The position numbers and the translations under genes were made by a program. Below the pieces are notes generated by a model. That model was not told where the DNA came from and searched no databases. It was given only the letters and a program-made list of their open reading frames with translations. A stretch of 38,537 nt of DNA. Source: Acidilobaceae archaeon. GTDB taxonomy: Archaea > Thermoproteota > Thermoprotei_A > Sulfolobales > Acidilobaceae. The DNA lies in NCBI GenBank assembly GCA_028276165.1, contig JAPYWV010000006.1, positions 1 through 38,537 of the forward strand. Reading direction: 5' to 3'. Below are positions 1 to 38,537 of this stretch, one piece after another. Position 1 is the first letter of the stretch. Every line of letters starts with the position of its first letter.

Positions 1-1302
1 GAGAACATTAAAGGCTACCCAGGCTGGAGGATGGCTACCAACCTCTTCAGAGACCTTGATACCATAAGAAGACTTCTAGGTGTTGAGAGACTGGAGGATG
101 TGGGGGAGAGGCTTGTCAAACCCTTCATAGGCCCTCCCCCCATAGGTTTAACTGATAAGCTGTCAACACTCTTTGATGTCCTAAAGCTTGGCATGTATAC
201 TCCTAGGAAGGCCTCCAGGGGCTTATTCGAAGATAACGTTATAGAGTCTGAGGGCTTCGATAGGACACCCATACCTAAAATCTGGCCCGGAGATGCTGGT
301 AGGTACATAACCTATGGTCTCGTCCTCTCAAGGGATCCTGAGAGTGGTGTGAACAACATGGGTGTGTATAGGATTCAGATATTAGACGGTAATAGGGCTG
401 TTATGCACTGGCAGGTTCACAAGAGAGGGGCTTTAGCCTGGCAGAAGGCTAGAGAGCATGGTGCTAAGAGGCTTAAGGTGGCTATAGCAGTGGGATCCGA
501 TCCAGGAACTATGCTTACGGGGGCTCTCCCAGTCCCATACCCCATAGATAAGCTTCTCTTCGCCTCGGTGGTTAGAGGTTCAGCTTTAGAGGTTGTAGAC
601 CTAGATGGGGTTCTCGTTCCCGCTAATGCTGAGGTCGTCTATGTCGGTGAGGTTGACACGGAGACCTTGATCGACGAGGGGCCTTTCGGTGATCACACGG
701 GCTACTATACACCACCAGCAAAATACCCTCTCTTCAGGCTTGAGAGGGTGTATCACAGGGATGACCCGATATATTATTTCACTGTTGTAGGTAAACCTGT
801 TCTAGAGGATGCGTGGATCGGCAAGGCAGCTGAGAGGATATTCCTACCATTTATGAGAATGCTGTTGCCGGAGATTGTCGATGTAAACCTGCCACCTGAG
901 GGGCTTTTCACGGGAGGTGTAGCTATAGTATCAATAAAGAAGAGGTATCCTGGTCATGCTAAGAAGGTTATGCTAGGCTTGTGGGGGCTTGGGTTGTTCA
1001 GCCTTGTTAAGGTTATAATAGTTGTTGATAGTGATGTTAATGTCCACGATCTAGGTCAAGTTCTATATGCTATAAGCACGTGCGTAGACCCACAGAGGGA
1101 TGTCGTCGTGATACCCTACGCGGTGACGGACGAGCTAGATCATACGGCCATGGAGAGGGGCTACGGGTCTAAGCTAGGCATAGATGCTACCAGGAAGTTT
1201 AAGGAGGAGAACTACGGTAGAGAGTGGCCTGAGGAGGCTAGCCCTGATCCTGAGACGGTGAAGCTCGTTGACTCTAGGTGGAGAGAGTACGGGATTGACT
1301 AG
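1..1302 (+). CDS. UbiD-family prenyl-FMN decarboxylase (5' partial)
   Basis: UbiD enzymes decarboxylate aromatic or alpha,beta-unsaturated acids using prenylated FMN. The reading frame is open from base 1, and residues before the first ATG (base 31) read ENIKGYPGWR, a typical internal UbiD segment, so the gene starts outside the window and base 31 is not its start. Further family landmarks are the segment NNMGVYRIQIL, the run MHWQVHKRGA that follows it, and DEGPFGDHTGYY, which carries the conserved acidic active-site region (about residue 214-226 counted from base 31). The UbiA gene overlaps its 3' end by 8 nt, so they are co-transcribed and probably serve quinone synthesis. Another possibility is anhydromevalonate-phosphate decarboxylase, a UbiD homologue of the archaeal mevalonate route. 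Family is certain, substrate is not. Confidence 0.92.
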   Translation, partial: ENIKGYPGWRMATNLFRDLDTIRRLLGVERLEDVGERLVKPFIGPPPIGLTDKLSTLFDVLKLGMYTPRKASRGLFEDNVIESEGFDRTPIPKIWPGDAGRYITYGLVLSRDPESGVNNMGVYRIQILDGNRAVMHWQVHKRGALAWQKAREHGAKRLKVAIAVGSDPGTMLTGALPVPYPIDKLLFASVVRGSALEVVDLDGVLVPANAEVVYVGEVDTETLIDEGPFGDHTGYYTPPAKYPLFRLERVYHRDDPIYYFTVVGKPVLEDAWIGKAAERIFLPFMRMLLPEIVDVNLPPEGLFTGGVAIVSIKKRYPGHAKKVMLGLWGLGLFSLVKVIIVVDSDVNVHDLGQVLYAISTCVDPQRDVVVIPYAVTDELDHTAMERGYGSKLGIDATRKFKEENYGREWPEEASPDPETVKLVDSRWREYGID

Positions 1303-2188
1303 GAGGCTGAAGGCATACGTAAGGCTCACTAGGCCTATTACAGCCCTCTCGACGGTACTCGCAGCAATAGGAGGCTTGTTCTATGCAGGTAACCCGCTGG
1401 ATTACGCTGGAATCCACATACCACTACTTGTTGTTATAGGCGTCGCGCTAGCGCATTTTAGCGTTAATGCTTTAAACGACTACCTAGACTATAAGAGTGG
1501 CCTAGACCTGCTGACCCCGAGAACGCCCTTCAGCGGTGGATCTAAGGTTCTCGTAGACGGCATCATGAAGCCTGCGGAGGCCCTAGGGGTTTCATTAGCC
1601 CTCCTACTCCTAGCCTTAGCTATAGGGTTGTATCTAACACTGTACAGAGGGCTCCTGGTGCTGGTGTTAGCCGTTACAGGAGCTCTGATAATAGCTACCT
1701 ACAACAAGCTCCTCGTCAGAATAGGTTTAGGGGAGATAGCGGTATGGGCTAAGGGTGTCCTGGTCTTCGTGGGAGCCCACTATACAATAACGGGGTTTAT
1801 AACGTTAGAGGCTGTAGCCGTAGGCATGGTTTACGGTGGGGTTTCAGCACTCATACTATACGCTAACTTCATCCCAGATGTGGAGGCGGATAGAGTGGTT
1901 GGGAGAAGGACCTTACCAGTACTCCTAGGGGGCAAGGCTTGGCTAGGGTATCTCATGATATCACTAACGCTAACCCTAATACTCGTACTACTGGTCTCCC
2001 TAAGGCTCTTAAGCCCCCTAGCGATCCTAGCATTGATACCGTTAGCTTTAACTTCTAAGGTTGCTCTTAAACTGAAGACAAGCAGGGGTCTCGAGGATAT
2101 AGTAGGAGCTCTAGCGTTGAACACCAGGGTATGTAGGGGTGTTGATGTTATAGTAACGGCTTCTATCGTGATTGAAGCTCTCCTTTAA
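1295..2188 (+). CDS. UbiA-family prenyltransferase
   Basis: An integral membrane enzyme that transfers a polyprenyl chain from its diphosphate to an aromatic acceptor, in archaea usually for menaquinone-type quinones or for digeranylgeranylglyceryl lipids. The protein is almost entirely hydrophobic helices. The first Mg-diphosphate motif is NDYLDYKSGLD (NDxxDxxxD) and the second is DVEADRVVGRRTLPV (DxxxD). I place the start at the TTG at 1295, overlapping the end of the UbiD gene by 8 nt. An ATG at 1268 would give nine extra residues unlike the family and a longer overlap. Pairing with a UbiD decarboxylase favours quinone synthesis (MenA/UbiA role) over lipid synthesis, but this is inference. 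Confidence 0.85.
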   Translation: MTRRLKAYVRLTRPITALSTVLAAIGGLFYAGNPLDYAGIHIPLLVVIGVALAHFSVNALNDYLDYKSGLDLLTPRTPFSGGSKVLVDGIMKPAEALGVSLALLLLALAIGLYLTLYRGLLVLVLAVTGALIIATYNKLLVRIGLGEIAVWAKGVLVFVGAHYTITGFITLEAVAVGMVYGGVSALILYANFIPDVEADRVVGRRTLPVLLGGKAWLGYLMISLTLTLILVLLVSLRLLSPLAILALIPLALTSKVALKLKTSRGLEDIVGALALNTRVCRGVDVIVTASIVIEALL

Positions 2189-2218
2189 GCCCCCGGCCTC
2201 CGTGCTCTAGGCAAGCCA

Positions 2219-2228
2219 CTCTTTTAAC
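2219..2228 (+). promoter_or_regulatory. TATA-like promoter for the RpiB-like gene
   Basis: The run CTCTTTTAAC lies in the 75-bp gap after the UbiA gene. Transcription would start about 26 nt downstream, near 2250, giving a short leader before the TTG at 2264. Assigned by position only. Confidence 0.35.
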
Positions 2229-2263
2229 GCTAACCATTTTTAGGTTGCAAAGCTTACTCCCGC

Positions 2264-2731
2264 TTGGTGGTGGGCTTGCCTGGGAGAAGGGTTGCTGTCG
2301 GCTCTGACGACCTATACCCTGCGGCTAGGTTTGCTGTCGAGTACTTGAAGAAGAAGGGTTTTGAGGTTGTAACAGTAGGCTCCGTTAGGTCTGGTAAGCC
2401 TGAGCCCTGGCCTAGGGTTGCTATTGAGGTTGCAGAGATGGTTGCTAGGGGTGAGGTTGACTGGGGCGTGCTCGTATGCTATACGGGGACTGGTGTTTCG
2501 ATAGCTGCTAACAAGGTTAGGGGGGTTAGAGCAGCTCTATGCAATGATGCTGAGACAGCTAGAGGTGCTAGGCTGTGGAATGATGCTAATGTCCTGGCAA
2601 TGAGCGGTCGTCTCGTAACAGAGGTCTTAGCTAGGGAGATCATCGATGCCTGGCTTTCTGTTGAAAACATTGATGAGAGTGAGAGGGATAACATAGAGTT
2701 CCTGAAGCGGTACGATGAGGGCAGGGGGTAG
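2264..2731 (+). CDS. RpiB/LacAB-family sugar-phosphate isomerase-like protein
   Basis: RpiB interconverts ribose 5-phosphate and ribulose 5-phosphate; LacA/B and others in the fold use different sugar phosphates. The 155-residue length fits. Landmarks are AVGSDD near residue 11, VCYTGTGVSIAANKVRG (catalytic Cys plus phosphate loop) and ARLWNDANVLAMSGR. Two positions that are His in classical RpiB differ: the usual GSDHAG is GSDDLY here, and the usual ARxHNDANVL is ARLWNDANVL. The fold call is firm, but the substrate or mechanism may have changed. The start is TTG 2264; TTG 2276 is an alternative. The flippase follows after 15 nt. Confidence 0.8.
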   Translation: MVVGLPGRRVAVGSDDLYPAARFAVEYLKKKGFEVVTVGSVRSGKPEPWPRVAIEVAEMVARGEVDWGVLVCYTGTGVSIAANKVRGVRAALCNDAETARGARLWNDANVLAMSGRLVTEVLAREIIDAWLSVENIDESERDNIEFLKRYDEGRG

Positions 2732-2746
2732 GGGAGGCTTAGGGGT

Positions 2747-4294
2747 TTGAGTGTATGGGATAGGGTAGCTCGTGGCAGCATAGCACTCTCCATAGGATCC
2801 ATAGTATCGTTAGCGATAGCATCAATAGGTAGTATCATTATAGCAAGAACATTAGGCCCTGAGAACTATGGTTTAATATCAGTGATAATGATAGCACCTA
2901 ACATGCTCATGGTGCTAAGCGATCTAGGCGTATCAACTGCTATCACAAGATACGCTCCCATGAGAGGCTATGGTAACCCATACATAGTGGCGGGTGTCGC
3001 CATCAAGGCTATAACAGGGCTTTTAGCCTCCTTAGCCTTGATGCTAACAGCGGGCTATGTAGCAGAGGCCCTTGGGAGGCCGTACATCGAGCCCTACATT
3101 AGGCTTGCAGCGGTACTTGTAGTGACAAACTCCATAGTATCAGCTGTAACATCAGCCCTCATAGGCTTAGGGGGTTACTTTACCAGCGCTATCATACAAG
3201 CTTCGCTAACAGCCTTAAGGGTTGTGGTTGGAGCAGGCCTCGTTATAGCTGGTTTCGGTGTCCTAGGAGCGGTTCTAGGCCATGTCGTGGCTTGGAGTGT
3301 CTTAGCACTTGTATCCCTAGCGTTACTCCTACACCGTGTAGGTCTCAGCGGTAGGCCGTCGGCTAGGGTTGTGAGAGAGATTCTAGCCTACTCCACACCC
3401 CTCTACATCCCAAGCCTCCTAGGCCTGCCCTTAGGGCAACTCTACTACTCCATCCTAGCCAGGGTTGCGACAAACTGGGATCTAGGGAACCTAGGTGTAG
3501 CAGGTAACCTTATGACGGTTATTGGTAGTATCGGTGGAGCTATATCAACGAGCCTCCTATCAAGCTTCCCATTACTACTAGGTGATAGGGATGGTCTATC
3601 AAGGGCTGTTGAGAAATCGATAGCGTACACAGCCCTCATAATGCCGGCCATGGCTGGGGGTGTTATAGTGTTAGCTGAACCACTCCTACTAACCCTCTAC
3701 GGCCACTCATACGGTAAAGCACCCCTATACGCATCGCTAACAGCTCTAGGCGTAATGCTAGCACCCCTAGGCTCCTACGTGTGGAGTGCATACATGGCTA
3801 GCATAGGTAGAACCGATGTACTCTTAAAAGCTGGAATCCTAGGAGCTCTCACAGGGATCCCGATATACGTCACCCTAACCCTAACAACGGGGGTCGTAGG
3901 GTACATAGTAGCGGGCATCCTAAACTCGCTCATCGTAACAACATACCTACTCACAGTAGCCTTAAACCAGGGTGTCCGCGTAGACCTAAAATCAACCTTT
4001 AGGATGATAACACCAACAGTAATAGCCTTAACAACAGCAACACCAGCACTACTAATACCAGAGGACCCCCTGGTCAGATGGATACTAGCACCCCTAACCT
4101 ACACACTAACACTAGCAATAGTAACCCCCGTGATAACAGGGTCGGAGATGCTATCAGAGATGGCTGTAACACTGAGAAGAGCGGGCTTCATAGGGTCACT
4201 CATAGCACTAGCAATAAACATAGACGTTAAAGTGGCAAGAAAGATATGGGGGTTGAGGGAGTGTGACCCCCTTCCCGCATCCCCAGAGGCCTAG
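2747..4294 (+). CDS. Polysaccharide flippase (MATE/Wzx-like, MOP superfamily)
   Basis: A 515-residue, highly hydrophobic protein with about 14 predicted membrane helices, typical of Wzx/AglR-type flippases that move lipid-linked glycans across the membrane. The N-terminal pattern SIGSIVSLAIASIGSIIIAR followed by TLGPENYGLISV is characteristic of this superfamily. It starts at TTG 2747, 15 nt after the RpiB-like gene. The last ten residues (CDPLPASPEA) and the stop codon are encoded inside the left inverted repeat of the element at 4263-6043. The native tail was therefore probably replaced or extended when that element arrived. Codons near the 3' end are rich in A and C compared with the 5' half. 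Confidence 0.85.
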   Translation: MSVWDRVARGSIALSIGSIVSLAIASIGSIIIARTLGPENYGLISVIMIAPNMLMVLSDLGVSTAITRYAPMRGYGNPYIVAGVAIKAITGLLASLALMLTAGYVAEALGRPYIEPYIRLAAVLVVTNSIVSAVTSALIGLGGYFTSAIIQASLTALRVVVGAGLVIAGFGVLGAVLGHVVAWSVLALVSLALLLHRVGLSGRPSARVVREILAYSTPLYIPSLLGLPLGQLYYSILARVATNWDLGNLGVAGNLMTVIGSIGGAISTSLLSSFPLLLGDRDGLSRAVEKSIAYTALIMPAMAGGVIVLAEPLLLTLYGHSYGKAPLYASLTALGVMLAPLGSYVWSAYMASIGRTDVLLKAGILGALTGIPIYVTLTLTTGVVGYIVAGILNSLIVTTYLLTVALNQGVRVDLKSTFRMITPTVIALTTATPALLIPEDPLVRWILAPLTYTLTLAIVTPVITGSEMLSEMAVTLRRAGFIGSLIALAINIDVKVARKIWGLRECDPLPASPEA

Positions 4295-4457
4295 CCTTGT
4301 ACTAGGCCTCCCCGAGCGGTTTGTCGGATCTCCGCTCGGACGCGCACTCCTCATCCCTCCTATCGGATTCCCCATGCTTGGGGCATCACCTTTCAGGGCC
4401 GGGGGGCCTCGGCTCCAGCGGGTTCACCGGGGCTCCCTCCCCACACCGGCTCTTCTC
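4263..4457 (-). ncRNA. Structured RNA candidate, copy A (downstream of tnpB, same strand)
   Basis: Read on the minus strand this copy matches copy B (5851-6043) over its whole length, with a fully conserved core of about 80 nt. Conserved hairpins are CCGAGCGG/CCGCTCGG with a 12-nt loop, GAGGCCTAG/CTAGGCCTC with a 7-nt loop, and CCCC/GGGG. The 5' helix (4449-4440 with 4422-4415) is kept although its inner loop differs from copy B. The 3' GGGGGTC can pair with an internal GGCCCCC, giving a long-range or pseudoknot contact. It lies about 105 nt after the tnpB stop in sense orientation, the position of an omega-RNA in TnpB loci. The position matching copy B's TATA box is degenerate here, so it may be made from tnpB read-through or from the CTTTAAAG near 4505-4513. 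Confidence 0.55.
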
Positions 4458-4562
4458 CACCTTAATCCTATACGTCTAGGCTTCCAATCTCTTTCCATCC
4501 CCACCTTTAAAGACGAGACTGTCAGTTGTGGGCTTCCATTAACACATTTACTATGCGTACTT

Positions 4563-5624
4563 TTACTTTCTGAGTAAACGTAGTGCCCAGAGTATCGGTA
4601 TCCTATCTCTATTTTCTTCTAAACCACATTTAGAACATTTCATAAGCCTTCCCGGAAGCTCCTCCATTTCAACCTCGCAGTTTGGACATACCCTGCTAGG
4701 CAGTCTCCTGAACTCATATGGTACACCGTGCCATCTAAGCTGTGTCTCCAGTATTTTTATGAACCTCCTCACACCTGTCATTTGTATTTTTGCTTCACTC
4801 CTCGTTAAACCCTCTTCAAGCAGGTCTCTCCAGGACTCCTCTAGTGCCCTGTCTATTACCACCTTGGATTTATGCTTCAGAGCTTTCCTAGCAATCTTGC
4901 TGGCAAGCCATTGCGGGTAGTCCCTTAGGTACCTGTAGAGCTTACTCTTAGCATGTTGAGCCTCAACATCAAGCTTATCACTGTTAACGCCAATCCTAAC
5001 CAGTCTACCGTGGAGCTCCTCTAACCTCACAGACTTCCTGTAGAGGTTGTCTATGAACCTTAGGTCGGGCCTCTCCCGACCCTCAGATACTATCCTCCCA
5101 CCCTTAATCAAAGCCCATACCACTCCGTGCTTCCAGCTATTAACGTCAACTGGTAGCAAACTCTCAGGCTTGTAGGGCTCAACACTCCTCTCAGCAACAA
5201 GCATTACAGCTGGTATACCGTCCTTCAGGCCTAGCATTGCGAATACGATATCACCACCCTCCTCAATCCTATCGTAAACCCATCTTGGTATTGGTGCTTC
5301 AGCACGGCATATGCTCCTGAGCCTCATAACACCCCTGTCTAGGTTTAACACCAGGGGGGCTCCACCATCACCCCTCCTAGCCCCATCTTGTATTCTCAGC
5401 ACTGTCATTGGTAGCCATTGTCTAGCAAACCACCTCTTAGGCTTAGTCCCGAACTCTAGGTTGAAGTTCTTCTTGTAAAGCATTGTGCATGCTGTCCTCG
5501 GTAGGTCTTCGGGGCATATCTTTAGCTCTTTGTACCTGTATGCTAGGTTTGTTAGAGCCTGTAGTCTCAGGATGTCGCAGTCAACGCTAGGCAGTTCTAC
5601 TACCAGGGCTCTCCTCGCAATCAT
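4563..5624 (-). CDS. TnpB-like RuvC nuclease with C-terminal zinc ribbon
   Basis: A 353-residue OrfB/TnpB-type protein, the ancestor class of Cas12. The RuvC-I motif is LLPVDVNSWKHG (Asp160). The RuvC-II region is KVVIDRALEE (Asp258, with Glu262/Glu263 close by), where canonical TnpB has Glu in an IEDL-type motif. The zinc ribbon is CPNC...CSKC (Cys313, 316, 330, 333) and RuvC-III is ENRDRIPILWAL (Asp340), where canonical forms have DxNAAxN. It is a little shorter than the usual ~400 residues. The ATG at 5624 has a strong Shine-Dalgarno GGTGATC inside the upstream AbrB-like gene, which it overlaps by 38 nt, so translation is probably coupled. Nuclease activity is plausible but unproven. Confidence 0.8.
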   Translation of the reverse strand: MIARRALVVELPSVDCDILRLQALTNLAYRYKELKICPEDLPRTACTMLYKKNFNLEFGTKPKRWFARQWLPMTVLRIQDGARRGDGGAPLVLNLDRGVMRLRSICRAEAPIPRWVYDRIEEGGDIVFAMLGLKDGIPAVMLVAERSVEPYKPESLLPVDVNSWKHGVVWALIKGGRIVSEGRERPDLRFIDNLYRKSVRLEELHGRLVRIGVNSDKLDVEAQHAKSKLYRYLRDYPQWLASKIARKALKHKSKVVIDRALEESWRDLLEEGLTRSEAKIQMTGVRRFIKILETQLRWHGVPYEFRRLPSRVCPNCEVEMEELPGRLMKCSKCGLEENRDRIPILWALRLLRK

Positions 5625-5760
5625 CTGAGATCACCAACACCAGAACCCTACGACCTCTAAATGGGGCAATCCTATCCTGGTACTCTACTGGAACATATAT
5701 ACCAAGACCCCTCTTAGTAACCTTCGATACAGAGCCGAAAACCCAAACAACACAACCCAA
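5587..5760 (-). CDS. AbrB/SpoVT-like small DNA-binding protein
   Basis: A 57-residue ORF on the same strand as and just upstream of tnpB. Its centre, SKVTKRGLGIYVPVEYQDR followed by a basic GRRVLVLVIS strand, resembles the AbrB/MazE swapped-hairpin fold (K-V-T-x-R-G ... I-x-V-P ... strand). TTG 5760 is the only possible start, because a TAA is in frame a few codons upstream. A weak AGGTG site precedes it. TATA-like runs on the minus strand lie near 5772-5781 (CTTTTAAAGG) and 5796-5803. The likely role is autoregulation of the element or an antitoxin-like control of tnpB. The fold assignment is by eye from a short sequence. Confidence 0.55.
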   Translation of the reverse strand: MGCVVWVFGSVSKVTKRGLGIYVPVEYQDRIAPFRGRRVLVLVISDDCEESPGSRTA

Positions 5761-5817
5761 ACCAAAACACCTTTAAAAGAACTATACGGGCAAACCTTAT
5801 AAACTTTACGAGCGAAA

Positions 5818-5828
5818 AAGATTTAAGG
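5818..5828 (+). promoter_or_regulatory. Promoter of structured RNA copy B
   Basis: An A-rich BRE-like run followed by AAGATTTAAGG sits about 25 nt before the point where similarity with copy A becomes strong. This predicts a transcript beginning near 5850. It is back-to-back with the AbrB/tnpB promoter region. Confidence 0.45.
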
Positions 5829-5850
5829 CTCGGTCTATACGATTACATTT

Positions 5851-6043
5851 GAGCCGCCCGGTGTGGGAAGGAGGTCCGATGGTCCCACCGGGGCCGAGGC
5901 CCCCCGGCCCTGAAAGGTGATGCCCCAAGCATGGGGAATCCGATAGGAGGGATGAGGAGTGCGCGTCCGAGCGGAAAACCGACAAACCGCTCGGGGAGGC
6001 CTAGTACAAGGCTAGGCCTCTGGGGATGCGGGGAGGGGGTCAC
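5851..6043 (+). ncRNA. Structured RNA candidate, copy B (own promoter, divergent from tnpB)
   Basis: GC-rich, non-coding, with strong local stems: 5857-5861 + 5864-5868 with 5883-5892 (10 bp, UG bulge); 5923-5926 with 5933-5936; 5967-5974 with 5987-5994 (8 bp); 5996-6004 with 6012-6020 (9 bp). The 3' GGGGGTC (6035-6041) can pair with GGCCCCC (5898-5904), tying the 3' end to the 5' domain. The bases just outside 6043 are unrelated to those outside copy A. I could not match it to RNase P RNA, SRP RNA or 5S rRNA conserved cores. It may be a guide scaffold, a transposon-end RNA, or a stable RNA unrelated to tnpB. Confidence 0.6.
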
Positions 6044-6059
6044 CTGGGTAGCTTTAAGC

Positions 6060-6422
6060 CTAAACGTTACCAGCCATCTCTTTAACCCGGAATTTAAGCC
6101 TTCTAGGTTTAATGGAGAACTCCTGCCTACTCTCTACAAGCTCCATAGCTACTTGTATAAGCTTCTTAAGCCTATCGTCTACCAGCCTATAGTAGACATT
6201 CTTACCAACCTTCCTAAACCCTATGAAGCCTAGCCTCTTAACAGCACTCATATGGTATGATACGAGGTTCTCAGGCCTCCCAATAGCCTCAGCAATCTCC
6301 TTAACGGAAGCCTCCCCCCTCTTAGCCAAGTACATGAATATAAGTAGCCTGGTAGGCTCAGATAGCATTTTAAAGAGTTCGCTAGCATAGCCTAAGGTGT
6401 AAGCCAGTCTCTCAGCATCCAA
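6060..6422 (-). CDS. ArsR-family winged-helix transcriptional regulator
   Basis: A 120-residue DNA-binding protein. The core LSEPTRLLIFMYLAKRGEASVKEIAEAIG leads into ENLVSYHMSAVKRLG (recognition helix) and a wing FRKVGKNVYYRLV, the standard ArsR/HTH_5 layout. No CxC metal-binding motif is visible in the recognition helix, so a classical metal sensor is unlikely. A minus-strand TATA (GCTTTAAAAA, 6440-6449) lies about 26 nt before the ATG, implying a leaderless mRNA. It is divergent from the PGI/PMI gene and may control it through the palindrome at 6482-6502. Its stop lies 17 bp from the right end of the TnpB element. Confidence 0.88.
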   Translation of the reverse strand: MDAERLAYTLGYASELFKMLSEPTRLLIFMYLAKRGEASVKEIAEAIGRPENLVSYHMSAVKRLGFIGFRKVGKNVYYRLVDDRLKKLIQVAMELVESRQEFSIKPRRLKFRVKEMAGNV

Positions 6423-6481
6423 ACCCTTCCCACCAAGATGGCTTTAAAAACTCAAGGTTATTAAGCGTTAATACATTACAA

Positions 6482-6502
6482 ACCTATTAGACTCAAATAG
6501 GT
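6482..6502. promoter_or_regulatory. Inverted repeat (operator candidate) before PGI/PMI
   Basis: ACCTATT and AATAGGT form a perfect 7-bp inverted repeat with a 7-nt spacer. It overlaps the start site predicted from the TATA-like GTTATTAAG (around 6456-6465) and the 5' edge of the Shine-Dalgarno site GGTGAGGTG (6500-6508). This is a good position for repression by the divergently encoded ArsR protein. Confidence 0.45.
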
Positions 6503-6515
6503 GAGGTGTTAGGCT

Positions 6516-7493
6516 GTGCTTGACCAGTACTCTAGGTGGGGTGAGCTACTCCTTTCAGGCTACGAGTCCAGCCGTATGGCCCTCTCGGGCTTCAGTATAG
6601 CTGGGGGTCTGGGTGGTGTCGTTGTCTGCGGTATGGGTGGGAGCGGGGTTTCAGGCGACTTTCTCTCAGTTATAGGTAGGCTTTACGGGGCCCGCTTGCC
6701 AATACTTGTTTTTAAGGGTTTCGATCTACCAGAGTGGTTTTCAAACCACCTTGTTGTCGCTGTAAGCTACTCGGGGAACACTCTTGAGACTATAGAGTGT
6801 TCTAGAAGAGCTCGGAGCTTGGGAGCCAGGGTTGTACATGTTAGTAGTGGTGGCCTACTCATGAGCGAGGCTGAGAGGGAGGGGATTCCATGGATACCGT
6901 TGGAGCAAGGCCTGGTACCCAGGGTCGCCCTACCATCAATGGTTGGAGCTCTACTAGGCTTAACTAACATATTGGGGGTTACAAGTGTGGGAGATGAAGT
7001 CCTACTAGAAGCCTACTATGCTCTTAAGAACACCCTGGTCGACGATGCTAAGAGTATGGCCGATAGGGTGTTGGACGCCGATATCCTAGTGGTTGGGGCT
7101 TGCGGCCTCTACGGGGTTTTAGCTGAGAGGTTTAGAAGCGAGTTTAGCGAGAATAGTAAGATGCTTGTTAAAGCAGAAGTGTACCCCGAGTCCGCACACA
7201 ACGACATAGTAGCTTGGCAGGTTAAGAGGAGGGCTAAGATAGCGTTTATAGCGATTAAAGGTGGAGGTGGTCTATGCGATAGGATAATGGAGTTTGTATC
7301 CAGGAAGTATAGAGAGCATGGCGTGGTAGAGGAGTTAAACCTTGGAGCACCATCCCTAGCGAGTGTACTGAGGGGGGCCCTGCTAGGAGGGTACGCCTCG
7401 GTACTAGTGGCTAGAGAGAGGGGGGTGGAGCCTTCTACAACACCGGTGATAGACGAGTATAAGAGGGTGCTAGCTGGTGGCATGCACGCTTAA
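6516..7493 (+). CDS. Bifunctional phosphoglucose/phosphomannose isomerase
   Basis: Interconverts glucose 6-P, fructose 6-P and mannose 6-P, feeding glycolysis/gluconeogenesis and glycan precursor synthesis in the cytoplasm. The 325-residue length matches the crenarchaeal PGI/PMI family. Landmarks are GMGGSGVSGDF (SIS-domain phosphate loop, about residue 39), SYSGNTLETIE (about residue 84) and PESAHND (conserved acidic/His active-site segment, about residue 224). GTG 6516 is preceded by the Shine-Dalgarno site GGTGAGGTG. It is divergent from an ArsR regulator with a shared control region. Confidence 0.93.
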   Translation: MLDQYSRWGELLLSGYESSRMALSGFSIAGGLGGVVVCGMGGSGVSGDFLSVIGRLYGARLPILVFKGFDLPEWFSNHLVVAVSYSGNTLETIECSRRARSLGARVVHVSSGGLLMSEAEREGIPWIPLEQGLVPRVALPSMVGALLGLTNILGVTSVGDEVLLEAYYALKNTLVDDAKSMADRVLDADILVVGACGLYGVLAERFRSEFSENSKMLVKAEVYPESAHNDIVAWQVKRRAKIAFIAIKGGGGLCDRIMEFVSRKYREHGVVEELNLGAPSLASVLRGALLGGYASVLVARERGVEPSTTPVIDEYKRVLAGGMHA

Positions 7494-7520
7494 ACCTGGA
7501 ACCCCTACTTGTAGGGCACG

Positions 7521-7736
7521 TTAGGGTCCTTCGAAGCCACAGTTAGGGCACTTGTATGGGATCATCTGGACTCTACACTTACGACAACGCCATATGAGTA
7601 CTATACCGCAGTTAGGGCAGTAGAAGGAGACAGCTCTCTCCGTAGGGTTTATCGGTTTACCACAGCTGGTGCATAGTGGGGGCTCTACGCTATCATACAT
7701 ATCTACCCTCCTTAAGGTCGCAGCGCTCTTAGACAT
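7521..7736 (-). CDS. Small zinc-ribbon protein (four CPxCG-type knuckles, HVO_2753-like)
   Basis: A protein of about 71 residues containing four knuckles: CTSCG, CPNCG, CRKC and CPNCG, ending in CGFEGP. This is the archaeal small zinc-finger family that includes haloarchaeal HVO_2753, thought to bind RNA or act in regulation. The ATG at 7736 has an AGGTGG site about 6 nt upstream and is preferred to the GTG at 7745. It lies downstream of sucCD on the opposite strand from PGI/PMI, but 44 bp separate it from the sucD stop. Confidence 0.85.
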
Positions 7737-7779
7737 GTTCTCCACCTAAGCTAGCCTCTGGGACGGGGGTTTAAATGCT

Positions 7780-8652
7780 TTATAGTAGTTTGCTGACTAT
7801 ACTCGGTATCTCGAACGGATTTCTAGCGATCTTAGCTCCTGCTTTCTCTAACGCTCTAACCTTACTAGCGTAGTCACCCTCACCCATCATTATTATTGCC
7901 CCGGCATGGCCCATCCTCTTACCAGGCGGTGCTGTCCTCCCAGCTATGAAGGCTACTACTGGTTTCGTGAACCTACCCTCCATTATCATTCTTGCAGCCC
8001 TCTCCTCCATATCGCCTCCGATCTCGCCTATGAGTATTAGCACTTTAGTCTCAGGATCCCTCTCGAACATCTCCATAGCCTCCGTGAAGGTTAGCCCTAC
8101 AATGGGGTCCCCTCCAATGCCTATCACCGTTGACTGTCCGATGCCCTCCTTTGTAAGAGCGTAGCTTATCTCATAGGTTAGCGTACCACTCCTAGATATT
8201 ATGCCAACAGGCCCTCTGCTGAAGACATGACCTGGCATTATACCAACCTTAGCCTCACCCGGTGTTATAACACCTGGGCAGTTAGGCCCAACTATTACCG
8301 TACCCCTGCTCTTCGCGTAATTAGTGAACCTTAAGGTTTCATGGACAGGTATACCCTCGGTTATGACCACCACTAGCTTCAACCCAGCATCTATAGCCTC
8401 GTACACAGCGTCTGGAGCAAACCTAGCTGGAACGAATACAATTGACGTGTTTATATCGGGATGCTCCTCTAACGCCTCCCTCACGCTATCGTAGACCTTA
8501 ACCCCGTGAACCTCGCTCCCACCTTTACCAGGTGTTACCCCGGCAGCAATCCTCGTGCCATACTCTAACATTAGCCTGGTATGGAATGACCCCTCCTTCC
8601 CCGTTATACCCTGGACTAAGACAACCGTATTCCTGTCGACGAGTACTGCCAT
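7780..8652 (-). CDS. sucD: Succinyl-CoA synthetase (ADP-forming) subunit alpha
   Basis: The alpha subunit carries the phosphorylated His and the CoA-binding Rossmann domain of the enzyme that couples succinyl-CoA and succinate to ATP. Visible are the N-terminal [16 protein letters not shown], the [21 protein letters not shown] segment, [12 protein letters not shown], and the phospho-His region [22 protein letters not shown] near the C terminus. I choose ATG 8652 because GAGGTGAT, a full Shine-Dalgarno match inside the end of sucC, lies just upstream. A GTG at 8661 would overlap the sucC stop. It is translated in tandem with sucC. Confidence 0.95.
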
Positions 8653-8657
8653 GTGGA

Positions 8658-9797
8658 TCACCTCGCAGCCTTAATAGCTTCAATTACTGCATCCACAGGG
8701 TTATCGAAGGCTCTTATACCAGCCTCTTCTAGAATCCTCCTACCCTCCTCCTCCCTGGTCCCGGAAAGTCTTACAAATATGGGTTTAGGTTTACCACCGT
8801 ACTCTCTTAAAGCCTCGACTATCCCCCTAGCAACCTCATCACATCTCGTTATACCGCCGAATATGTTTATGAATATGCTCTTAGCCTTAGGGAACTCTAG
8901 TAACAATAGTACAGCTTTCTTAACCCGCTCAGCACTAGCACCTCCACCTATGTCGAGGAAGTTAGCCGGAATACCACCATACTCGTAGACCAGATCCATA
9001 CTAGTCATTGTAAGCCCAGCTCCATTACCTAAGACTCCAACGTATCCATCGAGTTCTACAAAGGCTAGCCCTAGACGTCTAGCCTTCGACTCCCACTCGC
9101 TAACCTCCCCACCCTCAATCCTTTCGACAGCTAGCTCCGGATGTTTGTATGAAGCATTATCATCAACTATAATCCTAGCATCCAGGGCTACAACCCTATC
9201 TCCTACAATCGTTAACGGGTTTACTTCAACTAGCTCAGCGTCATAGTCTATGAAGGCATCGTACATGGATTGGAGTAGGGATGCGAATGACTGCATCAAA
9301 CCACCCTTCAACCCAAGCTTTTTAGCTATAAACCTAGCCTCAAACCCCCTCAAGCCGGTGTAGGGGTCTACATGGTATCTAATGATGCTCTCAGGTCTTT
9401 CCCTAGCTATCTCCTCAATATCAACACCCCCATAGAGGCTAGCTAGTACAACCGGTTTCCTAGCACTCCTATCGATTGCTATGGAGGCGTAGAGTTCCAC
9501 CGAATGCTCTACAGCCTCCTCTACAAGAACATACCTAGGCTTAAGACCCTTTATAGGGTAGTCGAAGAGGAGCTCCACCAAGGAGACAGCTTCATCCAAG
9601 CTCTTAGCAATCCTAACACCACCAGCCTTCCCTCTACCAGCTACGAGAACCTGGCTTTTAACAACAAGAGGTGGTGTTAAACCACTAGACACAAGCTTAC
9701 CCCTCACATCCTCACCTTTCTCGACAACAACTCCTCTGGGAACGCTAACACCATACCTTGCTAGAATACCCTTAGCTTCAAACTCGTAGAGCTTCAA
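8658..9797 (-). CDS. sucC: Succinyl-CoA synthetase (ADP-forming) subunit beta
   Basis: The beta subunit has an N-terminal ATP-grasp domain and a C-terminal CoA-ligase domain that binds succinate. Landmarks are [20 protein letters not shown] at the N terminus, [15 protein letters not shown], the metal-binding region [28 protein letters not shown], and [21 protein letters not shown]. The 379-residue length is normal. It begins at TTG 9797. A minus-strand TATA (GTTTAAAAGG, near 9830-9840) sits about 26 nt before a short leader. The pair is consistent with either an oxidative TCA cycle or a reductive dicarboxylate route. Confidence 0.95.
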
Positions 9798-9951
9798 ATC
9801 CGGACACCAAGATAACAGGTGGTCTAAACTCCTTTTAAACTACTGCTATGTAGTCGAAGTTCTAAGCCAACACTCGGGAGGGGCTAGCTGTTCTCCCCCA
9901 ACAGGAGTTGTTAAAAGCCGGATCCCAGAGCTAAGCTATGGGTTTAAGGAA

Positions 9952-10536
9952 GTGCCTAGGGTTGATGAAGGGTCTTACGTGGTAGAGGTTAGCTCTGTAT
10001 TTAGCCTTGATAGGGAGCATGTTGGGGTACTTGTAAGGTGGGCTCTATCCACGGGTGTATTCCTAGTTGTTGAGCCTACAATAGCCTTTGTAAGAGCTCC
10101 AAGCTCCCATCGGGTACTGCCCCTAGCTATCGGGGTTGGAAGCTTGATATCTCGTAGCGAGCCACCACCTGTGAGATACTATGTTGTTGAAAGACCGTTC
10201 TGGGCTAGCTACTGGAGGGTTGGTTTAAGAAAGCCGAGCTTTAGAGTACTCGATGGTGCTAAGGTAGCTCTTGAGGGCACAATAGTATCCCTCGATTTCA
10301 GGGACCCTGTAGCTCTGGTTGTAAACGGGCTACCTGGGGTCCACGTGGTGAACAAGGTTGCTATGCCTAACTGTACTCCACTCGCTCGACTTAAGGACGT
10401 AGTGGTACTGTGTAGAAGTGGTATAGAGTATATCACGAACCTCGTGGAGGGGGAGGCGGCTAAAAGGGTGGAATACATGGCCGTCCTAGCCTCATCAGCA
10501 AGTCCCGGCCCTGCTACAGCTGACGTAGATAACTAG
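9952..10536 (+). CDS. Hypothetical protein (194 aa)
   Basis: Not recognised. It is a mostly soluble protein of alternating hydrophobic strands (for example GVFLVVEPTIAFVRA and DPVALVVNGLPGVHVVNKVA) with a proline-rich central stretch and two Cys residues near the C terminus. It starts at GTG 9952, about 12 nt after the start site predicted from the TATA-like GTTAAAAG at 9909-9916. It is convergent with the HTH gene, and the stop codons overlap by 4 bp (10533-10536). Codon use is like its neighbours, and the promoter position supports a real gene. Confidence 0.6.
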   Translation: MPRVDEGSYVVEVSSVFSLDREHVGVLVRWALSTGVFLVVEPTIAFVRAPSSHRVLPLAIGVGSLISRSEPPPVRYYVVERPFWASYWRVGLRKPSFRVLDGAKVALEGTIVSLDFRDPVALVVNGLPGVHVVNKVAMPNCTPLARLKDVVVLCRSGIEYITNLVEGEAAKRVEYMAVLASSASPGPATADVDN

Positions 10537-10844
10537 GTGCTCGGGTCTTCCAAGCCTTTCATAGATTTTAGCGCTTTCTCCCTCCTATACCTAACGTAGT
10601 TCATAGCATACTCCTCCAGGACACTACAGGGGTTTCTTAGCTCTACGTAGAGCCCCTCGCTATCCCTGGAGATCAATAGAAACCCTAGCTTCCTCAACCG
10701 TTTCACGATATTAACAGCTGTCCTCCTAGTAACCCCCATCTCGTTTCTAAGCGTGTCCACGACTAAGCCTAGGTTGACCTTACCGGTACCGTGGAGCTTG
10801 TAGAGGAGTATTATTGATGCTAGCTCTCTCCTCCTAACCCTCAT
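10533..10844 (-). CDS. Small winged-helix-like DNA-binding protein
   Basis: 103 residues. The N-terminal half reads as a basic helix followed by an HTH-like core (IILLYKLHGTG ... LVVDTLRNEMGVTRRTAVNIVKRLRKLGFL) and a short wing (LISRDSEGLYVELR). The TRRTAVNIVKRLRKLGF helix is the likely recognition helix. The C terminus is Lys/Arg-rich. A local transcriptional regulator is likely, but the target is unknown. It is divergent from the gene at 10937. Confidence 0.65.
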   Translation of the reverse strand: MRVRRRELASIILLYKLHGTGKVNLGLVVDTLRNEMGVTRRTAVNIVKRLRKLGFLLISRDSEGLYVELRNPCSVLEEYAMNYVRYRREKALKSMKGLEDPST

Positions 10845-10876
10845 AGCCTTTACTCCCCCAATCCAAACTAAGACAT

Positions 10877-10885
10877 AGGTTTATA
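10877..10885 (+). promoter_or_regulatory. TATA box for the 10937 gene
   Basis: GGTTTATAAG-like box; the expected start is near 10908. This leaves a leader of about 29 nt that contains the Shine-Dalgarno AGGTGATC, supporting the ATG at 10937 over upstream TTG 10910. Confidence 0.5.
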
Positions 10886-10936
10886 AGTATCTTAGGCTTA
10901 AAGTTACGCTTGGAACATGGCGTCGAAGGTGATCTT

Positions 10937-11368
10937 ATGGCGAGGATCCTCGTTATTAGAGCTGAGATGGGTAAGGTTGTCGAGTCTAAGATCGTTGAGG
11001 GGGAATTGTATGAGGTTGTGAGAGGATATGTATCTAGTGCTAGCCTAGAATGGGATCCCAGGGTTAGCGACTTTGTTGTTATAAAGGAGGATCTAGAGAC
11101 AGATGTGGGAGACCTCCCAGACAGGGATACCCTGGAATCCCTTACTAAGTACGGTTCAATTGAGAAGGTTGAAACCGGCTATAGGGTGAGGATCCCCGTG
11201 TACACGATAAGCTTCGACAATAGATCCCTTAAGGGGGATGTCTACGTTGAGAACAAGGTATACGTGGTCTCAGTCTACGTTGACGATGATCTTAGAGCAC
11301 TCCTGGAATCCGAGGCTGCAAGCATAACGGTTCAGGAAACCCCACCTGAGGGTGTAAGCGAGGCCTAG
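10937..11368 (+). CDS. Conserved crenarchaeal hypothetical protein (possibly DUF2286)
   Basis: About 143 residues, acidic, soluble, mixed alpha/beta. It begins MARILVIRAEMGKVVESKIV and has a middle block WDPRVSDFVVIKED and a late strand pair VYTISFD ... YVENKVYVVSVYVDDD. The pattern reminds me of the crenarchaeal DUF2286 proteins, but I cannot confirm it. The ATG at 10937 has a good Shine-Dalgarno site (AGGTGATC) a few nt upstream; the upstream TTG at 10910 does not. A T-run just after the stop (11370-11375) may end transcription. Confidence 0.6.
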   Translation: MARILVIRAEMGKVVESKIVEGELYEVVRGYVSSASLEWDPRVSDFVVIKEDLETDVGDLPDRDTLESLTKYGSIEKVETGYRVRIPVYTISFDNRSLKGDVYVENKVYVVSVYVDDDLRALLESEAASITVQETPPEGVSEA

Positions 11369-11369
11369 T

Positions 11370-11375
11370 GTTTTT
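11370..11375 (+). terminator. T-run terminator candidate
   Basis: GTTTTT immediately after the stop codon of the upstream gene, as used for termination in archaea. Two short hairpins follow (11381-11398 and 11405-11429) in an otherwise gene-free 147-bp gap. Confidence 0.35.
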
Positions 11376-11515
11376 AGCGAGCTGTGCTTGCGTACAGCGC
11401 GATGGGGGCTAGGACGACTTCCAAGCCCCACGTTGACCATGTTCTTGTTATGCTTTTAGCGTATTAATGGGGGTTTAAAAGGCCCCTACCTGCCCTTCTT
11501 GGGAGGTGATCTCAT

Positions 11516-12841
11516 TTGGCCTATACGGGGAAGGCTTTAGAGGTCTTCCTTAATACTGGTACGAGGTTCCCTAGGAGGATTATATGGGCTATGGGTTTGA
11601 TTAAATACGCTACTGCTAAGGCTAACATGGAGTTAGGCTTGCTCGACCCCGCCAGGGCTGAGGCTATAATGAGGGCTGCGTTGGAGGTTGCCGAGGGGGT
11701 TCACGATGATGAGATTGTTGTCGACGTGTTTCAAACGGGGTCTGGTACCGGTTTGAACATGAATGTCAACGAGGTTATAGCTGTTAGAGCTTCCCAGATC
11801 TCTGGTTTAAAGGTGCATCCCAACGATCACGTTAACATGAGCCAGTCTTCGAACGATGTCGTGCCAACGGCTATAAGGGTTGCTTTAGCCTACGAGGTGG
11901 AGAGGAGGCTACTGCCCGTCCTGGATAGGGTTGTAGCTAGCCTTGATGGCCTAGCCTCCAGGACTGAGGGTGTGGTGAAGCCTGGGAGAACACATCTTAG
12001 GGATGCTCTCCCAGTAACCATGGGCCAGGAGTTCTCAGCATACTCTGACGCCTACAGGAGGGGTAGGAGCCTTCTAGAGTTCTCCTACAAGCTACTCCTC
12101 GAAGTCCCACTAGGTGGTACAGCTGTGGGTACCGGTTTAAACGCTCACCCGGATTACCCCATGCTAGCTGTAAACATCCTAAGAGACGTTACAGGTCTTG
12201 AGTTGAAGATCGCCTCTAGCAAGTTTAGGGCTATGAGGCTTCTAAGCGATATTGTAGCCGTTAGCTCGGCCTTAAAGGTGGTGGCCTTGGATACATGGAG
12301 GTTATGCCAAGACCTAAGGCTAATGTACTCTGGCCCCAACACGGGCTTCAACGAGATAGATATACCCCAGGAGATCGCGGGTAGTAGTATGATGCCGGGC
12401 AAGGTTAACCCTGTAACTGTTGAGGCTGTAATGCAGGCAGCATCACACGTCATCGGCCTGGACACCTCGATAACAATGGCATCGCTGCTAGGCGAATTCG
12501 AGCTAAGCATGGGCATACCACTAGCAGGCTATGCGAGTTTAAGGCAGGTACAGTTGCTAGCAGAATCCCTCGATAAGCTATCAACCCTGGTTCTCGATAG
12601 GGTTAAACCTAACGTGGAGAGAGCTAGAAGGCTGGCTGAGAGTAGCCAAGCACTCGTAACACTAGTAGCCCCCATCATAGGCTATGATAGGGTAGCGGAG
12701 ATCTCGAAGGCGGTCTACGAGGGTAAGAGCGTTAGGGATGCCCTGAGAGAGGCTGGGTTTTCAGAGGACTTCATCTCCAGGCTACTTGACCTAGAGAAGC
12801 TCACCAGACCCGGGATACCTGTCTTGGAGCATCAGAGGTAG
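11516..12841 (+). CDS. fumC: Fumarate hydratase, class II
   Basis: Converts fumarate and malate without an iron-sulfur cluster. Landmarks are QTGSGTGLNMNVNE, VHPNDHVNMSQSSNDV and the superfamily signature GSSMMPGKVNPV. The 441-residue length is short for bacterial FumC, lacking the first ~22 residues, but matches the Sulfolobus-type enzyme, so it is not truncated. TTG 11516 is the start: GGGAGGTGATC lies just before it, and a TGA in frame lies immediately upstream. A TATA box (GGTTTAAAAGG, 11471-11481) precedes it. Its stop overlaps the convergent SPOUT gene by 10 bp. Confidence 0.95.
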   Translation: MAYTGKALEVFLNTGTRFPRRIIWAMGLIKYATAKANMELGLLDPARAEAIMRAALEVAEGVHDDEIVVDVFQTGSGTGLNMNVNEVIAVRASQISGLKVHPNDHVNMSQSSNDVVPTAIRVALAYEVERRLLPVLDRVVASLDGLASRTEGVVKPGRTHLRDALPVTMGQEFSAYSDAYRRGRSLLEFSYKLLLEVPLGGTAVGTGLNAHPDYPMLAVNILRDVTGLELKIASSKFRAMRLLSDIVAVSSALKVVALDTWRLCQDLRLMYSGPNTGFNEIDIPQEIAGSSMMPGKVNPVTVEAVMQAASHVIGLDTSITMASLLGEFELSMGIPLAGYASLRQVQLLAESLDKLSTLVLDRVKPNVERARRLAESSQALVTLVAPIIGYDRVAEISKAVYEGKSVRDALREAGFSEDFISRLLDLEKLTRPGIPVLEHQR

Positions 12842-13458
12842 CCTTCGTGGAGCTCATCCCACATTACACCTCTTTCGAGCAACCTCACTATACCCTCAGG
12901 CACCATCGGGCGCCCGCCTTCAACTGGGTAGGCGTAGGGGAGCTTTACCTCCACGACCCCCAGGGGGCCTTTAACCTCTATGGTTACAGGGTACGCTATT
13001 TCAATCTCATCAACCCTCATACCTCCCAGGATCTTAACCAGCATTTTTACTGTGCCATCCACGCTGAACTGTAGGGGGCCTATGTTGCGTCTTGCCGCGT
13101 AGGGGTACTTGTCGTAGAGCAGCCTAGTCCTACCCCTAGGTGGGTGATCACCCATTATACCACCTACTATGAAGCATCTAGCACCCCAAACTTCCAGGGG
13201 ATCTAGGGTCTTCTCAGCCCATAGGTCTAGGAGTATAGAGTCAGGCCTGTTGCATAGACTCCTACTATCCCAGACCACCTCAACCCCCCTTCTAGCTAGT
13301 AGAGCCTCTAACTCGTGGGTTACAAGCCCTGATACGTAGAGTTTAACCCCCCTAGACCTAGCTACACGGTATGCCTCAACGTACTCCTCTAGAACCCACC
13401 TGCTAACCCTAACCTCCATGTTATCGATAACGATGAGCCATTCCCTCACAACGATCAT
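12832..13458 (-). CDS. Sfm1/DUF431-type SPOUT methyltransferase
   Basis: The central block FIVGGIMGDHPPRGRT, then RNIGPLQFSVDGTVKMLVKI, is the SAM-binding trefoil knot of the PF04252 SPOUT family. The yeast member Sfm1 methylates an arginine of ribosomal protein uS3; archaeal members were once predicted to act on RNA. The protein is 208 residues from the ATG at 13458. A TTG at 13485 gives nine more, but the TATA position (near 13495-13501 on this strand) favours the later ATG with a short leader. It is divergent from alba across a short shared control region, and a link to translation is likely. Confidence 0.8.
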   Translation of the reverse strand: MIVVREWLIVIDNMEVRVSRWVLEEYVEAYRVARSRGVKLYVSGLVTHELEALLARRGVEVVWDSRSLCNRPDSILLDLWAEKTLDPLEVWGARCFIVGGIMGDHPPRGRTRLLYDKYPYAARRNIGPLQFSVDGTVKMLVKILGGMRVDEIEIAYPVTIEVKGPLGVVEVKLPYAYPVEGGRPMVPEGIVRLLERGVMWDELHEGYL

Positions 13459-13513
13459 CCCATGATAGGAACTCTCTATATACAACTATAAAGCTTAAAT
13501 ACCCGAGCTCCAA

Positions 13514-13531
13514 CTAGTTCTAGTGAACTAG
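13514..13531. promoter_or_regulatory. Perfect palindrome at the predicted alba start site
   Basis: CTAGTTC and GAACTAG, 7-bp arms with a 4-nt spacer. The GCTTAAATAC box (13492-13501) predicts alba transcription starting near 13521, at the centre of the palindrome. It may be an operator or form a hairpin in the alba leader. Confidence 0.4.
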
Positions 13532-13563
13532 AGATATGGGAGATAGGAGAGGTGAAGTAGAGA

Positions 13564-13863
13564 ATGGCCTGCGAGGGAGCACCTGAGGTAAGGATAGGGC
13601 AGAAGCCTGTAATGAACTACGTGCTAGCAATACTAACAACCCTAATGGAACAGGGGGTAAACAAAGTAGTAGTGAAAGCTAGGGGGAGGAACATTAACAA
13701 GGCTGTAGACGCAGTAGAGATAGTGAGAAGTAGGTTCGCTAAGAACGTGGTGGTAGAGGAGATAACCATAGGAAGCCAGGAGGTCATGGTAAAGAACCCG
13801 CAGACAGGCGAAGAGAGGCCAAGACGCGTTAGCGGGATTGAAATCTGCCTAAGGAGAGAGTAA
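13564..13863 (+). CDS. alba: DNA/RNA-binding protein Alba
   Basis: An abundant crenarchaeal chromatin protein that coats DNA and RNA as a dimer. The 99-residue sequence has the typical start [16 protein letters not shown], the basic strand [20 protein letters not shown] (with the Lys position acetylated in Sulfolobus Alba near KP), and the C-terminal hairpin [13 protein letters not shown]. The ATG has a Shine-Dalgarno site GAGGTGAA. It is alone on its strand, followed by a T-rich run TTAGTTTTTTAA (about 13899-13910) that probably ends transcription. Confidence 0.97.
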
Positions 13864-14201
13864 CCACAAATCCATCAAAGACAAATCATTAGATGAAATT
13901 AGTTTTTTAACTACGTGCTCAAGCAAACATGGACCCCCTTAATCCTGTTAAACACGCAACCTACGGGATAACCTTCCATCCACGTAGAAAAGGTTGTGAA
14001 ACTTCCCAGAGGTACGGGGGAAGTAGAGCGTTGCATATACTACAGTTCACCTTCTCTAATACACGGAATGGGCTCCACACTGGTGTCACACATCACATAT
14101 CAGCAATACCAGCTTCTGTCATCGCCATTCTCTCGTTTTACGCTTGCAGGGCTTTTAAGTTTTCTAGAGGAGCTTCTGTTTTTAAAGATTAAACATAATG
14201 A
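13864..14201. other. Gene-free gap after alba
   Basis: 338 bp. It holds the alba T-rich terminator (near 13899-13910) and, at its right end, the TTTTTAAAG box (14178-14187) for the next gene. Short open frames here show no family motif and have no promoter or ribosome site. I see no convincing RNA gene. Confidence 0.5.
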
Positions 14202-15359
14202 GTGTATCTAGGGGTGGTCTTAGACGTGGGTTCTAAAGTTAACGCTTCTCTCGTCTCCGTGAGGGCTGGCCTAGCTCTTATCGGATCTGAGCTTAGTGTT
14301 AGACGTGATGTCTGTGTCTTCGTTAGGGATGGGTTTGTAGAATCTATAGAGGGTTATGGTTCCTGTAGTGAGGATTCCTTCGGTGGCCCCTCTCTAGCTC
14401 TTCTACCTCAACCTGGTAATGCTCATGTACATTCTGCGGATCACGCTTTCCCAGAGTATGGTATTACCATGGGTTTAAGGGATCTAGTAGCACCACCTCA
14501 TGGTCTTAAGCATAGGCTTCTGGAAACCACTCCTGGGGAGGAGCTTGTAAGGGCTATTGGGGAGTTCTACAGGTTCTCGTGGAGGATGGGTTTAGGTGTT
14601 TTAATCGACTTCAGGGAGGGTGGTGGTTTAGGCTGTATGCTTGCTAGGAAGGCTAGGGAGCTCCTACCAGGTGGTTTGAGGGTCGTCATACTAGGAAGGC
14701 CTGGCCCTATGTGGCCTGAAGGGTGTGAGGGTCTAGGCGTCTCCAGCCCTCTAGACTACGATGTAGAGCTCCTAAGGGAGCTTTCACTTAAATACAAGCC
14801 TGCTATGGCTCACGTAGCTGAGGATCCTGAGGCTAGGGTTGCAGGTGATCTTGAGAGGGCTTTGGATGCAGGTTTAGATGCTATAGTTCATGGAACCCAC
14901 CTGAGCGGTAGCGACCTTGACGTCTTGAGAGAAAGAGGCGTGACCCTCATAATGTGCCCTAGGTCTAACATGTGGCACTCGATAGGGGTACCCCCCGTGG
15001 CTGAAGCCCTAAGAAGGGGGGTTACCCTAGCCTTTGGTAGTGATAACGCATCCTGGCAAATACCAGATGTATGGGCTGAAGCTCAGACAGCACTCCTCAT
15101 AGCCAGAGCTCAAGGCCTTAAGGAGGAGTGGGTTGCGGCGAGACTACTAGAGGCCCTCATGGTAACCCCCTACAAGCTAGCGGGCATGAGGCCATCTGTG
15201 ATAGATGAAGGGGGTGTGGCTAAAATGATTGTAGTCAACCTAGAGGAGACAGGGGTGCTGAGGGCTAGGAACTACTACTACGCTATAATCAAGAGAGTAG
15301 GCCCATGGAATACCATAGCTAGGATAGACGGGAACACCTTACACCAGCTCACATCCTAG
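14202..15359 (+). CDS. Amidohydrolase-superfamily deaminase-like protein
   Basis: A TIM-barrel metal hydrolase of the cytosine/guanine/SAH deaminase group. Metal ligands are visible in NAHVHSADHAF (HxH), AHVAEDPEA, IVHGTHLSG and FGSDNASWQ (Asp). The 385-residue length is usual. GTG 14202 is the annotated start. The TATA box at 14178-14187 predicts transcription from about 14209, so GTG 14214 is an alternative. The substrate is not deducible. It is convergent with the DUF429 gene, overlapping by 11 bp. Confidence 0.8.
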   Translation: MYLGVVLDVGSKVNASLVSVRAGLALIGSELSVRRDVCVFVRDGFVESIEGYGSCSEDSFGGPSLALLPQPGNAHVHSADHAFPEYGITMGLRDLVAPPHGLKHRLLETTPGEELVRAIGEFYRFSWRMGLGVLIDFREGGGLGCMLARKARELLPGGLRVVILGRPGPMWPEGCEGLGVSSPLDYDVELLRELSLKYKPAMAHVAEDPEARVAGDLERALDAGLDAIVHGTHLSGSDLDVLRERGVTLIMCPRSNMWHSIGVPPVAEALRRGVTLAFGSDNASWQIPDVWAEAQTALLIARAQGLKEEWVAARLLEALMVTPYKLAGMRPSVIDEGGVAKMIVVNLEETGVLRARNYYYAIIKRVGPWNTIARIDGNTLHQLTS

Positions 15360-15910
15360 GAGCTCCAACCCTCCTAATAATGTATATGACTCCATCCTCA
15401 GCCCTAACCTCATCAATACAAAGTCTGGTTACGTAGCAGTATGCTACAATAGCGCTAATCACCGCGTCAACTTCATCCCTACGCAGGCCCCCTAGTTCAA
15501 CCCTAGAAGTTAAACCGCTCCCCGCTACCAAGTCCCTAACACTAGCATATCCAGAGCTGAGTAGTGCGCTTCGAGGATGCGTTTCTATGACGGTTACACC
15601 TATTCTGGTGAGCTCATTGAATAAAGACCAAGCCCTCCTCGTGAGAGAACGCATAGGACCCAGAGTTGGTGGGAGAACCGGGTAGCCTAGGCTTCTAGCA
15701 ATCCTATCAACCTTCCTGTAGGAAGGCTCCTCTATTATGGGAGCATCTACGGCTACCAGCTTCACCTCATCAACCTTGGTTGTTGATAGTATCTCGTGAT
15801 CATCGTATAGGCATGTAACCTTGAGGATCTCCTTCGAGCTAACATCTAGGAGAGCGTAGCCCGAGCACCTCCTAGGGCTGGCTGCTAGATCAAGCCCTGC
15901 AACGAAACAC
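15349..15910 (-). CDS. DUF429-family RNase H-like protein with an apparent 1-nt frameshift at its start
   Basis: A predicted RNase H-fold nuclease-like protein. The uninterrupted part from GTG 15765 reads VAVDAPI ... RKVDR ... VLPPTLGPMRSLTRRAW ... VIETHPRSAL ... DEVDAVISAIVAYC, all DUF429 marks. In the same frame upstream, codons 15903-15766 encode VAGLDLAASPRRCSGYALLD and onward, the conserved N-terminal strand with the catalytic-type Asp, but there is no ATG, GTG or TTG in that frame. A leaderless GTG at 15910-15908, 26 nt after a TATA box (TTTAAG, 15933-15938), would fit exactly if one T of TTT at 15907-15905 were absent. So this is a real indel, a sequencing error, or an unusual start. 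Confidence 0.7.
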
Positions 15911-16023
15911 CCTCGAACCCCCAGCTTCTACATTTAAGCTCAGCACAGATCAGCTACATCACATCTCAGTGAGGTGTCCTCTCATCATCCAATAGTGGTT
16001 AGACCGTCTAAGGCTTAAAAGTA

Positions 16024-17025
16024 ATGTTTAATAGCGCTAGCCTATCCTTTAATCCTGTGGTGTTAAGCTTGCTTAATCCCCTTGATGTTGTTAAGGTGAT
16101 AGAGGATAACGTGAGAAGATATGGCTTCCCGTTCCCCGTACCTCGTGAAGCTGTATACTCTTGGGCTAAGCCTCTCAGGCTCCTCGATAGGGGTTCTACT
16201 ATGCTGTACACTGGTGCTCTCTACCAGCTTACACCATACATAGCATCTATTGTAGAGCAGCTTTCAGCCATAGAGGGTTCTAGGGTATCAGGGCTCGCCT
16301 TAAAGCTATCCGGGATCCTATCGTCCCTCGGGGTATCAAGGTTGATTGTGAGGCCTAAGGGTGATATGGTATCGGTGGTTGAAAGGATCCTGACATCCAT
16401 CGTATCCTTGCTTGAGAGAGCTGAGGTTAAGGTCGCGTACCCCTACGAAGACGACATGTATAGTGGCGTTCTACTCTACGATCTAGGCTTAGACGAGCTT
16501 TTCAAAGAGCACGCTGTTAAGGTCTATAGGGCTTTAAAATCCCGTGGGGCCGAGCTCCTGGTAACAGTTGATCCTCACACAACGCACATTATGAGGAGCG
16601 TCTACCCAAGGTACGTTGATGGGTATGATCTAGAGGTTAAGAGTTACCTTGAGGTGCTAGCCGAGAGGGGGGTAAGGCTTGTACGCGAGCCTAGCGGGGG
16701 TAAGGTTGTGATACATGATCCATGCCTCTACGCTAGGTTCGAGAACGTCGTGGAACAGCCTAGGATGCTTCTTAGAACGGCTGGCTTCGATGTCTTAGAG
16801 CCTAGGAGGTCTAGGAAGATGACATACTGTTGTGGTGGGCCAATAGAGGGTTTAACCCCTAAGATGGCTAAGATGATAGCTAAGACTAGGTTGGAGGAGC
16901 TCCGCGAGAAATCCGGGACGATTGTAACCCTATGCCCAATATGCTATGCTAACCTGAGGGCTGTAGCTGAGGGTGACGTTGAGGTCATCGATATAGCGTT
17001 AGTACTCTCAGGTGCTAAACCTTGA
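16024..17025 (+). CDS. CCG-domain (Fe-S) oxidoreductase, LutA/HdrB-like
   Basis: A 333-residue cytoplasmic redox protein. The C-terminal CCG domain is complete: HDPCLYARF ... TYCCGGPIEG ... CPICYANL, which binds a non-cubane or [4Fe-4S] cluster in HdrB/GlpC/LutA relatives. The first CCG repeat is degenerate (DDMYSGVLLYDLG in place of Cys-Cys-Gly). No ferredoxin domain is attached, unlike GlcF; one is encoded separately at 19099-19383. It overlaps the LutB-like gene by 4 nt (TTGA). ATG 16024 lies too close to the TTAAAAG box (16014-16020), so GTG 16057 is also possible. Confidence 0.8.
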   Translation: MFNSASLSFNPVVLSLLNPLDVVKVIEDNVRRYGFPFPVPREAVYSWAKPLRLLDRGSTMLYTGALYQLTPYIASIVEQLSAIEGSRVSGLALKLSGILSSLGVSRLIVRPKGDMVSVVERILTSIVSLLERAEVKVAYPYEDDMYSGVLLYDLGLDELFKEHAVKVYRALKSRGAELLVTVDPHTTHIMRSVYPRYVDGYDLEVKSYLEVLAERGVRLVREPSGGKVVIHDPCLYARFENVVEQPRMLLRTAGFDVLEPRRSRKMTYCCGGPIEGLTPKMAKMIAKTRLEELREKSGTIVTLCPICYANLRAVAEGDVEVIDIALVLSGAKP

Positions 17026-18218
17026 CATTCAACGCACTCCAAGCATACCAGGAGATATGGGGGGCATTGCTGGACGAGGAGTTCCAGGAAGCTCTTAGAA
17101 GGGCTTCAACCATATCACAGGTTAGGGTGGAGGAGCTCCTAGCCGAGAGGAGGGAGCTTGTAGAGCTATGTAGGGAGGTTGCAGGCATTAAGAGGAGGTC
17201 CATTGATACCCTAGAGGAGCTCGTGGAAAGAGCCTATAGGAGCTTAGAGGCTGTTAGAGCTAAACCGTACCTTGCCGGGGATGCTGAGGAGGCTAGAAGG
17301 ATCATAGGGGGTCTGGTTGGCTCGGGTAAGCTAGTCGTCATGGCTAAGAGCATGGCGGCAGCGGAGGTGGGGCTTAGAGGTTACCTAGAATCCCTTGGTA
17401 ACGAGGTTTGGGAGACTGATCTGGGGGAGCTCCTAGTACAGCTTGAAGGCTCCAAGCCCATGCACACTACAACCCCCGCTGTTCACATGACACGTTATAA
17501 GGCTATAAAGCTCATATCGGAGAAGCTTGGGGTGAAGCTTAAAGGTGATAGCGTGGAGGAGGCTGTTAAAGCCGTTAGAGAGTTCCTTAGAGGTAAGATT
17601 GTTAAAGCAGATGTTGGGATAAGCGGGGCTAACGCTCTAGCAGCAGACACGGGAGCCATAATCCTTGTCGAGAACGAGAGTAACATAAGGCTTGTTACAA
17701 GCACCCCCCCAATCCACATAGCACTCGTCCCCGTGGATAAGATAGTGCCAACACTACTAGATGCGGTGAAGGTGGCTATAGTTCAGGCAGCATACACAGG
17801 CTTATACCCGCCAACATACATAAGCATAATAGCTGGGCCTAGTAGCACAGCTGACATAGAGAGGGTTAGGGTATACGGAGCCCAGGGGCCTAGAGAGCTC
17901 CACGTAGTACTATTAGATAACGGTAGGTTGAAGGCACTAAAGGACCCTCTTTTGAAGGAACAACTTAGGTGTATTAGATGTGGGAGATGCCAGTACGAAT
18001 GCCCAGTATGGGTTCATACGGCAAACAAATGGGGTGGGCCAGCCTACGGAGGCCCGATGGGGCTCGTATGGACGGCTATAACAGTGGATCCTATCGAAGC
18101 AGGGAAGCTATCATACCTATGCCTAGGCTGTGGAAGATGTGACGCCTCATGCCCGGTAGAGATACCGCTATCGACAATACTAAGGCATCTTAAGACCATG
18201 GCCTCCAGGAGCTCCTAA
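17022..18218 (+). CDS. LutB-like LUD-domain protein with two ferredoxin motifs
   Basis: In lactate-utilisation complexes LutB passes electrons from hydroxyacid oxidation. The N-terminal two thirds form a LUD domain (AKSMAAAEVGLRGYL ... DVGISGANALAADTGAIILVENE). The C-terminal third carries two [4Fe-4S] motifs, CIRCGRCQYECPVW and CLGCGRCDASCPVE. The 398-residue length is a little shorter than bacterial LutB. It starts at TTG 17022, overlapping the upstream stop, so translational coupling with the CCG protein is likely. The pair resembles LutAB without LutC. Confidence 0.85.
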   Translation: MTFNALQAYQEIWGALLDEEFQEALRRASTISQVRVEELLAERRELVELCREVAGIKRRSIDTLEELVERAYRSLEAVRAKPYLAGDAEEARRIIGGLVGSGKLVVMAKSMAAAEVGLRGYLESLGNEVWETDLGELLVQLEGSKPMHTTTPAVHMTRYKAIKLISEKLGVKLKGDSVEEAVKAVREFLRGKIVKADVGISGANALAADTGAIILVENESNIRLVTSTPPIHIALVPVDKIVPTLLDAVKVAIVQAAYTGLYPPTYISIIAGPSSTADIERVRVYGAQGPRELHVVLLDNGRLKALKDPLLKEQLRCIRCGRCQYECPVWVHTANKWGGPAYGGPMGLVWTAITVDPIEAGKLSYLCLGCGRCDASCPVEIPLSTILRHLKTMASRSS

Positions 18219-18260
18219 GCTCAGGTTACATCAGACACCATAGTATAACCCGGTTATCTA

Positions 18261-18959
18261 ATGGCTTATCACCGTTGGAAGCTAAGCCTACGGCTGGTGT
18301 ACGCTTTGAGTATCTCAGAGACCCTTAGATCTATGTTCTGGGAGCTCTGGATTAAGGATCTAGATCACCCGTTTGTAGTAGAACTCTACTCCGGGACGCT
18401 CCCTCTTGAGAAGTTTAAATACTACGTGCTCCAAGACTACAACTACCTCGTCACCATGGTGAGGGTTTTAAGCATACTAGCAGCTAAAGCTCCTAACCTT
18501 GAACTTTCAAGGTTAGCTCTAGAACTGGCTTATGGTACCGTAACGGGAGAGATGGAGAACTATGAGAGGTTGCTATCAGCGTTAGGTATGACCATCGATG
18601 ATGCTGTAAAGGCTAAGCCTAACCCGACTAACGTGGCCTACACGAACTTCCTCCTTTTAACAGCTTACCATGGGGACTTCTATGCTGGGCTGGCTAGCGT
18701 GCTACCCTGCTTCTGGACTTATGAGGATATAGCTGAGAGGCATGGGTGGAGGCTTGAGGCTAACAGGGTGGAGCTCTACAAGAGATGGGCCTCCGTGTAC
18801 CTCAGCAACGAGTATAAGGCTTTAGTTAGAAAGCTTAGGGATGCAGTAGATAAATCAGGTAGGGTTGCCGGCGAGCTAAGCTACTATTTCGAGCAGGCTC
18901 TAAAATATGAGATAATGTTCTGGCAGTCCGCATACACCATGGAGGAGTGGCCATTCTAA
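18261..18959 (+). CDS. tenA: TenA/THI-4 family protein (aminopyrimidine aminohydrolase-like)
   Basis: TenA salvages thiamin breakdown products by hydrolysing aminopyrimidines. The all-helical 232-residue protein shows LEKFKYYVLQDYNYL, FYAGLASVLPCFWTYEDIA (with the catalytic Cys), and the C-terminal YEIMFWQSAYTMEEW. The Cys is kept, so this is the TenA_C type. It follows the LutB-like gene by 42 nt on the same strand. Salvage of TPP would supply the pyruvate:ferredoxin oxidoreductase encoded nearby, but that link is inference. Confidence 0.85.
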   Translation: MAYHRWKLSLRLVYALSISETLRSMFWELWIKDLDHPFVVELYSGTLPLEKFKYYVLQDYNYLVTMVRVLSILAAKAPNLELSRLALELAYGTVTGEMENYERLLSALGMTIDDAVKAKPNPTNVAYTNFLLLTAYHGDFYAGLASVLPCFWTYEDIAERHGWRLEANRVELYKRWASVYLSNEYKALVRKLRDAVDKSGRVAGELSYYFEQALKYEIMFWQSAYTMEEWPF

Positions 18960-18966
18960 TCTATAA
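18959..18966 (+). promoter_or_regulatory. TATA box for the C/D sRNA candidate
   Basis: TCTATAAG, centred about 26 nt before 18989, which would place transcript start about 10 nt before box C. It overlaps the tenA stop. Confidence 0.4.
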
Positions 18967-18992
18967 GCTCTAGGGTGTAAGCTATATCCTGG

Positions 18993-19055
18993 AGCCCTAT
19001 GAAGAGGGAGTTTTCGGCTTCTGACCTGTGAAGAGGCCCCGCATCTCTGAGGGCC
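18993..19055 (+). ncRNA. C/D box sRNA candidate (2'-O-methylation guide)
   Basis: Box order is right: C ATGAAGA (18999-19005), D' CTGA (19021-19024), 3-nt spacer, C' GTGAAGA (19028-19034), D CTGA (19047-19050). The D guide is 12 nt (19035-19046), the usual length. The D' guide region is 15 nt. GCCC (18994-18997) and GGGC (19051-19054) form a terminal stem. Both C boxes have A at the fifth position instead of U; in the kink-turn this replaces a U-U pair with A-U, which is structurally acceptable. The predicted D target is 5'-AGATGCGGGGCC. The target RNA is unknown. Confidence 0.6.
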
Positions 19056-19098
19056 GTTACGGTACTATCCTAGGAGTTCATCTAGGTGAGGGGTGCTC

Positions 19099-19383
19099 CT
19101 AACTTGAGAGTAGAACTCTAGCTTCTCTAATCACTTCTGCTATGTCTATCCTAGCCGGGCATGCTGTATTACAGGCTGCGCATAGAAGGCATGTGTATAG
19201 CGCTTTTACTACCTCCTCGCTCTTATAGCCTTTAACCACTAGTAGTGCTATGTTAACCCTACCCCTGGGCCCGTAGCCTCTATGCCCTCCGGGCCTTAGG
19301 GTTGGGCATAGTGGTTCGCAGAAGCCACAGTAGACGCATCGGCTGGCCTCCGCTACTATCCACTCAACCGGGTTCTTCAACAC
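19099..19383 (-). CDS. Two-cluster ferredoxin protein, GlcF N-domain-like
   Basis: 94 residues with two [4Fe-4S] motifs, CVYCGFCEPLCPTLRPGG and CLLCAACNTACP, plus the GYGPRGRVNIALL segment typical of the GlcF/GlpC ferredoxin part. The two CCG domains that normally follow in GlcF are absent, and the gene simply stops. The start GTG 19383 directly follows the stop of the GlcD-like gene, so the two are one operon. The stand-alone CCG protein at 16024 may supply the missing domain in trans. Confidence 0.85.
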   Translation of the reverse strand: MLKNPVEWIVAEASRCVYCGFCEPLCPTLRPGGHRGYGPRGRVNIALLVVKGYKSEEVVKALYTCLLCAACNTACPARIDIAEVIREARVLLSS

Positions 19384-20793
19384 CTACACCACTTTACCCG
19401 GGTTCAGTATGTTCTTTGGATCGAACACCCTCTTGATGGACCTCATGATCTCCAGGGCTTTAATGCTCCCCATATGCTCTAGCTCCATTTGGAGGAGCTC
19501 CTTCTTGATAACCCCTATCCCGTGTTCGGCGCTAACAGTTCCACCTAGCTTTAACGCTATCCTAGCTACCTCCCTGTACCACTCGTAAACCTTCCTCCTA
19601 GCCTTCTCATCATCTAGTGGGTAGCCTACAGCTGGGTGTATGTTCCCGTCACCAACATGACCACCTATTGAAACCTTCAACCCCATCTCGTCGCTCACAG
19701 CCCTGATAGCCCTTATGGCTTCTAGGAGCTTGGAGGGGGGTACTGCTATGTCCTCAGGGTGTACTACGATGCTCTTGCCTGGGTAGAGCTTAGCGGTCAT
19801 AGCTATCTGTGCGGCGAACAGATTCCTCCTAAGGGCTATAAGCTTCATCTCCTCAGCCTCCTCCATGCTCCTAGCAGTGTACACGCTTGTGGCCCCACTC
19901 TCAATCATAACCTTCCTAAGCCAACCCTCGATCCTCTCCACGGCTTCAACATTACAATCCACGGCTACCAGGAACATGTTACCCTCGGCTTTGAAACTAA
20001 CATCGACCGTCTGCTTGGCGAGCTCTACAGTCTCGGAGTCCATGAACTCCATCATTAGAGGTTGTACACCACTGGATTTAATCACCCTGTAGGCCTCGTA
20101 GAAGCCCTCCAACGTGGGGAAGAAGGCTAGTGATACAACTGTAGCCTCGGGCAGAGGGGTTATCTTAAGGGTAGCATCTGTAACGACAGCTAGCGTACCC
20201 TCACTACCTACAATGAGCCTAACGAGATCATAGCCCTGCCTACACTTCGTAGTCCTACAACCAACCCTAACAATGGAACCTCTCTCGTCAGGGAGCACTA
20301 TCGTAAGACCTAGAACCCAATCCCTCATAGTACCATACTTAGCCCCCCTAAGCCCTCCAGCCCCAGCGTTAATAGCACCACCAACAGTAGCTATAGACAC
20401 ACTACCCGGATCCACGGGGAACATGTACTTGTAACGGGAGAGCTCGATATTAAGATCGCCGAGCCTCACACCAGCTTCAACGTCAACAGTGGAATCAAGG
20501 ATACTAACGCTTAACACCCTATTCATCCTCTCAAAGGATACAACCACACCTCTCTCTGGGAGAGCTCCTCCGGAGAGATCTGTAGTAGAACCCTGAGGGT
20601 ACACTGGAACACCATGCTTATAAGCTAGGGATAGAATCCTAGATACATCCCCTGCATTCTCAGGGAACACAACAGCCATGGCTTCAGAGGAAAGCCCTGT
20701 AGGCTCCCTAGAGTAGAGGCTTACTATAGCCGGGTCTACCACAACCTTAGAGGCCCCCAGGACTCCCCTCAGCTCCTCTACGAAGGCTCTCAA
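19384..20793 (-). CDS. glcD: FAD-binding 2-hydroxyacid dehydrogenase, GlcD/D-lactate type
   Basis: Oxidises D-lactate, glycolate or related 2-hydroxyacids. The PCMH-type FAD domain shows YPQGSTTDLSGGALPERG (about residue 66), DPGSVSIATVGGAINAGAGG, and IVGSEGTLAVVTDATLKI. The C-terminal substrate domain shows GGHVGDGNIHPAVG and AEHGIGVIKKE. The 469-residue length is typical. It starts at TTG 20793. A TATA box on the minus strand (GCTTTATATT near 20838) fits a start about 20812. It is co-transcribed with the ferredoxin protein, which would accept its electrons. The gene symbol is by family only; substrate is undetermined. Confidence 0.88.
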   Translation of the reverse strand: MRAFVEELRGVLGASKVVVDPAIVSLYSREPTGLSSEAMAVVFPENAGDVSRILSLAYKHGVPVYPQGSTTDLSGGALPERGVVVSFERMNRVLSVSILDSTVDVEAGVRLGDLNIELSRYKYMFPVDPGSVSIATVGGAINAGAGGLRGAKYGTMRDWVLGLTIVLPDERGSIVRVGCRTTKCRQGYDLVRLIVGSEGTLAVVTDATLKITPLPEATVVSLAFFPTLEGFYEAYRVIKSSGVQPLMMEFMDSETVELAKQTVDVSFKAEGNMFLVAVDCNVEAVERIEGWLRKVMIESGATSVYTARSMEEAEEMKLIALRRNLFAAQIAMTAKLYPGKSIVVHPEDIAVPPSKLLEAIRAIRAVSDEMGLKVSIGGHVGDGNIHPAVGYPLDDEKARRKVYEWYREVARIALKLGGTVSAEHGIGVIKKELLQMELEHMGSIKALEIMRSIKRVFDPKNILNPGKVV

Positions 20794-20879
20794 GACCCCT
20801 ACACCGTTAAAGGTTGAGTCGAACCCGACAATATAAAGCTATAGTATATGTAAACGAATAGACTACATCTTAAAGCTAG

Positions 20880-22337
20880 CTACTTTATGGGAGGCACGTA
20901 GTCTGACGGTGCATATGGGACTATTATGGTGTAGAGCCATAGGAGGGATATTAACAGCTGTAGTGTGGCTATGATCGCAGCGTACTTAACCCAGTAGGAG
21001 AAGGAGACCTTCTCCCCATGTCTCTCAAGTATCCCTATGGCTATTATGTTAGCTGTAGAGCCTATTGGCGTGTAGTTACCGGCCATTGTGCCTGCGAATA
21101 GCATGCCCCAGAAGAATGGGAAGACATTCCAGCCAAAGCTCTCGTATATCGCGTAGACTATGGGTATGAGGGTTGCTATTGCCAGGACGTTATCTAGAAA
21201 GGCTGTTAGAACACCAGCTAGAGCGAATACCGAGAATAGGGTTCCAAGCTCTACGCCCAGTCCTACACCGCCTATCCTTGATCCTAGTTCTACAGCGTAG
21301 CTTCCAATAACCATGTTTGCCCCCGTGTACTTAAGGGTGCCTACAGCTGAGAAGAGTAGCATGAAGAATAGTAGAGTCCACCAGTCAACCCTATGCATGA
21401 CAATGTCTCTAGCTCTCATCCTCTCTATGAGGAGTCCTACGGAGGCCCAGAACATGGGTGCAGCTACGAGGACCACGTTTTTCATCGAACCAGGCTCCAT
21501 GCCTAGGAGCTCCTCAAGTAAACCTTCCAGTGGATGGTGTACGACGAGGGTCCCGATGGTCCCTATGAAGAGTATCCAGTTAACCCACTGCATCCTTAAA
21601 ACCTCCTGTGGTAACTCGAATCTAACACCCACACTCCTAAACCTGGCGTCCAGCTCAGCTACATAGGATCTCCAAACTATAAGAGAGGCTATGATTGAGA
21701 CAGTCAGGACTATAATCGCGTTTGGAGTAGACCATCTTATGAAGTCGAGGAACGTGAAGCCCCCTCTTAGAGCAACCATAACACCTATAGGGTTACCTAC
21801 GACGGTAGCACTACTACCAACATTGGTTGTGAAAACAGCTGCTACAACAAAGGGTAGCGGATCGACCCTAAGCCTATCACATATCTTTAGGATGAAGAGG
21901 GTTATGAATATGATGGATGTAACCTCATCGACAAGAGCGGCCATGAAAGCGGCCATAGCGAGTATCGAGGCGTAGAGCACCACCCCGGATCTAATCCTGG
22001 AGCCTAGAGTATCTAGGATGTAATCGAAGAAATGCCTCTCCTCCAGCACACCTATAACGGTCATCATGCCAACAAGGAACAATATCACGTCAAGCTGGGA
22101 GAACTCAACGAGATGAGGTACATCGAGCAACCCTAAAACCATGAGCAACGAGACACCTAGAAGAGCGAAGGCAACCCTAAACTGCCAGTAGAGGAGGGTA
22201 GCTGATATGAAGAGAGCTAGAATGGATGTAGCAACACTCTGCTTGAAATTCATACCGCCAAGCCCGAACCCCTGGTAGGTTAGAGTGAATATGCTAGCTG
22301 GGATCAAGACTATCAGCAGAGGCTTAACCCTCTCCAT
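20880..22337 (-). CDS. ArsB/NhaD/SLC13-type ion transporter
   Basis: A 485-residue membrane protein with about 11-12 helices. Segments such as VDEVTSIIFITLFIL, TNVGSSATVVGNPIG and FAGTMAGNYTPIGSTANIIA form the two pseudo-symmetric ion-binding hairpins of the ion transporter superfamily (arsenite permease, NhaD Na+/H+ antiporter, dicarboxylate carriers). It lies next to the hydroxyacid dehydrogenase operon on the same strand but has its own upstream region, so a role in organic-acid or sodium exchange is possible. The exact ion is not readable from the sequence. Confidence 0.8.
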   Translation of the reverse strand: MERVKPLLIVLIPASIFTLTYQGFGLGGMNFKQSVATSILALFISATLLYWQFRVAFALLGVSLLMVLGLLDVPHLVEFSQLDVILFLVGMMTVIGVLEERHFFDYILDTLGSRIRSGVVLYASILAMAAFMAALVDEVTSIIFITLFILKICDRLRVDPLPFVVAAVFTTNVGSSATVVGNPIGVMVALRGGFTFLDFIRWSTPNAIIVLTVSIIASLIVWRSYVAELDARFRSVGVRFELPQEVLRMQWVNWILFIGTIGTLVVHHPLEGLLEELLGMEPGSMKNVVLVAAPMFWASVGLLIERMRARDIVMHRVDWWTLLFFMLLFSAVGTLKYTGANMVIGSYAVELGSRIGGVGLGVELGTLFSVFALAGVLTAFLDNVLAIATLIPIVYAIYESFGWNVFPFFWGMLFAGTMAGNYTPIGSTANIIAIGILERHGEKVSFSYWVKYAAIIATLQLLISLLWLYTIIVPYAPSDYVPPIK

Positions 22338-22492
22338 CCCCTAAAGCACCCTTTAAAGCTAATAGATCTAAGGTCTATAAGCTTATACTCCTGAAACCTA
22401 GGAGGAAGGGGTACAGACCGGAGCACTCAAAGCTTTGTTATAATACCACGGATTTATAAACTCTCTCAACTCTCTAGGTAGCGGTGATTGGT

Positions 22493-22999
22493 TTGAGCTT
22501 AGAGTTTGTCGAGCCCATAGATGTTAAGAAGCTCATAGACATGCTCCTATCTGCTTTTGCAGATGAGTGGATAGCCTCCTACTACTACACGTTGACTGCC
22601 TACGCTATCCAAGGGCATGTGTCTGAGGAGATAGCAGAGCACTTCCTCAAGGAGGCTGAGGAGGAGTGGGGTAAGCATGCTAGAATGCTAGCTGATAGGC
22701 TTCAGGATTTTAACGTACATCCTCCAAGGCAGTTCACAACCCTATGGGAGATCTCCAGCTGCAAGTACCCTAAGACCCCGGAGGATCCATTCGATATAGA
22801 TGGGTGGTTAATAGCAGCTATTAAGGCTGAGGAGTGTGCTATTAAAACCTACAGGGAGCTCTACTCCTTCACGCATGGAAGGGATCCTGTTACCGAGGAG
22901 ATAGTAGAGGAGATACTAAGAGACGAGGTTAGACATAGAACCAATCTATTAAACTTGCTTAGTAAGGAAGGTCTGAAAAGGTTGGAGTCTCACGCTTAG
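22493..22999 (+). CDS. DPS-like ferritin (DPSL/thioferritin type)
   Basis: A four-helix ferritin-fold protein that stores iron or removes peroxide. Diiron ligands lie in FADEWIASYYY, EAEEEWGKHA, IKAEECAIKTY and DEVRHR. Two Cys (SSCKYP and AEECAIK) sit where DPSL proteins carry a conserved Cys pair next to the metal site. I place the start at TTG 22493, four nt after GGTGAT (22483-22488); a GTG at 22484 is in frame and possible. A TATA box (TTTATAAA, 22452-22459) predicts transcription from about 22481. The sequence suggests an oxidative-stress gene. Confidence 0.85.
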   Translation: MSLEFVEPIDVKKLIDMLLSAFADEWIASYYYTLTAYAIQGHVSEEIAEHFLKEAEEEWGKHARMLADRLQDFNVHPPRQFTTLWEISSCKYPKTPEDPFDIDGWLIAAIKAEECAIKTYRELYSFTHGRDPVTEEIVEEILRDEVRHRTNLLNLLSKEGLKRLESHA

Positions 23000-23136
23000 C
23001 TAAGAAAGTTCTCTAAACCCTCCTTTTTAGGAGCCCTCTCAACGCATATTCTGGGATAGCTTCTCTCAGGGGAACCCAGACAAATACGGGGGTGGCACGC
23101 GATACCCTAGAATGTGGGGGGAGATTAAGAGTGTTA

Positions 23137-24073
<937 letters not shown>

Positions 24074-24081
<8 letters not shown>

Positions 24082-25288
24082 AGCTGACACCCCTAACCCC
24101 CCAGTATATGGTTCCAATCTCCCTAGCCCTCCTACCAAGCTTTAGTGCAAGCTTGAACATGCCCTCGAAATCAGACTCGGTCACAGGCCTACCACCAATC
24201 CCTGCAACGTAGCTGACAACATCTAGGTCTAGACCGGCCCTATGTAGGGAGGCTATAACCTCTAAGGCTACCGGTCCCGCGATGCTAGCACCATAGCTTA
24301 TAGCCCTATCGACTACAAGTAGCTTCGAGACGCCTCTCGCAACCCTCACTATGTCATCTACGGGGAACGGCCTCCAAAGCCTAAGCCTTATAGCGCCAAC
24401 CTTGTAACCTTCACCTCTAAGCCTATCCACTGCCTCCACTAGGGAGCCGTATATCCCACCATAGGTTAGTATTGCTATCTCAGCGTCATCCATCTTATAC
24501 GCTTCAACGGGCTCGTAGAACCTACCGAACGCCCTACCTATAACCCTATCGTACTCCCTGATAGCCTCGTAAGCTTCACTCATAGCCGCTACCTGCTGGT
24601 ACTTGATCTCATAGTACCAGTCCGGGCCCACAAGGGCTCCCATGGTCACAGGCTTTTGGGGGTCGAGTTTAACCCTATCCCTCCTTGGTACCAGGGTTCT
24701 AACATATGATTTATCCTCAGCTACGTAGAGGGGCTCATATGTATGGCTCATCCAGAACCCGTCGTAGGCTACAATAACCGGGAGTAGGATCCTGGGATCC
24801 TCTGCCACCATGTACGCCTCCACTATGGTATCGTAAACCTCTTGTGCTGTTGAGGCTATAAATGTTATCCACGACGAATCCCTTACGTTCATGAGGTCGC
24901 TGTAGTCACACCATATGTTTATAGGTGCTGATAGAGCTCTAGTAGCTACACTCATAACCAGGGGTAGCCTCATCCCAGATGCTATGTGTAGGACCTCGTG
25001 CATGTACTCTAGGCCTTGCGAGGATGTAGCTGTGAATACACGTGCTCCAGCAGCTGAAGCTCCTATTATGGCGCTTAGTGCTGAGTGCTCGCTCTCAACA
25101 TGGATCATCTCGGCATCCAACTCACCATTAGCTATCATCTCAGCTAGCTTCTCAACAACGCCGGTCTGAGGTGTTATAGGGTAAGCTGCTATAACGTCTA
25201 CATCAACATCTCTAACAGCGTAAGCTACAGCGTAGTTAGAGTTGAGCATAACCCTAACCTGCTTCACATAGCCCTCCAGGACCTGCAA
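24074..25288 (-). CDS. porA: Pyruvate:ferredoxin oxidoreductase subunit alpha
   Basis: The domain I/II subunit, which builds the substrate and TPP site with PorB. Landmarks are NYAVAYAVRDVDVDVIAAYP followed by ITPQTGVVEKLAEM, VESEHSALSAIIGASAAGAR, and the late YGGIYGSLVEAV ... SKLLVVDRAISYG. The 404-residue length is typical. It begins at TTG 25288 with GAGGTGAAG just upstream inside the porD end. Other 2-oxoacids (2-oxoisovalerate) are possible substrates in this superfamily. Confidence 0.93.
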
Positions 25289-25289
25289 G

Positions 25290-25595
25290 CTACTTCACCT
25301 CCTCGACCATGGCTATAGCATTAACAGGGCACTCCTCAGCACATATACCGCAACCCTTGCAATGCTCATAGTCTATCTCTAACGTGAAACTCCAAAGCCT
25401 CCCCTTAGAAGTCCTGTAAGGTGTATCGACAACCCTTATAACCCCATCGGGACAGTACATCCAGCATACAAGGCACCTAGTACAAGCGTCCTGGTCTATA
25501 ACAGGCCTGAATACACGCCATTCACCGGTCCTCCTAGCAATACTATTACCAGGTTCTAAGATCATACCGCCTATAGGTAGCTCTCTCCAACTCAA
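25290..25595 (-). CDS. porD: Pyruvate:ferredoxin oxidoreductase subunit delta (2x[4Fe-4S])
   Basis: A 101-residue ferredoxin-like subunit that takes electrons from the TPP subunit. Motifs are CTRCLVCWMYCPDGVI and CKGCGICAEECPVNAI, each with the ferredoxin CxxCxxCxxxCP layout. The start TTG 25595 overlaps the porG stop by 4 nt. Confidence 0.95.
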   Translation of the reverse strand: MSWRELPIGGMILEPGNSIARRTGEWRVFRPVIDQDACTRCLVCWMYCPDGVIRVVDTPYRTSKGRLWSFTLEIDYEHCKGCGICAEECPVNAIAMVEEVK

Positions 25596-26209
25596 ACCTC
25601 TACCACCTCAGCCAACCTATATGCTTCAACTAAAGCCTCTAGGTTACCTAGAGCTGCCTCCCCTAGGATGCTCGATCTAATAAGGCTATCGAGGGGGCCT
25701 TCTAGCTTTACGTTGAAGAGCGTCTTCAGGGTGGCTCTCGCTATAGACTCAAGGGACACCATGCTCACAACCCTTGCTAGAGCCCCCAACATTGCAACAT
25801 TAACTATAGGGGCCTTTATAGTCCTTAAAGCTATAGCTGTTGCATCGACAACAACGACCCTGGATACACCGAGCTTGCTCACAATATCTCTAGCTGGTAA
25901 CTTGGAGTTTATCACAAGGAAACCATCACTCTTAAGACCCTGGAGGTAGTGTGTTGGAGGTAGACTTGGATCTAGGACTACCACAATATCGGGATTGGCT
26001 ATGGGGGCCCTAGATCTTATAGGTGTACGAGATATCCTCGTGTAGGCCTTAACAGGAGCTCCCCTCCTCTCAGGGCCAAACTCTGGGAATGCTTGCACGT
26101 AGAGACCCTCATAGCTTGCAGCTTCAGCTAGGATGGTAGATGCGGTGACAGCACCTTGACCTCCTCTGCCATGCCATCTTACTTCTAGTAGTTGACTCGA
26201 CCCGGGCAA
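25592..26209 (-). CDS. porG: Pyruvate:ferredoxin oxidoreductase subunit gamma
   Basis: The CoA-binding domain III subunit. WHGRGGQGAVTASTILAEAA near the N terminus and AFPEFGPERRGAPVKAYTRI are the family signatures. The 205 residues are a normal length. TTG 26209 begins just after a strong TATA-like element (26236-26246), so the operon mRNA is nearly leaderless. First gene of porGDAB, the crenarchaeal order gamma-delta-alpha-beta. Confidence 0.95.
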   Translation of the reverse strand: MPGSSQLLEVRWHGRGGQGAVTASTILAEAASYEGLYVQAFPEFGPERRGAPVKAYTRISRTPIRSRAPIANPDIVVVLDPSLPPTHYLQGLKSDGFLVINSKLPARDIVSKLGVSRVVVVDATAIALRTIKAPIVNVAMLGALARVVSMVSLESIARATLKTLFNVKLEGPLDSLIRSSILGEAALGNLEALVEAYRLAEVVEV

Positions 26210-26235
26210 GGTGTAACACCCACTACATTAATACG

Positions 26236-26246
26236 AATTTTTAAAA
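26236..26246 (-). promoter_or_regulatory. Promoter of the porGDAB operon
   Basis: TTTTAAAAATT read on the minus strand, centred about 26 nt before the expected start near 26215 and just upstream of the TTG of porG. This is the only AT-rich block in the 76-bp gap. Confidence 0.5.
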
Positions 26247-26285
26247 TTAAAATATTTGGATATATACATAAGCACGGCGATCGAC

Positions 26286-27572
26286 TTATGCTATCTCTTT
26301 GTGTTCCAGTGGTATTCTCGGCTTCTCATACTCGATTCCCGCGTTGAGGGGTTTTGTTGCATCAATCCCCATCTTAGCTGTTAACCCATCCCTACTACTT
26401 GGATCTAGCGTTGAGCCTCTAACGTTCCTGATTATGATTAGGTCTTCGTCTGCTTGGAACCTTGTTGCTATAGCCCACTCCACCTCGCTTGGATTATCTG
26501 GGTCTATGTCGCTATCCACTACTATGACGTGTTTAAGGCTTGGATGTGCCGCGAATGCAGCTATTATAGCGTTTTTAGCGTCCCCCTCATGCCTTTTATC
26601 AATGGATATTATTGCGTGAAGCCACCCTCCACTAGCCGGGGTAAGTCTGACTTTATGCACTCTAGCTACAACCTTTGATACAGCATCCCATATGGCTGCC
26701 TCCCTCGGGAACCCTATTAGCATTGATGACTCCAGGCCACCTGATAGTATTACGTGGGTTAGCTCATCCACGTTAATGTACACCTTCAACACCTTCAGCA
26801 TAGGTTGCATTCTAACCCTATCGTATGTCCCTATGACGTCGACGTAGGGGCCCTCCTCAGCCATATCCCTTGATAGCAGGCCCTCTATCACAATAGCTGA
26901 GCCTAGGGGCACAGGGTTTCCGTGGATTGGGCTCTCGTAAACCTGAAGGTTACCTAGTAGTTTTGAAGCTACATCTATCTCGAAGACACCGAACCTAGGG
27001 CTTGAAGCTGCAGCTAGCATAACAGCTGGGTGAACCCCTATAACAACTGTTACGGGGAGATCCTGACCTCTACTCCTAGCCCTTGTGTAGAGCTCCCACA
27101 AATGCCTGGGCACAACTCTTACAACCCCAACAAGCTTATCCCTCACGAGGATCCTGTGAACGCTAGCATTGCATACCCCATCGTAGCACGCTATGAATAT
27201 AGCAGATGATATGTAGGGGCCTGCCTCCTTCTCATAGAATCTAGCAGCGGGGACCTCCCAAAGTCCTTCACCAGCCTCTCTAAGCTTTGGAGCTCCAACC
27301 ACATAGGGTTTAGCGGGGTTACTCATGGCGTTGAGTAACTTAGTGTAGGCCTCATCATCACTGTTAACGCCTAGGGCCTTGTAGAGTTTAAACCTTAGGT
27401 CAACGAGGTTTGATGCTGAATCCTGGGGGCACCCCTCCACCCTGTAGACTATAACGGGGCCTCTACCCTGCCACTCACGTATAACCCTAGCGACCTCAAA
27501 GTACCTTGATAGAACGCCGCCAACCCTCTCCACAGCAACTAGATCGAGGAACTCCGATATAGACCCCTTCAA
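26286..27572 (-). CDS. UbiD-family decarboxylase, second paralogue
   Basis: 428 residues of the prenyl-FMN decarboxylase fold. Compared with the copy at the left end it has ASVHRILVRDKLVGVVRVVP for the flavin-binding strand and DMAEEGPYVDVIGTYD where the first copy has DEGPFGDHTGYY, so the active-site acidic segment is kept but varied. The C terminus (SRDGLTAKMGIDATKP) matches the family end. It stands alone, without UbiA. One of the two copies could be the anhydromevalonate-phosphate decarboxylase known from Aeropyrum. A TATA (ATTATTAAAG, minus strand near 27610) precedes TTG 27572. Confidence 0.9.
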   Translation of the reverse strand: MKGSISEFLDLVAVERVGGVLSRYFEVARVIREWQGRGPVIVYRVEGCPQDSASNLVDLRFKLYKALGVNSDDEAYTKLLNAMSNPAKPYVVGAPKLREAGEGLWEVPAARFYEKEAGPYISSAIFIACYDGVCNASVHRILVRDKLVGVVRVVPRHLWELYTRARSRGQDLPVTVVIGVHPAVMLAAASSPRFGVFEIDVASKLLGNLQVYESPIHGNPVPLGSAIVIEGLLSRDMAEEGPYVDVIGTYDRVRMQPMLKVLKVYINVDELTHVILSGGLESSMLIGFPREAAIWDAVSKVVARVHKVRLTPASGGWLHAIISIDKRHEGDAKNAIIAAFAAHPSLKHVIVVDSDIDPDNPSEVEWAIATRFQADEDLIIIRNVRGSTLDPSSRDGLTAKMGIDATKPLNAGIEYEKPRIPLEHKEIA

Positions 27573-27925
27573 GGCCGGCTACCAAGTCCTTAGTCCCACA
27601 GGGGTACTTTAATAATCTTGCAGTTCGCTAAGGCTGGCTACTAGAGGTAAAGCATACATATAACATACACACCAAGTGATATAAGGTCGGCACAAAACCA
27701 TAACGTTAGGTAACTCCTATAACAAGGGTGAGAATTGGAAGTGGTAAGCTCCACGAGGCTAGAAAGCTCCTCCTACTGGCGGCTAACTATATAGGCTCTC
27801 TTTCTACTCTACCCAGCCTATAAAGCTGTGCTAGTTTCAACTGGTGTGGTATCGGGGAACGTTATCAAGGTTAGTGATCCTAGGAGTCTAGCTAGCTTTA
27901 CACCTAGGGATGGTGTGACGCCACT
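27573..27925. other. Degraded gap between UbiD and the Rieske pseudogene
   Basis: 353 bp. Apart from the UbiD promoter near 27610 I see no intact gene. Minus-strand frames contain short hydrophobic stretches that could be remains of the Rieske C terminus or of a downstream membrane-protein gene, but I cannot identify them. Confidence 0.35.
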
Positions 27926-28534
27926 CTACTTCAAGCAGGAGCTATGTCCTGGATATGCGAAGATCGAGCCCGCCATACTAAGGTATGTGTGAGAGAATGC
28001 CAACGTTAGACTCGTGATAGCGCCTATACCAGGTGGGTGGAAGTCAATAGCTGGGTACGGGCATCCAAAGCGCTGGCATAAAGCACTATGGGCGACTATG
28101 AATTTGTTAGGGCCAACGCCTTCCACCACATAGACCCTACCGTAACCTGGAACCGTTAACTCTATAGATCCACCTTGTTGTCTAAAAACGAAAGGCTCCT
28201 CGTTCAGGAGGGCCATGGTAGAGTGTACTTGAACTCTCACGCTAACAGGTCTTCCGTTCAAGTCGCCAAGGTTTATGAGGATGTTCGGTGTTGGCTTAAG
28301 AGGGTAGAAGAAAACGTACCTCTTATTAACCTCAAGTTCCTCAACCCTCACAGGCCCCCCATCACTTCACGCAAGCCTAGCTACCGGTTAGGGATGCTCT
28401 CTAGGTATAGATGGCATTATGTACCTAACCACTGGAGCTCCAATACCTACAGTAGCTACACCTAGACCGGAGACCCCGAGCAACTTAATGAAATCCCTTC
28501 TATTAACTCTGCTAACAGGCTCTCCTGTAACCAT
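27926..28534 (-). pseudogene. Decayed Rieske iron-sulfur protein gene
   Basis: ATG 28534 opens a Tat-type anchor (RRDFIKLLGVSGLGVATVGI) typical of archaeal Rieske proteins. The same frame then meets two stops, TAA (28390-28388) and a TGA six codons on, before resuming as VRVEELEVNKRYVFFYPLKP and a mostly intact domain. Cluster box 1 reads ALCQRFGCPYP, where the family has CxHxGC: the His ligand is Arg (one base change from CAC). Box 2, normally CxCHGSxY, is replaced by LAFSHTY, and the frame ends early at 27926. Loss of ligands at both boxes plus two stops in the same frame shows a gene in decay. The usual partner cytochrome b is not present. Confidence 0.75.
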
Positions 28535-28769
28535 CCCGGAACCTCCATGGAATGCTGTTATTAAACATTTAAATGGTACTTCATCTTATATCCGTAAGTA
28601 TATATTTCACGTTTAGAATTGCCTAAGCTATCTTAAACTCGTACTAGAGGCCCTCCTTTCACGCCTCCTCCATCTCACCACCTCTATCCTTAAGCCCTTG
28701 GATTTTTCATGGTCGCTGGGTAAGCCTATATATATGTTTCCTTAACTCACCATATAGGCGGGTTCGGGT

Positions 28770-29273
28770 TTGGAGTCTGGTAGGGATAAGATCCTCTCAT
28801 GGCTTACTGAGGAGGGTTTAGAGGTTAGAGTTGAACCTGTGCCTCCCGGTGTTCCTGTAGAGTGGGTTGTCTTCGTTCAAATACCGGGGGTGGTTAAGGT
28901 TAATGTAGCTATCCAACAGCCTAGAGGTAGAGTTGACGTTATTGCTATCTCGCTAGGTGTTATGATTGGCCCTGAGCATAGGGAGTTGATTATGAGGCTT
29001 GGTAGGGAGGATAGGCTTATCCTAGCCTCGGGCATCTTAAGAGATCTGATTATGGTTTGTAGTGATTGCGCTATAGCAATTCAACCTAGTTTGGAGGATC
29101 CACAGTTCATAAATGTGACTAAGCTTGTCTACGCAAGCTCCCTGTCTAGGGAGAGTTTGATGAGCGTGCTTAGGCTCATGACCAACATATTCACCCTAAT
29201 AGTAACTGATATAAACTCGAGTCTTGTAGCGAAAGGCCTCTATAGGAGGCCTTCTGAGAGTATGGTGATGTAA
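28770..29273 (+). CDS. DUF2299-like archaeal protein
   Basis: A 167-residue soluble protein resembling the archaeal DUF2299 group, which has the fold of type III secretion chaperones: ILSWLTEEGLEVRVEPVPPG, then VFVQIPGVVKVNVAIQQP, and LGVMIGPEHRELIMRL. The function is unknown. It begins at TTG 28770; a TATATATATG-type box near 28725-28735 would start transcription close upstream. Recognition is by pattern only. Confidence 0.6.
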   Translation: MESGRDKILSWLTEEGLEVRVEPVPPGVPVEWVVFVQIPGVVKVNVAIQQPRGRVDVIAISLGVMIGPEHRELIMRLGREDRLILASGILRDLIMVCSDCAIAIQPSLEDPQFINVTKLVYASSLSRESLMSVLRLMTNIFTLIVTDINSSLVAKGLYRRPSESMVM

Positions 29274-29311
29274 CTCTGGAGCCTAGGTTAAGCCCAGCCC
29301 TAATACTGGCT

Positions 29312-29743
29312 ATGGGGGAGTGTTTAGCCGTCTCAGCTGCCCTCGACTATGAGGGCCTAGGGGTGCCGGGGGTTGTTAGGGATGCTGTCCTAGACTTCTA
29401 CACCACCGGGGATACAAGAGCCTTAGGTAGCTTGAGCCTAGAGGATAGGGTGCTCGCTTACACCATAGCCTACGGGGGTCTGATGTTAATCCACATCTGC
29501 GACCCAGTAACACCCATATCGAGAGCCCATGTAGGGGTAGGAATTGAGATCGTTGGCGTTAGGGGGCCCCCTAGTAGGATGGATGACAGGAGGATACTGA
29601 GATCGTGGGCTTTAATATACTCTGGATTAGAGGAGGAGGGCTTACGCCTACTACAGGGTGTATCATACTACCCGGTGAACCTGGAGTGGAGGCCGGGAGG
29701 TAGGGTTAGGATACTCCCTGTAGCGGTAACCCTAACGCTCTAA
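29312..29743 (+). CDS. Hypothetical protein (143 aa)
   Basis: Not recognised. Mixed alpha/beta, no signal or membrane segment; contains LAYTIAYGGLMLIHICDPVTP and a Gly/Pro-rich SRAHVGVGIEIVGVRGPPSR turn, with no catalytic motif I can name. It lies 38 nt after the DUF2299-like gene and probably shares its transcript. It ends 5 bp before the convergent nucleotidyltransferase gene. Confidence 0.5.
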   Translation: MGECLAVSAALDYEGLGVPGVVRDAVLDFYTTGDTRALGSLSLEDRVLAYTIAYGGLMLIHICDPVTPISRAHVGVGIEIVGVRGPPSRMDDRRILRSWALIYSGLEEEGLRLLQGVSYYPVNLEWRPGGRVRILPVAVTLTL

Positions 29744-29748
29744 CACAA

Positions 29749-30306
29749 TCATAGTATCGCTACCTCCCTAAGCCTCCTAGCTATAACATCTCTATCCTCG
29801 AACTCCGATATGGCGTCCAATAGCTTCCTCTTATCCAGCACAAGCTTACCTTTCCTAACAAGCCTCGCTATCTCCTTCAACCTCTCAACATCACTACCCC
29901 TACCCGCACTAGCCTTAAGGGCTACGTGGTCCTCAAGCTGGAGCATTCTAACCCTCACACCCCCTATGTCAGCTCTAATACTCCTCTCTATGAAAGCTTG
30001 TGGTACGTAGAAGTCGTGTATGTTCTCGTAGAACTCCACGGGGACCTCCTCATCCCCAGCTCTAGCCACAATCCTAGGGGTTCCAAGCCACGTGTACCCT
30101 AAAGCCCAGTCCATCTCCTCTGCTAAACTCCTATAGCGATGCTCCTCGAATACAGCGCTAGGTGATTCCACGAACAAGTCGACATCATCCCCTAGATCCT
30201 CGGACCCCAACATGTACTCGACAATGGTACCCCCTATTACGACGAACCTAAAGTCTCTATCGAGTAGCACTCTAACTACCTCTGCGAAAGCACGCCTGGA
30301 TACCAA
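29749..30306 (-). CDS. Nucleotidyltransferase-fold protein
   Basis: 185 residues. FVVIGGTIVEYMLGSEDLGDDVDLFVE shows the pol-beta-type Gly-Gly and the Asp-x-Asp metal pair (DDVDLF), and VPVEFYENIHDFY carries a third acidic position, as in minimal nucleotidyltransferases. The late KASAGRGSDVERLKEIARLV helix is typical of stand-alone NTases. It could be an antitoxin-linked or AbiEii-like enzyme, but no partner HEPN gene is adjacent. It begins at TTG 30306, divergent from thpR. Confidence 0.75.
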   Translation of the reverse strand: MVSRRAFAEVVRVLLDRDFRFVVIGGTIVEYMLGSEDLGDDVDLFVESPSAVFEEHRYRSLAEEMDWALGYTWLGTPRIVARAGDEEVPVEFYENIHDFYVPQAFIERSIRADIGGVRVRMLQLEDHVALKASAGRGSDVERLKEIARLVRKGKLVLDKRKLLDAISEFEDRDVIARRLREVAIL

Positions 30307-30373
30307 AGTCTACCACCTCAATCTTATAAAGCATAGGGTGGAATTCTTAAAGTAGGAGGGTGATGGTTGGGCT

Positions 30374-30940
30374 ATGAGTGAGGTATTAAGAGTCTTCGTA
30401 GCAGTTGACGTCGAAGACCAGCTTCTAGTATCGAGGATCATGAGGGTTGCTGATACACTAGCTGGAACCCAGGTTCCAATGAAGCTTGTTGAGCCGTACA
30501 ACCTCCATCTAACGCTAAGGTTTATAGGTGAGGTTAGAAGGGGGGTTGTCGAGGAGATTGGTAGAGCTCTAAGGGAGGTTAAATTCAAGGCCTTCAATGT
30601 AACCTTCAAAGGCCTAGGAGCGTTCCCCAGTATAGCAAACCCAAGGGTGGTGTGGGTGGGTGTTAGCGAGGGTCATAAGGAGCTTTTAAGCCTGAGGGAG
30701 GATGTTGAGAGGATCCTAAGACGCCTTGGGATCCCAGCTGAGAGGGAGGAGTTCATCCCCCATCTTACACTAGCTAGGATCAAGGGTAGTAGGAACATAG
30801 CCTCTCTCGTTAAAATCTTAAACGAGATGAGCGACTACGAGTTTGGAGGCATGGTGGTGGATAGGATTAGGCTTAAGAAGAGTACCCTGACGAGGCAAGG
30901 CCCAATATATGAAACCCTTGTTGAGGTTAAAGCTTTATGA
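30374..30940 (+). CDS. thpR: RNA 2',3'-cyclic phosphodiesterase
   Basis: A 2H phosphoesterase of the LigT/ThpR family that opens 2',3'-cyclic phosphates or joins 2'-5' tRNA halves. The two catalytic motifs HLTLRF (about residue 45) and HLTLAR (about residue 133) are present, and the 188-residue length is typical. ATG 30374 has GGTGAT upstream. The stop overlaps the cca start by 4 nt (ATGA), the usual archaeal thpR-cca pairing. Confidence 0.95.
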   Translation: MSEVLRVFVAVDVEDQLLVSRIMRVADTLAGTQVPMKLVEPYNLHLTLRFIGEVRRGVVEEIGRALREVKFKAFNVTFKGLGAFPSIANPRVVWVGVSEGHKELLSLREDVERILRRLGIPAEREEFIPHLTLARIKGSRNIASLVKILNEMSDYEFGGMVVDRIRLKKSTLTRQGPIYETLVEVKAL

Positions 30941-32322
30941 GTTGTAGTAGGAGTGAGGTTGAGTTAGAGGTCTTGGAGAGGCTTAAGCCCACAAGCCTCC
31001 AGCTACGGGTTCTCAGAAGGTTCTACGAGCTCCTCAGGGGGATGCTGGTTAATTGTCTATCAGGGAGGTTCCCAGACGTAGAGGTTGAAGCCCATGGTAG
31101 CTTTGCTAAGGAAACGATACTATCTGATAGGTGGGAGGTTGACATCTTCGTGCTATTCAACGGTGTTACAAGGGATTGGGTTAGAAGGGAGAGCCTTAGA
31201 GTGCTGGAGGAGTGTATTAGACCGCTACCGTACACGGTCAAGTACGCTGAACACCCGTATCTCACGGTGAACATGATGGGGTTGAAGGCTGAGGTGGTGC
31301 CTGCAGTTAAGGTTGAGAAGCCTGGAAGCGGAGGGCTTGGGGTCGAGAGAACCCCATTCCACACAAGGTATGTTAGGGCTAAGCTCAAAGAGAGACCATG
31401 CCTGGCTGACGATGTGAGGTTACTTAAATCGTTCATGGAGGGTATAGGGGTCTACGGTGCTGAGACTGGTATAGGAGGCTTCTCAGGCTACCTTGCAGAG
31501 CTCCTAGTGATACACTATGGTGGCTTCAGGGAGACTCTCATGGAGTCCTCTAAGTGGAGGCCCCAGGTGTACATAGACCCTGAAGGTGTAGGCAATGAGG
31601 CCAAGCTCAGGTCTAAGTACAGGGATTCCCCAATCATAGTCGTTGACCCCGTAGACCCCGATAGGAATGCTGCTGCCTCTGTTACAAAGGAGAAGCTGGC
31701 ATTGTTCATATTAGCTTCAAACATCTACCTGAGGAACCCTCATCCAGGCTACTTCCACATTACTGGTAGTGGGGGTGTGGAGGCTTCAGGCCCAGCTCTC
31801 ATGGTGGTATGTAGAGGTGACTACATCCAAGAGCCTGAGGAGAGCATCCTAGGTAAGCTTAGGAGGATCGCACTACTCATCTCGTCAACCCTAAGAGATA
31901 GGGGGTTCAGGGTTACCTGGTTCTCCTACGCTAGTGATTTTGTAGAAAGAGCTGTAGCACTCGTAGGACTTGAATCCCTGGAGCTCCCGGAGCTAGAGTA
32001 TAGGAGGGGTTTGAGGCCATGGGATGACATTGAGGGGTCTGTGAGGTTCCTGCTTAAGAGGTTTGACGAAGGAGGTTTTGTGTGGGTTAACGAGGAGGGG
32101 TTCCTGGATGGCGTCAGACATAGACCTTATAGGTGGGCCCGGAAGGTTGTGGGGGAGATGCTAGGTAGGGTGGCAGAGGTACTCGATGCCAGCTCTTGCG
32201 AGGTCCTAGAGTGTAGGGATGGTGCTGAATGTATAAGGGTGAGTGGGTTAGGGAGGGGGAGTTTCGTAGGAGGCCCCTATGCCTGGATGAGGTTAGCCTA
32301 CAATCTCCTGAAGCACAGCTAG
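30937..32322 (+). CDS. cca: CCA tRNA nucleotidyltransferase (archaeal class I)
   Basis: Adds or repairs the CCA 3' end of tRNAs. The nucleotidyltransferase motif GSFAKETILSDRWEVDIFV carries the catalytic Glu-x-Asp pair, as in the Archaeoglobus enzyme. VERTPFHTRYVRA and VRLLKSFMEGIGVYGAETGI, then FSGYLAELLV, are the central and tail-domain marks. The 461-residue length is normal. Overlap of 4 nt with thpR indicates coupled translation. Confidence 0.95.
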   Translation: MSCSRSEVELEVLERLKPTSLQLRVLRRFYELLRGMLVNCLSGRFPDVEVEAHGSFAKETILSDRWEVDIFVLFNGVTRDWVRRESLRVLEECIRPLPYTVKYAEHPYLTVNMMGLKAEVVPAVKVEKPGSGGLGVERTPFHTRYVRAKLKERPCLADDVRLLKSFMEGIGVYGAETGIGGFSGYLAELLVIHYGGFRETLMESSKWRPQVYIDPEGVGNEAKLRSKYRDSPIIVVDPVDPDRNAAASVTKEKLALFILASNIYLRNPHPGYFHITGSGGVEASGPALMVVCRGDYIQEPEESILGKLRRIALLISSTLRDRGFRVTWFSYASDFVERAVALVGLESLELPELEYRRGLRPWDDIEGSVRFLLKRFDEGGFVWVNEEGFLDGVRHRPYRWARKVVGEMLGRVAEVLDASSCEVLECRDGAECIRVSGLGRGSFVGGPYAWMRLAYNLLKHS

Positions 32323-33032
32323 CCCTCTGCTACCCGAAGCCTACAAGGGGTTGCTATTCAAGGGTACAAGCTCTAGAGGGTATCGGGGTCCTCAAGCTGT
32401 GCTCCACAGGGCCTACAACACTACCAGGCTTGAACTTCAGAGTACTAGGGAAGGGTCACGCTTCAGTCGTGGTAGCAGGTGTAGCTAAGGGTAACCATGT
32501 GGTAGCCGTTAAGTCGAGGAGAACGGATGGGAAGAGGGGTAGCCTTGTGGGAGAGGGGTTAACAATGGTTGAGGCTTCAAGGGTAGGTGTAGCCCCAAAA
32601 CCCCTATACTACGACGACGACCTGATAGTAATGGAGGCCATAGCGGGGCCTAGCCTAGGGGATATGATAGCGATACACGGGGTTAGAGAATGGATCATTG
32701 TGGAGGCGCTTAGAGCCGCTAGAGCCCTAGACACAATAGGGGTACTACATCTGGAGCTAAGCAGGCCATGGAGGAACATACTATACACGGGGCCCCACGA
32801 GGGCTCGAAAGCAATGATAGTAGACTACGAATCATCAGGAAGAGGGTGTGGCAACGTAACAAACCTGGTGGGGGGGCTTGCAAAACTCCGAGAACTACGA
32901 ACACTAGCCAGTCTGGAAAAGCTAAGACTAAGAGTGAGAGAGTACAAGGAAAGGTGTACAAGAGACCTCTACGAAGACATAGAAGAGATGGTGGTTAACA
33001 TAATTAAAAACCCTCACCAACACCAAAGGTAA
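32229..33032 (+). CDS. COG2112-type predicted protein kinase
   Basis: A small protein-kinase-like protein. LGKGHASVVVAG is the Gly-rich loop, VAVKSRR the ATP-binding Lys, LLH-type loop HLELSRPWRNIL the catalytic-loop equivalent (Glu where kinases have Asp), and VDYESSGRGCGNVTNL the DFG-region equivalent of this archaeal family. The start is uncertain: ATG 32229 overlaps cca by 94 nt and gives 267 residues; the next in-frame start, TTG 32430, would leave about 200 residues beginning right at the Gly-rich loop. Position after thpR-cca suggests a link to RNA metabolism. Confidence 0.75.
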   Translation: MYKGEWVREGEFRRRPLCLDEVSLQSPEAQLALCYPKPTRGCYSRVQALEGIGVLKLCSTGPTTLPGLNFRVLGKGHASVVVAGVAKGNHVVAVKSRRTDGKRGSLVGEGLTMVEASRVGVAPKPLYYDDDLIVMEAIAGPSLGDMIAIHGVREWIIVEALRAARALDTIGVLHLELSRPWRNILYTGPHEGSKAMIVDYESSGRGCGNVTNLVGGLAKLRELRTLASLEKLRLRVREYKERCTRDLYEDIEEMVVNIIKNPHQHQR

Positions 33033-33545
33033 CCTCACGACCGAGACCAGGACTCCCCCGTTGACACCATAAGCTAAGGTAACCCCCCATGGGTCATCCT
33101 AGGAGCTCCACAGAGACCTCCACGCTAGAGAGTTACCTAAAGAGATGACCCGAAGTAAGCCTTGAGCGTCAAGAACCCCCTCTAGGGCATCCAGGGGTCT
33201 AGGGTAGCCCTAGATTTCAGTTATGAAGTTGTGATAGTCTAGGTGGGGGAGACTACCATGGTTGCTAGGAGTTCACGTCATAGGCTATGTGTTAAGAGTT
33301 TGAGGTTGCCGAGGGCCTAGCTCTCATTAAATGGGTGAGCGTGTAGCTATGCTTTGGGGCTCTAACTCCTGCATGTAGCCTAGAGCCCTTTTTCATCTAG
33401 TTAAGGCGTTTTTGACTCCGATGGGGAGCTTTTCGGCCGGGTAAGTACTCATCACAGTTCAGGCCGGGAGTATGTCCACATCCAGTGTTTAGCTTTAATG
33501 TTTAAAGCTTTTATACTCGATTTCTCTGCAGCCCTCATTTCATAC
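33033..33545. other. 513-bp gene-free region with hairpins
   Basis: No ORF above about 20 codons with a family mark. Three hairpins on the plus strand: TCTAGGG/CCCTAGA (33198-33214), TAGTCT/AGACTA (33235-33255), and GGGCTCTA/TAGAGCCC (33357-33388) followed at once by TTTTT (33389-33393). It could be a non-coding RNA with a hairpin-plus-T end, or the 3' region of the kinase transcript. Confidence 0.4.
33357..33393 (+). terminator. Hairpin followed by T-run
   Basis: An 8-bp perfect stem (GGGCTCTA with TAGAGCCC, 16-nt loop) followed directly by five T. It resembles an intrinsic terminator, which is unusual for archaea, where T-runs alone usually suffice. It could also be the 3' end of a small RNA. 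Confidence 0.35.
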
Positions 33546-35285
33546 CTAGTTTTGTGGTTTCATTTCGCTACTCTTCTCCAATCGTGCTAGGAACCCCACT
33601 ATTCTCCTGTACATGTCTATCTTATTCTCCTCCTTTCTTATAGAGTGTCCTTCATCCTGGTATATTACCAGCTCGTAGGGCTTGCCTAGTTCCCTAAGCT
33701 TCTCCGTCATCTTTATGACCTCCTCTACAGGGCATCTTGGGTCGTTAGCACCATGTATGAATAGTATTGGTGCTTTCAGCTTCTCCACATGGAATATCGG
33801 TGATCTATCGTAGAACAGGTTGGGGTCCATCTTCTGCGTGTCATACACTTTCAGGTAGTCAGCCTCCTTCTCGTACTCAGTGTACCAGTTGTAGAAGCCT
33901 ACTATCGCCACCCCGCCATCCCAGAGCTCCGGGTACTTCACGAGGGCTAGTGCTGTTAGGTACCCTCCGTACGATGCTCCTAGAGCGTAAACCCTCCTAG
34001 CACCCATCCTCCTTGCCAGTTTAGCTGCCTCAACAACATCCCTTAGATCCCCGCCTCCCAAGTCTCTATCGTTTAGGTGTAGGAACGATCTCCCGTACCC
34101 AGTGCTACCCCTATAGTTTGGTAGTATGACCATGTAGCCTTGTAGTGCTAGAAGCTGGCTTACAGGGCTCCACCGGTCTAGTTCGTGTGCATCAGGCCCC
34201 CCGTGTATGTGTATAACCGTGCTACCATTCCAGTTGCTAGGCCTATAGACTATAGCCTCTATAAGCCTGCCATCGAAGCTCTCGTACTTGATAGCCTCTA
34301 CTCCAACAAGCTTCCCCTTAAGCTCTTCAGGAGTAGTATCAATCACAACCCTACCATTGACTACTAGAGCGCTTGGCTGTGTTGATGTCGTCTTAGTGTA
34401 CGCTAGGAGGCTCCCATCAACGGCTATGTCTGAGACACCTGAATCCAGGGTCTCCAGCTTACCATCCCTGAGCATCCTAAGCCAGTTCTTGCCGGAGGAG
34501 AACTCTATGAAGATTACCGAGCCCCCATAGTACTCCGGGGACTCCTTCTCGCTCGAGCTCCTGTAAACCCACCTCCACCTCCCACTATCAACGTCAATCT
34601 CTCCAATGTCAAACCACTCATCAACATTACTGTAGAAGAGAACCCTCCTAGACTCCCTATCAACACCTCCGATAAACGTCTCAGCCCCCTCAAAGTGTAG
34701 TAATAGCTTGTCAACACCGCTCTCCACATCAACAAGCCTAACCTCAGTGTTATACCAGCCCTTGACATAGACAAGCTCTCTCCTGCTAAGCCATTCAAAG
34801 AAGAAGACTGGTTCACTCCACCCAGTAACCTCCCTAATCAACCCCCACTCGTAGACGTGAAGTTGAGCGGGCTTCCCACTCCTATTAGATGTGAAGGCTA
34901 TCCTCTCACCATCAGGGCTAAACGTAGCGTACATGTGGTAATACTCCGGGTCTCTAGTTACATCCTCCTCCCTACCCGAGGCTAGATCTCTGACTATAAC
35001 CTGGAACCTCTCATCACCACCCCTATCCCTATGATATAGTAGCCTATCACACTTAGGGGATAGCTCTGGGTCCAAGCTACCCTCAGGGCTGTCAGTAACC
35101 CTTATTATAGAACCATCATCAACCCTGTAGAGGAAGACCTCCCACCTACCAGGCTCATTCCAGTTAAAGGCAACAAGCTTATCCTTCTCACACGCATTCA
35201 CGTTAGCAACAAATCTAACCCTACCAATAACCTCAGCTAGGTCCACGGATAACACCTGAGCTTTAATATCAGCGACCCTCGGCAT
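33546..35285 (-). CDS. S9-family prolyl oligopeptidase/acylaminoacyl peptidase
   Basis: A 579-residue serine peptidase. The N-terminal part is a beta-propeller with TolB-like repeats (DPELSPKCDRLLYHRD, ATFSPDGERIAFTSNR). The C-terminal alpha/beta hydrolase domain has the nucleophile GASYGGYL, the acid FIHGANDPRCPVEEV and the catalytic His DEGHSIRKEEN. It likely releases acylated or proline-containing peptides in the cytoplasm, as no signal peptide is seen. The TATA-like box lies only about 12 nt before ATG 35285, so an in-frame GTG at 35255 is an alternative start. Confidence 0.92.
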   Translation of the reverse strand: MPRVADIKAQVLSVDLAEVIGRVRFVANVNACEKDKLVAFNWNEPGRWEVFLYRVDDGSIIRVTDSPEGSLDPELSPKCDRLLYHRDRGGDERFQVIVRDLASGREEDVTRDPEYYHMYATFSPDGERIAFTSNRSGKPAQLHVYEWGLIREVTGWSEPVFFFEWLSRRELVYVKGWYNTEVRLVDVESGVDKLLLHFEGAETFIGGVDRESRRVLFYSNVDEWFDIGEIDVDSGRWRWVYRSSSEKESPEYYGGSVIFIEFSSGKNWLRMLRDGKLETLDSGVSDIAVDGSLLAYTKTTSTQPSALVVNGRVVIDTTPEELKGKLVGVEAIKYESFDGRLIEAIVYRPSNWNGSTVIHIHGGPDAHELDRWSPVSQLLALQGYMVILPNYRGSTGYGRSFLHLNDRDLGGGDLRDVVEAAKLARRMGARRVYALGASYGGYLTALALVKYPELWDGGVAIVGFYNWYTEYEKEADYLKVYDTQKMDPNLFYDRSPIFHVEKLKAPILFIHGANDPRCPVEEVIKMTEKLRELGKPYELVIYQDEGHSIRKEENKIDMYRRIVGFLARLEKSSEMKPQN

Positions 35286-35390
35286 ATAAGTTTTAATTCA
35301 AAACAAGCACACCGTCTTCACCTAAGTGTCCTGGAGCTCTCGCACAAAGCACACTTTAGGATAATTAACTTTAGCCCTTGAAGAGTAGTG

Positions 35391-35927
35391 ATGGTGCTGA
35401 GTTTGAGTGTGAGTGAGCTTGTATGCCTTAATCCTATTGGAGTTGTAGAGGAGGGTCTCGAAAGACCTAAGGAGCGTAAGGCTGGGAGGTCGAGATACGA
35501 TGTAATCTCTACGATCAGAGTCTTCGATGAGTTCGCCGACGGCCTCGAAGGACTTAACGAGTACTCCCATATAATAGTCGTATACTGGATGCACGAGGAG
35601 AAGGAGGTTAAGCTCAAGGTTAGACCTTGGGGTTTCGAGAAGTACCCGGAGGTCGGCATATTCGCTACCAGGTTTCCGCCTAGACCTAACCCCATAGGGG
35701 TTACAGTGGTTGAGCTTATCTCCTTGGAGAAGCCTAGGATTAAGGTTAGGGGGTTGGATGCCTGGACGGGGACCCCCGTTCTAGATCTTAAACCCTATGA
35801 TTACTACGATATAGTGAGGAACCCTAGGGTTCCAGGATGGTTTATGGAGAGATGGAGGGAGTTTAAGTCGAAGTGGGGTTATGACAGTTTAGTTCCATGG
35901 CTTGGGCCTTGTGTTGAGGGTGGTTGA
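35391..35927 (+). CDS. trmO: tRNA t6A37 N6-methyltransferase TrmO (TsaA/VirR family)
   Basis: Methylates threonylcarbamoyladenosine at tRNA position 37. LNPIGVVEEGLERPKERKAG, RVFDEFADGLEGLNEYSHI and FATRFPPRPNPIGVTVVEL are the TrmO signatures, followed by RGLDAWTGTPVLDLKPYD. 179 residues, as expected. I use ATG 35391; GTG 35388 directly before it is an alternative. The downstream SAM-adenosyltransferase begins at its stop. Confidence 0.9.
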   Translation: MVLSLSVSELVCLNPIGVVEEGLERPKERKAGRSRYDVISTIRVFDEFADGLEGLNEYSHIIVVYWMHEEKEVKLKVRPWGFEKYPEVGIFATRFPPRPNPIGVTVVELISLEKPRIKVRGLDAWTGTPVLDLKPYDYYDIVRNPRVPGWFMERWREFKSKWGYDSLVPWLGPCVEGG

Positions 35928-35931
35928 TTTG

Positions 35932-36759
35932 GTGAGGAGGTTTATTGGGCTTGTAACGGATTATGGTGAGGGGCATTATGCTGGTGTTCTCAGGGCTGTT
36001 ATTAAGGGTCTTGCCCCCGATGTTGAGGTTGTTGATTTGGAGCACAGTGTTCCAAGCTACAATGTCCTGGCTGGAGCCTACGTTATAGCTGTTACCTATA
36101 GGTGGCTTCCTAAGGGTTCCATAATTGTTGGTGTTGTAGATCCGGGCGTGGGGGGCCCTAGGAGGCCTATTGCTGTTGAGGCTGGGGACTACTTCTTCGT
36201 AGGACCTGATAACGGCCTCCTATACCCTGCTATAGAGTCTGAGGGTTTCAGGAGGGGTGTTGAGCTTAGATTTGATAAGGTGGCTAGACTGGTATCAGGG
36301 AGGTTCCCTGGGAAGCTTCACTCGTGGAGTCTAAGCTACACGTTCCACGGTAGAGATCTATTCGCTCCAGTAGCAGCCCTCCTGGACTCGGTAGACTTAG
36401 AGGATCTAGGTGAGCCTATAAGCGAGGGTGACCTGGTTAAGCTAAGCATACACAGTGTTGAGGGTGGAGACGGGGTCTACGATGTAAAGGTTATCTACAT
36501 AGACAAGTTCGGCAACGTTGTTCTAAGCTGTAAACCAGGTGACCTGAACCTAGGTGACGCTGTTGAGGTGGAGCTCCAGACAGAGAGGGGGCTCTTTAGA
36601 GCACAGATAGGTGTTACATTCTCAAGTGTCCCGCAGGGGGAGCTCGTGGTGTACGAGAACAGCTTCGGCTACGTAGAGGTAGCTGTCAACCAGGGTAATG
36701 CGGGGGAGCTCCTAGGTGTTAGGATAGGTGATAGGGTTAGGCTGAGGGTAAGATACTAG
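35932..36759 (+). CDS. S-adenosyl-L-methionine hydroxide adenosyltransferase (DUF62)
   Basis: Uses water (hydroxide) to split SAM into adenosine and methionine; related to fluorinase. FIGLVTDYGEGHYAGVLRAVI has the catalytic Asp; VGVVDPGVGGPRRPIA and FFVGPDNGLLYPA follow, then the C-terminal domain. GTG 35932, five nt after the trmO stop, gives 275 residues starting VRRFIGLVTDYG, matching the family N terminus. A TTG at 35902 would sit inside trmO. Confidence 0.9.
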   Translation: MRRFIGLVTDYGEGHYAGVLRAVIKGLAPDVEVVDLEHSVPSYNVLAGAYVIAVTYRWLPKGSIIVGVVDPGVGGPRRPIAVEAGDYFFVGPDNGLLYPAIESEGFRRGVELRFDKVARLVSGRFPGKLHSWSLSYTFHGRDLFAPVAALLDSVDLEDLGEPISEGDLVKLSIHSVEGGDGVYDVKVIYIDKFGNVVLSCKPGDLNLGDAVEVELQTERGLFRAQIGVTFSSVPQGELVVYENSFGYVEVAVNQGNAGELLGVRIGDRVRLRVRY

Positions 36760-37178
36760 GGTTCTCTAACAACAGGATATCCCTCGAACACTCTAGCGAA
36801 TCTATCGAAATCAGAACACCTGACAATGACATCTCCACCTTCTCTTATCAACGAGAGCCCCTCCAACGGGTTGCTTGGCGGGTCTACGGGGACACCCCTA
36901 GGCTTAATGGTGCCTGAGTACACGTACCTAAGCCTTCCACCCCTCCTGGTAAGCCTCCACCAATACCTCCCATAGTACTCGTAGACTCTCACCAAGCCGC
37001 CAACACGCTTATAAACCTTATGGACGGGCTTCAGGTAGTAGCCTGTACCCCTTATAACCCTATTGTACTCGTAGAAAACCCTCTTTAGGTCAGCTAGTAT
37101 AGGGTCTAGGGCTCTAGCACCCCCAACTACCCTTAAACGGCACTCCCACCCGTAGGGGGGCTCAATCGGCTCTTCCAT
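36756..37178 (-). CDS. Conserved hypothetical protein (140 aa)
   Basis: Not recognised. Arg- and Tyr-rich (GYYLKPVHKVYKRVGG, then RVYEYYGRYWWRLTRRGG), basic overall, with no membrane or secretion signal. The aromatic/basic character fits an RNA-binding role, but that is a guess. The stop overlaps the convergent SAM-adenosyltransferase stop by 4 bp. It begins at ATG 37178. Confidence 0.55.
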   Translation of the reverse strand: MEEPIEPPYGWECRLRVVGGARALDPILADLKRVFYEYNRVIRGTGYYLKPVHKVYKRVGGLVRVYEYYGRYWWRLTRRGGRLRYVYSGTIKPRGVPVDPPSNPLEGLSLIREGGDVIVRCSDFDRFARVFEGYPVVREP

Positions 37179-37245
37179 CTCACGGCCCTCTAGGAGCTCG
37201 TATCGTCGCAGGCCCTATCATAGCCCCTGGTTACTCTCTAGCAGG

Positions 37246-38022
37246 CTAAGGTTTAAACCTCTTCTCGAGGAACGCTCTCATTAACTCTTTAGAGCTCCCT
37301 GTTTGGGTTAGGAGTGCTAGTAGTCTTAGAGCTTCATCTACAGCAACCCTATACCTGACGTAGAGGATCTCCCTAAGGGCCCTTAACGCCTCCACTGTAG
37401 TCTTATCTGAGAGTTCCAGAGCCCTCCTAAAGGCAACATCCATTAGCTCCCCCTCTTCTACAACCTCATCTACCAACCCCATCTTCAGGGCTTCCTCTAC
37501 ACTAACCCTCTCACCGGTCAACGCAAGCCTCCTAGCTAACCTCAAGCCTAGCACGTCAACACCTAGGGTTAAGAGGATTGGTGGTATGAGGCCTAGCCTG
37601 GCCTCTGGGAATGAAATCCAGGATCCCCTAGATGCTATGACGTAGTCTACGAGTAGTAGTATTTCAGCACCCCCTCCCACAGCAAGACCGTTAACGGCTG
37701 CTACGATGGGCTTAGGGCATTTGATTATAGCTTCAAAAGCACTCTTGATGGTGTTGAAGAAGCTTAACGCCTCATCGACGTCTTTTAGGTTCAGCATAGC
37801 CCCAATGTCGTCGCCCGAGCTGAAGGCTCTACCACTCCCGGTTAGCACTAGGGCCTTTGCGTTACCGGAGCACTTCTCAACCAGGGTATCCCTTAGCATC
37901 ACCCATAGCTCCAGGTTTAGGGCATTAAGCTTCTCAGGTCTATTGAATCTCAGTACTACCAAACCATCACTCTCGGTAACCTCTAGGGGGTTTTTCGAGG
38001 TGCCCACCTCAGACTCCCCCAC
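37246..38022 (-). CDS. Enoyl-CoA hydratase/isomerase (crotonase) family
   Basis: 258 residues. The oxyanion-hole segments GRAFSSGDDIG and AAVNGLAVGGGAEILL are present, and both catalytic Glu positions are kept (GGGAE and ISFPEARLGLIPP), consistent with hydratase activity. In Thermoproteota such genes can act in fatty-acid degradation or in the crotonyl-CoA step of the 4-hydroxybutyrate cycle. It starts at GTG 38022 inside the KH gene end, overlapping it by 14 nt, so both are one transcript. Confidence 0.88.
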   Translation of the reverse strand: MGESEVGTSKNPLEVTESDGLVVLRFNRPEKLNALNLELWVMLRDTLVEKCSGNAKALVLTGSGRAFSSGDDIGAMLNLKDVDEALSFFNTIKSAFEAIIKCPKPIVAAVNGLAVGGGAEILLLVDYVIASRGSWISFPEARLGLIPPILLTLGVDVLGLRLARRLALTGERVSVEEALKMGLVDEVVEEGELMDVAFRRALELSDKTTVEALRALREILYVRYRVAVDEALRLLALLTQTGSSKELMRAFLEKRFKP

Positions 38023-38537
38023 TCCAGAATTTAAGCCTCTCCCTCCTCTTGATATCCCTCATTAGGGTTTCAAGGTGCCTGTAGACTGTACTATGCATCC
38101 TACCCTGTGCTAGCATCTCCACAGCCTCCTTAGCAGCCATAGCCCTCTCATACTCGCCTATGATGGCCACATGATACTCCCCAACAACAATGTACGTGCC
38201 TGTGAGCCCTTCAAGCGTTCTACGAGCCCTCCCACCCTCCCCTATGATCCTCCCCTTAACCCTCCTCAGGTGGTTCTCCTTATCGCCTAGGAGCTCCTTT
38301 AAGTCAACAACTATGAGTACGTAGTCTTCGTTCAGCAAGCTCATAGCCTTATCTGGTGTGAAGCCGTAGGCTATAGCCTTCACTATCTCGGCAGCCTTAA
38401 CAACGTTAACAGGGGGTGTGTTGTCAGCCTCAGGTTCTATGACGGCCATGGAGTTAACAGTGTCAATGTTTATGGAGACCCCGAGTCTCCTCGATATCTC
38501 CTTCTTAACCGAGCCCTCCTCCCCTATAACAGCTCCA
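38009..38537 (-). CDS. Pno1/Dim2-like KH-domain RNA-processing protein (5' partial)
   Basis: The archaeal Pno1/Krr1-like two-KH protein that assists small-subunit rRNA maturation. The frame is open to the window edge, with the upstream codons reading AVIGEEGSVKKEISRRLG (first KH GxxG). The second KH motif is KGRIIGEGGRARRTLEGLTG. ATG 38449 is internal. The Arg/Lys-rich tail HLETLMRDIKRRERLKFW is typical. It overlaps the crotonase start. Confidence 0.88.
   Translation of the reverse strand, partial: GAVIGEEGSVKKEISRRLGVSINIDTVNSMAVIEPEADNTPPVNVVKAAEIVKAIAYGFTPDKAMSLLNEDYVLIVVDLKELLGDKENHLRRVKGRIIGEGGRARRTLEGLTGTYIVVGEYHVAIIGEYERAMAAKEAVEMLAQGRMHSTVYRHLETLMRDIKRRERLKFWSGGV

Follow-up and report, generated by a model that had tools for sequence, protein, structure and literature searches.

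A probable TnpB-element variant with a divergent omega-RNA and a putative AbrB-like regulator in an Acidilobaceae archaeon

Introduction

Why would a TnpB-like gene of an archaeon lie together with a small AbrB-like gene between two inverted copies of one structured RNA? We met this arrangement in a 38,537-nucleotide stretch of an Acidilobaceae genome (contig JAPYWV010000006.1, positions 1 to 38,537), which is the whole stretch of DNA analysed and is called the window here. A sequence-only reading had proposed a new two-RNA arrangement of a TnpB nuclease with a small regulator, mobile in trans or domesticated. Here, we ask what the RNA is, which parts of the locus belong together and whether such loci move.

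Results

Layout of the locus

The inverted arms lie at 4263-4441 and 5865-6043 (179 nt each, 93% complementary, spacing 1423 nt), a match far beyond chance that bears out the earlier observation of inverted copies with identical ends flanking the two genes. Both arms end in GGGGGTCAC, at 4263 on the minus strand and at 6043 on the plus strand, pointing outward. They enclose a 57-aa abrB-like gene and a 353-aa tnpB-like gene, whose open reading frames are both on the minus strand and overlap by 38 nt. The features are as follows.

5587..5760, minus strand: small abrB/MazE-like gene, 57 aa, TTG start, first in a two-gene operon (open reading frame)
4563..5624, minus strand: tnpB-like gene, 353 aa (open reading frame, Pfam TNB, AlphaFold/Foldseek, alignment of 21 homologues)
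5846..6043, plus strand: divergent omega-RNA gene (scaffold), 3' end GGGGGTCAC at 6043 (covariance models R1/R2, covariation, position in relatives)
6044..6063, plus strand: presumed guide for the divergent omega-RNA, CTGGGTAGCTTTAAGCCTAA (follows the conserved end immediately; from TnpB biology)
5761..5845, no strand: shared divergent promoter region (sequence; equivalent regions in relatives)
4263..4461, minus strand: second omega-RNA unit, solo-type, behind tnpB (arm; covariance-model match 4263-4401)
4494..4529, minus strand: decayed left-end hairpin of the solo unit, consensus TTACAACTGAAAGCCTCGCCTTTCAAGGCGGGGATGG (86% match to the left-end consensus)
4243..4262, minus strand: presumed guide of the solo unit, ACTCCCTCAACCCCCATATC (its 3' flank)

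The repeat is a predicted omega-RNA

Judged from sequence, the arms are omega-RNA (TnpB guide-RNA) units, with homologous RNAs 3' of tnpB in relatives, the classical place. The fold is supported by covariation (98.1% of cells paired; 40 two-sided changes versus 12.5 in shuffles). A model built from the divergent RNAs matched a sequence not used in its training (L149), immediately 3' of a distant tnpB and in the same orientation, and it also matched units of a sister species (L058/L098). One sister-species unit starts right at the tnpB stop codon. In the same genome, classical TnpB elements have right ends that match those of the RNAs (GGGCGGGGAGGGGTCAT), and the left-end hairpins match as well (TTACAAGTGAAAGCC). 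As in IS200/IS605 elements, the 3' end of the omega-RNA is the right end and a variable guide follows: the fixed GGGGGTCAC gives way to a flank that differs at almost every copy. Among the retrieved loci, the guide CTGGGTAGCTTTAAGC occurs only at its own site. Rfam gave no match for the window and ten relatives. The earlier claim of an omega-RNA-like RNA tied to a TnpB-family protein is thus upheld by the covariation-backed fold and by the linkage to tnpB in relatives.

The divergent half of the locus is conserved

The part of the locus that recurs is a shared promoter with the omega-RNA on one side and the abrB-like gene and tnpB on the other, found at 14 loci in 10 other genomes from several families. 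In these other families the abrB-like equivalents lie directly upstream of tnpB. In the window's own genome three loci combine a divergent RNA with an abrB-like gene that precedes tnpB, counting the paralogues C22 and C78, which stop before tnpB and whose tnpB is presumed from C93 and C134. Because the layout recurs in several distant archaeal families, we regard it as a genuine variant within a mobile system that is already known, and not as a local accident. On the clade tree the abrB-bearing loci require two changes, so that there may have been two origins of the arrangement, or a loss. A scan of genome contigs matched only the sister species, a Desulfurococcaceae MAG, and searches of viral, phage and plasmid sequences with TnpB gave no match. 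We found no paper describing AbrB with TnpB, or a divergent omega-RNA, in the open literature searched.

In relatives, the element ends are IS200/IS605-like and tnpB is inverted relative to them, with the left-end hairpin in the RNA direction, antisense to tnpB (L101, L102, L131, L134, L150 and L151). In the window's own genome, by contrast, the abrB-tnpB loci, the window's included, showed no left-end hairpin beside tnpB, so these copies may have lost the ability to move as complete elements.

Precise insertion at two loci elsewhere

With the element taken out of L101, the flanks join exactly 3' of TCAC to restore an ATPase reading frame, and Pfam ATPase_2 spans the junction. Removal of the solo unit at L019 (TTTAC) joins a 187-aa frame, the second part of which has a homologue in the sister species. 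At these two loci, both outside the window, insertion was thus 3' of a short motif without target duplication. These precise insertions speak against the suggestion that the locus was domesticated, although the window copy itself may be. A third candidate, L011, was rejected: its joined flanks give a 350-aa frame, but the halves look like unrelated proteins, and it was therefore left out of the precise-insertion evidence.

IS607 TnpB elements use a serine recombinase, TnpA, and IS200/IS605 elements a Y1 TnpA within the element or in trans. The open reading frames within 4263-6043 include no recombinase gene, and the Y1 transposase (PF01797) had no match in six genomes of the genus. It is present in 6 of the 11 other-family genomes that carry the clade.

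A TnpB fold with an altered RuvC motif

The 353-aa protein carries a Pfam TNB domain (E 2e-7), and its AlphaFold model (pLDDT 88.3) has a confident TnpB/Cas12f fold with WED, REC, RuvC and the TNB zinc ribbon; Foldseek matched AsCas12f (E 6e-12), ISFba1 TnpB (E 4.9e-10) and ISDra2 TnpB (E 5.5e-7). In an alignment of 21 homologues the RuvC acidic residues D160, D258 and D340 are conserved. Motif II has Asp instead of the usual Glu in every clade member, with an alignment register uncertain by one residue, and this change may mean that the predicted nuclease activity of TnpB is lost.

Could the abrB-tnpB loci then encode RNA-guided DNA-binding repressors, with a non-cutting D-D-D RuvC site and solo omega-RNAs as guides that silence chosen genes? 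A changed RuvC site in a TnpB-like protein is indeed shared with Cas12m and with TldR, the nuclease-dead TnpB-like repressors, and many guide-RNA units with their own promoters would serve few tnpB genes. Cas12m2, with an H-D-D site, binds DNA without cutting it (PMC10442227). However, all three motifs stay acidic here across families, unlike in TldR and Cas12m and unlike simple decay. Moreover, the loci look mobile: the units are precise insertions that interrupt genes and nearly all have different flanks, as expected from transposition more than from a choice of regulatory targets. We therefore consider such a repressor rather unlikely.

The shared promoter and the small protein

The promoter region contains a plausible archaeal TATA element for the RNA, GATTTAAGG, at about 5820-5828 on the plus strand and facing away from abrB, and a TATA-like box for abrB-tnpB at about 5799-5808 on the minus strand; TTTAC occurs at 5805-5809. 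Six loci in relatives (L101, L102, L137, L151, L135 and L153) have a palindrome over the shared TATA box, which would suit an operator recognised by a DNA-binding dimer. In a palindrome test these were significant in some relatives, and the window's own promoter was not significant. By profile the AbrB-like label of the small protein is weak, with PF04014 (MazE_antitoxin) found in 3 of 13 homologues (best E 0.031) and TIGR01439 in 1 of 13 (E 0.09).

That this best Pfam trace is an antitoxin family, and that a small MazE-like gene precedes and overlaps an effector gene as is typical of toxin-antitoxin loci, could mean that the protein inhibits TnpB instead of regulating transcription, the two genes forming an addiction pair. 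The TATA-box palindromes argue against this, and we hold it to be unlikely. The inhibitor and transcription-regulator roles are compatible with each other.

Solo units and the copy behind tnpB

Its own genome and one sister species together hold about 35 further copies of the repeat, mostly as solo units with 3' flanks that are nearly all different (22 matches in the own genome and 13 in the sister species with one query; 38 in both together with the covariance model). The sequence-only reading had conceded that a repeat spread widely without tnpB, always as a single stable RNA, would count against it. Taken literally the first part is the case, but the copies are mobile omega-RNA units that stand alone and differ in their 3' flanks, and do not represent one stable RNA. 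Intact left-end hairpins precede solo units at C47, C106, C143 and C113, and many other solo units have none.

The hairpin at 4494-4529 sits between tnpB and the downstream RNA, the arrangement seen in solo copies, and this second copy is absent behind tnpB at the own-genome paralogues C93 and C134 and in relatives. For these two reasons, the arm behind tnpB probably arrived as a solo copy. The same evidence makes it very unlikely that the window holds one composite transposon with the long inverted omega-RNA copies as its terminal inverted repeats. Such a transposon would explain why GGGGGTCAC points outward at both ends, and at L015, L053 and L056 solo units are indeed preceded by inverted pieces of a right end, short or partial; however, the fragment at L015 belongs to another sequence subtype than the unit's own end, which fits a nested insertion. 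The idea that the inverted copies enclose a functional unit is thus not borne out. What stands is a conserved, non-classical arrangement of the divergent copy with its own promoter and a small gene. Finally, although most copies lie away from any tnpB and Rfam gave no match, it is highly improbable that a structured RNA of some other kind, or a simple repeat, lies near tnpB by coincidence, since the linkage of this repeat to the abrB-tnpB pair recurs in several families and its homologues occupy the classical position 3' of tnpB.

Discussion

Overall, we consider the locus likely to be a variant of a TnpB element in which the omega-RNA has a promoter of its own, a putative AbrB-like regulator is present and solo guide-RNA units derived from the element are mobile. 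The observed basis is the architecture and its recurrence, the RNA structure, the predicted protein fold and precise insertion in two cases elsewhere; expression of the RNA, its binding by TnpB, regulation by the small protein and target cleavage are the steps that we infer. We propose an IS200/IS605-like element of a divergent archaeal clade in which tnpB is inverted, so that the order along the transposon axis would be left end, antisense tnpB and abrB-like gene, shared divergent promoter, omega-RNA, right end and guide. The omega-RNA would be made from its own promoter and not cut from the tnpB mRNA, and the small AbrB/MazE-like protein would most likely bind the shared promoter and thereby set the dose of RNA and TnpB. 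TnpB with its omega-RNA would recognise the empty insertion site beside a transposon-adjacent motif (TTAC in the genus, TCAC or TAAC in relatives), which may help the element to be retained or re-inserted, as in classical TnpB. Internal deletion of abrB-tnpB would leave solo units of promoter and omega-RNA, able to spread and to provide guides in trans, and the second copy behind the window's tnpB would be one of these.

Elements of the IS1341 type, that is, IS200/IS605 TnpB elements without tnpA, share with this system the TnpB fold, the left- and right-end hairpins (here in relatives and solo units), insertion 3' of TTAC or TCAC without target duplication and a guide taken from the sequence adjoining the right end. 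Unlike them, tnpB here is antisense to the omega-RNA and the ends, the RNA has its own divergent promoter and an abrB-like gene overlaps tnpB. In classical elements the omega-RNA (reRNA) overlaps the 3' end of tnpB on the same strand, whereas the conserved RNA here is upstream and divergent. Non-autonomous IS605 derivatives of the PATE/MITE type exist, for example in Halanaerobium, and likewise combine a left-end hairpin and a right end without a protein gene; our units differ in carrying a full promoter and omega-RNA, and in many cases no left-end hairpin. IscB-type systems have stand-alone trans-acting omega-RNAs and similarly pair many guide-RNA loci with few nuclease genes, but this is an archaeal TnpB system whose promoter-bearing units are related to the divergent arrangement.

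More tentatively, and with doubt, these loci could form a distinct TnpB class, with a regulated divergent omega-RNA, an AbrB-like dose controller, a D-D-D RuvC site and dozens of dispersed mobile guide-RNA genes acting in trans. If so, a few proteins would act on a large genome-encoded guide repertoire that is still expanding. In descriptions of known TnpB systems, the omega-RNA either overlaps the tnpB transcript or is cut out of it. The present loci appear to drive the guide RNA and the nuclease from two promoters placed back to back and add a small putative regulator, comparable to some CRISPR and toxin-antitoxin loci, and guide-RNA units are seen spreading without their protein gene. The clade also provides compact TnpB proteins from archaea whose active site is unusual, and the step from transposon TnpB to stand-alone RNA-guided systems becomes directly testable.

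Anatomy of the locus

The sequence-only reading described a tnpB-like gene and an overlapping small abrB-like gene enclosed by inverted arms, one of them divergent and with its own promoter, and this anatomy is right. The arms are 93% complementary and share the identical end GGGGGTCAC:

4263-4441: arm 1, 179 nt
4494-4529: decayed left-end hairpin between tnpB and the downstream RNA copy, oriented with the copy
4563-5624, - strand: tnpB-like gene, 353 aa
5587-5760, - strand: small gene, 57 aa
about 5820-5828: TATA-like element of the + arm
5865-6043, + strand: arm 2, 179 nt

At 2747-4294, a flippase-like ORF (Polysacc_synt) reads into the downstream RNA copy, a solo-type unit (promoter and RNA, no tnpB), which provides its final codons and its stop; the C-terminus of the ORF was thus probably changed by the insertion.

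The repeat is a structured omega-RNA

Using the window unit as query, we found 22 matching places in its own genome, 13 in one sister species and none in 58 other relatives; a covariance model gave 38 matches in the first two together. The proposed check of the flanks showed that they vary on the 3' side, where the copies share a sharp common end followed by differing sequence, and only one pair (L009 and L013) has a flank in common. The right flanks of these two (contigs C143 and C113) are nearly identical, reflecting either duplication of a segment or strain variation in the assembly. On the 5' side there are two hairpin subtypes with unlike sequences. The genus has two coexisting omega-RNA families, since on contig C109 of the sister species (L055, 1144-1300, - strand) a solo RNA that belongs to the other, L101/L131, subtype (nhmmer E 1e-16) sits ~700 nt away from a window-type unit. 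Just upstream of their promoters, the solo units at L015 (2990-3027), L053 (about 2007-2024) and L056 (2231-2345) have inverted right-end fragments that are short or partial; the one at L015 belongs to a different sequence subtype, which points to a nested insertion.

The repeat is a structured RNA, as had been claimed: in a consensus fold of 19 copies, 98.1% of cells were paired (92.4% in shuffles) and 40 cells showed changes on both sides of pairs (12.5 in shuffles), slid controls collapsed, and a stem near alignment columns 157-184 differs in sequence and length between subtypes while keeping its pairing. Moreover, this RNA is an omega-RNA, because its ends resemble those of classical tnpB elements, one sister-species unit begins at a tnpB stop codon (C-terminus of that TnpB 85% identical to the window's), and the covariance model R2, trained on divergent RNAs from several families, matches sister-species units as well as an RNA in L149 that was not among its training sequences and that lies 3' of tnpB in the same orientation (E 3e-4). 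Specifically, the classical elements L067 and L074 of the same genome have right ends of the GGGCGGGGAGGGGTCA type, and L074 starts with TTACAAGTGAAAGCCTCGCC; solo units have the left end TTACAACTGAAAGCCTCGCC, the same as that of the classical element, and some also carry the classical right-end hairpin.

The divergent half is conserved, the inverted pair is not

Two further contigs of the same genome (C22 and C78) also have the small gene with an RNA of this kind divergent from it, and stop just past the gene, and two others (C93 and C134) start inside tnpB, suggesting that the former continue in the latter. The sister species retains a remnant of the divergent half on C90. This locus (L060, 1399-1560) is in decay: its abrB-like gene stands without tnpB, and beside it are a degraded 5' part of the RNA and a solo unit, with an elongation-factor gene and a tRNA-like sequence nearby. 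Class-wide and then phylum-wide searches extended the TnpB clade to other families, and at 14 loci in 10 genomes (L101, L102, L114, L131, L151, L137, L134, L153, L135, L154, L133, L152, L136 and L132; L103 and L150, cut by contig ends, were left out) the small gene directly precedes tnpB with a divergent structured RNA upstream, the small gene being recognised by eye rather than by profile at L132 and L133 and scoring weakly at L136, L135, L154 and L153. All 14 RNAs have the core CTGA..TGATGCC or a close variant, and tnpB is broken in L137 and L131. The divergent half is therefore conserved. In the tree, gene-pair loci cluster strongly (2 changes versus 12.1 in shuffles, with L048, L049 and L103 labelled as members though their upstream parts are lost at contig ends), and their presence in two subclades makes one or two origins possible.

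The downstream RNA copy does not belong to the unit. It has its own decayed left-end hairpin, and no RNA follows tnpB at the paralogues on C93 and C134 (70% and 66% identity), so the enclosure by inverted copies most likely arose when a solo unit landed beside the gene pair.

Orientation and mobility

At six loci (L101, L102, L131, L134, L150 and L151), a left-end hairpin lies at the 3' end of tnpB and reads in the RNA direction; tnpB is thus inverted relative to the transposon ends, in contrast to the IS605 layout. The L101 element is inserted in an archaeal ATPase gene, and joining CTCAC to CTCTACG restores the frame, with Pfam ATPase_2 across the junction. Similarly, the solo unit L019 of the window's genome breaks a membrane-protein frame; joining its flanks after TTTAC gives 187 aa, the second part of which has a homologue in the sister species. 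Both insertions lie 3' of a motif like a TAM (transposon-adjacent motif), with no duplication. A Y1 (IS605-type TnpA) transposase was not seen in the genus, and is present elsewhere in the genome in 6 of 11 other genomes.

The two proteins

AlphaFold modelled the window TnpB with 21 homologues (pLDDT 88, pTM 0.79), and Foldseek matched it to Cas12f (E 6e-12) and the TnpBs of ISFba1 (E 5e-10) and ISDra2 (E 5.5e-7). D160, D258 and D340 are conserved in the homologue alignment. Motif II reads I-D, whereas classical TnpB has E-D, and two aligners disagree on whether D258 comes just before or just after the Glu column, so this residue may be a catalytic replacement or may mark a loss of cleavage. 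Cas12m2, whose site is H-D-D, binds without cutting (PMC10442227). A PADLOC model with the name Csx1 ('found elsewhere'), PDLC01039, hits the TnpB of the window (E 7e-9) and that of L132 (E 1.4e-11), and may have been built from mislabelled TnpB-like proteins.

Profile searches of the small proteins gave mere hints of MazE/AbrB (best E 0.031), and the shared-promoter region of the window has no significant palindrome, so we can only infer regulation by the small protein. In relatives (L101, L102, L137, L151, L135 and L153), palindromes of differing sequence, such as GAGCAAAAAGCTTATAAACTTTTTGCTC, span the shared TATA box and are candidate operators for it.

Overall, the finding is the divergent layout, and the inverted pair, the most eye-catching feature of the sequence-only reading, is incidental. 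The locus represents a genuine TnpB-element variant that recurs: its tnpB is inverted, its divergent omega-RNA has a separate promoter, a small gene encodes a putative regulator, and its solo omega-RNA derivatives are mobile.
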